From: a virus | Length of the DNA: 37,491 nucleotides | Virus record (IMG/VR): IMGVR_UViG_3300020195_000083 | Span: 1 to 37,491 of that record | Direction: 5' to 3' (one strand) | In this document: piece after piece, positions 1 to 37,491 of the stretch | Layout of the letters: every line of letters begins with the position of its first letter | Numbering within the stretch: the stretch's first letter is position 1 | Notes under the pieces: model-generated | What the model was told of the DNA's origin: nothing | Seen by the model: the letters and a program-made list of their open reading frames with translations, nothing else | Database searches by the model: none | Position numbers and translations under genes: made by a program

Positions 1-78
1 TTGACACTGAGCGCAGAAACGAGCCCAGCGAGTTTTAAGCTTAAAACTCGCTGGGCTCGTTTCTGCGCTCAGTGTCAA
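1..78. repeat. Perfect 78-base palindrome at the window edge
   Basis: Positions 1-39 are the exact reverse complement of positions 40-78, with no spacer; the centre is AAGCTT at 37-42. Both outer ends carry TTGACA (1-6, and 73-78 on the other strand). The stem would be 39 pairs long, far longer than a normal terminator, and there is no flanking T run. If the genome is circular or concatemeric, it would lie between the rightward genes ending at 37279 and the leftward operon ending at 215, where a bidirectional terminator or cruciform would fit. Because the window begins exactly at its first base, a fold-back assembly artefact is equally possible. A hairpin telomere is a third option, but no protelomerase is visible. 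Confidence 0.9.
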
Positions 79-90
79 AGGCTTAGTCAC

Positions 91-204
91 TGTCTAATGT
101 ATTGACAGTCCTAATATCAAGGGGTTACGGTACCCCCTGTCTATAATGTGTACAAATGCCCAAATATTAGACACTTACCGTTGACAGTGTTTATTCCATA
201 GACA
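91..204. promoter_or_regulatory. Cluster of four 17-base operator-like palindromes
   Basis: Four imperfect copies of a TGYCTA-N5-TAGRCA palindrome lie at 91-107 (TGTCTAATGTATTGACA), 138-154 (TGTCTATAATGTGTACA), 157-173 (TGCCCAAATATTAGACA) and 188-204 (TGTTTATTCCATAGACA). All keep six-base half-sites separated by five bases. Perfect copies of the same design occur at 1066-1082 and 4161-4177. TTGACA boxes occur at 103-108 and 181-186 and a TATAAT at 142-147, but I could not pair them into a convincing promoter at 16-18 base spacing. An inverted repeat of G and C runs lies at about 121-137. No gene is seen in 79-214. The likely role is binding of a dimeric regulator, phage or host; the protein is unknown. 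Confidence 0.5.
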
Positions 205-214
205 TAGCCCTATA

Positions 215-550
215 TCAATGTGGGTTATGATTTTCATCAAGAGTCTCCTTGTTTTGTATCAAGTCAGTAGATGATTCACGTCTAACCAATTGCAGGTGAG
301 TTTGTCGTTTAATCCTCAAAACTACCGGCGTGTAGAGCTTATATATATCAAAGTATTCATATATCAAATCAGCATCTTTGTACAGTTTTGGGTCACGAAT
401 TTCTTTCTCAAGTTGCCAGAAATCCTTATTAGACAAGTACAAAACACAGCCGTCAAAGTTTCCTCTCGTCCTACACCATTGCGCGTAGGCGTGGACTTTG
501 GCAGTTACGGAGTTCTTTATAAGCAATGGTGGTTTAGGTGCTACGCCCAT
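215..550 (-). CDS. Hypothetical protein, last gene of the leftward operon
   Basis: This 111-residue protein is not recognised. The start was chosen at 550 because a GGGGGAG ribosome binding site sits about seven bases upstream; the longer frame would need a TTG inside the preceding gene. The start comes one base after the stop of the gene ending at 552, so the two are probably translationally coupled. The sequence is soluble-looking, with aromatic and charged residues in the middle (a Lys-Asp-Phe-Trp stretch, then a Tyr-rich stretch) and a polar tail. It has no membrane segment and no cysteine-pair motif. It is the third of three leftward genes, opposite in direction to everything else in the window, so it may be an early or regulatory-region gene. 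Function unknown. Confidence 0.6.
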   Translation of the reverse strand: MGVAPKPPLLIKNSVTAKVHAYAQWCRTRGNFDGCVLYLSNKDFWQLEKEIRDPKLYKDADLIYEYFDIYKLYTPVVLRIKRQTHLQLVRRESSTDLIQNKETLDENHNPH

Positions 551-551
551 A

Positions 552-812
552 TCAATACTCCCCCACGACAACGCTAGCGTCGGCGTCTAAGATAGAGAAA
601 CTCCCCATAGTCAAACCAAGACTTCCTAAAAACTCACTGTCACGGATAGCTGCGCAGGCTTGACCGTAAGACTCAAACTCATAGAAGTAAGTGAACCCAG
701 ACCAGTCTTCAAAAGTTACTTGTACCATTTTGCGATGCCTCACTTTGTGTTTGCCATAACAAACTTGTTGTAAATCCCAGCCGTTAAAGGGTCGTGTCTC
801 CACTAGCTTCAT
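552..812 (-). CDS. Hypothetical protein, middle gene of the leftward operon
   Basis: This 86-residue protein is not recognised. Its ATG overlaps the stop of the zinc-ribbon gene by four bases (ATGA at 809-812), which implies coupled translation. It has an N-terminal basic stretch (KHKVRHRK, about residues 21-28), then an aromatic-rich segment with WSGFTYFYEFESYGQA, and a C-terminal part rich in small and hydrophobic residues. The pattern suggests a small mixed alpha/beta fold with no transmembrane helix. Neighbours on the same strand are a zinc-ribbon protein upstream and an unknown protein downstream. I give no function. Confidence 0.6.
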   Translation of the reverse strand: MKLVETRPFNGWDLQQVCYGKHKVRHRKMVQVTFEDWSGFTYFYEFESYGQACAAIRDSEFLGSLGLTMGSFSILDADASVVVGEY

Positions 813-1045
813 GACGCCTTGCCCTCGAAGTTCTGGCCATTTTCTGAACAGACCAGTGAATAGTCACCGTGAGCATAGATACGGTCATTTGTTATGTGAC
901 AGGAGTTACAGAGGCGATTGCCGTCACTTTTAAAGGTACGGTCGCAGCGCATACATTTACGTTGCTTAGTGACAATTTGACCTAGTTTGAAAACATCACG
1001 AATCTGTTCAACATCCATTTCTCCCCGCCCTCTTCTACTAGTCAT
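809..1045 (-). CDS. Small zinc-ribbon protein, first gene of the leftward operon
   Basis: This 78-residue protein has two CxxC pairs (C31/C34 and C46/C49, 11 residues apart) with basic residues nearby (KQRKCMRC, RTFKSDGNRLCNSC). That is the layout of a treble-clef or zinc-ribbon zinc site. Such small phage proteins often bind nucleic acid or act as regulators, but this is inference. The start at 1045 is preceded by a run of eight G residues at suitable spacing; the inner Met10 has a GGGGAG only two bases away, which is too close. A perfect TGCCTA-N5-TAGGCA palindrome (1066-1082) lies just upstream, so this operon is probably controlled there. It is a candidate for the protein that reads those palindromes, with no direct evidence. 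Confidence 0.65.
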   Translation of the reverse strand: MTSRRGRGEMDVEQIRDVFKLGQIVTKQRKCMRCDRTFKSDGNRLCNSCHITNDRIYAHGDYSLVCSENGQNFEGKAS

Positions 1046-1065
1046 ACCTATACCCCCCCTAAAAG

Positions 1066-1082
1066 TGCCTATTTTTTAGGCA
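1066..1082. promoter_or_regulatory. Perfect operator-like palindrome between divergent genes
   Basis: TGCCTA-TTTTT-TAGGCA is a perfect six-plus-six inverted repeat with a five-base spacer. It lies in the 98-base gap between the leftward operon (start 1045) and the rightward HNH gene (start 1144), so it can act on both. Leftward, a TATAAT-like box lies upstream on the minus strand at about 1094-1099; rightward, TATTAT follows at about 1091-1096. Neither has a good -35 box. Its design matches the site at 4161-4177, which overlaps a clear promoter. Confidence 0.5.
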
Positions 1083-1143
1083 TAATCCTGTATTATACCC
1101 TTATACACATACTCGGCGGGTACGGCAGAAACTTGAGGACAGC

Positions 1144-1521
1144 ATGGATGTTTTTAATAAAGCCTTAATGTTCAATGGGATACGGAAGGCTTTTTGCTAC
1201 AGTGACTTCCATAAGGCAATCATAGACGCAGTGAGTGAGGGGCGAGGGCGCAATAAGTGTCAGGTTTGTCAGGAGTTTTTTCCAAAGAAAGATTTGCACG
1301 TTGACCATATTGACCCAGTGGTCCCGTTGGAAGGAATCCCAGACTTAGACAATGGACTACCCGACCTCAACACATACGCAGCGAGAGTCTTTTTTAATAA
1401 GTGTCAAGCTATCTGTATTGGTTGTCATAAACTAAAGACGAGGATTGAAAATGAGCAACGTCGTAAAATTAAAGCAGCCAACAAAACAACCAAGCAAAAA
1501 ACCAGAAAAAAACAGAAATAG
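1144..1521 (+). CDS. HNH endonuclease, zinc-ribbon type
   Basis: This 125-residue protein has the HNH layout. C39 and C42 (CQVC) form the first zinc pair, VDHIDP supplies the D54-H55 catalytic pair, N85 lies in the middle, and C91/C94-H95 (CIGCHK) forms the second pair and the last H. The tail after about residue 100 is very Lys/Arg/Gln-rich. HNH proteins next to terminase genes are known to cleave DNA in a metal-dependent way and in several phages to assist the large terminase in packaging; its place 0.7 kb upstream of the large terminase fits that. A free-standing homing endonuclease is the alternative. The ATG follows a good GAGGA site. The 3' end overlaps the next gene by 71 bases. Confidence 0.85.
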   Translation: MDVFNKALMFNGIRKAFCYSDFHKAIIDAVSEGRGRNKCQVCQEFFPKKDLHVDHIDPVVPLEGIPDLDNGLPDLNTYAARVFFNKCQAICIGCHKLKTRIENEQRRKIKAANKTTKQKTRKKQK

Positions 1522-1864
1522 TGATATTTACGATATAGATTATCGGGATAAGTTATCTCTAGGTGAGAAGATTTGGTTGAACCGTGCCCTACGAGCCATT
1601 TCAATGGGGCTAGGGCCTCTTGCTCACCCGACTCCAGGTTGGCGTCATAAAAGATTTAATGAACAAAATTCACGATATAGAACTATAGAAAATCATAACA
1701 GGCGGGTATATGGACATATTGATGACACTAATGTCGATAGGATTAGGCGGTCTGATTGCACTTATTGGGAACTTGTTGCTGGCTCAACGGCAGATGACTA
1801 CCTCAGCGAGCTTGAGCTTAGCGAAAGCCGAAGAGATTCTAAAACAAGTACAGGCGAGTCATAA
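1451..1864 (+). CDS. Hypothetical basic protein between HNH gene and terminase
   Basis: This 137-residue protein is not recognised. The ATG at 1451 has a GAGG seven bases upstream; an in-frame TTG two codons earlier is less likely. The N-terminus is Lys/Gln/Pro-rich and probably disordered. Residues about 30-55 (RDKLSLGEKIWLNRALRAIS) look like a genuine helical segment, and a basic Arg/Asn-rich segment follows. The last 50 residues or so overlap another reading frame that itself looks like a real gene (1710-1982), which is unusual. Either the two genes truly overlap by 155 bases, or a frameshift has lengthened this frame. It could be a DNA-binding packaging accessory; there is no motif to prove it. 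Confidence 0.5.
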   Translation: MSNVVKLKQPTKQPSKKPEKNRNSDIYDIDYRDKLSLGEKIWLNRALRAISMGLGPLAHPTPGWRHKRFNEQNSRYRTIENHNRRVYGHIDDTNVDRIRRSDCTYWELVAGSTADDYLSELELSESRRDSKTSTGES

Positions 1865-1982
1865 TCAACTTGCCGAGACTCAGAAACGCTTAGATGAAAA
1901 AATGTTAGACCTTTATTCGCGAGTAAACTCTTATGACGTCAGCCAAAGAAGCACTAGCCCAGGCAGTAGAGCTGGCCGCTAG
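1710..1982 (+). CDS. Small membrane protein with coiled coil
   Basis: This 90-residue protein has one N-terminal membrane segment (residues about 5-25, rich in Leu, Ile and Gly) followed by a long polar helix of coiled-coil character (AKAEEILKQVQASHNQLAE onward). The ATG at 1710 follows GGCGGG. A stop codon lies eight codons upstream in this frame, so the gene cannot start much earlier. It overlaps the previous gene by 155 bases and the next by 50. The topology resembles small phage membrane-anchored proteins, including some holins and inner spanins, but its place before the terminase gives no support for lysis. Function unknown. Confidence 0.55.
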   Translation: MDILMTLMSIGLGGLIALIGNLLLAQRQMTTSASLSLAKAEEILKQVQASHNQLAETQKRLDEKMLDLYSRVNSYDVSQRSTSPGSRAGR

Positions 1983-2193
1983 TCTATTGTCAAAGACTGA
2001 AGCTAACCTAGCAGCGGGTACGCTTGACCGTGAAGCTCTGGCCGTATTTAAGACGGCTGTCGAGGCACTTGTTGACGTAAGGAAGTGCGAGTTAGCTGAG
2101 AAGTCAGGTAGTGGTGAAGAGTCCCAGCAATTATCCCATATATCAACGGAAGACTTGTTAAGGGTTGCGGGGTCTATAGAACCTCATGACTGA
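1933..2193 (+). CDS. Candidate small terminase subunit
   Basis: This 86-residue, Ala/Leu/Glu-rich protein is almost entirely helical (AKEALAQAVELAASLLSKTE, then EALAVFKTAVEALVDVRK) with a polar C-terminus. Its stop overlaps the large terminase start by eight bases, the usual place for the small, DNA-recognising terminase subunit. Small terminases diverge quickly and are often found only by position; this one is shorter than most (commonly 140-200 residues) and shows no clear helix-turn-helix. The upstream genes at 1451 or 1710 are alternatives. The call rests on context only. Confidence 0.4.
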   Translation: MTSAKEALAQAVELAASLLSKTEANLAAGTLDREALAVFKTAVEALVDVRKCELAEKSGSGEESQQLSHISTEDLLRVAGSIEPHD

Positions 2194-3595
2194 ACTAAAC
2201 CTTACGTTGCGTCAGGAGCTTTGGAGACGGGGACACCTAGCCTGGAAACTTCACGCGGCCCAAAAGTTAATCTATGAACAAGTTCAATCTGTCAAAACCC
2301 GTGAGTATGTGATTCTCGCGTCTCGGCGATTCGGTAAAAGTTACCTAGGGTGCATTATGGCCCTAGAGTTTTGTTTACAGAATCCGGGCAAACGAGTCAA
2401 CATTATTGCTCCTAATAGAAAGCACGCTACGGACATTGTCGTACCCCTCATTGATAAAATCATTAAGGATGCCCCTAAAGGCTTGGTCAAACGTACTAAA
2501 TCTGAATATAAATGGCACGTCGGCGGAGCTGACTTAGTCTTAGGTGGGTTTGATACTGCCAGCGACTCATTCCGCGGTACTGAAGGCGATTTAATTATTA
2601 TTGAGGAAAGCGGCTTTGCTGACCCCAATGATTATGAATACATCATGCGTTCTATTATCAAACCCTTGTTGCTTCACTCTAGAGGAAAATTAATTCACTT
2701 AACGACACCGCCTAGAAGTGCAGACCACCCCTTTGTATCTAACACTATACCTGAAGCTAAAGTGAACAAATCATTTTGGCAATTCACACTATATGATAAC
2801 CCGTTGCTTGATGACGAGCAGCGAGCCATGGCAGTTAAAGACTGCGGCGGGATTCACACGGATGACTTTAGACGCGAGTATATGTGCGAGATTATACGAG
2901 ACAGTAACTTTGTAGTTATTCCCTCGTTCACTCAAGCGAGACACGTTAAACCTTTTGGTATACCCGAAAGTAGATTTACCTGGACCGCCATTGATGGGGG
3001 AGGTAAGCGGGATAGGACCGTAGCTCTACTACTTATGTATGATTATGTAAGGGCTAAAATTCTCGTTGTAGACGAACGTGACTTTGCACCTAACACGACC
3101 TCTGACGTCATTACGGACTCCATTAAATCAATGGAAAAAGCGAACTTTGCTTGGTCTGAGCATGAACCGTGTAGATGGTCTGATAGCCCTGGTCAAGTCA
3201 TTGCTGACTGGTATAAACTTCATGATTTTCAAGTAATGATGCCATTCAAAGATGAAGTTGACGCGCAAATCAACATCGTGAATCTCAAGATGGCAACGGA
3301 TAAGATTGAGGTACATCCCAGGTGCGTGACCCTCATTGCTTGTCTGGAATACGGAATGTTCAACGATAAGCGTACGGACTTTATACGTACACCTACGCTA
3401 GGCCACCTTGATGCCCTAATGGCACTGGTTTACGGGGTACGCATGATGAATGACAGCAACCCTTTCCCAGAACTTCCATTGCCTGATAACTCAATGAAGA
3501 GACCGGCTCGGGCCTCACAACGTCATTGGTCAACAAGCCCTCGTGAAACTGATATCCAAACTATCAATGCTTTTAGAGCTAGGAATAAACGATGA
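2186..3595 (+). CDS. terL: Large terminase subunit (packaging ATPase-nuclease)
   Basis: This 469-residue protein has the full terminase layout. The Walker A motif is SRRFGKS (residues 46-52), the Walker B with catalytic Glu is DLIIIEE (135-141), and the coupling motif LTTPP follows near residue 174. The C-terminal RNase H-like nuclease is marked by AIDGGGKRDRT (first acidic residue), a second acidic cluster around WSDSPG, and GHLDALMAL (last Asp). It drives ATP-powered DNA translocation through the portal and cuts the concatemer. The length is typical. Its start overlaps the preceding small gene and its stop overlaps the next gene (ATGA). The packaging type (headful or fixed ends) cannot be told from the sequence alone. 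Confidence 0.95.
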   Translation: MTELNLTLRQELWRRGHLAWKLHAAQKLIYEQVQSVKTREYVILASRRFGKSYLGCIMALEFCLQNPGKRVNIIAPNRKHATDIVVPLIDKIIKDAPKGLVKRTKSEYKWHVGGADLVLGGFDTASDSFRGTEGDLIIIEESGFADPNDYEYIMRSIIKPLLLHSRGKLIHLTTPPRSADHPFVSNTIPEAKVNKSFWQFTLYDNPLLDDEQRAMAVKDCGGIHTDDFRREYMCEIIRDSNFVVIPSFTQARHVKPFGIPESRFTWTAIDGGGKRDRTVALLLMYDYVRAKILVVDERDFAPNTTSDVITDSIKSMEKANFAWSEHEPCRWSDSPGQVIADWYKLHDFQVMMPFKDEVDAQINIVNLKMATDKIEVHPRCVTLIACLEYGMFNDKRTDFIRTPTLGHLDALMALVYGVRMMNDSNPFPELPLPDNSMKRPARASQRHWSTSPRETDIQTINAFRARNKR

Positions 3596-3960
3596 AATTA
3601 TCAATTGCTAAGTTATTTGAGGTAAGTGCCATAGCAGGAACTACGGCCTATACTGAGCTTAAAACCTTCGTTGATTATACGAATACCTTAGCTGACCAAG
3701 TCGTTAGAGCCCTTAGAAATGGACTGACTTTCAGTGAAAATTTCAACTGTGTCATTAAAGATGTAGAAGTTACGCACAACATCGCGACTTCCATTGATAT
3801 AGCGGGAGACGTGGCAGGAATCTTAGTGATAGGTAGTAATGGTAAGATTATAACTGGCTTTGGTTACTCAAGAGTCAATGTGGGCTCAGTTCTAGTCACA
3901 GCTCAGATATCCACTTTGGATAAAGCTACACTTAAACTAGTTATCCTTAAGTCACTGTAA
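3592..3960 (+). CDS. Small beta-rich virion-type protein
   Basis: This 122-residue protein is translationally coupled to the large terminase by an ATGA overlap. The N-terminal half is helical (KLFEVSAIAG..., then TNTLADQVVRALRNGLTFSENFNC). The second half is a run of short beta strands (DIAGDVAGILVIGSNGKIIT and onward to a Leu/Val-rich end). The RNGLTFSENFNC stretch resembles small phage structural proteins I have seen near terminase or fibre genes, but I cannot attach a named family. It may be a head or tail accessory protein. It is the last gene before a 247-base non-coding gap. Confidence 0.6.
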   Translation: MKLSIAKLFEVSAIAGTTAYTELKTFVDYTNTLADQVVRALRNGLTFSENFNCVIKDVEVTHNIATSIDIAGDVAGILVIGSNGKIITGFGYSRVNVGSVLVTAQISTLDKATLKLVILKSL

Positions 3961-4141
3961 TCTGTATCATTGTATTGCGACAATTTATTGGAGCTAATTA
4001 TAATATCTATTTTTCATGTTGTCATTTATTGGGTTGAGTTTAACGAAACCCTTGTCTCTTGATCGATTATACAAATCTCACTTTTACGTGTCAAGTAAAA
4101 TACTACCAACGACTAAAAATAGTTCTAACTCACAATAAGTG

Positions 4142-4177
4142 TTTACATTTTGTACAACAATGCCTAAAATATAGGCA
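4142..4177 (+). promoter_or_regulatory. Morphogenesis promoter with operator over the -10 box
   Basis: The -35 box TTTACA (4142-4147), a 17-base spacer and the -10 box TAAAAT (4165-4170) form a good sigma70-type promoter. The -10 lies inside the perfect palindrome TGCCTAAAATATAGGCA (4161-4177), so a protein bound there would block RNA polymerase. The promoter drives the scaffold-capsid genes starting at 4208. It sits in the non-coding gap 3961-4207, the rest of which is AT-rich with only a weak ATTGT/ACAAT hairpin near 3970; I see nothing else there. The palindrome belongs to the same set as the sites at 91-204 and 1066-1082. Confidence 0.65.
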
Positions 4178-4207
4178 GTGACCCCTATCCTATTGGACGG
4201 AGTGTAA

Positions 4208-5080
4208 ATGGAAAACGATGTTTCAGGTGTTGGCGAATCTACTGGCGGTGATGAATCACCTACCGAATCCGCAGCTCCACAGTCCCCGGTACAAGACTAT
4301 AAAAGTACCAAGCATAAGGTGAAGATTGACGGCAGTGAACAGGATGTAGATTACGAAGAACTGCTCGCTGGTTACCAGACCCGTGCCTCTTCATCTAAGA
4401 AGTTTGAGGAAGCTAACCGATTGCAGAAACAACTGCAAGAGTTTGTTGCCAGTGCCAAACAAGACCCCCGACGTTTCTTCGAAGCTATCGGTATGGACCC
4501 CTTGGAGTGGGCTAAACAACAGACAATTGAGCGTCTCAAATACGAGTCACTGTCTGACGAGGAACGTGAACGTCTAGAGTTGAAGCAAGAAAAAGAAAGA
4601 CTTCAAAAAGAACTCGAAACTGAGCGTAAAACCAAAACAGAACGTGAACGACAAGCGCTAGAGGAACAAGCGGAAAGTGAAATAGCTTCCGATATCCAAG
4701 GCGCTCTACAAAAAGCAGGTGTTAAGCCCACTGCGAGAGCCATAGCTAGGATGGCTGAAGTAATGATGCGGCATCTGGACAAGGACACGGGTGATTTAAA
4801 GGTAAAGGCTAGCGATGCGTTGAAACGATTTAAGTCTGAAATTTCTGATGACGTCACTGACTATCTCAGCAATCTAGAAGGCGAAAGTTTGTTGAAAGCT
4901 TTGCCAGAGTCGGTGCTGAAAAAGATTAACCAAGCTCTCTTGTCGAAGAATCAGACTCCCTTGCAACAAAGGACAATGCAGGCCGCGACAGGCAAACAGC
5001 AACCCTCACAGTCAAAAGGTAGTCCCAAGGCCCAAAACATCGATGAACTGTTTAACTCAATAGGAAGTAAATTTAAATGA
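4208..5080 (+). CDS. Capsid scaffolding protein
   Basis: This 290-residue, highly charged protein has a disordered acidic N-terminus, then HKVKIDGSEQDVDYEELLAGYQ (about residues 37-58, written here only as a landmark: KVKIDG then EELLAGYQ), a pattern common in phage scaffold or head-assembly proteins. A long Glu/Lys/Arg/Gln coiled coil occupies about residues 110-160, and the C-terminus is basic and helical. It lies directly upstream of the capsid genes. Scaffold proteins guide coat assembly and leave before DNA fills the head. The ATG follows ACGGAGTG and is the first gene after the promoter at 4142. Its stop overlaps the next start (ATGA). Confidence 0.82.
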   Translation: MENDVSGVGESTGGDESPTESAAPQSPVQDYKSTKHKVKIDGSEQDVDYEELLAGYQTRASSSKKFEEANRLQKQLQEFVASAKQDPRRFFEAIGMDPLEWAKQQTIERLKYESLSDEERERLELKQEKERLQKELETERKTKTERERQALEEQAESEIASDIQGALQKAGVKPTARAIARMAEVMMRHLDKDTGDLKVKASDALKRFKSEISDDVTDYLSNLEGESLLKALPESVLKKINQALLSKNQTPLQQRTMQAATGKQQPSQSKGSPKAQNIDELFNSIGSKFK

Positions 5081-5574
5081 CACTAAGAGCATTTGAACTT
5101 TGGAATGAAAAATTATCTAAGTCTCAAGCCGCCGAGCTGGTATTTGTCGTAGGCAATACTGCCGCTAAAACTGTATCCAACCCTGCCTCTGCCCCCATTG
5201 AAGTATTCTTTGATACTGCAGCTGGGAACCAAGCCACAATTGACGCTCTTTTGGGCTCGTCTAGTGAGTTTGTTGCCGCTACTGCCCTCGGTTCAACCGC
5301 AATGGGAACTGACGCTGTAGCCCTTGTAATCGACTGCGACGGGCAAATTGCTGAGCTTCTCGCTGTACAGATTGAATCTGCACAGACAGCTGGCGGAACT
5401 CCTGCCGATAGCTCGAGAACCATATTGGCTCAAGCAACTGCCCCTGCTGACACACTTACAGCTGCTGCTTACAAGTCGTCCGCTGGTAACCTTATTGTTC
5501 GCGCTGTCCTCGGTAACTTGGATTCAGTAACTAGCGGTGCTTTGTTGGTACGCGCTCTCGTCAAACTTAAATAA
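5077..5574 (+). CDS. Capsid-associated (possible decoration) protein
   Basis: This 165-residue protein lies between scaffold and major capsid protein and is coupled to the scaffold gene by ATGA. It is Ala/Thr/Val/Ser-rich, predicted beta-rich, and has few charged residues after the first 20. That composition fits a small capsid decoration or stabilising protein, and the position is usual for such genes. I see no named motif. Codon choice shifts here towards a narrow set (many GCT for Ala, GGT/GGA for Gly), as in the coat gene that follows, hinting that it is abundant in the virion. Confidence 0.55.
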   Translation: MTLRAFELWNEKLSKSQAAELVFVVGNTAAKTVSNPASAPIEVFFDTAAGNQATIDALLGSSSEFVAATALGSTAMGTDAVALVIDCDGQIAELLAVQIESAQTAGGTPADSSRTILAQATAPADTLTAAAYKSSAGNLIVRAVLGNLDSVTSGALLVRALVKLK

Positions 5575-5587
5575 GGGTATATAATAT

Positions 5588-6904
5588 ATGTCACAAGTAT
5601 CTAACTCGTCTGCAATTGATATCTTTAAAAAAGTCTATGGCGGTACACGCGATATTCGTCCTATGGACTCTCGCTTGTCGCAAATGTTCCCATTTAGTCA
5701 ACGCGAGAAGGTCGGCGATAGCTACGTTGAAGCTGTAATCTTGACTCACGAAACTGGTCTTACTTTGGCCGGTGAAGCTGACGATGCATTTACAATCAAT
5801 GAGGCAATTGCAGGGGCTGTAAAACAAAGCCGTGTTAAAGCTTCGCAATCCGTACTTAAATCTGTAATCCCTTGGGCTACTATCTCTCGCTCTGCTGGAG
5901 CCGGTGAAAAAGCGTTCTTTGAAGCTACCAAGCACATCGTTAAAAACAACATGAAGTCCCATAACAAAATCTTGGAAGTGTTGCGCCTTTATGGACAATC
6001 CGAAAAAGGTCTTGGATTGGTTGGATTCGCTGGAACATACCGTGGAGTTTCCTTTTCCTCGTTTGGAACTGGAACTGTAGGCGGAGTTGCGTTTACAAAC
6101 TCAACTAACACTGCTGCTAAGAAAATCTTGGTTGCTCAAGGACAATTTGCACCTGGAATTTGGGTTGGAATGGAAGGAATTGTTGTAAAACAAGTACTTA
6201 TCTCTTCCGGCGCAGTAGTAGGGTCTGGTAAACTGGTTTCCGTTGACTCTGAGAACGGTATTCTTGAGGTTGACTTTACCCCCGTTGCTGCTACAGCTGC
6301 TGGTTCGCATAAGTTGGTTTGGGACGGCATGGAAAGCTCTAAAGAAGCTCTCGGTGTTGAAGCAATCTTGCGTAAAGACGGCTCATTGTTTGAAATTAAC
6401 AACTCTGTCTATGCCCTTTTCAAGGGTACACGCCACGATAACGCTTCTAAAAAGCTCAAACTTGAGAACGTTGAGAACATCGTAGCTAAAGCCGTTAACC
6501 GCGGTGGTCTCGAAGGCGATACAACTTTGCTTGTTTCACCTCTCTGCCTTGCTTCTATCGTAAAAGATGAAGCTGCTTTCCGTAAGTATGACGCTAGCTA
6601 TGAATCCAACGCTAAAAACGGCTTTGAAGCTGTTCAGTTCTTCACTCCAGCCGGTAAAGTGACTATCGAATCACACCGCTGTGTTAAAGAAGGCGACGCT
6701 TTCTTGCTCAAATCTGACACTTGGATTCGCTCCGGGTCTGCTGACTGCTCCATGAGCGTTCCTGGCATGGACCAAGAGTTGATTCAACAGCTCCCAAGCC
6801 AAGCTGGTTACCAATTTGCAACGTATGCTGACCAATTCTTGTTGTGTCATGCTCCTGCGCAAAACGTAATGATTTCTGGCATCGACGTCGAGTCCTCAAC
6901 CTAA
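5588..6904 (+). CDS. Major capsid protein
   Basis: This 438-residue protein follows the scaffold gene, the normal order for the coat. An N-terminal helical arm is followed by GDSYVEAVILTHETGLTLAG, a long helix (about residues 100-135), and a beta-rich insertion (about 190-245) that could be an accessory domain. The C-terminal part has LLVSPLCLASIVKD and the NGFEAVQFFTPAGKVTIESH segment typical of HK97-fold coats near the P-domain and axial regions. Narrow codon use (GCT, GGA/GGT, AAC, TTG) sets it apart from most neighbours and agrees with very high expression. The start has AAGGG at suitable spacing. The family is inferred from context and layout, not from a motif unique to it. Confidence 0.85.
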   Translation: MSQVSNSSAIDIFKKVYGGTRDIRPMDSRLSQMFPFSQREKVGDSYVEAVILTHETGLTLAGEADDAFTINEAIAGAVKQSRVKASQSVLKSVIPWATISRSAGAGEKAFFEATKHIVKNNMKSHNKILEVLRLYGQSEKGLGLVGFAGTYRGVSFSSFGTGTVGGVAFTNSTNTAAKKILVAQGQFAPGIWVGMEGIVVKQVLISSGAVVGSGKLVSVDSENGILEVDFTPVAATAAGSHKLVWDGMESSKEALGVEAILRKDGSLFEINNSVYALFKGTRHDNASKKLKLENVENIVAKAVNRGGLEGDTTLLVSPLCLASIVKDEAAFRKYDASYESNAKNGFEAVQFFTPAGKVTIESHRCVKEGDAFLLKSDTWIRSGSADCSMSVPGMDQELIQQLPSQAGYQFATYADQFLLCHAPAQNVMISGIDVESST

Positions 6905-6917
6905 AACAAGCGGCCCT

Positions 6918-6932
6918 GGGGAGTTCCTCCCC
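6918..6932 (+). terminator. Small hairpin after the capsid gene, possible attenuator
   Basis: GGGGAG-TTC-CTCCCC forms a six-pair stem just after the coat stop. An imperfect direct repeat of CCCTGGGG followed by GTTCCT spans 6914-6947. There is no long T run after the stem, so full termination is doubtful. Partial termination or RNA end protection would leave the coat message more abundant than the fibre genes downstream. Confidence 0.35.
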
Positions 6933-6959
6933 TCCCTGGGGTTCCTTTAAGGATATGTA

Positions 6960-7388
6960 ATGGCTACGCCGACAAACTTCAATGGCACAACCTATAACAT
7001 ACCAGCTAATGGGGAGTCTGGATGGGGTACTGACGTATCTAATCTATTGATAGCCCTCGCTACTACTTCCGCACTAAACACCACAACGACCACTTCGTCG
7101 ACTACTACTGCCCTTGATACTTATATTATCGGAACAGCTGATACTCACGTTGTTTTGACTAACACTGCTGCTAGGGCTGTGACCCTTCCGACAGGAGTCA
7201 ATGGAAGAATCTTGCGTGTCACGGACGGTGCCTCAAATTCATTTACAAATAACATCACTCTAACCCCATCAGGGAGTGACAAAATCTGGGACCCGTACAC
7301 CGGGGCTGAGGTTACGTCATTCTCCATTGATTCTGACAGCGCGACTCTAAGCATCCAATTTCGAGGAACACGCTGGTACGTCTTATAG
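6960..7388 (+). CDS. Short fibre-type protein with beta-rich tip domain
   Basis: This 142-residue protein begins with a short motif (ATPTNFNGTTYNIPANGESGW) like those at the start of phage fibre proteins. A Thr/Ser-rich linker follows (about residues 40-52), then a C-terminal beta domain with LTNTAARAVTLPTG, ILRVTDGAS and a final Trp-Tyr. That last domain is clearly related to the C-terminus of the fibre at 22235-23533 (LTNTGARAVTLPT, ITVKDGAG, final Trp-His). It is probably a virion surface or fibre component. It has an AAGGAT site before the ATG. Confidence 0.6.
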   Translation: MATPTNFNGTTYNIPANGESGWGTDVSNLLIALATTSALNTTTTTSSTTTALDTYIIGTADTHVVLTNTAARAVTLPTGVNGRILRVTDGASNSFTNNITLTPSGSDKIWDPYTGAEVTSFSIDSDSATLSIQFRGTRWYVL

Positions 7389-7440
7389 CGGCTACGGCTT
7401 TTTGTACAGTAGCAAGAACCCAATATATTAAGGATTATCA

Positions 7441-9723
7441 ATGAGTTATCAAGGATTACAACCCAAAGTTAAACGAGTCCGCAATGTGGCGGGTTCAGCT
7501 CTCCGTGTACAAACAGACGACGCTCAAGCTCTAGAACTAGGTACTAACGGTTCAGCTGTTATTACTATTTCAGGTGCCGGTGTTGCTCAGATTGCATCGT
7601 CTAATATCGTTACAGCGTCTTCAACCGATACGTTGCTGAATAAAACAGTGGTTAGTTCAACTGCAGCAGTCACAGGTGCCCTTACGCTACCTTCAGGAAC
7701 AGCGGCACAACGTCCTACTCCTGCAGCGGGTATGACTCGTTTAAATACAGATTCAAATGAGTTTGAAGGCTATGCAAACGGTGCGTGGCAATCTATTGGG
7801 GGTGGGCTTAACGAGCAACCTGTCAAAAACTACCTAAAAACTTATGCTACGGCTGCAGTAGCCCCTGGCACACTTTCTACGCTTGCTTCCGCAACGGCTA
7901 ACCTCGTTTCGCTCGCTGCTTTCTATGCTGACTCAACATCGGGTTCTGCTGCACTTACTCAGTCAACATCTACTGCTCTCAGAGGCCCTTTTAACTACTT
8001 AACTGTTCTTTCCGGCGCAGCTTTAGCGGGTACAACATTTTTCCAATTCCCTGCATTTGCACTTGAATCTAGTGACCTCGGTAAACCTATTTCGTTATCC
8101 TTCGATGTTACGGGAAGCACACTCTTCTCTGACTGGGACGTTGTAGTAGTTAGATATAATTCTAGCGGTGTACACCAAGAAATATTGCCAGTAGCAGGCA
8201 CAGTTGCAAGTAGCTCAGCAACCCCACCGTCCTCAGGATTGCCTACTGGGACAAGCACATTTAATGGACTTTTTGTCTCAGGTAGCACTGCGGGTGACCT
8301 TTATGCTGTACGTCCTCGTCGTCTTGCCAATGCAGTAAACATTCGTTTGGATACGTTATTTGCAGGAAATCAGCCAATTAGGTTAGGCGCTGCAGTAACA
8401 GACCCTATTGCGTTTACACCAAGTACTACTCAGGGCTTTGGTACTATCTCAAGCAATGCTTTAACGTATCGGCGCGTAGGTGCATTTATGCATATTAGCG
8501 GTCGATTTACCACCGGCACGGTTGATGCGTCGGAAGCGCGTATAGGGCTACCTTCCGGGTTGGTTATTGGTGACCAGTTAGGTGCTGGGATAGGTTTAAT
8601 TACTGGCAGGTGGCATCGGAATCTTGCGACTGCAAGTACGCGAAAACGCGGCACAATAATTATGGCACCCGGTAACGCCTACGTTACATTTGCAACTGAC
8701 GACTACACGGCAGCGGTAGGTCCTGGATCATCACAATTAGGGAATTCGATATTCAACAACACCGAACTCCTTTGGATTGACGCTTACGTACCAATTTCAG
8801 GCTGGTCTAGTAATCAAACGTCAGCAGATAGAGCGGTTGAGGAATATTCATCAAACTCATCTACTGCAACAACGGGGGACGAGACTACATTATTTGTTAA
8901 CGGCGCAAGTGGTAGTCTTATCGCCGCAATAACCTCGGGCGGTAAACGTCGAGTTCGGTTTCCAACGCCTATCCTAGCTACGGACGGAATGATCACGGAA
9001 GTGGATTTAGATGGGACTGGGCGCTGGTCACCAGTCGGCGCTATTCAAAACAGTACAAGCCGCGCCGTTGATATCTATACAGTGCAAAACACCGTGAGTT
9101 ATGGCATTTCACAACCATCAGCGGCAAACAGCACTGATGCTGACGTGTTCTTTGGAACATACCGCTCTACAAGAGACTCAACGAGTTGGGGCGGCGCAGG
9201 CTCTGCGTGGAGCACAGTCTCTGGTAGCGCTCGCTGGCGTGTTCGCAAAGTCGCATCGGGCGCTCAAATTGGTGGAGCAATCGGTGCTAGGAATGTTGTT
9301 GGTGATGTGACTGGTACTACCGTACCTACTGGCTATATCGGTGAGAGAATTAAAAACAGCCAAACCACATTTACAAACTGCAATGCGACTACAAACAGCA
9401 CGGAAGTAATAAGCCAAGCTTTTACAGCGGGTGTTTGGGACATTAGCGCTCATTGCAATATTAAAGCGAATGGTGCAACGGTTACGGATAACGTCCTATT
9501 AGCTATCACAACTACGTCGGGAAACAACCTAACGGGTGCTGTTGCTGGAGAAAGTTACCTAGTTGGTATGATACCGTCCGGTAATAGTGTCGCGGCTATT
9601 TCAATTACCTCATGCCGGTTTGTCTTTACAGCAACAACAACTGTCTACTTTAAAGTACGCGCCGACTATAGTGCCGGAACGCCTCAATGGGTCGGACAAA
9701 TCACAGGAACGAGGGTAGGATAA
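7441..9723 (+). CDS. Large tail fibre / receptor-binding protein
   Basis: This 760-residue protein is rich in Ser, Thr, Ala, Gly and Val and has the repetitive beta character of tail fibres. Residues about 55-125 hold the TDTLLNKT and AAQRPTPAAGMTRLNTDSNE...EGYANGAWQSIGGG landmarks of a widespread fibre segment. This is followed by a large beta region with possible carbohydrate-binding modules (about 130-460), a linker, and a C-terminal domain (about 620-760) of alternating strands resembling a C1q/TNF-like jelly roll. The last residues, QWVGQITGTRVG, look like a trimer end. The AAGGATTATCAATG start is clear. It most likely contacts the host surface. Exact fold assignments are inference. Confidence 0.75.
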   Translation: MSYQGLQPKVKRVRNVAGSALRVQTDDAQALELGTNGSAVITISGAGVAQIASSNIVTASSTDTLLNKTVVSSTAAVTGALTLPSGTAAQRPTPAAGMTRLNTDSNEFEGYANGAWQSIGGGLNEQPVKNYLKTYATAAVAPGTLSTLASATANLVSLAAFYADSTSGSAALTQSTSTALRGPFNYLTVLSGAALAGTTFFQFPAFALESSDLGKPISLSFDVTGSTLFSDWDVVVVRYNSSGVHQEILPVAGTVASSSATPPSSGLPTGTSTFNGLFVSGSTAGDLYAVRPRRLANAVNIRLDTLFAGNQPIRLGAAVTDPIAFTPSTTQGFGTISSNALTYRRVGAFMHISGRFTTGTVDASEARIGLPSGLVIGDQLGAGIGLITGRWHRNLATASTRKRGTIIMAPGNAYVTFATDDYTAAVGPGSSQLGNSIFNNTELLWIDAYVPISGWSSNQTSADRAVEEYSSNSSTATTGDETTLFVNGASGSLIAAITSGGKRRVRFPTPILATDGMITEVDLDGTGRWSPVGAIQNSTSRAVDIYTVQNTVSYGISQPSAANSTDADVFFGTYRSTRDSTSWGGAGSAWSTVSGSARWRVRKVASGAQIGGAIGARNVVGDVTGTTVPTGYIGERIKNSQTTFTNCNATTNSTEVISQAFTAGVWDISAHCNIKANGATVTDNVLLAITTTSGNNLTGAVAGESYLVGMIPSGNSVAAISITSCRFVFTATTTVYFKVRADYSAGTPQWVGQITGTRVG

Positions 9724-9724
9724 T

Positions 9725-9922
9725 ATGCCATTTTTCATTCAAAAAGCATCAGCAGTACCTGAACAATTCCCTAGTTTACCCCCGGAATCGATTGTGCAAT
9801 GGAAGGAACAGTTAGCAGCGGAGGACGACCCAGCTCTGTTTATCGAGGTAGGTAGTGCTGAGGGAGTTGAACAAGCTTATAGGGAGGCGGTAACTAATGA
9901 CGTTAATCCAATTACCCCTTAA
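9725..9922 (+). CDS. Small hypothetical protein downstream of the fibre
   Basis: This 65-residue acidic protein starts one base after the fibre stop, so it is translated with it. Proline-rich in the first third (PEQFPSLPPES), it then has an amphipathic helix (WKEQLAAEDDPALF) and an acidic tail. Small genes directly behind fibre genes are often fibre assembly chaperones or accessory pieces; that is a positional guess. Its 3' end overlaps the next gene by 26 bases. Confidence 0.55.
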   Translation: MPFFIQKASAVPEQFPSLPPESIVQWKEQLAAEDDPALFIEVGSAEGVEQAYREAVTNDVNPITP

Positions 9923-10271
9923 AACCGTAAGCGAACAGATTATAGCCCCGTCGCCCCCTCAAGTAGTACCTCAGCCCGCTGCTGAATATACGCTTGTTGT
10001 CCCGGTGTCGGGCGAAACTGTCAATGTAGGTTCAAATAGGGCTGGTATTATTATCAACCCCGTCTCGACTATAGCGACGTTAACTATTGTCTTACCTGAG
10101 AACCCTACGGATAGGCAGGTATGTACAATCGCAGGGGGCAGCTGTTCCGTCATTCTTGTTACGCTAGTTTCATCTGCTTCTATTGCGAGCGAAATTAACT
10201 CTCTAGCAAGCGGCGCAAGTGTGCATTACTATTACCACTCAGCACAAAACACATGGTACAGGGTGGGGTAA
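9897..10271 (+). CDS. Short fibre-tip-like protein
   Basis: This 124-residue protein has a Pro/Gln-rich linker (residues about 15-30) and then a beta-rich domain: VPVSGETVNVGSN, AGIIINP, LTIVLPENP and a final NTWYRVG. The pattern of strands ending in an aromatic pair parallels the C-terminal domains of the proteins at 6960-7388 and 22235-23533. It may be a third copy of that domain on its own gene. A GGGAGG site lies eight bases before the ATG at 9897. Likely a virion surface component. Confidence 0.55.
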   Translation: MTLIQLPLKTVSEQIIAPSPPQVVPQPAAEYTLVVPVSGETVNVGSNRAGIIINPVSTIATLTIVLPENPTDRQVCTIAGGSCSVILVTLVSSASIASEINSLASGASVHYYYHSAQNTWYRVG

Positions 10272-10273
10272 TT

Positions 10274-10699
10274 ATGAGCATTTTTAATAAAATGACGGAT
10301 GAAGAGAAGATTGCGTGGTTGACGGAACATGCTGAAGAATTTTGGTCCTACGAGCAAGATTCTCACATAAACGGTAAAGAGCATGATTTACTTGTTGATA
10401 TTGTTCAACAAATGGATATTAACGATTTAAAGTTCGACGTACTGAGGGCAAAAGAAAGGCTCGTTGCGTTGGAGACCCCCCCAGCCCCTGAATCCTCTAG
10501 AGCCCTTCAATTGGCTCTGAGTGCTCTTAATATGTCAAAGCTAGTGGAGACTAAACTCGGCCGCTTACAAGAGCACTTAGACTCCATTCCGGCACCTAAA
10601 GAAGTGCAAGCCCCTAAAATACACCCAATGTACGCCTACAGTATCATGCTATCGTTAATAATATCATCACTCGCTGTCATCATGGCATTACTCAAATAA
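10274..10699 (+). CDS. C-terminally membrane-anchored protein
   Basis: This 141-residue protein has an acidic helical N-terminal part (KMTDEEKIAWLTEHAEEF...), a coiled-coil-like middle (RAKERLVALE..., KLGRLQEHLDSI) and a single C-terminal membrane helix (YSIMLSLIISSLAVIMALL, about residues 120-140) ending in Lys. Tail-anchored topology such as this is seen in some class III-like holins and phage membrane accessory proteins. Its place among virion genes argues neither way. Start chosen at 10274 with GGGG upstream. Confidence 0.55.
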   Translation: MSIFNKMTDEEKIAWLTEHAEEFWSYEQDSHINGKEHDLLVDIVQQMDINDLKFDVLRAKERLVALETPPAPESSRALQLALSALNMSKLVETKLGRLQEHLDSIPAPKEVQAPKIHPMYAYSIMLSLIISSLAVIMALLK

Positions 10700-10712
10700 A
10701 GGATTCGATTTC

Positions 10713-10985
10713 ATGGACGTAGCAGCTATCAAAATGCAGAAATTACAAGAACTTATTGACCAGATGAATGGAATCATGAGTGAATCACCGGAAGGTGAAG
10801 ATGCGCCCGTTGACGTTGAAGCCGCTGTAGCGGAATTAGGAGAAGTAGCACCTGAAGAGAGCGCCCCCGCTTCCCCAGAATCAATGGAAGAAGAGGATGA
10901 ACTAGGTTCTCAAATGAAAGGGTTCTTTAAACCAAAACAACCCGAAGAGAAACGTAAAGTCGCCCCAATGATGCTTAAAAAATAA
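10713..10985 (+). CDS. Small acidic protein upstream of adaptor
   Basis: This 90-residue protein has an N-terminal helix (AIKMQKLQELIDQMNGIM), a long Glu/Pro/Ala-rich acidic middle that is probably disordered, and a basic C-terminus (FFKPKQPEEKRKVAPMMLKK). It starts after an AAAGGATT site and ends 11 bases before the adaptor gene. It could be a minor virion or assembly protein. No family recognised. Confidence 0.5.
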   Translation: MDVAAIKMQKLQELIDQMNGIMSESPEGEDAPVDVEAAVAELGEVAPEESAPASPESMEEEDELGSQMKGFFKPKQPEEKRKVAPMMLKK

Positions 10986-10996
10986 GGGGTTTACCC

Positions 10997-11941
10997 GTGG
11001 CCACAATCGATACCCTCATTGCTGACGTAAAAAGAGACGTTATCGGCGCTAGTTATAGTCTCAACATCACTGATGCTGAGATTGTACGTTTTGCGTCCGA
11101 GGAACTCCAAAACAACATTACCCCGTTTATCATGACGATGCGGAGTGAGTACTTTGTTCGCAAAGACTCCGTTCCTGTCGTATCGGGCCAAACTAAGTAC
11201 CGTATCCCGTATCGAGCTATTGGCAGGTCTTTGCGTGACCTGAAATATTCAACCGGTACATCAAATGGTGTCTTTAGTCTCCCGCAAATCGCCATTGAAG
11301 ATATCCACCTCTTTACAGCCTCATCGAGTTCCCCAAGCGGCTTCTATATCATGGGTGATAATTACGTCGTCCTAAGTGATTCCCTAGATACCGCGGGCTC
11401 GTTTGAGGTTTGGTATGCCCTTAGACCGAATAGTTTAACCCAATCTGCAAACGCAAGACTCGTTAGCTCTGTCGGCGTCAGTTTAGGTCAAATCGTGCTC
11501 TCGGGAACAGCCCCATCGAGTTGGGTTGTCGGGACCCAAATTGATATTATAGACAACGTTCCAGGATATGAGACCAAAGCCATGGATTTAACTATAACTA
11601 ATATAGTTGGTCCAGTTTTGACAGTATCTGGTCTTACGGCGGCTCAAGGAATCGTGGCAAATAACTGGGTTTCGATTGCCGAGACCTCACCTGTTATCCA
11701 ACTCCCTCAAGAGGCCTATACGAGTCTTTTGTTAGCTACATGTACACGATATCTACAAGCAATCGACGACTTAGAAGCAATGGGGGCCGTGCAAGGTCGT
11801 CTAATTGAGTCAAAACGTCAACTTAGTCAACTACTCGCACCCCGCGTTGCAGGAGAAAACCAAGTCGTTATTCAACGTAATGGGTTATTGAGACAACGCA
11901 CAGGCCGCAGTATGGCAAGACAGCCCTTTAGACTGCTTTAA
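10997..11941 (+). CDS. Head-tail adaptor / tail tubular protein A-like
   Basis: This 314-residue protein starts with TLIADVKRDVIGASYSLNITDAE, an N-terminal helical segment like those of podovirus adaptors (T7 gp11-like, P22 gp4-like), then VVSGQTKYRIPYRAIG and YVVLSDS beta segments, and a C-terminal helical part (QEAYTSLLLATCTRYLQAID). Adaptors join the portal ring to the tail nozzle. The large nozzle-like protein and the portal lie immediately downstream. The start codon is GTG at 10997, preceded by AAGGGG; no ATG alternative fits the N-terminus. Confidence 0.7.
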   Translation: MATIDTLIADVKRDVIGASYSLNITDAEIVRFASEELQNNITPFIMTMRSEYFVRKDSVPVVSGQTKYRIPYRAIGRSLRDLKYSTGTSNGVFSLPQIAIEDIHLFTASSSSPSGFYIMGDNYVVLSDSLDTAGSFEVWYALRPNSLTQSANARLVSSVGVSLGQIVLSGTAPSSWVVGTQIDIIDNVPGYETKAMDLTITNIVGPVLTVSGLTAAQGIVANNWVSIAETSPVIQLPQEAYTSLLLATCTRYLQAIDDLEAMGAVQGRLIESKRQLSQLLAPRVAGENQVVIQRNGLLRQRTGRSMARQPFRLL

Positions 11942-11951
11942 GGAGTGATTC

Positions 11952-14900
11952 ATGGATAGGCAAGCTCTAAAAACGTTTAAAGGTCTCATTCAGCAGCCAA
12001 ACTCATTTAACCCCGAAGACGTTATGGGGTCCTTTGAAGTATTTGATAACGTATACGTTTCCAAAGATAACATTGTCTCTAAAAGACGCGGATTTGCGAC
12101 GTGGTCAACTCCAGCCGCAAACGTGACTTATAAAAATATTACTTATTACGATAATAAATTAATTGCTATAGCCAACGCTACGAGTGGTAACCCAGCGTAC
12201 TCCATTGCTTCAACAGGGACCCCTACCACGTTAACCGCTTATACAGGTACTCCGACCACAACTATTAGTTTTACCCCTCGCTCAGCCCAAGCAAATAAAA
12301 ATCTCTATTTTACGACGGATAAGGGCATCTATAAGCTAACCTCAGGTACTTCGACCTACGAACAGTCTGGCGTTCCGCCTGGGCTCGATTTGACGTCAAA
12401 ATGGCTAAATGTAAATACCGGTGAGATTCCACCTAACTCTCAAGTAGCCCATAGAGCACTTTTTAGTAAAACTGACGCTAACGGGTCTTTACTTTTGTCA
12501 GCTCCTACTGCTTTTGCCGTACTTATCAATAACGTGTATGCAGATAAGGTTTGGAGTCAGACAACGACGACTTTAACTATTACGGACTCAACCCACCCTT
12601 TTACAGCGGCTGACGTTGGGACTCGAAATCTCTACATATTAACGTCCTCGCGGTCAGCTCAAAAAAAGGTGTCTACAGTACCTAATGCGGGCTGGACTAT
12701 TACGGCTGTCACGGTAGGAGTGTCTTTTGCTGTAACAGTATCAGAGAGTTTTACCGGAGGCGGGGCTGCCACCGATATATTAACGTACGGTGTTTTCCGT
12801 ACACCCGTTCTAGATTTTACCTTGCCTGAACAGATACAAACTACTGACTATATTTATCAAATTTACCGTTCATCGAATACTTACACAGATATCGTAAGTG
12901 TAACAACCGGGGAAAACTTAGCAGCACCTTCAGACTACGCTCTCATTGATGAAACAAACATAGGTTCGGCGGACATCACAGCAGGTTATATACGTTATGT
13001 AGATGAACTACCGGATAGCCTTAGAAACGGTGCTGAACTCTACACTAACCCCGGCAATCGCGAGGGAGAGGCCCAAGCCAACTTTAGAGCCCCTTATTCA
13101 GCTGATTTAACATTATACAAAAACTACTTGTTTTTTAGTGACTGTACAACCTTGCAAAGATTGACTTTTGGGTTAATCACGACGACAGGGATGACGGGTA
13201 ACAACGCTACCGATTCCAACAATACTTTGCTGTCTTTACTGCAAGGCGCAACGACTAACACTTATAGATTCCGTACCGGAGTTGGTAATAGGTCGGTTAA
13301 CGCGGAGTCCGTAAGTTATGCTGGTTCAACCCTGACTATCAACTACACTGCGCATAATCTTCAGGTTGGGGACGTAATCAATGTAAGATTTACGTCGGGT
13401 ATAACAGGTACTCTGTCAGGCTCTTATACCATTGCCACGGCTGCCACGAATTCGTTTACGATCACAGCGGCGGGTTTAACTCTTGCTGCAACCAGACTTG
13501 TTGAATTTGAAGGTTTAACAAATACAGGCGGGGATAGGCTTGTTTATCTTGCTGCTACGGCTTCCGTAGGGATTAACTTGCAAGAAACAGTGCTTAACCT
13601 TGTCAAAGCTATCAATCGAAACGGTTCTTCCGTTGCTGATGCCTTCTATACGAGTGCAGTGCAGGGGGTGCCTGGACAGATGGCCATAGCCTCAAAAAAT
13701 CCTAATGAAGCCGTTATACAAGTTAAGATATCAACCACTGGAGCGGGTAACGCCTTTATTCCAGCGATTCCTACAGCTTATAGCACCACATTCCAAAGCA
13801 AAGCCGACTCACAACCGAGTTCGATGTACTTTAGTAAACTGAATGAGCCCGAAGCCGTTCCTCTAGTCAACTTTATCAACATAGGGTCGTCTACTTCTAG
13901 AATTCTACGAGTGTTGGCTTTGCGTGACTCGCTAATTATTTTGAAAGAGGACGGGGTTTTTAGGCTTAACGGTGATAGCCCTGCCGGGTTCAGTGTTACC
14001 GCTCTAGATAACACAATTATCTGTGCTTCCGCTAACTCAGCAGCGGTACTCAATAACACAGTTTTTTGCCTATCAAACCAGGGCGTGGTTAGAATTAGCG
14101 AATCTGATGTACAGATTATGAGCCGACAAATTGAGCCCCTTGTAGTGTCGATTTTAGGGCAATCAGGGCTTAATGACGTAACCTTTGGCGTTGCTTATGA
14201 AGCTGAACGTCTTTACCTATTAACAACAAAACAGCCCAACTCTGCGATATTAACAACTTACTGCTATAACTACCTTACAAACGCGTGGTCAACCTGGGAC
14301 AAGCTCTGCACCGGCGGGGTAGTAAACCCTACGGATAACGTGTTGTACTTGTTGTCAAACGATGCAGCTCCGACTGTTTATAAAGAACGCAAGCTGTATC
14401 AAAAGACTGACTACTGTGATGAGAGTTATTCGACGACGTGCGTTTCTGTAGCAACGGGGGGCATGACTGCGACAATGACACTTCCGGGAGCTATAGTTCC
14501 TCAAGCTGGGGACGTACTCGTCTATAACGACACAATTCACAGAATACTGACAGCTACCCCTAGCTCGGGTACAGATTACATATTAACGTTTGGTCGGTCA
14601 GTCAACTTTGTAGCAACGAACAGTGTCACATTGTACGGGCGTATTGTTTCAACAATGAGAACATCCCCTCTACATGGTGAAGACGTAGGGAATCTGAAGG
14701 TCTTTAGTCAACTTCAACTCCATTTCAGGGCGTTTCTATGCTCTAAACTCTCCATTGACTTTGGGAATGAGAAATTTAACTCAACGGGCGCTTTTGAATG
14801 GTCCGCTAGCCTGGACTCAGGATGGGGATTCGGGGCTTGGGGGTTTAGCGTTTGGGGTGATGAAGAGGCATTAGATATACCGTTTAAGACGTCCTCAGCC

Positions 14901-15047
14901 CCTATTCTCAGAACGTATGTTAACCGAGACGCTGCCCGTGGTACGTTTCTACAGTGTATATTTGTGCACTCTCTTGCAGCAGAACCTCTAGATTTACAAG
15001 AGATTACGTTGTACTCTAGACCTTATAAAGCGAGGGTGTCCAAATGA
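11952..15047 (+). CDS. Tail nozzle-like protein, 1031 residues
   Basis: This very large beta-rich protein follows a perfect AAGGAG site and its stop overlaps the portal start (ATGA). The N-terminus FNPEDVMGSFEVFDNVYVSKDNIVSKR and repeated short strands resemble podovirus nozzle or tail tubular B proteins, which form the tube below the adaptor. At about 794 residues the T7 nozzle is shorter. The extra length here comes from beta domains around residues 440-560 (YAGSTLTINYTAHNLQVGDV is one landmark) that look like immunoglobulin-like or tail-decoration inserts. A propeller-like run (LRVLALRDSLIILKEDGVFRL ...) follows at about 650-780. Assignment rests on position and general pattern. Confidence 0.65.
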   Translation: MDRQALKTFKGLIQQPNSFNPEDVMGSFEVFDNVYVSKDNIVSKRRGFATWSTPAANVTYKNITYYDNKLIAIANATSGNPAYSIASTGTPTTLTAYTGTPTTTISFTPRSAQANKNLYFTTDKGIYKLTSGTSTYEQSGVPPGLDLTSKWLNVNTGEIPPNSQVAHRALFSKTDANGSLLLSAPTAFAVLINNVYADKVWSQTTTTLTITDSTHPFTAADVGTRNLYILTSSRSAQKKVSTVPNAGWTITAVTVGVSFAVTVSESFTGGGAATDILTYGVFRTPVLDFTLPEQIQTTDYIYQIYRSSNTYTDIVSVTTGENLAAPSDYALIDETNIGSADITAGYIRYVDELPDSLRNGAELYTNPGNREGEAQANFRAPYSADLTLYKNYLFFSDCTTLQRLTFGLITTTGMTGNNATDSNNTLLSLLQGATTNTYRFRTGVGNRSVNAESVSYAGSTLTINYTAHNLQVGDVINVRFTSGITGTLSGSYTIATAATNSFTITAAGLTLAATRLVEFEGLTNTGGDRLVYLAATASVGINLQETVLNLVKAINRNGSSVADAFYTSAVQGVPGQMAIASKNPNEAVIQVKISTTGAGNAFIPAIPTAYSTTFQSKADSQPSSMYFSKLNEPEAVPLVNFINIGSSTSRILRVLALRDSLIILKEDGVFRLNGDSPAGFSVTALDNTIICASANSAAVLNNTVFCLSNQGVVRISESDVQIMSRQIEPLVVSILGQSGLNDVTFGVAYEAERLYLLTTKQPNSAILTTYCYNYLTNAWSTWDKLCTGGVVNPTDNVLYLLSNDAAPTVYKERKLYQKTDYCDESYSTTCVSVATGGMTATMTLPGAIVPQAGDVLVYNDTIHRILTATPSSGTDYILTFGRSVNFVATNSVTLYGRIVSTMRTSPLHGEDVGNLKVFSQLQLHFRAFLCSKLSIDFGNEKFNSTGAFEWSASLDSGWGFGAWGFSVWGDEEALDIPFKTSSAPILRTYVNRDAARGTFLQCIFVHSLAAEPLDLQEITLYSRPYKARVSK

Positions 15048-17002
15048 CGACAAGCCGAAATCGTGTCTATTCTGCGCAGCGTGACACCAAAGAGCATATC
15101 TCAGCCATCGTTGAACGTTGGGAGCGTTGGAAAAACTCCATCTCTTATAACGGTCAAGGCATGGGCGCTACTTGGGCACGCAACCTAACCCAGTATTATA
15201 GCACCATTCTTGATGCTTCCTCTTGGGAAACTAGTCTCTCATTTGGCGGAAGTCAAGGGGAGCTTGTCAAAATGCAGATTCCCCAAGCTCGGTCTATGAC
15301 ACGTCAGCTAGTTACCCTCGTTACTAAGCAAAGACCAGATTTTCAAGTCATTTCTGAAGTAACTGACGCTAAATCTATCAATGAAGCAAAAATCAGCCGT
15401 GCGTTAACTAGCCATATTAGTGAAAATGAAAGAGTCCATAGCAAAGGCCGCGATGCTTTTGAACACTCCTGTATCTTTGGCATTGGTTATATGCAAATTT
15501 CATGGAAAACCGACAAGGGTTACCCTTATACCGTTAATATAGAAAACCAAACTGTACAGTACACCGGTAAAATTGAGATTAGTACCCCGCTAGCTACTGA
15601 CGTCATGCGTGACTATACGATTGCCCACTGGGATGAAGTGCCTGAAGTAACCATTCGCACGGTTCAAAATAGATATGACCTAATTGCCCAGTTTCCAGAA
15701 CTTGAGGAAAAACTACTTCGGGTTGCTTCGACTTATGAAGCTGAAGGCAATGGAAGTCACTACATGGGCGCAAATAATGAGTCCCAAATAGAAGTTTTTG
15801 AATATTATCATAAGACTAGTCCAGCTCTGCCAAATGGCAGAATGACAATTTTCTGTAATGACGACCTGTGCTTGTTTGACGGCGACAACGTCTATGACTG
15901 CCTACCGTTAGAGCCAATTATGCCTGAACCCGTCGCTTCGACCGGGTACGGATATCCTCTCTACAGTGCTCTTTTGCCTGGACAAGAAATGTTAGACCAC
16001 TCATTCAGTGTCATCGCTACTAACCAGTCTGCTTTCGGTGTGCAGTCCATTATGGCACCCCGTGGCAGTAACGTGACTCAGCAAGATATCCATGGGCTAA
16101 GTTTCTTTCATTATACCCCTCAAAATGCCGAAGGCGGCGGTCGCCCTGAAGCCCTTCAATTGACTGAATCACCTAAAGAGACCTTCCAGTTCATGGACGT
16201 CTTACGCGCAAATATGCAAGAGATATCAAACATCTCTGGCTCGTTAAGGGGACAACCTCCCCCCGGAGTTGATGCAGGTGTTGCCCTTGCCACATTGTCA
16301 GCAAACGCGATTGAATTTTTAACGACGTATTCCGAAGCGTACAACTCTGCAATGGAGAGGTCAATGACCCTCGCGGTCGGGTTTTGGGCTAAGTTTGCGA
16401 CTATTCCACAGATGGTTGACGTTGTGGGCTTGAATAACCAGTCAAAAGCTACCGAGTTCAAAGCGGCCCACGCAAGTAAAATTAAAAAGATTCGAGTGAG
16501 AACTCAAAACCCTCTGTTCAGCACGATTGCTGGCCGTAGTGCTATGGCAAAAGATTTAATGAGTATGGGTCTTATTAAAGATATTAAGGGCTACTTCCAT
16601 ATTGTTGACGGAGCCCCCATTGAATCTTTATTCAAGAATGAATACAGCCAAGAAAACCTTATCCAATCGGAAAATGACGCACTTATCGAAGGTCAACCTG
16701 TCAAAGTATTGTCAATCGATGACCACGCGCTACATATTGCAGCTCATAGTTCACTTCTCGACGACCCCGCTATCAGATTGGGAGATTCGATTGCTCCTGC
16801 TGTTTTACAACACATTCTAGAACATGTTCAACAAAGTCAAACGGTTGACCCGCTTCTCTATGCAATGGTTCGTACCGGCCAAACCCCGCAAATGGGGCCA
16901 CCCCCTGGGGGCGAGCCGTCTAAACCCGGTAGCGGTGTGAATGGTAAAGCCCCGCAAGAAGTAGCCCCTGGACCCGCTACCCCTGCTGAACCAATGGAGT
17001 AA
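15044..17002 (+). CDS. Portal protein
   Basis: This 652-residue protein is in the size range of podovirus portals. The N-terminal helical part includes ERWERWKNSISYNGQGMGATW. Next come QARSMTRQLVTLVTKQRPDF and the wing-type segment with HWDEVPEVTIRTVQNRYDL, a segment common in portals of this type. A long helical stem region (about residues 380-460) is followed by TQNPLFSTIAGRSAMAKDLMSMG and a Pro/Gly-rich disordered tail. The portal is the DNA gate and terminase dock. Unlike the usual order, it lies about 11.4 kb downstream of the terminase and after coat, adaptor and nozzle. The start overlaps the previous stop by four bases. Confidence 0.85.
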   Translation: MTTSRNRVYSAQRDTKEHISAIVERWERWKNSISYNGQGMGATWARNLTQYYSTILDASSWETSLSFGGSQGELVKMQIPQARSMTRQLVTLVTKQRPDFQVISEVTDAKSINEAKISRALTSHISENERVHSKGRDAFEHSCIFGIGYMQISWKTDKGYPYTVNIENQTVQYTGKIEISTPLATDVMRDYTIAHWDEVPEVTIRTVQNRYDLIAQFPELEEKLLRVASTYEAEGNGSHYMGANNESQIEVFEYYHKTSPALPNGRMTIFCNDDLCLFDGDNVYDCLPLEPIMPEPVASTGYGYPLYSALLPGQEMLDHSFSVIATNQSAFGVQSIMAPRGSNVTQQDIHGLSFFHYTPQNAEGGGRPEALQLTESPKETFQFMDVLRANMQEISNISGSLRGQPPPGVDAGVALATLSANAIEFLTTYSEAYNSAMERSMTLAVGFWAKFATIPQMVDVVGLNNQSKATEFKAAHASKIKKIRVRTQNPLFSTIAGRSAMAKDLMSMGLIKDIKGYFHIVDGAPIESLFKNEYSQENLIQSENDALIEGQPVKVLSIDDHALHIAAHSSLLDDPAIRLGDSIAPAVLQHILEHVQQSQTVDPLLYAMVRTGQTPQMGPPPGGEPSKPGSGVNGKAPQEVAPGPATPAEPME

Positions 17003-17009
17003 TTAGAAA

Positions 17010-18464
17010 ATGGCTTACAGATTCCAGGACTTAGCTCAACAAATTAAAGAAGCCAACCCTCAAGATGGGGCGGTTAAAACCTCGGCCAGTGCTGACACGG
17101 GCGGTCAAACTGCGTTTAACGGTCAACAAGCCGCAAGCACCAAATCCAATTTTCAATCGGGTAAGGCTATCCTTAACGCTAACAAAGACGTCTATAACGC
17201 TGGCAGTACAACCAGTAACGATATCAATAACCAGATATCAGGGCAAATTAACCAACAAACCAATAGTTTACAGCAAGATGCCAACTCCTACGGTGAGGGG
17301 TTAAAGGCTAAAAATAACGTCGCTCAAGTAGACAGTACCGCCCTTAAAGGTGGAGAGGCCGCCGCTTTTGAGAACGCTAAAAAAGGTCTCGCACAGCAGT
17401 ATGAGCTACCCGACGAATTTAAAATTAAACAAGACCCTAATAATATTGTACAAAAAGCAGAGTCTGGCCGCGCTGTAACTGATTTTCTTGGTCAAAGTGG
17501 GCAAGGGAATTATGGGGCAGGAGCGTCATCTCTTGACCGTGCCTTGTTTACCCGTGGAACAGGATTTGGCTCACTTTTGGATTCAGTTCGAGGCGCTCAA
17601 GGACAATTCAACGCCGCACGCGATGGGGCTGCGAAAACCTATGACTATGATGCCGTAAAAGCAGCTGAACGGGGTGAATATGACGCAGGTCAAAAAGGTA
17701 TTAAAGATTCTATCTTAACTGCGGCTACCGGTATAGACGGTGATATTGATAGCACGACCAAGCAAGTACTTAACCAGTACGGCGCAGGCAGTGAAGATTA
17801 CCGTGGTGTAACTATCGATGCCCCAACCAGCATCATGGGTGGGATACGCCCTGAGGGGGCGAAATACTCAGGTATATATGCCCCAACTGCTCAACAACAA
17901 ATTGAAGCTTACATTGACGCAGAATTAGCCGCGAACCCTCAAAGTTATAATGAGTTTTCCATGGACGGCGGGCGTACTAAGGGCATTAATAAAGCTGATA
18001 TCATGAAGAGCTTAAACATCTCTAATCCTGGTTGGGATGGTAACGGATCGGTTGACGGCTTATCAAAGTTTATCAAAAAGACCGCAATACCTACTGGCGC
18101 ACGGGCTGTGTCAGCGTCGCAAGCTAAAACGTTCAATGATCTGAAGGCGTTATTAGGCGAGGCCGGTGGTTTGTCGGAATCGAGTATTGATAGCCCATTT
18201 AGTATTGATGATGCCGCCGTCATGAATGAACTAGCTCGTTATAGGCAAGGGATTCAAGGCGCAAATTCAAGTAACTTTGCAGCGGCGGCTGGGCAACCCT
18301 CGGCAGATCCTAAAGAACAGAGAGAGAGTAATACCGCTAAGCAGCAAGAATCAAAAGAGATAGCAACAAAAGAATTTGCTGACCGAATGAAGGCTCCCCG
18401 AGAACAACCCGATAAAGAGACTCAGGATAAACGTAATAAAGAACGTGAGAAGAACTCAGTTTAA
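17010..18464 (+). CDS. Ejection-type internal virion protein 1
   Basis: This 484-residue protein is Gln/Asn/Ala/Gly/Ser-rich with long helical, low-complexity stretches (NQISGQINQQTNSLQQDANS is one landmark) and a highly charged C-terminus (KEREK). It is the first of four consecutive proteins with this character after the portal. In podoviruses such a set is packaged inside the head and ejected to build a conduit across the cell envelope. No lytic transglycosylase motif is seen. A GGAG site precedes the ATG. The family is inferred from composition and context. Confidence 0.6.
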   Translation: MAYRFQDLAQQIKEANPQDGAVKTSASADTGGQTAFNGQQAASTKSNFQSGKAILNANKDVYNAGSTTSNDINNQISGQINQQTNSLQQDANSYGEGLKAKNNVAQVDSTALKGGEAAAFENAKKGLAQQYELPDEFKIKQDPNNIVQKAESGRAVTDFLGQSGQGNYGAGASSLDRALFTRGTGFGSLLDSVRGAQGQFNAARDGAAKTYDYDAVKAAERGEYDAGQKGIKDSILTAATGIDGDIDSTTKQVLNQYGAGSEDYRGVTIDAPTSIMGGIRPEGAKYSGIYAPTAQQQIEAYIDAELAANPQSYNEFSMDGGRTKGINKADIMKSLNISNPGWDGNGSVDGLSKFIKKTAIPTGARAVSASQAKTFNDLKALLGEAGGLSESSIDSPFSIDDAAVMNELARYRQGIQGANSSNFAAAAGQPSADPKEQRESNTAKQQESKEIATKEFADRMKAPREQPDKETQDKRNKEREKNSV

Positions 18465-18478
18465 GAGGTAAGTATTTA

Positions 18479-19462
18479 ATGGAACCAATTATTACAGCCG
18501 CGATTATCGCCGGTGGGATGCAAATGGTTAATAGCTATTTTGCTAACCAAGGGGCCAGCGAAAAAGCAGACCAAATCGAAGCGGCTTTAGCAAACATCGA
18601 TAACCCGCAATATGACTTCTCCCAGCTCAGCCCTGAACAATATGCGGTTGTAGCTAAATATATCCCACAACTTGCTAAGGTGCTTGAAGAAAAAGCCCCA
18701 CAAGTCGTACAGCGGTCCGGGGTAGGTAAGGAAGCTTTAGGTGCCCGTATGAGCGCCCTCCAAAAGCTGCGTCAAGCCTCTGAGCAAAAAGACTTAGAAT
18801 CCCAACTGGCAATGGAGGAAGCGAACAATAACGCGAGACAGCAAAACTCTATATTACAAGCTACCAATGCCCAGAGTATGGCCCGGCGCGGTATTGCTCC
18901 CGGCTCCGGTTTAGAGTTTGCTCAAATGTTGTCAGGTCAAGCTCAATCTGCCCAAGATGCCGCTGCGGGTGGTCGTATGGCAGCTTTAGAAGGTCGTAAA
19001 CGTGCCCTAGGTGCATTAAGAGACTCGGCTGATATCGCGTCCTCCGTTGATAGGGATGAACTCAACCTCGCGACAGGAAACGCAGATATTATCAACCAGT
19101 TCAATGCCCGTACTGCGAACCGTCAGCAACAAGTTATGAATATGAACACCGAAGCGGTTAACGATGGGAATAGGTTCAACACTCAAACCCAGCAACGGGT
19201 CGCTGATGCAAACGTAGCGGACCGCAACAAGTTTAAAGTAGATGAGCGCAATAACCAAAACGCTTTGAAACAGCAAACTTACAACGACCAAATGGGCAAA
19301 GTTAAGGTTCAAGCCGGTATTGCGGACACCCAAGCGTCTAACATTCGTGGAGCTGCGCAAGATACAAATTCTGCAATTCAAGGTGGAGCAAACATGATAG
19401 GCTCTTACTACATGAACGAAGATAAAAAAGCTGAAAATGCTAAGTGGGGGAAAAAGCAATGA
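18479..19462 (+). CDS. Ejection-type internal virion protein 2
   Basis: This 327-residue protein begins with a hydrophobic helix (PIITAAIIAGGMQMVNSYF) and continues as an Ala/Gln/Asn-rich, almost wholly helical chain, with a landmark ARRGIAPGSGLEFAQMLSGQA near residue 135. The short N-terminal hydrophobic segment followed by Gln-rich helices is common in phage DNA-transfer/ejection proteins and may insert in the cell membrane on ejection. It starts after GAGGTAAGT and is coupled by ATGA to the next gene. Confidence 0.6.
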   Translation: MEPIITAAIIAGGMQMVNSYFANQGASEKADQIEAALANIDNPQYDFSQLSPEQYAVVAKYIPQLAKVLEEKAPQVVQRSGVGKEALGARMSALQKLRQASEQKDLESQLAMEEANNNARQQNSILQATNAQSMARRGIAPGSGLEFAQMLSGQAQSAQDAAAGGRMAALEGRKRALGALRDSADIASSVDRDELNLATGNADIINQFNARTANRQQQVMNMNTEAVNDGNRFNTQTQQRVADANVADRNKFKVDERNNQNALKQQTYNDQMGKVKVQAGIADTQASNIRGAAQDTNSAIQGGANMIGSYYMNEDKKAENAKWGKKQ

Positions 19463-20649
19463 GACCAAAATTCGGGTTAGGTATTGACCCCGAAGCCTTA
19501 ACGGCACCCTCAGCACTTCCTGGGCAAAACTTTAATCCGGGTAGCCCAGCTGAGCAAGCTTTACGTCGCATGAAGGACCGAGCTAACGCTGCTGGAGCCG
19601 ACGCTGTCAAACGTCAACAAGAAAATTATGTAAGCCGTGAAGAGCAAGATTCTAGAGCTGCTTCGGCCAATGAGCGTGACCTCGGAGCCTCTATGTTGGA
19701 ATCAGCCGCTATGTTTGGGTCTATTGGTGGCAAAACTGCCTCTGCTGCGCCTGTACGAGCCTTAGCTGATAGTTTCAACAAACGAGATGAAGATAACTTA
19801 GCTCGACGTGAAAAAATGAGAGCTGCTGGCCAGTTTGACGAAAACGCGGCACTTAAACAAATGTTAGAACTCGACAATCAAGGGTTTGAACAAGCTAAGC
19901 GTCCTATGATTATGGATAAGCTTCGTTTAGATAATGAAACTGGACAGCTATCCCTTAACCTCGACCGTGACACCTACCAGGATAAAGTTGGCAAGTTCTC
20001 AGCTGACCGAGGCTTAGCGGATTCAAAACTAAACGTTTCCAAGGCAACGGAAGGTTCAGATATCCGTCAAGCGGGTGCTAACGTCGATTTAACTCGAGCT
20101 AAAATTGAAGATATGGAACAGCGTCGTTTATTAGACGCAGAGGCAAATAGAACCAAAGCCGGAGCCGTAAAGCCCTCTAGGGAGTTGTCGGACGGCACTA
20201 AACAAAAGATAACCTATTTAAACTCCATTGATACTTCTTTGGAAAAAATGATATCAGAGGTCGAAAAAGAAGTTAAAGCAGCTACTAATCCAAACGCACT
20301 CCAACCCTTAGGTGGCCGTAGGTTTCAGCTTATCGGGGATAACGAGTTTACAAAGAATATGCGTTTAGGTGCCGAGAACTTTGGTCGTATGCAGTCCGGG
20401 GGTGCTATCAGTAAGGACGAGGAAGCGAAATTTAATGATATTCTCAGGTCCTATGCCGATTCTCCAACTGAGGCTCTGAAACGATTGAAGGAGCTTCAAG
20501 CCGATATGCAGTCGCGGCGTCAAGTTTATAGGGGGGGTAATGATACTTACGTTAGCCCCTTATTTGAAGGTGGGGCTAAATCAGCTGAAACCTCGACAGG
20601 CTCAAAACCTGGTGTCAAATCTGTTCTGTCCGTTGATGAACTCCCTTAA
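19459..20649 (+). CDS. Ejection-type internal virion protein 3
   Basis: This 396-residue, charged, mostly helical protein is not matched to a named family. The start at 19459 was chosen for its ATGA overlap with the previous stop and the GGGGGAA site; an upstream in-frame GTG is less likely. Landmarks are SAAMFGSIGGKTASAAPVRA (about residues 85-105), a long charged coil (about 120-260) and a helical C-terminal domain with LGAENFGRMQSGGAISKDEE. It lies in the ejection protein run, so it is probably a minor virion protein. Confidence 0.55.
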   Translation: MRPKFGLGIDPEALTAPSALPGQNFNPGSPAEQALRRMKDRANAAGADAVKRQQENYVSREEQDSRAASANERDLGASMLESAAMFGSIGGKTASAAPVRALADSFNKRDEDNLARREKMRAAGQFDENAALKQMLELDNQGFEQAKRPMIMDKLRLDNETGQLSLNLDRDTYQDKVGKFSADRGLADSKLNVSKATEGSDIRQAGANVDLTRAKIEDMEQRRLLDAEANRTKAGAVKPSRELSDGTKQKITYLNSIDTSLEKMISEVEKEVKAATNPNALQPLGGRRFQLIGDNEFTKNMRLGAENFGRMQSGGAISKDEEAKFNDILRSYADSPTEALKRLKELQADMQSRRQVYRGGNDTYVSPLFEGGAKSAETSTGSKPGVKSVLSVDELP

Positions 20650-20658
20650 GAGGTGCTT

Positions 20659-22245
20659 ATGGCTCGCTTTTCAAAAGACGGACAAACCTTTGATGTACCT
20701 GACGATTATGACACCGCAACGGGCGAAAACCGTACGGTAGCAAAAGCGGCGGCAAAAGGCTATACGCAAGTTGTAGAAGTCTCAAAAGACGGTAAAGACA
20801 CATATCATATTCCAGCTCAAGACCTTAAAAAGGCTCAGGAGAAGGGCTATAGCGTGTATACAGAGCCGTCAAAAATGCCTCAATCTAAATATACCCCCGA
20901 GCAATCTCAGATGGTTGGGTTTGCTAAAGGTGCGAATTTTCAAGGACTTGATGAAGTTATAGGCTTTAACGCGAGCCCATCGGGCGCTGCAAAAACATTA
21001 GCGAATCATTTTGGTGCAAACTTTAAAGATAAGGACGTCAATACTTACAAAGTCAATCGAGACGTTATCCGAGAAGAGGGGGAATCCTCCGCACGTCAAA
21101 ACCCCGGTAGAGACATCCTAGGGCAGCTGGGTGCAGGGGTCGTTCAGAGCGCGGTCGCCGCCCCCGTTGCCGTCATGAATAGCTTAAAAAATGTCGATAA
21201 TCTCAGTAAAGGGGCTAAGGCGCTACTTGCAGCCAAAACAGCAGCGAAAGTTGGAGCCGTACAAGGCGGTCTAGAAGGTGTAGGTAGCTCTACTGCTACT
21301 AATGGTAAGCAGCTCGCTCGGGATACAGGCACGGGGGTAGTGACTGGGGGAATTGTTGGAGGACTTATAGGAGGCGCAAGTCAAGGGTTTAAAGAATTAC
21401 TAACAGGCTCCTCGATTGATAATTTTGCAAATCTGGCAACCGAAAAAGCAATGAGGGTCACTGCTGAGCAAAAGAATTCGGCAGGCTTACGAGAACCGGG
21501 TAAATTTGAACGAATGTTAAGGTCCGTCCGTGATAACGCTTTAAAACCATTTCAAGGGCAAGAGAGTCTGCGTGAGAGTATCAGCCGTGAACAACTTAAG
21601 GCCAATCAAGGTCTAGACGATGTTTTGTCAAAAATAGGTAATGAAAGCGTTGAGGGCCATATGGTTGCTCAAAACATACTTAACCGTGCCGATGAAGCCG
21701 GAGGTTTAGCGGGTACAGTTGATTATGCTAAAAAGTTAAATAAGTCAGCTAATGACGTATACAACGTGACCGCTAATAAAACATTAAACGTAAAAGACGC
21801 TGTTAAACAAAAGAATAGCTATAATGACGCTGCAAGGTACAACTCAGTAGTCGACCCTGAGAAGTCTATAGTTGCACGCGAGGGGCGCAATGCGTGGCTT
21901 CAAGAAATTGACAAGGTTGCAGAACCTAAGCTTGCTGAACTAGGCCATAACACGACTTATAAACAGTCCCGAGAAGCGGTAGGTAACTTGATAGGGGCCG
22001 ACGATATAGTTCAGAAGTCTCTTGCTAACCCTAAAACAGCGGAAAGCTTTTTATCCCCAGCGGGTATCAAACACCTCGTACAAAACTACGGTAACCAATC
22101 CGCAGCCTACTTTGCTGATAGAATCTACAAGAACCCTAAATATATAGAGTTTTTAGCGAAAGCCGGTGATAAAGGTCAGATACCTGCATTGAACTTTCTA
22201 ATTCAAAACGTCATCCCTAAGGAGCCTAACAACAATGGCAGATAA
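20659..22245 (+). CDS. Ejection-type internal virion protein 4, glycine-zipper
   Basis: This 528-residue protein opens with two related short repeats: FSKDGQTFDVPDD... ending AAAKGY (residues 4-35), and VSKDGKDTYHIPAQD... ending EKGY (41-64). A hydrophobic, Ala/Val/Gly-rich region follows (about 155-250) with the glycine-zipper run GTGVVTGGIVGGLIGGASQG, able to insert in membranes. The C-terminal half is charged and helical. This fits a channel-forming ejection protein. AAGAGG precedes the ATG at 20659; an in-frame GTG two codons upstream is less likely. Confidence 0.6.
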   Translation: MARFSKDGQTFDVPDDYDTATGENRTVAKAAAKGYTQVVEVSKDGKDTYHIPAQDLKKAQEKGYSVYTEPSKMPQSKYTPEQSQMVGFAKGANFQGLDEVIGFNASPSGAAKTLANHFGANFKDKDVNTYKVNRDVIREEGESSARQNPGRDILGQLGAGVVQSAVAAPVAVMNSLKNVDNLSKGAKALLAAKTAAKVGAVQGGLEGVGSSTATNGKQLARDTGTGVVTGGIVGGLIGGASQGFKELLTGSSIDNFANLATEKAMRVTAEQKNSAGLREPGKFERMLRSVRDNALKPFQGQESLRESISREQLKANQGLDDVLSKIGNESVEGHMVAQNILNRADEAGGLAGTVDYAKKLNKSANDVYNVTANKTLNVKDAVKQKNSYNDAARYNSVVDPEKSIVAREGRNAWLQEIDKVAEPKLAELGHNTTYKQSREAVGNLIGADDIVQKSLANPKTAESFLSPAGIKHLVQNYGNQSAAYFADRIYKNPKYIEFLAKAGDKGQIPALNFLIQNVIPKEPNNNGR

Positions 22246-23533
22246 TTTTATAGAGTTGCCGGCCAGTGGGGGTGGTTATACGCCAGGGGAAACTGACACT
22301 ATTCTCCTGAAAGTCACCGATAGCACATTAACAGGAACTGTCAAAGCGGGGTCAATTACAAGTGCTGAGCTTTCCTCTGCCGTTAATGCAAGTGTCGCTT
22401 CAAAGTTGGATAAGTTCTCCGGGGCAGGCGACAATGTTATTGTTCGCACAGATACCAATGGAAACACCGTTCAAACTTCCGGTGCTACAATTGACGATTC
22501 CGGCAACATTTTAGCCAACGCCTTCCAGTCAGGTTCAGTACTGAATTTAGGTGTGTCTGGTAGCGGCGTCATTTTACAAGTCAGTGCGTCGACACGTGTC
22601 ACTATCCGTCCTGCGTCAGCTACGGATTCTGATATCCTATTTGCGGGTACAGCAGGGTCTACTATTCAGGCAGGAACCACCGCTGAACGTCCTAGTTCAC
22701 CTGTAACGGGCACGATTCGCTATAACAGCACCTTAGGCCAATATGAGGGCTACCTTGCTTCTACATGGTCAAGTTTTGGGGACGTGTTCGGCCCTGCTTC
22801 ATCGACTGACCGTGCGATTGTCACGTTTAATGGCGCTACTGGCAAAATCATCCGTAACTCGTCAACCACAATTAGTGCCTTAGGTGCCCTTGTCAATGAC
22901 GGCTCAGTTTCCGTACGCGATAAGGCGACACCACTTGGCACTAACTTGTTAGAAGTCACCAATAGTACAGGTGCTTCGATTTACGGGGTAGTTGATGCCA
23001 ACGGGGTAGGTGGGTCTGGTATTACTGCCTCGACCGCCATTGTCTCTGATGCAAACTCAAGGATTAAATCCGTAGCTCAACTCCCCCTCAATGTAGGTGG
23101 GACAAATGCCGCGTTAACTGCCTCAGCCGGGTCTGTAGCGTACTCTAGTGCTAGTGCCCTTGCTCTGACAGCCGTAGGAACCCTAGACTACCCTTTGGTG
23201 TCTAATGGAACGTCGGCACCCTCATGGACAGAGCCAGCTACTCGTAAATTTGCAGCCGTTGACGCGACTACGACAATTACAGCGACAAGTAGGTCCGGTA
23301 TCCTTATTTTAACGAATACGGGCGCTAGGGCAGTCACACTTCCAACTACCCCTGCTGCTTATACTTGCATCACGGTAAAGGACGGCGCAGGCACAGCTTT
23401 TACCGCAAACATTACAATAACCTCAGGAGGTGCCGACACTTTTGCTGAGTCTGGGACGTCAACATATGTTATAGATAGTGATAGGGCAGCGGTTGAATTT
23501 ACATATCTTTCGGGTCAATGGCACGCACTTTAA
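22235..23533 (+). CDS. Tail fibre protein
   Basis: This 432-residue Ser/Thr/Ala/Gly-rich protein is beta-repetitive. A coiled segment (SAELSSAVNASVASKLDKFSG) is followed by TAERPSSPVTGTIRYNSTLG, then QYEGYLASTWSSFG, the same fibre module seen in the protein at 7441-9723. Further beta repeats lead to a C-terminal domain (LTNTGARAVTLPT, ITVKDGAG, final GQWHAL) shared with 6960-7388. It overlaps the previous gene by 11 bases and has AAGGAG upstream. It is probably a second fibre or side fibre contacting the host. Confidence 0.72.
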   Translation: MADNFIELPASGGGYTPGETDTILLKVTDSTLTGTVKAGSITSAELSSAVNASVASKLDKFSGAGDNVIVRTDTNGNTVQTSGATIDDSGNILANAFQSGSVLNLGVSGSGVILQVSASTRVTIRPASATDSDILFAGTAGSTIQAGTTAERPSSPVTGTIRYNSTLGQYEGYLASTWSSFGDVFGPASSTDRAIVTFNGATGKIIRNSSTTISALGALVNDGSVSVRDKATPLGTNLLEVTNSTGASIYGVVDANGVGGSGITASTAIVSDANSRIKSVAQLPLNVGGTNAALTASAGSVAYSSASALALTAVGTLDYPLVSNGTSAPSWTEPATRKFAAVDATTTITATSRSGILILTNTGARAVTLPTTPAAYTCITVKDGAGTAFTANITITSGGADTFAESGTSTYVIDSDRAAVEFTYLSGQWHAL

Positions 23534-23545
23534 GGGGTCAAATTA

Positions 23546-23878
23546 ATGATTATACAAGATACGATTACATACTTAGTTGACCTCTCGCTTGCGTCAACCC
23601 AGACAGGGCCTTCCATTGAAGTTAAAGGTTCGGACCTTTACTCTATTGAAGCCGTAGTGACCGCTGCGTCCTCTCTTAACGGGACTCTCAAGATTCAAGT
23701 TTCTGTTTCAGGCAATAACTGGTCCGATTTGACAGGCAGCACACTTACGCTTACAACGGATGGCACCAGTATCTATAGCATTAGTGAAGTGGCCTATAAC
23801 TACGTTAGATTGGTTTGGACACGCACGGGCGGAAGTGGTACGCTTAACGCTACGGTCAGCAGGAAGAGGTCGTCATGA
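23546..23878 (+). CDS. Small beta-sandwich-like virion protein
   Basis: This 110-residue protein is almost wholly beta (SLNGTLKIQVSVSGNNWSDL, YNYVRLVWTRTGGSGTLNAT), resembling small immunoglobulin-like or discoidin-like surface domains. It follows the fibre gene with an AAGGGG site and is coupled to the next gene by ATGA. It may decorate the fibre or head. No named family. Confidence 0.55.
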   Translation: MIIQDTITYLVDLSLASTQTGPSIEVKGSDLYSIEAVVTAASSLNGTLKIQVSVSGNNWSDLTGSTLTLTTDGTSIYSISEVAYNYVRLVWTRTGGSGTLNATVSRKRSS

Positions 23879-24066
23879 CTATATTAGACGACCGCCTCAA
23901 CGCAAAACTAGATAAACTGCACGAGGATATTGTAGAGCTTAAGATTGCGGTCACTCGTTTAGAGTCACACAGCACCACGGCTAAGGTCGGCGCGTGGTTT
24001 ATCTCTACAGCCGTTAGTGTCGTCGGCGCTATCGCAGCAGTTTGGATTCTATTTAAACCCCACTAA
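23875..24066 (+). CDS. Holin-like coiled-coil membrane protein (XhlA type)
   Basis: This 63-residue protein has a charged N-terminal coiled coil (residues about 3-33, LDKLHEDIVELKIAVTRLES) and one C-terminal membrane helix (GAWFISTAVSVVGAIAAVWIL), ending in KPH. This is the layout of haemolysin XhlA-type phage proteins, which act with holins in lysis. It sits at the end of the virion operon beside another small hydrophobic protein. An alternative is a non-lytic membrane protein. Confidence 0.55.
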   Translation: MTILDDRLNAKLDKLHEDIVELKIAVTRLESHSTTAKVGAWFISTAVSVVGAIAAVWILFKPH

Positions 24067-24076
24067 GGAGCTTTTT

Positions 24077-24259
24077 ATGTCTATTCTAATATCCGCCCTT
24101 TTATCCTTACTTGTCAAACTTGTCACCGAGAAGTTTTTGGCACAGGCAATTGTCATTGGTCTCAAAGCCTTAGCGACTAAGACTGAGAATACTTATGACG
24201 ATGAACTGGTGTACGCTTTAGAAGAAGCGTTGTCAACAAATCAGGACCGTAAAGAATAA
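24077..24259 (+). CDS. Small hydrophobic/amphipathic protein, possible lysis partner
   Basis: This 60-residue protein starts at 24077 after AAGGAGCTTTTT; a longer in-frame start inside the preceding gene lacks a binding site. The first 35 residues are hydrophobic and helical (SILISALLSLLVKLVTEKFL), the rest is acidic. It is the last gene before the terminator at 24285. With the coiled-coil membrane protein just upstream it could form a holin pair, but the lysozyme is 8.4 kb away, so this is uncertain. Confidence 0.5.
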   Translation: MSILISALLSLLVKLVTEKFLAQAIVIGLKALATKTENTYDDELVYALEEALSTNQDRKE

Positions 24260-24284
24260 TTCAATCTCAACCGAGACTGTTTAT

Positions 24285-24314
24285 AAGCCCTGCCAGCGCT
24301 TGGTGGGGTTTTTT
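24285..24314 (+). terminator. Rho-independent terminator ending the virion operon
   Basis: An 11-pair stem (24285-24295 with 24301-24311, including G-T pairs) has a five-base loop GCGCT and is followed by TTTTTT at 24309-24314. It lies between the end of the virion genes (24259) and the replication module (24327). The nuclease start codon is just 13 bases downstream, so the replication genes need either read-through or a promoter hidden at the terminator; I do not see a clear one. Confidence 0.75.
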
Positions 24315-24326
24315 ATTGGGGGTTAT

Positions 24327-25136
24327 ATGTATGAGCTGAGGGGGGGCAATTCAGGCCTATTAATCAATGGAAGAATCCAGGGGGGGTCTAGTAGTGCCTG
24401 CTATAGGACCATGTTGCTGAGATTACATGGTTTAGAGGTTCCGCCTGACGACCTAGGCAAATTAGTCTTTAAAATTGGGCATAAACACGAAGAACTAATG
24501 ACTCCCTATCTGCCTAATGCTGTTCAAGAAAAACTGGTCTCTAGGCAGCTTACGGATAAAGTAAGCCTTGCCGGGCACATAGACTTTCTTGATGATGACT
24601 GGGTCTATGAGCTAAAATCAGTCACTTCACATAACACCTATAAGTCAGTGTTTTCACAGAGAAAACCTAAGGTAGCTAATATTGCGCAATTATTGACTTA
24701 TATGTGGTTAACGGAACGTAAACGGGGAAAACTTATCTATAGTAGTTGGGTCAAGACGCGGCAAAGTACCCGTAGTCAAAACCGCATACCTGAAGATATG
24801 CACTACAGTCAAGTAGTAGCCCGTGTTATAGATGAAGGCATACCCCTATGGGAAGAACAGACAGAATTCGTTGTCGAAGTAACAAACGACGGCATAGTTA
24901 TGATAGATGGGGTAGAAACTGAGTATAAACAGCAACATACAATAGACTACTGGATGATGGCAGCTAAGGTCATAGAATCACAGACAGTTTATCCTGAGGT
25001 TCCTGATGACGCTTGTCACTTTTGCCCATTCAAAAAAACTTGTCAGATGTTTCGACCGTTTAAAGACACTACTCAGGGTTTTTTAAAATCCGCCGAGGAT
25101 GTTATTGAGGGTAAAAAAGCCCTCATTGCTAGTTAA
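24327..25136 (+). CDS. Cas4/RecB-like Fe-S PD-(D/E)XK nuclease
   Basis: This 269-residue protein has the PD-(D/E)XK core: GHIDF (D86), YELKS (E95, K97) and NIAQLLTYMWL (Q121, Y125). Four cysteines in Cas4/AddB-like positions, C25 (SSSACYRT) near the N-terminus and C230, C233 and C239 (CHFCPFKKTC) near the C-terminus, probably hold a 4Fe-4S cluster. Such enzymes resect DNA ends for recombination. It heads the replication module, upstream of an SSB-like protein and primase. The ATG at 24327 with GGGGG upstream was preferred to a TTG at 24300 that lies inside the terminator. Confidence 0.82.
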   Translation: MYELRGGNSGLLINGRIQGGSSSACYRTMLLRLHGLEVPPDDLGKLVFKIGHKHEELMTPYLPNAVQEKLVSRQLTDKVSLAGHIDFLDDDWVYELKSVTSHNTYKSVFSQRKPKVANIAQLLTYMWLTERKRGKLIYSSWVKTRQSTRSQNRIPEDMHYSQVVARVIDEGIPLWEEQTEFVVEVTNDGIVMIDGVETEYKQQHTIDYWMMAAKVIESQTVYPEVPDDACHFCPFKKTCQMFRPFKDTTQGFLKSAEDVIEGKKALIAS

Positions 25137-25160
25137 CAGTTGTCTGGGAGGACACACCGC

Positions 25161-25772
25161 ATGGCTAAATTTTCTGGTTTCTCTGATATCGAAGCTTTTA
25201 CTAAAAAATCTACAGGTGGGGACAAAAAAGAATTTGCTCCTAAATTTGTTGGCGTTGGGTGGCATGAGGCGACTATCAAAACCATCACCAAAGGCGTTAA
25301 CGCAAAGCTTGATGAAACTTTCAAAAACCACACTCTTGAGTTTGACGTAGGGGGGCTTAAAAAACTCGCCTTCTTGTCGCGTCCTACCACTAAGCTGCTG
25401 TTTGGTGAGAAGAATTATACAAGTGCTTCTTTTGAATGCCGCCAATTTGCCGAAGCTGTAACCGGTTCTTCCGTTGATTTGGCTGACGCTAAAAAGATAT
25501 TCGAAGATCTTTTGGAAAAAGGTGAAGCAGTAGGCAAACGTGTGCGAATCAACGTTCAATACCGCAAGACTCACCTCGTTAAACGTGATGACAAAAAAAT
25601 CGTCATTGTAAACCGCAAAGGTGAAGAAATTGAAGGTCGGGGCTTTGATAGCTTTGACGACGCTAACGCCTACTGTGCTGCTAACAACATTGCCCTAGAA
25701 AAATACCCTAACGTTATAGATTACGAGCTAATTGAAGGGGCAAACGTTGAGACAGAAGATGTTCCATTTTGA
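25161..25772 (+). CDS. Single-stranded DNA-binding-like protein with acidic tip
   Basis: This 203-residue protein sits between the nuclease and primase, the place of DUF669-type or SSB proteins in many phages. The N-terminal part has GWHEATIKTITKGVNAK and NHTLEFDVGG, a pattern of beta strands fitting an OB-like fold. The C-terminus is ETEDVPF, closely like the DDDIPF tip with which bacterial SSB binds partner proteins. The middle carries Lys/Arg-rich strands. It most likely coats ssDNA and recruits replication enzymes. The ATG at 25161 has GGGAGG upstream; an earlier TTG was rejected. Confidence 0.65.
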   Translation: MAKFSGFSDIEAFTKKSTGGDKKEFAPKFVGVGWHEATIKTITKGVNAKLDETFKNHTLEFDVGGLKKLAFLSRPTTKLLFGEKNYTSASFECRQFAEAVTGSSVDLADAKKIFEDLLEKGEAVGKRVRINVQYRKTHLVKRDDKKIVIVNRKGEEIEGRGFDSFDDANAYCAANNIALEKYPNVIDYELIEGANVETEDVPF

Positions 25773-25814
25773 GCCGTAATTGAGCCACAAATGAGCCGAA
25801 CGGGGGAGTAAGCT

Positions 25815-26594
25815 ATGGAACTCTTTGTTGAATACGCTAAAAACGTCTATGAGCGCACCGGAAACATGATTGACGTGACTGCGGCGCATAAACCCGGGTT
25901 CAGGTCGATGTACATGTTCAATGTTCAGGATGCCGCAACTATCAAACGTTCTGGCCATTCACGCGGGTTTGGCGCATACGCCGTCATAAGTAAGTCAGTC
26001 CACATTGACTTAGACGGTGCCCCTGTACCCCCAAATTACATCAAGTATCTCAGGGAACGGGATATTTCACATTCGGTCTGGTTTAGCGGTAATAAGGGTT
26101 ATCATATTCATGTTGCTACAGACCTCTGCCAGTCCCACTGGTTGCCAGATTGGCACTTATCTTACATGCAGGGTTTAGGGTTTGAGTTTGATAAGTCTAT
26201 CTATCGCTCAGATATGCTTATTAGACTCCCTAAGACACCTCATGCGATAACGGGTAAAGCCAAATCCCTTATCTCAATATTTCAAGGCAAGAACAGACTT
26301 ACGCAATCAGAGTTATCCAAAAACTTTACTGAGCCCGAAAGGAGAGCTAAACCTATGGATTTGAACTTTGCTTTTACATTACAGCGCCTATTGAACACTG
26401 TAGAGCGTGGGGTGCTGCCTGGGGGGCGCTATCAAACCCTATGGTCACTAGCATCTAATTTTTGTGCTTTAGGCATAAGGCCCGACAGTACGTTAGATAT
26501 GCTCACAGCGGTTAATAACCAGTTCCCTATACCTACCACACCCGGTGAAGTTCAACGTGCTGTCACGCAGGCTTACGGACGTTCAAATGGTTGA
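25815..26594 (+). CDS. Primase, archaeo-eukaryotic (AEP) type
   Basis: This 259-residue protein has the AEP motifs: VHIDLDG (D65 and D67, metal ligands), WFSGNKGYHIHV (S91, G95, H97, nucleotide binding) and FEFDKSIY (D126, third acidic residue), followed by LIRLPKTPH with a conserved Arg-Pro. It makes primers, or acts as a primase-polymerase, for the family A polymerase at 28121. The C-terminal third is helical without a zinc finger, and no helicase domain is fused; the helicase is the next gene. GGGGGAG precedes the ATG. The stop overlaps the helicase start by eight bases. Confidence 0.8.
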   Translation: MELFVEYAKNVYERTGNMIDVTAAHKPGFRSMYMFNVQDAATIKRSGHSRGFGAYAVISKSVHIDLDGAPVPPNYIKYLRERDISHSVWFSGNKGYHIHVATDLCQSHWLPDWHLSYMQGLGFEFDKSIYRSDMLIRLPKTPHAITGKAKSLISIFQGKNRLTQSELSKNFTEPERRAKPMDLNFAFTLQRLLNTVERGVLPGGRYQTLWSLASNFCALGIRPDSTLDMLTAVNNQFPIPTTPGEVQRAVTQAYGRSNG

Positions 26595-28119
26595 GCTAGC
26601 AAAGATGACAACTTCATTACTACCTCCTATACCCGTATACACCGACGGTACGGCGCGTCAACCCCGTAATGGACAAATCGCGTTTATGGTGTGGTTAGCG
26701 TCCCCTCGGTCGTGGCACATGGCTGGCATCCTCCCGACAGGTATTGGGAAGTCTTGGATTGCAAGAGCAACGCAGGTCGCGATACCGGGCACTATTATTA
26801 TCACGTCTCAAAACGCTCACGTTGACCAGTACGCTAAAACATACTCGGACCTCGTCTCGGTGAAGGGAAAGGAACATTACCAGGATGAAGCTGCTTACAG
26901 GTCGTCCAGGGCCCGTATGCGGACTAAACCCGCTATCTTCAACACGGCTAGCTGGTACTACTATCTTATGCAATCCAAGAACCCAATCAAGCCTAGCGTC
27001 ATAATTTTGGACGAGGCTGACGAGGCTCTTTCATTGTTACTTGAATTTGCTACTGAAAAAATCAGAGTACCTCAGGAGTGGTTTAAGGCTGACGATATTA
27101 TTGATTTAGTTGAGGCCCGCGTTGCCGAAATTGACGTTCGACTACAAGAACTTTGGTTGTTACCTAAAGTAAGTAAAAAAGCTGTATCTCAATATGGCTC
27201 CCAGCTTAACAAAATGAGTAAATTATTCAAAGCTTTAACCACTAATGACTATAGTTTAGGTTGGGAAATATCTAGTGATAAAAAAGGTCAACCAACCTAC
27301 TACGCCAAGGTTGTTCCGACCATATTACCAGAATATGTACGTCAAAAGTTCTTTGGAAACGCGAGAGTTGTACTTTTAAGTGCCACTTTAGACCCACACC
27401 GTGTTGAGGAATTGGTAGGTCCAGGAGCTGATATATTTGAATTAGATTCACCATTTATACTTGACCAGCGACCCATGTTTACGTGTGACCCATTGCCTGC
27501 TAAGCCGGGGTACGGGACCGACACCTCTATCAATGCAGGTCACGTTGCTAGGGTTTGGAATGAGAAATTAAAGGAATTAGGACCTACCCTTGTACACGTC
27601 CCATATGGACAACAGGAGGTCTATGTAGAGGCCTTTAAAAAGTTTACAAAAAATGTTTACGTTAATAACCCTACAAATAAAGACGTGTGTGTCGCCCGGT
27701 TTAAAGAGACGGGGGGCGTTTGGATCGCTTCCGGCTGCAATGTGGGCCTAGACCTGCCCGAGTGCCGCGTAAATATCATCCCGACCCTACAGTATCCTTC
27801 ATTGGCCTCTGATTACGTCAACAAGCGTAAATCTAAGCGTGGCGGGGGTAAGTGGTATCAAGCTGAGACACTTAGACATCTCACTCAAGCCTTAGGTCGT
27901 GGTTGCCGGCATGAAGAGGATTGGGTTGTCAATTGGTGTCCCGACCCCAGATTTTGGAGCCTTTATAATGACACAGTAAAGACTATGCCCAAAGCCCTCA
28001 AGTCTTGCGTCGTTTTCTCCGACTATAGATTTTACTCCTTCCCTGAGATTTACGGTGAGCATAAGCCTACTGAAATTAAAGAGATGTTGGAGACACGGCC
28101 TTTTGCCATGGGGTACTGA
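26587..28119 (+). CDS. SF2 DNA helicase
   Basis: This 510-residue helicase has the superfamily 2 motifs: Walker A GILPTGIGKSWIARA (TGIGKS at 51-56), DEAD-like ILDEADEAL, motif III LLSATLDP, motif IV-like LVHVPYGQQ, motif V IASGCNVGLDLPECRVNIIP, and motif VI QALGRGCR. It probably unwinds the replication fork, taking the place of a DnaB- or T7 gp4-type helicase, which is absent. A long insert between DEAD and SAT has a charged helical part. The start at 26587 overlaps the primase; a weak site precedes it and a second ATG lies at 26605, so the first few residues are uncertain. Confidence 0.82.
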   Translation: MVELAKMTTSLLPPIPVYTDGTARQPRNGQIAFMVWLASPRSWHMAGILPTGIGKSWIARATQVAIPGTIIITSQNAHVDQYAKTYSDLVSVKGKEHYQDEAAYRSSRARMRTKPAIFNTASWYYYLMQSKNPIKPSVIILDEADEALSLLLEFATEKIRVPQEWFKADDIIDLVEARVAEIDVRLQELWLLPKVSKKAVSQYGSQLNKMSKLFKALTTNDYSLGWEISSDKKGQPTYYAKVVPTILPEYVRQKFFGNARVVLLSATLDPHRVEELVGPGADIFELDSPFILDQRPMFTCDPLPAKPGYGTDTSINAGHVARVWNEKLKELGPTLVHVPYGQQEVYVEAFKKFTKNVYVNNPTNKDVCVARFKETGGVWIASGCNVGLDLPECRVNIIPTLQYPSLASDYVNKRKSKRGGGKWYQAETLRHLTQALGRGCRHEEDWVVNWCPDPRFWSLYNDTVKTMPKALKSCVVFSDYRFYSFPEIYGEHKPTEIKEMLETRPFAMGY

Positions 28120-28120
28120 T

Positions 28121-30064
28121 ATGACTATAGTTTTTGTAGATATTGAAACTTCAGGTCTATTATTTTGGGAAAAAGATTTTCATCTTGAATCCGTATCTCT
28201 ACATTGGAGGGATGATAAAGGTGTTATTAAAAACCATTACGCCCGAGGTCCGCAAGAAGTACGACGAGTATTTGAGGGTTTATCGAAAAAAGGCACGCCG
28301 TTATCAGCCTATAATATAGGGTATGAGATGGGTGTTACCTTATGCCAATACCCTGATTTGAACCTTAACTGGTCTGTAGATGTAATGAGATTAAGGCAGC
28401 TCTACAACCAAGGCTCTGGTCAAATGGTGACTAATAGCGAGGGGCGTAAAGAGCTACGTTATACGCATTATGAGCCATTTAGTTGGGGTTTAAAGGACGC
28501 GGTAAGGACTATTTTTCCAGGTAGCGGGGACTATGAAAAAGAACTTCACGCCTGGATGAAACAATCTGGCAAATCTTGGGACCGTATCTCAGAGTTTCCT
28601 GACGAGTTGTTAAAGCCCTACAACCAAGCTGACACCGAGTACACTTTAAAACTGTACGAGTTTTTTACCACACATTTTGCCGGAGAGGGGTTCGATTGGT
28701 TACCAGACCATGAAGATTATATATTTCTAACCCGTCAAGTCGTACAAGCTAAAATAAGAGGTATCCCCGTTGATGTTGAATTACTTGAGAAAAATGTCGC
28801 GCTACTTAAGGAGCAAATTGAGGCCATTGACGCGAAATTGCGTACCGAATACGAGGAAGAGATTCAAGAGGTACGTCAGTCTGCTTTAGACAAGTATAAA
28901 GAAGCCCACCCACGAGGGCGTAAGACTATAGCGGATTTCGATTTTAATATTAACAGTAAAAAGCAGCTTGGTGAGCTAGCTACTGAACAACTTGATATGG
29001 AAGTCAAGCTAAGGACTGCAAAAGGTTCACCCAGTTTCCGACGTGCCCATTTAAGTCAATGGGAAAACTTAGGCGATATCCTCGGTAAACGGGGGACTCT
29101 TACCGTCGCTTATCAGCAATGTAAAAAGCTGGCAGAGGTTTCGGCAAAAGACGGTCATTGGCACCATGACTTAAAAACATGTGGGACTGTGACTGGTCGC
29201 ATGGCAGGAGGCGGTGGGCTTAACGTACAGGGGCTTAGTCGTCGCGAGCCATTGCTTATGAAGACGTTAATTGCACCCCCAGGTAAGGTGCTAATATCCT
29301 GCGACTTAAGCGCCGGAGAACCTACCGTAGCAACGCATTATAGTCAAGATTATAAGTATAAATATTTTACTTATGACGGCGTAGGTAAGGCTCCTTATTG
29401 GCAAAAAGAAACTCTAATGATTGATGATGTTTACTTAGCGTTCGGTGCTGTAGCGGAACCTGAGGTCATGAAGGAAGCCTGGAATAAGCAGTGGCCCGTA
29501 GGCACTTTTGCTCAACAATGGCTTGCTGATGCTGAGGTGATTAAAGGGGCTCTTAAAAAGAAACGTCAGGCATGGAAGACTATCGCACTAGGTCTCAACT
29601 ATGGAATGGGTCCTAAAACTCTCTGTAAAAACCTTACTGAAGGTGGCCTACCAACTACATATGACGAGGCTAAAAGGCTCTGGAATACGTATTGGGCGCT
29701 GTTTAGAACGATGCAAACTTACGCGTCCTCTATTGCTAAATATGTAGAGCATAAAGGCTACATGGTAAATGAGTTTGGCTATCGTGGGACCCCTAAACCA
29801 CATAATGCATGGAATTTTATGATTCAATCTTCAGTCAACGGAGTCATAACAAAATGGTTAAAAAACGTACTAGAAGTAGCACCTTGGACTGAGTATGTAG
29901 TGTGCATTCATGACGAAATAATATTCACAATTCCCGAATCCCGAATCGAAGAGTTTAAAGTTTTTTGTAGAGATGCCGAGAGAAGACTTAATGAGGATTT
30001 GCAGTGGAGTGTGAACGTGAGAACGGGCTATGTTTTTGGAGTTAATCTTTTTGAGGCTAAGTAA
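28121..30064 (+). CDS. polA: Family A DNA polymerase with 3'-5' exonuclease
   Basis: This 647-residue polymerase has exonuclease motifs VDIETSG (D7, E9), SAYNIGYEMG and YNQADTEYT. The polymerase palm has motif A CDLSAGEP (D395, E400), motif B RQAWKTIALGLNYG (R482, K486, Y494) and motif C CIHDE (D598, E599). Leu490 occupies the position of Phe762 of E. coli Pol I. Thus no 5'-3' exonuclease domain is present; an RNase H or host enzyme would be needed to remove primers. It starts two bases after the helicase stop, with GGGG upstream. It replicates the genome with the primase and helicase upstream. Confidence 0.93.
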   Translation: MTIVFVDIETSGLLFWEKDFHLESVSLHWRDDKGVIKNHYARGPQEVRRVFEGLSKKGTPLSAYNIGYEMGVTLCQYPDLNLNWSVDVMRLRQLYNQGSGQMVTNSEGRKELRYTHYEPFSWGLKDAVRTIFPGSGDYEKELHAWMKQSGKSWDRISEFPDELLKPYNQADTEYTLKLYEFFTTHFAGEGFDWLPDHEDYIFLTRQVVQAKIRGIPVDVELLEKNVALLKEQIEAIDAKLRTEYEEEIQEVRQSALDKYKEAHPRGRKTIADFDFNINSKKQLGELATEQLDMEVKLRTAKGSPSFRRAHLSQWENLGDILGKRGTLTVAYQQCKKLAEVSAKDGHWHHDLKTCGTVTGRMAGGGGLNVQGLSRREPLLMKTLIAPPGKVLISCDLSAGEPTVATHYSQDYKYKYFTYDGVGKAPYWQKETLMIDDVYLAFGAVAEPEVMKEAWNKQWPVGTFAQQWLADAEVIKGALKKKRQAWKTIALGLNYGMGPKTLCKNLTEGGLPTTYDEAKRLWNTYWALFRTMQTYASSIAKYVEHKGYMVNEFGYRGTPKPHNAWNFMIQSSVNGVITKWLKNVLEVAPWTEYVVCIHDEIIFTIPESRIEEFKVFCRDAERRLNEDLQWSVNVRTGYVFGVNLFEAK

Positions 30065-30100
30065 GCTGTCGATGTTACAATCTGTACGGAGGTCGTCGCA

Positions 30101-30472
30101 ATGGGTAGTAAACTAGTTAAACCATTCCAACTCAAGATTGGAAACAGACAATGGAAGGTACGGTTTGTCTCAGCAGCGTGGCTTAAAGCAGTCACAGGCG
30201 GTTCTACAATGGGTTTATGTGACTATGAGATTAGTACCATATACATTAATAAAAATATGCATATACCTCAGATTAGGGTCACCCTGTTCCATGAGATAAC
30301 TCATGCGATGCTTGAACCAAATATGGGGTCCAACGACCAACACCTTGGTCTTATCAATGAAGAAATCTGTGCAAATCTATTAGGTTCCGGTCTTGCAGAG
30401 TTACTTTTACAACCTTTACCAGCGTGGCTAGTCTCGACAACTGCCGCCGCTGTAGGAGATACCCCGAAATGA
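30101..30472 (+). CDS. Small zinc-metallopeptidase-like protein (HEITH)
   Basis: This 123-residue protein has the zinc motif HEITH (H64, E65, H68) in a hydrophobic helix (RVTLFHEITHAML), and an acidic EEICANLLGSG helix about 28 residues later that may give the third ligand. ImmA/SprT-like small phage peptidases have this design; ImmA cleaves repressors. The substrate is unknown. TACGGAGG lies before the ATG at normal spacing. The stop overlaps the phosphoesterase start (ATGA), so the two are coupled. Confidence 0.7.
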   Translation: MGSKLVKPFQLKIGNRQWKVRFVSAAWLKAVTGGSTMGLCDYEISTIYINKNMHIPQIRVTLFHEITHAMLEPNMGSNDQHLGLINEEICANLLGSGLAELLLQPLPAWLVSTTAAAVGDTPK

Positions 30473-31143
30473 CAACTGACGCAATCATTATTATCCCGGA
30501 CACTCACCACCCCTACACGAATTGGAACGTACTAAGAGAAGCGCGTGACCACTACCTAGTCTACAAGAGACAAAAGAAAACTGTCAAGGTCATACAGATG
30601 GGCGACCTTACCGACCAAAAGGCATGGTCACGATTTCCTAAGGATGTTGACGACGACAACCCCACACTTGAGTGGATGAAGACTGAAGACGCCCTTATCC
30701 GCATGGGTGAGTGGTTCCCTGAGATGACTCTCATACTCGGTAACCATGACGTACGCATCATTAAAAAATGCCTGGAAGTGGGCATCCCTAAAAAGCTCAT
30801 CCCTAAGCTTGAAAAGTTATTCCCATTCCAGGGCTGGGACTGGCATATGTCACACCGTCCCTTAGTCATTGATAACGTTATGTATGTTCACGGCGACGAG
30901 TTCGCTGGCAATGCCATCGCTAAAGCTAAACGTGCGGGTATGAGCGTCGTTCAAGGTCATGACCATCAAATGTACTTGGAGTTTCTCAACACCATGGGCC
31001 GCAAAACCTTTGGTATGGGAACAGGTTGCACGGTTGACGTTGACAGCCCCGCTGCTGCCTACGCTGCAAAGAACCCTATGGGTGTAGACTTGGGTTTCGC
31101 TGAGATTATTAAAGGAGTTCCGCATCTTATACCCTACTTCTAA
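30469..31143 (+). CDS. Calcineurin-like metallophosphoesterase
   Basis: This 224-residue protein carries the family motifs in order: PDTHHP (D11, H13), QMGDLTDQ, ILGNHD, YVHGDE and GHDH. They bind two metal ions for phosphodiester hydrolysis. In phages such enzymes are often near replication genes and may act on DNA (Mre11/SbcD-like) or nucleotides; the specificity cannot be read here. It is coupled to the upstream HEITH protein and has GGAG before the start. A 47-base gap with no feature follows. Confidence 0.85.
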   Translation: MTTDAIIIIPDTHHPYTNWNVLREARDHYLVYKRQKKTVKVIQMGDLTDQKAWSRFPKDVDDDNPTLEWMKTEDALIRMGEWFPEMTLILGNHDVRIIKKCLEVGIPKKLIPKLEKLFPFQGWDWHMSHRPLVIDNVMYVHGDEFAGNAIAKAKRAGMSVVQGHDHQMYLEFLNTMGRKTFGMGTGCTVDVDSPAAAYAAKNPMGVDLGFAEIIKGVPHLIPYF

Positions 31144-31190
31144 AGTTTTAACACAACCGGACGAGATAGCAATATAGGAGGAAACAAAAC

Positions 31191-31442
31191 ATGACAAGAC
31201 TTACTGTAGGACGAGTGACAACTGCTTCGGGGGAAGAGGTATTCACCGTATTCTTATCGGAATCTGAGTTAGAAACTTTAGCTAAAAAGTATCCACAATG
31301 CAAGGCGCGGTCAGAGTTCGAATTAGAAAGAGTGGATTTATTTAAGCTTTATCAGGCGATTTCTAGATTTATGCACGGTGTGAGCAGCACACAATATATT
31401 GAAAAAACTTATGGTCTGGACACATATAGGAGACGGTCATGA
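31191..31442 (+). CDS. Hypothetical protein
   Basis: This 83-residue protein is not recognised. A very strong AGGAGG site lies before the ATG, so it is well translated. The N-terminal half is beta-like (TRLTVGRVTTASGEEVFTVF), followed by a helix (SESELETLAKKY) and a basic C-terminus. It is coupled by ATGA to the next gene. It lies between the phosphoesterase and the Sak4-like ATPase, so a role in DNA metabolism is possible. Confidence 0.6.
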   Translation: MTRLTVGRVTTASGEEVFTVFLSESELETLAKKYPQCKARSEFELERVDLFKLYQAISRFMHGVSSTQYIEKTYGLDTYRRRS

Positions 31443-31849
31443 AATTAGGTACAATTTACAGCTTGAACGGATTAAATCGTAGAGAAGGGCACTTCTTTGC
31501 TAAGCCAGTCATGTTTGACCCAACCAATGGAGAGTATGTAGTCCTGGTCTATAATTCTCTGCTTGAAGAAGTAGGGCCAGGGATTGTACCTCAAGGCTCC
31601 GTACTAGGACCGGTGTTCAATAGCCCCGCGAATCGCCCCTTATATCTCATGAGATTTTTCAAGGGTGACGAGGTTGCAGATGGGGATATCATATTCGGGG
31701 ACAAAGAGTACGGCTTGAGAATGTGCAAGAGGGCTGAAGAGAACAAAGAACATCAAATTGATAAAGCACAGTTGATTGAGATGGTAGAACACCCTGACTA
31801 CGGAATTGACGACAGCAACGATGAAGTAGGGGACCCGACACTTAACTAA
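31439..31849 (+). CDS. Hypothetical protein
   Basis: This 136-residue protein is not recognised. The first 85 residues have a mixed beta layout with Gly/Pro turns (FAKPVMFDPTNGEYVVLVYN, GIVPQGSVLGPVF). The C-terminal third is charged and acidic (EENKEHQIDKAQLIEMVEHP). It is coupled upstream by ATGA. No domain recognised. Confidence 0.6.
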   Translation: MKLGTIYSLNGLNRREGHFFAKPVMFDPTNGEYVVLVYNSLLEEVGPGIVPQGSVLGPVFNSPANRPLYLMRFFKGDEVADGDIIFGDKEYGLRMCKRAEENKEHQIDKAQLIEMVEHPDYGIDDSNDEVGDPTLN

Positions 31850-31869
31850 ATTTTCTGGGAGGAAAATCT

Positions 31870-32694
31870 ATGAACTTGCCTACTTTAAGTTTTGACGCGC
31901 CTAAAACCGTATTCCCTTTACTCGCTGTACTTGTAGGACCTACAGGAGCCGGTAAAAGTACCTTAGTTGGAACTTTGGGAGTACCTACCCTTTACTTCCA
32001 TACCGCAAGCGAATCACACGGCCCCCGTGCTGCTAGGACTATCAATCCTAAGATTGCCCCGATTTGCATTGATGGGGACGCAGCAAAGACACCTGACGAA
32101 CATTTTGAAGGCTTACTCGCAATGTTGGCCGACGTCAAGGGAATGAAGGCTCAAAAGGTTGGGGCTATCGTTTTGGACGGTTGGGCTGAGTTGGAGTCAT
32201 TGTTGATGACGACGACCGCCATGAAAAACTTTTGCCGTACAAAAGACGGCACACACAATACTTTTAAAGAAGGTGACTTTATCCTTCTAAAATTCCGTGA
32301 GATTCGCAAGGCCCTTCAAATCATTCAAGACAATGGAATGCACGTCATCACTACGTTGCTCGGCATCCTTACCAGCCAACCCGACGACCTTAACGGGTAT
32401 AGCCTTAGCCCCCGATTAAAAGGATACAATACGGCTGAGTTCGTTCTATCTCTGTTCCCCGATATCCTTATCCCTGCACGGCTTGTTAACAAAGACGGCA
32501 AGAGTGAGTTTGCCCTTCTCTATCATGCAACCATCTCTCGTAGTCAGACCAAAGAAGACGGGTCAATGAAGGTCGCTGCATTTACTCCGCGTATCACTGG
32601 AACCTTGATTACTGCGTGGCCTCAAAAGTCATCAGCCGACTTGTCAAAGATGTTGGAGTTCCGTGACAAACTTATGAATGGAGGGGGGAAGTAA
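31870..32694 (+). CDS. Sak4-like P-loop ATPase (RecA-type recombinase)
   Basis: This 274-residue protein has the Walker A motif GPTGAGKST (23-31), TLYFHTASE, a Walker B-like VGAIVLDGWAEL, and a helical segment with RKALQIIQDNGMHVITT. The design and size fit the phage Sak4/RAD55-like group of RecA-type ATPases, which anneal or exchange strands with help from SSB and nuclease; both are present upstream. GGGAGG precedes the ATG. It is adjacent to the lysozyme gene. Other KaiC/RecA-type ATPases are alternatives. Confidence 0.72.
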   Translation: MNLPTLSFDAPKTVFPLLAVLVGPTGAGKSTLVGTLGVPTLYFHTASESHGPRAARTINPKIAPICIDGDAAKTPDEHFEGLLAMLADVKGMKAQKVGAIVLDGWAELESLLMTTTAMKNFCRTKDGTHNTFKEGDFILLKFREIRKALQIIQDNGMHVITTLLGILTSQPDDLNGYSLSPRLKGYNTAEFVLSLFPDILIPARLVNKDGKSEFALLYHATISRSQTKEDGSMKVAAFTPRITGTLITAWPQKSSADLSKMLEFRDKLMNGGGK

Positions 32695-32695
32695 T

Positions 32696-33154
32696 ATGAT
32701 AAACGCCCTCATTATAGCGGTCATGCTCGTCTCTAACGTCGAAGATTTTCGTGAGACCGCTTACCTGTGCCCAGCTGGCGTATTGACTATCGGTTATGGA
32801 CTCACTGGCCCTACGGTGACCAAGTCAAGTCGTACTACCCGCAAAGAGGCTACAGGCTGGCTTAAAACGCGACTACAGCAAGAAATGGAATTCATTCTTG
32901 ACGCAGTAGGTAAGGACCGGGTTTTGCTGGATTTCGAGTTAGCTGCACTTGCAAGTTTTGTCTACAACGTGGGGCGCGGTGCATTCTCTAAATCTACGTT
33001 GCTTAAAAAGCTAAAGGCCCAGGCCCCTGCTGACGAGTTAGTTAATGAGTTCAAGAAGTGGGACAAAGCTAACGGAGTAGCTTTAGCAGGACTCACTAAA
33101 AGGAGGGACATGGAGGCAACTCTGTTCATCGGAAACTGTGTCACATGCGCTTAG
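32696..33154 (+). CDS. GH24 lysozyme (endolysin)
   Basis: This 152-residue muramidase aligns with T4/P21-type lysozymes. Glu16 is followed after nine and fifteen residues by Cys25 and Thr31, the T4 E11/D20/T26 spacing, within EDFRETAYLCPAGVLTIGYG. The Asp position is Cys, as in many GH24 phage endolysins (the CPAG variant), and the usual His of GYGHT is Leu. FELAALASFVYNVG is a conserved core segment. The N-terminal hydrophobic stretch is too short for a clear signal. GGAGGGG precedes the ATG at 32696. It cleaves peptidoglycan at lysis. Confidence 0.88.
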   Translation: MINALIIAVMLVSNVEDFRETAYLCPAGVLTIGYGLTGPTVTKSSRTTRKEATGWLKTRLQQEMEFILDAVGKDRVLLDFELAALASFVYNVGRGAFSKSTLLKKLKAQAPADELVNEFKKWDKANGVALAGLTKRRDMEATLFIGNCVTCA

Positions 33155-33165
33155 CGAGGTACTTT

Positions 33166-33285
33166 ATGCTTGTTTTGATAGGGCTGTCAACTTTAGTCAG
33201 TTATCTCTTAGTAATAGCCGCGTCTCTGCTTATAGTCAACTTACTAGGATTGTTAATATATATACTATGTGAAAGGTTCTTATGA
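33166..33285 (+). CDS. 39-residue membrane protein between lysozyme and lipoprotein
   Basis: The ATG at 33166 has GAGGT at good spacing, and an in-frame ATG at 33145 overlapping the lysozyme gene is the alternative. The product is nearly all hydrophobic with a single Arg/Glu-containing end (CERFL): LVSYLLVIAASLLIVNLLGL is one landmark, giving one long or two short membrane helices. Its stop overlaps the lipoprotein start (TTATGA). The lysozyme-to-lipoprotein position suggests a small holin or membrane partner of the lipoprotein. Confidence 0.55.
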   Translation: MLVLIGLSTLVSYLLVIAASLLIVNLLGLLIYILCERFL

Positions 33286-33608
33286 AAAAACTTGTTGTTA
33301 TCACACTATTAGCTTTAACCGGATGCAGTTCTACCCAACTACCTTCAAAGCCCTCTATTCCAGAGTGTAAGGACGTCGTAGCAGCTCATGGCGGGGAAGT
33401 TATGATGGAGTTTAATGACGGTGGAGCGTCGTTAGCCAATCATATCACCCGCACCCTAATGACCGTAGTAAGCCCGTATGTAAGCCGCCGTCTCCAACCA
33501 CGAATCAAGCAACCTAACCCAGGCTTATGTAACGTTGAAGGTTTACCATATGAAGTTCACGTCGTCAAGATTGGCGAGGAACCTACACCTGAGTCGAGGA
33601 TAGACTGA
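33282..33608 (+). CDS. Lipoprotein, possible outer-spanin-like
   Basis: This 108-residue protein has a textbook lipoprotein signal: basic start MKK, hydrophobic LVVITLLAL and the lipobox LTGC, cleaved before Cys15. Mature residues are Ser/Pro-rich (STQLPSKPSIPEC), followed by a mixed domain and a polar tail. Next to the lysozyme, an outer-membrane spanin part (o-spanin) is plausible, but o-spanins are usually shorter and there is no clear inner spanin. It shares its stop and start bases with its neighbours. Confidence 0.72.
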   Translation: MKKLVVITLLALTGCSSTQLPSKPSIPECKDVVAAHGGEVMMEFNDGGASLANHITRTLMTVVSPYVSRRLQPRIKQPNPGLCNVEGLPYEVHVVKIGEEPTPESRID

Positions 33609-33763
33609 TGACACAGGAAGATTTTGACAAGGTACTCTTGCATATCAAACGTAAACTAGAACTCGACACTGCTGCAACCCCTAGAGCTGACCTGAAGGCT
33701 TATTTGCTCGGCTATATTGATGGGGTGTTGGGGAGCGTCGAGTATGAGGAAAAGAAAAAATGA
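33608..33763 (+). CDS. Small hypothetical protein
   Basis: This 51-residue, helical, charged protein (EDFDKVLLHIKRKLELDTAA is a landmark) shares its first base with the lipoprotein stop (TGATG) and overlaps the next start (ATGA). The tight coupling on both sides supports a real gene. A Leu-Gly-Tyr-rich helix (AYLLGYIDGVLGSVEYEE) ends the protein. Function unknown. Confidence 0.6.
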   Translation: MTQEDFDKVLLHIKRKLELDTAATPRADLKAYLLGYIDGVLGSVEYEEKKK

Positions 33764-34077
33764 GCGGCGGAGCTAAACATGACAACGGTAAACCCCCATT
33801 GACTATGATTCCTCGGGTAGCAATGGAAGCCGAGGCACGAGTGTTTTCTTTCGGCGCTAAAAAGTATTCCAAACATAATTTTACCAAGGGGTTCGATTAC
33901 TCCCGATTACTTGACGCAGCCATGAGACATATTACCGCTTATGCTTGGGGAGAAGATGCCGATATAGAAAGTGGTGAGAGTCACCTAGCCCATGCCCGTT
34001 GCTGCCTCGCAATGCTTATGCAGAATATTGAAGACAACGTGGGCCTCGATGACCGTTATAAAGGGGTTAAAAAATGA
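33760..34077 (+). CDS. dATP/dGTP pyrophosphohydrolase-like protein (MazG-like fold)
   Basis: This 105-residue protein matches the dATP/dGTP diphosphohydrolase family (DUF5664) in pattern: GGAKHDNGKPPLTMIP, then FSFGAKKYSKHNF, RLLDAAMRHITA, GEDADIESGESHLAHARCC, and AMLMQNIED. The conserved acids in ESGESHLAHA bind metal in MazG-type enzymes. It would hydrolyse dNTPs, changing the nucleotide pool. Related enzymes assist the Z-base pathway, but no purZ is seen here. It is coupled on both sides (ATGA). Confidence 0.78.
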   Translation: MSGGAKHDNGKPPLTMIPRVAMEAEARVFSFGAKKYSKHNFTKGFDYSRLLDAAMRHITAYAWGEDADIESGESHLAHARCCLAMLMQNIEDNVGLDDRYKGVKK

Positions 34078-34298
34078 CCGAAGAAATACTACCGTCCTTG
34101 ACTGATGACGATACCGACTGGCTTGCTCAACTTGATTTCGGCGACGACACCCAAACCTGGGTCCGTATCGAGTGTGATCGCCTTAATCACCAAAATTGTA
34201 CGTCCTATTGGTACGGTGACTATGATTACTGTAATACCTCCCTAAACGCATGTGTCAGCTTGTTGCAAGTCGTAGGCTGGAATGGAGGCCCTAAATGA
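34074..34298 (+). CDS. Small acidic hypothetical protein
   Basis: This 74-residue acidic protein is unrecognised. It overlaps the previous stop by ATGA. It is rich in Asp, Trp and Tyr (DDDTDWLAQLDFGDDTQTWV; SYWYGDYDYCNTSLNACV) and has four cysteines. It may be a small inhibitor or regulator; the acidic, compact pattern is like some DNA-mimic or anti-host proteins, which is speculative. Confidence 0.55.
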   Translation: MTEEILPSLTDDDTDWLAQLDFGDDTQTWVRIECDRLNHQNCTSYWYGDYDYCNTSLNACVSLLQVVGWNGGPK

Positions 34299-34545
34299 GG
34301 CTGTGGCAGTGTCTTACCTTCATTGTCTTAGTAAGTGCTTACCCGATTACTATGTGGGCCATACTGGTCTATTTTGGGCCGAAATAAAGAAAAAACAAAA
34401 TGAGTTTCATAGTACAGCTTCTCTTGATAGCACGAATTATACGCTTTCTGCACAATGCGACACGAATACAGGTAAGGTTGTCTTAAAGGTGATTACGCCC
34501 GAGGCAAAGTATATCAATATGGGAACCGATACTATTCTCACCTGA
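34282..34545 (+). CDS. Possible hypothetical protein overlapping a TM micro-gene
   Basis: This 87-residue frame begins at 34282 inside the preceding gene, with a weak GTAGG before it. Its second half (STNYTLSAQCDTNTGKVVLKVITPEAKYI) looks like genuine beta-rich protein, which is why I keep it. The first part competes with a small membrane protein at 34295 that has a better ribosome site. Both or only one may be real. Confidence 0.4.
   Translation: MEALNEAVAVSYLHCLSKCLPDYYVGHTGLFWAEIKKKQNEFHSTASLDSTNYTLSAQCDTNTGKVVLKVITPEAKYINMGTDTILT
34295..34387 (+). CDS. 30-residue single-pass membrane peptide
   Basis: ATG at 34295 overlaps the previous stop (ATGA) and is preceded by GGAGG six bases away, a strong signal. 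The product is MRLWQCLTFIVLVSAYPI... ending FGPK, hydrophobic throughout, so it is one membrane segment. It lies in a different frame from 34282-34545. Very small membrane peptides are common in lysis or early regions. Function unknown. Confidence 0.45.
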   Translation: MRLWQCLTFIVLVSAYPITMWAILVYFGPK

Positions 34546-34579
34546 TGAGATTCATTGAGACTAATGACGCAACATTAAG

Positions 34580-34658
34580 GGTCCTTGATGCCGTGAGTAG
34601 CGGTCCGTAGCGAAGGTGCGTTCATCAAGGGCCTCGGGGTCATAGGGGCAGCGCCCCT
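34580..34658 (+). ncRNA. Foldable region, candidate structured RNA
   Basis: Inside the gene-free stretch 34546-34897, an 11-pair stem joins 34580-34590 (GGTCCTTGATG) with 34623-34633 (CATCAAGGGCC) around a 32-base loop. A second hairpin, AGGGGC-AGC-GCCCCT, follows at 34644-34658. There is no T run for termination. This may be an RNA element, a leader or part of an origin. No tRNA features (T-loop, CCA arm) are seen. Pairing is what I see; function is inference. Confidence 0.35.
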
Positions 34659-34754
34659 CAAGCGATTCCCTGCGTGTCAGTATTCTGTCTTCTAGAGTCG
34701 AAGATGTTGTAGTGGTCTGGCCTTACTCTCCCAACGATTAAACCCACATCTGCC

Positions 34755-34875
34755 CCTTACAAACCCCTTACCGCCTCATTTTATAGCACCGCGCCAAATA
34801 TGAACAACTTGACATCTTGCCTTACAAACCCCATTGATTCTGACGGGGTTTAACAGGGGATGCCTTACAAACCCC
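34755..34875 (+). repeat. Three direct repeats of CCTTACAAACCCC
   Basis: Exact 13-base copies lie at 34755-34767, 34820-34832 and 34863-34875; the last two extend to TGCCTTACAAACCCCAT. An imperfect inverted copy (GGGGTTTAACAGG) is at 34845-34857, able to pair with copy two as a hairpin. TTGACA lies at 34809-34814 next to copy two, but the -10 is poor. The cluster is just upstream of the gene at 34898. Iterons of an origin or operators of the downstream gene both fit. Confidence 0.6.
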
Positions 34876-34897
34876 ATCACACCTTATGGGAGAATCT

Positions 34898-35395
34898 ATG
34901 GCAAAGCGTCAAAAGAAGTATGTAACTCATAACTCATTGTCATTAAAACTATACAGAGAAGGGTTCCGGGGAACCGAACACCTTGCTACCACGTTGTTAA
35001 ATATGCACTTTGAACTTGGTGGGATCTTGGGAAGTCGACAATATTACGCCTCAAGCCTTGAAACTCCGGGACAATCGTATACCGTATGGATTGAACGACT
35101 TATTGACAACGGCTGGCTTGTCCGTAAGGCAGATATAAGCACTAAGCAGGACTATATTAAATACCAGCCAGGAGTAAAATTAATGCCTTATATTAATAAA
35201 GAAAAAAGCGCTAAAGAAGAGATTGCATCAGTCCGCGAGTTACACAATATGAAGAATCAGATTATGGAATCCGTGGACAGTCGCCTAACCCGCATTGAGG
35301 AAACCTTGGGCAATATGTACAGCGCAATCGGCCTCGGTAAAATTGACCCACCTGACTTTCCTAAGCTTAAACAACACCTTAGACTCGTCAAGTAA
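34898..35395 (+). CDS. Hypothetical DNA-binding-type protein after repeats
   Basis: This 165-residue protein has a basic N-terminus (KRQKKYVTHNSLSLKLYREG) and a region TLLNMHFELGGILGSRQYYA to YTVWIERLIDNGWLVRK that looks like a winged-helix layout (helices, then a beta wing around WLVRKADIS). A C-terminal coiled coil follows (MKNQIMESVDSRLTRIEETLG). It is the first gene after the repeats at 34755-34875, so it may be a regulator or replication initiator binding them. Start chosen at 34898 (GGGAG site) over 34886. No family match claimed. Confidence 0.55.
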   Translation: MAKRQKKYVTHNSLSLKLYREGFRGTEHLATTLLNMHFELGGILGSRQYYASSLETPGQSYTVWIERLIDNGWLVRKADISTKQDYIKYQPGVKLMPYINKEKSAKEEIASVRELHNMKNQIMESVDSRLTRIEETLGNMYSAIGLGKIDPPDFPKLKQHLRLVK

Positions 35396-35474
35396 AAAGG
35401 CCTCTCAAGTTTATTCTATACCTGCCGAAGAGTATTATGTAAGAGACGCTTACACAATCAATGAGGGTTTAGAA

Positions 35475-35813
35475 ATGACACAATTCCACTACACCAAGGA
35501 CCAGTTGACCAAAGAGTTCAATGACGGCGGATTAGACTACAAAGACCTGGAGAAGTCTAAACTCCTTGAGGACTTGGTTGACGCACACAACCATATATCT
35601 TGTCAAAATATGTCGTATGAGAGGCTTATGCGATTGTACGGAGCAAGAGTTACCCAACACAACGACGATGTGACGTCACATGTCGGCAAAATGGCAGGAA
35701 TAAAATATCTATCTAGGCAAATCCTAAACGCCCATTCAATAGAAGATGCCAGAGATTTAGCCAATAACCTTATTGAATTTATTGGTAGTCTTCATAGTGA
35801 TGACCTGAAATAA
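35475..35813 (+). CDS. Hypothetical protein
   Basis: This 112-residue, mostly helical protein is not recognised. The start at 35475 has GAGGG upstream; the frame is open further up, but those codons overlap the preceding gene and lack a site. It is rich in His, Asp and Leu (LEKSKLLEDLVDAHNHISC, RLMRLYGARVTQHNDD, RDLANNLIEFIGSL). It is followed by an AT-rich gap (35814-35940). Confidence 0.55.
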   Translation: MTQFHYTKDQLTKEFNDGGLDYKDLEKSKLLEDLVDAHNHISCQNMSYERLMRLYGARVTQHNDDVTSHVGKMAGIKYLSRQILNAHSIEDARDLANNLIEFIGSLHSDDLK

Positions 35814-35940
35814 TAATAAAGTCCTGCTACGCAATGACGATAAGAGTATAGAGATACTTAGTTATAGATTAACTCACACAATATCCATAAGTTAAGTATT
35901 AAGTATATGATATTACTATATATTAATGCAAGGGGTTGAT
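35814..35940. promoter_or_regulatory. AT-rich intergenic region, likely promoter
   Basis: These 127 bases are markedly AT-rich, with repeats of TAAGTATT, several TATA-like boxes (about 35908-35925) and an inverted repeat AGTTA-TAGAT-TAACT at 35860-35874. No clear -35/-10 pair is defined. It separates the gene ending at 35813 from the right-end gene set and probably carries a promoter. Confidence 0.35.
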
Positions 35941-36204
35941 ATGCAACGAATAAAGTATGACTTGTGCCTAGAAGTTATACAGTATGACGCTAAGGACGGA
36001 AGCCAGCGGTTGTCAGTGACCGTGTCAGATAGACGGCAAGGGTGGAATAAAGCCCAGTGTACCGTTGTCCTAGTTGAAGGTACGACGGTTGAAGAGTGTA
36101 TCAAAGAAGACGACTTGATTCAACGGGCGTTTGAGACTTACTTAAAAGCAACGGCGGGGGTCGAGAATGTATCACAGCCAGATTCCTACGATTTACACGA
36201 TTGA
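35941..36204 (+). CDS. Hypothetical protein
   Basis: This 87-residue protein starts at 35941 with AAGGGG before it; an in-frame ATG five codons earlier has no site. It has a beta-like first half (QRIKYDLCLEVIQYDAKDG, RLSVTVSDRR, CTVVLVEGTT) and a helical C-terminus (DLIQRAFETYLKATAG). The pattern resembles a small compact alpha/beta protein. It overlaps the next gene by 38 bases. Unknown function. Confidence 0.55.
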   Translation: MQRIKYDLCLEVIQYDAKDGSQRLSVTVSDRRQGWNKAQCTVVLVEGTTVEECIKEDDLIQRAFETYLKATAGVENVSQPDSYDLHD

Positions 36205-36349
36205 GGTCAACGATACCCCTTACTATGCCATCTTTGAAGACGGCGAGCTTCTCAGGTGTGAAGACGGACAAGGCAGAGACCCAGGCGACCGCGTCGCTAA
36301 ATGTTGCCAGGAGTGGTTTGATGAGAAGTTTGGAGGAGATGGGGAATGA
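36167..36349 (+). CDS. Small hypothetical protein
   Basis: This 60-residue protein is unrecognised: beta-like first half (IYTIEVNDTPYYAIFEDGE), a pair of cysteines (KCCQEW) and an acidic C-terminus. It overlaps the previous gene by 38 bases, and a GGGGG run precedes its ATG. It may be a small regulator or inhibitor. Confidence 0.45.
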   Translation: MYHSQIPTIYTIEVNDTPYYAIFEDGELLRCEDGQGRDPGDRVAKCCQEWFDEKFGGDGE

Positions 36350-36445
36350 TACAATAATCATAAATGTAGCTATTGCGGGCAGTAGCCACGACCGTGGTAT
36401 AAACCAGCATAAATAGGCACTTTAGACTAAGAACGGGGTATAAAA

Positions 36446-36649
36446 ATGACTGAGAAACAGTGCTATTTGGAAGTAAAACTCCGGTATTCATGCCGGGGGT
36501 ATAAGCGTCTTCAAAAGTTCGAAAGCTCTGTTGGAGATTCCAAAGGATTGGCTCTGTCCCCATCCGCCTCACACTCTCAACTTTTCTCTCCCCATCAACC
36601 TGCCGATAAGTCTTTTGTAGAACACACCAATCAGGAGACATACGCATGA
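36446..36649 (+). CDS. Doubtful small protein
   Basis: This 67-residue frame starts at 36446 after an ACGGGG site and its stop overlaps the next ATG (ATGA), which supports coupling. The sequence itself (a Ser/His/Pro-rich second half) has no clear fold. A leftward frame covers the same stretch, so the real coding strand is uncertain; the rightward one fits its neighbours. Confidence 0.4.
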   Translation: MTEKQCYLEVKLRYSCRGYKRLQKFESSVGDSKGLALSPSASHSQLFSPHQPADKSFVEHTNQETYA

Positions 36650-36834
36650 ACAAGATAATCGACGCTCTCTTTGTTTTAGTAGTAACCGGCCTTGTAGTTC
36701 TTTACTGTGTCAGCGTGTCCGCTACCCCTACTACTACTACTGCCCAAGTATTGATCACCTCAGCTATCGTTAATGCTGATGAAGTCGCAGAGTTGCAGGC
36801 TCAAGGTTGGATAATTATTGATGACTTGAACTAA
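36646..36834 (+). CDS. Small exported or membrane-anchored protein
   Basis: This 62-residue protein has an N-terminal membrane or signal segment (IIDALFVLVVTGLVVLYCVS) and a Thr-rich, then acidic, C-terminal part (VADEVAELQ-like helix). CAGGAG precedes the ATG. A signal-peptide cleavage near SATPT is possible. It could act in the envelope, for example in exclusion or lysis control; unknown. Confidence 0.55.
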   Translation: MNKIIDALFVLVVTGLVVLYCVSVSATPTTTTAQVLITSAIVNADEVAELQAQGWIIIDDLN

Positions 36835-36871
36835 GCGCTAAAGTTTTCCGAGAGACCGCCGATAAGATAAA

Positions 36872-37135
36872 ATGAAAGAAACGACACACACACTTCATAG
36901 AAAGCCTATCAAAATGATACTCACACTGATCCTAGTCATCCTAGTGCTGCCGCTCATCCCAGCTCTACTTTGCGCTCTATTTTGGAGCCCGGTCATCTTG
37001 CTGGGTCTCGTGATAGGCGTCGGTGAAGCCCTTCAACCCACACCAAAAGTCGATAATAGATTGCCGATGATACCTCGCATTGTCAATAGGTTGCAAGAAA
37101 GAGCTAAAGCTTCTCACGTCCCCCCCGATAAATAA
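36872..37135 (+). CDS. Small membrane protein with two membrane segments
   Basis: This 87-residue protein has a short basic N-terminus and two close hydrophobic segments (ILTLILVILVLPLIPALLCA, then VILLGLVIGVGE), with a charged C-terminal tail (RLQERAKAS). No convincing ribosome site is seen, except AGATAAA; Met15 is an alternative start. Its topology resembles small phage holin-like or exclusion proteins. Function unknown. Confidence 0.5.
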   Translation: MKETTHTLHRKPIKMILTLILVILVLPLIPALLCALFWSPVILLGLVIGVGEALQPTPKVDNRLPMIPRIVNRLQERAKASHVPPDK

Positions 37136-37156
37136 CATATAAGGGGGAAACACCAA

Positions 37157-37279
37157 ATGTACTACTTTAACCGCCGGGCAGACGCTGAGTACTTCTTACT
37201 AGTCAGAGGCTTGCTGAACTTGGTTCAAATTGATAGGGTAGGTTTACAATACTTAGTCGTGCTTCATGGAAGGAAATAA
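37157..37279 (+). CDS. 40-residue hypothetical protein
   Basis: ATG at 37157 follows AAGGGGGAA at suitable spacing. The product begins MYYFNRRADAEYFLLVRGLL and ends VVLHGRK, a helical and basic sequence. It is short, so coding status is uncertain. It is the last gene in the window. Confidence 0.45.
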   Translation: MYYFNRRADAEYFLLVRGLLNLVQIDRVGLQYLVVLHGRK

Positions 37280-37491
37280 CTATTTATACCGTACAAGAAT
37301 AATGGCATGAGAGTACCTTCAGCTGGACTACCTACAGAGTCAAAGCCCGCTAAATGTGACTTTGTTGACTAAATTATGTAGATGTTGATATCATTGGGAA
37401 ATATGGAAAAGGTGAAAAATTGGGCGGGGTGTATGTGACCTACCTTGAACTTTTTTCCTTTCTTGACCCTTAACACCCCCTACCCCACACA
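37280..37491 (+). promoter_or_regulatory. Right-end non-coding stretch with a promoter-like pair
   Basis: TTGACT (37365-37370) and TATCAT (37389-37394) are 18 bases apart, giving a promoter-like pair that would read off the right end. The last 50 bases are strongly pyrimidine-rich (TTTTTTCC, CACCCCCTACCCC). No match to the left end was found, so no terminal repeat can be claimed. A 21-codon frame at 37307 is too short to support. Confidence 0.35.

Follow-up and report, generated by a model that had tools for sequence, protein, structure and literature searches.

Six 17-base palindromes lie between the genes of an environmental phage, and the locus raises the question of which protein, the phage's own or one supplied by its host, reads them. 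The stretch analysed, called the window here, is the whole IMG/VR record IMGVR_UViG_3300020195_000083 (positions 1–37,491; classed linear). It comes from an environmental sample, and its gene content (portal, terminase and a family-A-type DNA polymerase) is that of a tailed phage. The window had no DNA match among known phages, and a search for close relatives with the terminase as probe gave no match. The nearest named relative is a phage of Silvanigrella aquatica (CP017838; capsid 42%, portal 37%, terminase 36%), in which the head-gene order is kept and the replication genes differ. A perfect palindrome of 78 bases forms the left end of the linear contig, and genes further left may therefore be missing. 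The features discussed below are listed here, with mismatches counted against TGYCTA-N5-TAGRCA and scores given for a matrix of bacterial sites.

73–89, no strand: further weak site, from the six-site matrix scan
91–107, no strand: weak site TGTCTAATGTATTGACA; 1 mismatch, score 12.2
138–154, no strand: doubtful site TGTCTATAATGTGTACA; 2 mismatches, score only 3.3
157–173, no strand: site TGCCCAAATATTAGACA; 1 mismatch, score 17.7, centre 19 bp from the 138 site
188–204, no strand: site TGTTTATTCCATAGACA; 1 mismatch, score 13.2, centre 31 bp from the 157 site
809–1045, minus: zinc-ribbon/HNH-like protein, 78 aa, weak PHROG matches; first gene of the leftward operon
1066–1082, no strand: strict site TGCCTATTTTTTAGGCA; exact, score 25.6, the highest in the window
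1144–1521, plus: HNH endonuclease (PF01844 above cut-off); first gene of the rightward operon, which leads to the terminase
2186–3595, plus: terminase large subunit (phrog_2, 1.7e-34), with strict sites on both sides
4140–4156, no strand: possible weak partner site TGTTTACATTTTGTACA over the −35, centre 21 bp upstream of 4161
4142–4170, plus: sigma-70-like promoter TTTACA-N17-TAAAAT, preceding the scaffold and capsid genes
4161–4177, no strand: strict site TGCCTAAAATATAGGCA; exact, score 25.2, over the −10 of the scaffold–capsid promoter
4208–5080, plus: probable scaffold protein, first gene after 4161 (position and synteny in relatives)
5588–6904, plus: major capsid protein (position and synteny; 42% to the Silvanigrella phage)

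Palindromes in the window

All six palindromes reported in the initial annotation are present, but the common form given for them, TGYCTA-N5-TAGRCA, is exact only at 1066 and 4161 and is approached with one or two mismatches at the other four. None of the six falls inside a gene, although non-coding DNA makes up only 5.4% of the window. Scans against shuffled sequence separated the stronger from the weaker part of the set. With up to one mismatch to this consensus, 6 matches were found compared with 0.3 in shuffles; these do not include the 138 site, and just one match (35965–35981) lies inside a gene. With up to two mismatches, there were 10 matches compared with 4.5 in shuffles, and the loose consensus alone is therefore weak evidence. 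By contrast, two matches to the strict form TGCYTA-W5-TARGCA were found (1066 and 4161) compared with 0.003 in shuffles. The left cluster also exceeds chance: 5 sites within two mismatches of TGTCTA-N5-TAGACA, a consensus picked once the sites were known, fall in 214 bp, whereas shuffles never placed more than 2 in that length (n = 200). The proposed six-site network is thus only partly borne out, as the set is not uniform and the four sites at 91–204 are weaker. These four have centres spaced by 47, 19 and 31 bp, and the first of them sits within a 21-bp imperfect palindrome (ACTGTC...GACAGT). The sites at 1066 and 4161 are perfect TGCCTA-W5-TAGGCA palindromes, and 4161 equals the reverse strand of 1066 at 16 of 17 bases.

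The two strict sites are placed at the regions that open the HNH–terminase and scaffold–capsid operons. The 1066 site falls between the divergent operons, leftward (first gene 809–1045) and HNH–terminase; it is 1.1 kb before the terminase large subunit gene but opens its operon, and 4161 is 566 bp after that gene. The 4161 site exactly covers the −10 of TTTACA-N17-TAAAAT, an overlap that is marginal by shuffling (p = 0.046). The 4140 site, which covers the −35, ranks seventh in the six-site matrix and scores only 2.9 with the bacterial matrix. The sites had been described as flanking the leftward operon and preceding the capsid promoter. Only 1066 is upstream of the leftward operon; the cluster at 91–204 is on the 3′ side of the leftward genes rather than at their promoter. 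It is very probable that the palindromes are sites for a dimeric regulator; the earlier proposal of such sites, intergenic and tied to the terminase and capsid region, is supported, with 4161 exactly on a promoter −10.

The motif in unrelated viruses

The exact 17-mer of the 4161 site was found in 20 viral stretches from very different phages, mostly between genes. Several of these carry extra copies, with two or three in tandem between terminase and portal (L003, L007 and L014); in 4 of 20 single-site records the site is near a contig end, and two of these four are closely alike. A tandem pattern, TGCCTA-N5-TARRCA-N0-30-TGYYTA-N5-TARRCA, is present in at least 120 viral stretches; the control, a reversed palindrome with the same composition, matched 0. 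Among the matches listed, the viral tandem stretches fall into 41 DNA clusters with a GC content of 0.34–0.65, nearly all spacers are A/T (chiefly AAAAA or TTTTT) and the commonest distance between copies is 19–20 bp, centre to centre. TGT halves make up about 1% in strict viral arrays, and in 22 longer site-bearing records a single locus usually holds all strict copies. Tandem sites of the TGTCTA type were found in 5 viral stretches, of which 4 are from high-GC isolate records, and in 3 of these 4 the gene downstream is similar.

The genes beside the viral arrays frequently encode a terminase (large or small subunit, from many unrelated families), an HNH endonuclease or a portal, and terminases are commoner beside arrays than among the other genes of the same contigs. 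Relative to the neighbouring gene, the motif occurs in either orientation across viruses. Sigma-54 promoters were not enriched near viral arrays (5 of 120 among the matches listed), and neither was overlap with sigma-70-like promoters. The two best window copies appear to belong to an operator that recurs beside the packaging genes of many unrelated phages. In the window, these strict copies are single rather than paired at about 19–20 bp, and only 4161 has a weak partner, 4140, at 21 bp.

Phages that share the head genes of the window were collected by two capsid-alignment scans and one portal-alignment scan, with capsid identity up to 53%. The order of terminase, the gene at 3592, scaffold and capsid is kept in more than 20 of these relatives. 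Exact sites were found in 0 of 38 viral loci with a shared capsid gene (distant, at most 53% identity); palindromes at the corresponding position formed no consistent family, and no sites were found in the Silvanigrella phage. Because relatives with the kept gene order have no exact site, the sites belong to the lineage of the window and not to the family. Named relatives of array-bearing phages (Pelagibacter HTVC027P/023P, 023Pt_psg01, DSL-LC04 and Manatee Spring) have no sites near the terminase. A BLAST search of the array against named phages and plasmids gave no match, possibly owing to low-complexity masking, and a search of the open-access literature found no mention of these sequences or of phage control by NtrC. 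Judged from the genomes compared, site presence does not track phage descent.

Bacterial nitrogen-regulon sites

In one genome each for 84,980 bacterial and archaeal species, the same tandem pattern occurs in only 45 stretches. Many of these directly precede ntrBC, glnK-amtB, amtB or nirB (contexts L052–L093), genes that were identified by reading translations, and the motif also recurs at a glnK-like locus of Sphingopyxis. A strong sigma-54 promoter lies within 250 bp in 9 of the 45 loci, compared with an expectation of about 0.01 per 500 bases. This combination of nitrogen genes and sigma-54 promoters is characteristic of NtrC sites. Strict copies are few in the same chromosomes (1–4 per genome), which counts against the reading preferred below. 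Similar to the window, the bacterial sites mix TGCCTA, TGTTTA and TGTCTA halves (L086, L061, L077 and L090).

We scored the window with a matrix of 31 such nitrogen-regulon (NtrC-type) sites from bacteria. The five best matches, in descending order, are 1066, 4161, 157, 188 and 91, and the next scores 8.4. Five sites score at least 12, compared with 0.27 in shuffles, of which none among 300 exceeded 3. This comparison is not fully independent because the search pattern that retrieved the bacterial loci had itself been taken from the window. The background of the matrix in relatives is 0.08 per 37.5 kb. The matrix core shares this dependence on the window, whereas the genes and sigma-54 promoters beside the bacterial loci are independent of it.

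The enteric NtrC box of E. coli is also a 17-bp palindrome, TGCACCAnnnTGGTGCA (PMC8743547). The motif resembles it in length, in its TGC...GCA frame (present at 1066 and 4161) and in being often paired, and in bacteria the TGCCTA form precedes ntrBC, glnK-amtB and nirB. The initial annotation had tied the sites to no known repressor, a statement that calls for revision in view of this likeness to the NtrC box and the recurrence of the motif at nitrogen-regulation genes. There are also differences. The half-site is TGCACC in the enteric box and TGCCTA in the window (inner CTA, not ACC), and the viral arrays favour TTTTT or AAAAA spacers and copies 19–20 bp apart, whereas many bacterial pairs are 28–44 bp apart. 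These differences in spacing, spacer preference and half-site count against NtrC itself. The window also differs from NtrC enhancer sites in having no sigma-54 promoter: 6 weak −24/−12 matches were found compared with 6.7 in shuffles, and NtrC itself is therefore only a candidate.

A possible precedent for NtrC without sigma-54 is Caulobacter NtrC, which has no GAFTGA (the sigma-54 loop) and regulates sigma-70 promoters; its motif is Fis-related, and 9 of its 51 sites are in a mobile element (PMC10274813). Sigma-70 promoters, a Fis-related motif and a mobile element bound many times make this regulon resemble the case proposed here, whereas no phage late operon is reported there (PMC10274813).

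Candidate binders and rival explanations

Our preferred reading, which we hold tentatively, is that the palindromes are bound by a dimeric Fis/NtrC-type (HTH_8) regulator, most likely supplied by the host; that NtrC itself is the binder is doubtful. Since the palindromes recur in unrelated phages and at bacterial nitrogen genes, the phage may be read by its host's regulator and not by its own repressor. No gene or protein family is common to all site-bearing records examined; a motif found in unrelated phages that have no common gene, and absent from relatives, is consistent with a host factor. Neither the window nor any of 24 other site-bearing records encodes an HTH_8 (Fis/NtrC-type) protein above the cut-off. 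The E. coli Fis site is GNTYAWWWWWTRANC, a 15-bp core with an A/T centre and G...C edges. The window motif shares these traits, but its strict form is far less degenerate and often has C or G where Fis prefers T or A.

The main rival is a phage-encoded repressor or activator, either unrecognised or encoded beyond the truncated left end, that binds all six sites and times the late genes. We regard this as possible but on balance unlikely. The left cluster, with its 47, 19 and 31 bp spacing, resembles a multi-operator array, the palindromic contig end leaves room for missing leftward genes, and many small window proteins have no family; yet no recognisable repressor, cI/cro-like or other, was found among the window proteins scanned, the unrelated phages with the same strict motif have no gene in common and the sites are missing from relatives that share the head genes. 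The two binders proposed in the initial annotation found no backing either, as the zinc-ribbon protein (809–1045) has only weak HNH-type matches and the winged-helix-like protein (34886–35395) has none; AlphaFold models of the two, made without alignments, were too poor for use (pLDDT 45 and 41). The 34886–35395 protein adjoins a different repeat of its own, CCTTACAAACCCC, present three times. The four left-end sites could instead be a separate, partly accidental group, with only 1066 and 4161 functional. This is again rather unlikely and is compatible with any binder. The low bacterial-matrix scores of 138 and 91 and the near absence of TGT halves from strict viral arrays favour it, but shuffles never reach the density of the left cluster and bacterial sites tolerate TGTCTA halves.

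Packaging comes third among the explanations: the strict sites would mark a cos- or pac-like region to which terminase or a host bending protein binds, in the manner of IHF at lambda cosB, with regulation secondary. The frequent terminase and HNH neighbours of viral tandem arrays speak for it, as does the HNH–terminase segment flanked by the two strict sites of the window. However, the terminase families beside the arrays are unrelated, which makes a single terminase specificity unlikely, contig ends are not enriched in arrays (p = 0.76) and the window sites are single rather than tandem, with 4161 on a promoter. We consider this reading improbable. Far less probable still are RNA hairpins or terminators in place of protein sites: the 4161 palindrome is listed as terminator-like on the minus strand, but the remaining sites are not, the motif is found in either orientation relative to the neighbouring gene, and both the A/T spacer and the helical spacing agree with a dimer bound to DNA.

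If a host Fis/NtrC-type dimer is the binder, it would bind 1066 and 4161 directly. At 4161 it would cover the −10 and could repress late transcription, or modulate it as NtrC variants do on sigma-70 promoters, keeping it in step with the nitrogen state of the host; capsid-promoter repression of this kind is suggested by position only. The weaker left cluster may be a cooperative array for whatever lies past the truncated left end. A wider version, which we think unlikely, is that many unrelated phages carry a conserved tandem operator for a host Fis/NtrC-family regulator next to packaging and late genes, that nitrogen status gates late transcription or packaging, and that the lineage of the window acquired the sites while its relatives did not. 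If the late promoters of phages are indeed read by a host nitrogen regulator, phage output in nitrogen-poor waters would be set directly by nutrient state, and many uncultured phages would be connected, through one DNA motif, to a testable regulator. Even without NtrC, the sharing of an operator by unrelated phages, beside their terminase genes, points to convergent use of one factor, and the reach of the motif goes far beyond the phage of the window.

The arrangement also bears comparison with classical phage operators. Lambda OR and OL are clustered 17-bp dimer sites, one of them over a promoter element, as in the window; unlike in lambda, no cI/cro-like pair was found in the window and the strict motif is common to unrelated phages. 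The stoperators of mycobacteriophage L5 are repressor sites that, like the window sites, lie in several places between the genes of one genome, but they are asymmetric, whereas the window sites are palindromic and few.

Leftward promoter matches near 4 kb

When the whole window was scanned for sigma-70 promoters, the two best matches both lay near 4 kb and read leftward, antisense to the 3592 gene (between the terminase large subunit and scaffold genes) and to the terminase gene:

4094-4066, minus strand: sigma-70 match TTGACA-N17-TATAAT, 12/12
4025-3997, minus strand: sigma-70 match ATGACA-N17-TATAAT, 11/12
4081-4100: inverted repeat TTTTAC-N7-GTAAAA, over the -35 element of the 12/12 promoter

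This inverted repeat is a possible operator of a second kind.

Operator copies in other records

Arrays of five to seven copies of the operator, a 17-base palindrome of the TGCYTA-W5-TARGCA type, were found near terminase genes in two viral contigs (L154:1968-2124 and L158:5135-5227), with steps between copies of mostly exactly 19 bp. The 48.7-kb viral record G043 carries about 90 bases with two operator copies at both ends, in inverted orientation (stretches L151 and L115). High-GC isolate records (L293, L294, L295 and L297) contain pairs of TGTCTA-N5-TAGACA about 45 bp apart, and a similar small gene (MTDWEKQL...) lies downstream of several of these pairs. The bacterial locus L086 has, at 956-1085, mixed TGCCTA, TGTTTA and TGTCTA sites together with a strong sigma-54 promoter; on one side lies a gene resembling those for enhancer-binding proteins, on the other a hydrogenase-like gene.

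Ends of the window

Bases 1-78 form a perfect, loop-free palindrome (39+39). Because this length equals k+1 of a k=77 assembly graph, the palindrome may be an artefact of the assembly, a terminal hairpin or a fold-back at a DNA end; the true sequence probably begins near base 40. Towards the right end lie two further features:

33760-34077: dATP/dGTP diphosphohydrolase N-terminal family protein (PF18909, 7e-29)
34755-34875: CCTTACAAACCCC in three identical copies, directly ahead of the gene at 34886 for a 169-aa product without family match

Some phages whose nucleotide pools are modified have proteins of the PF18909 type. The threefold repeat resembles the iterons that a replication initiator or an autoregulator would have.
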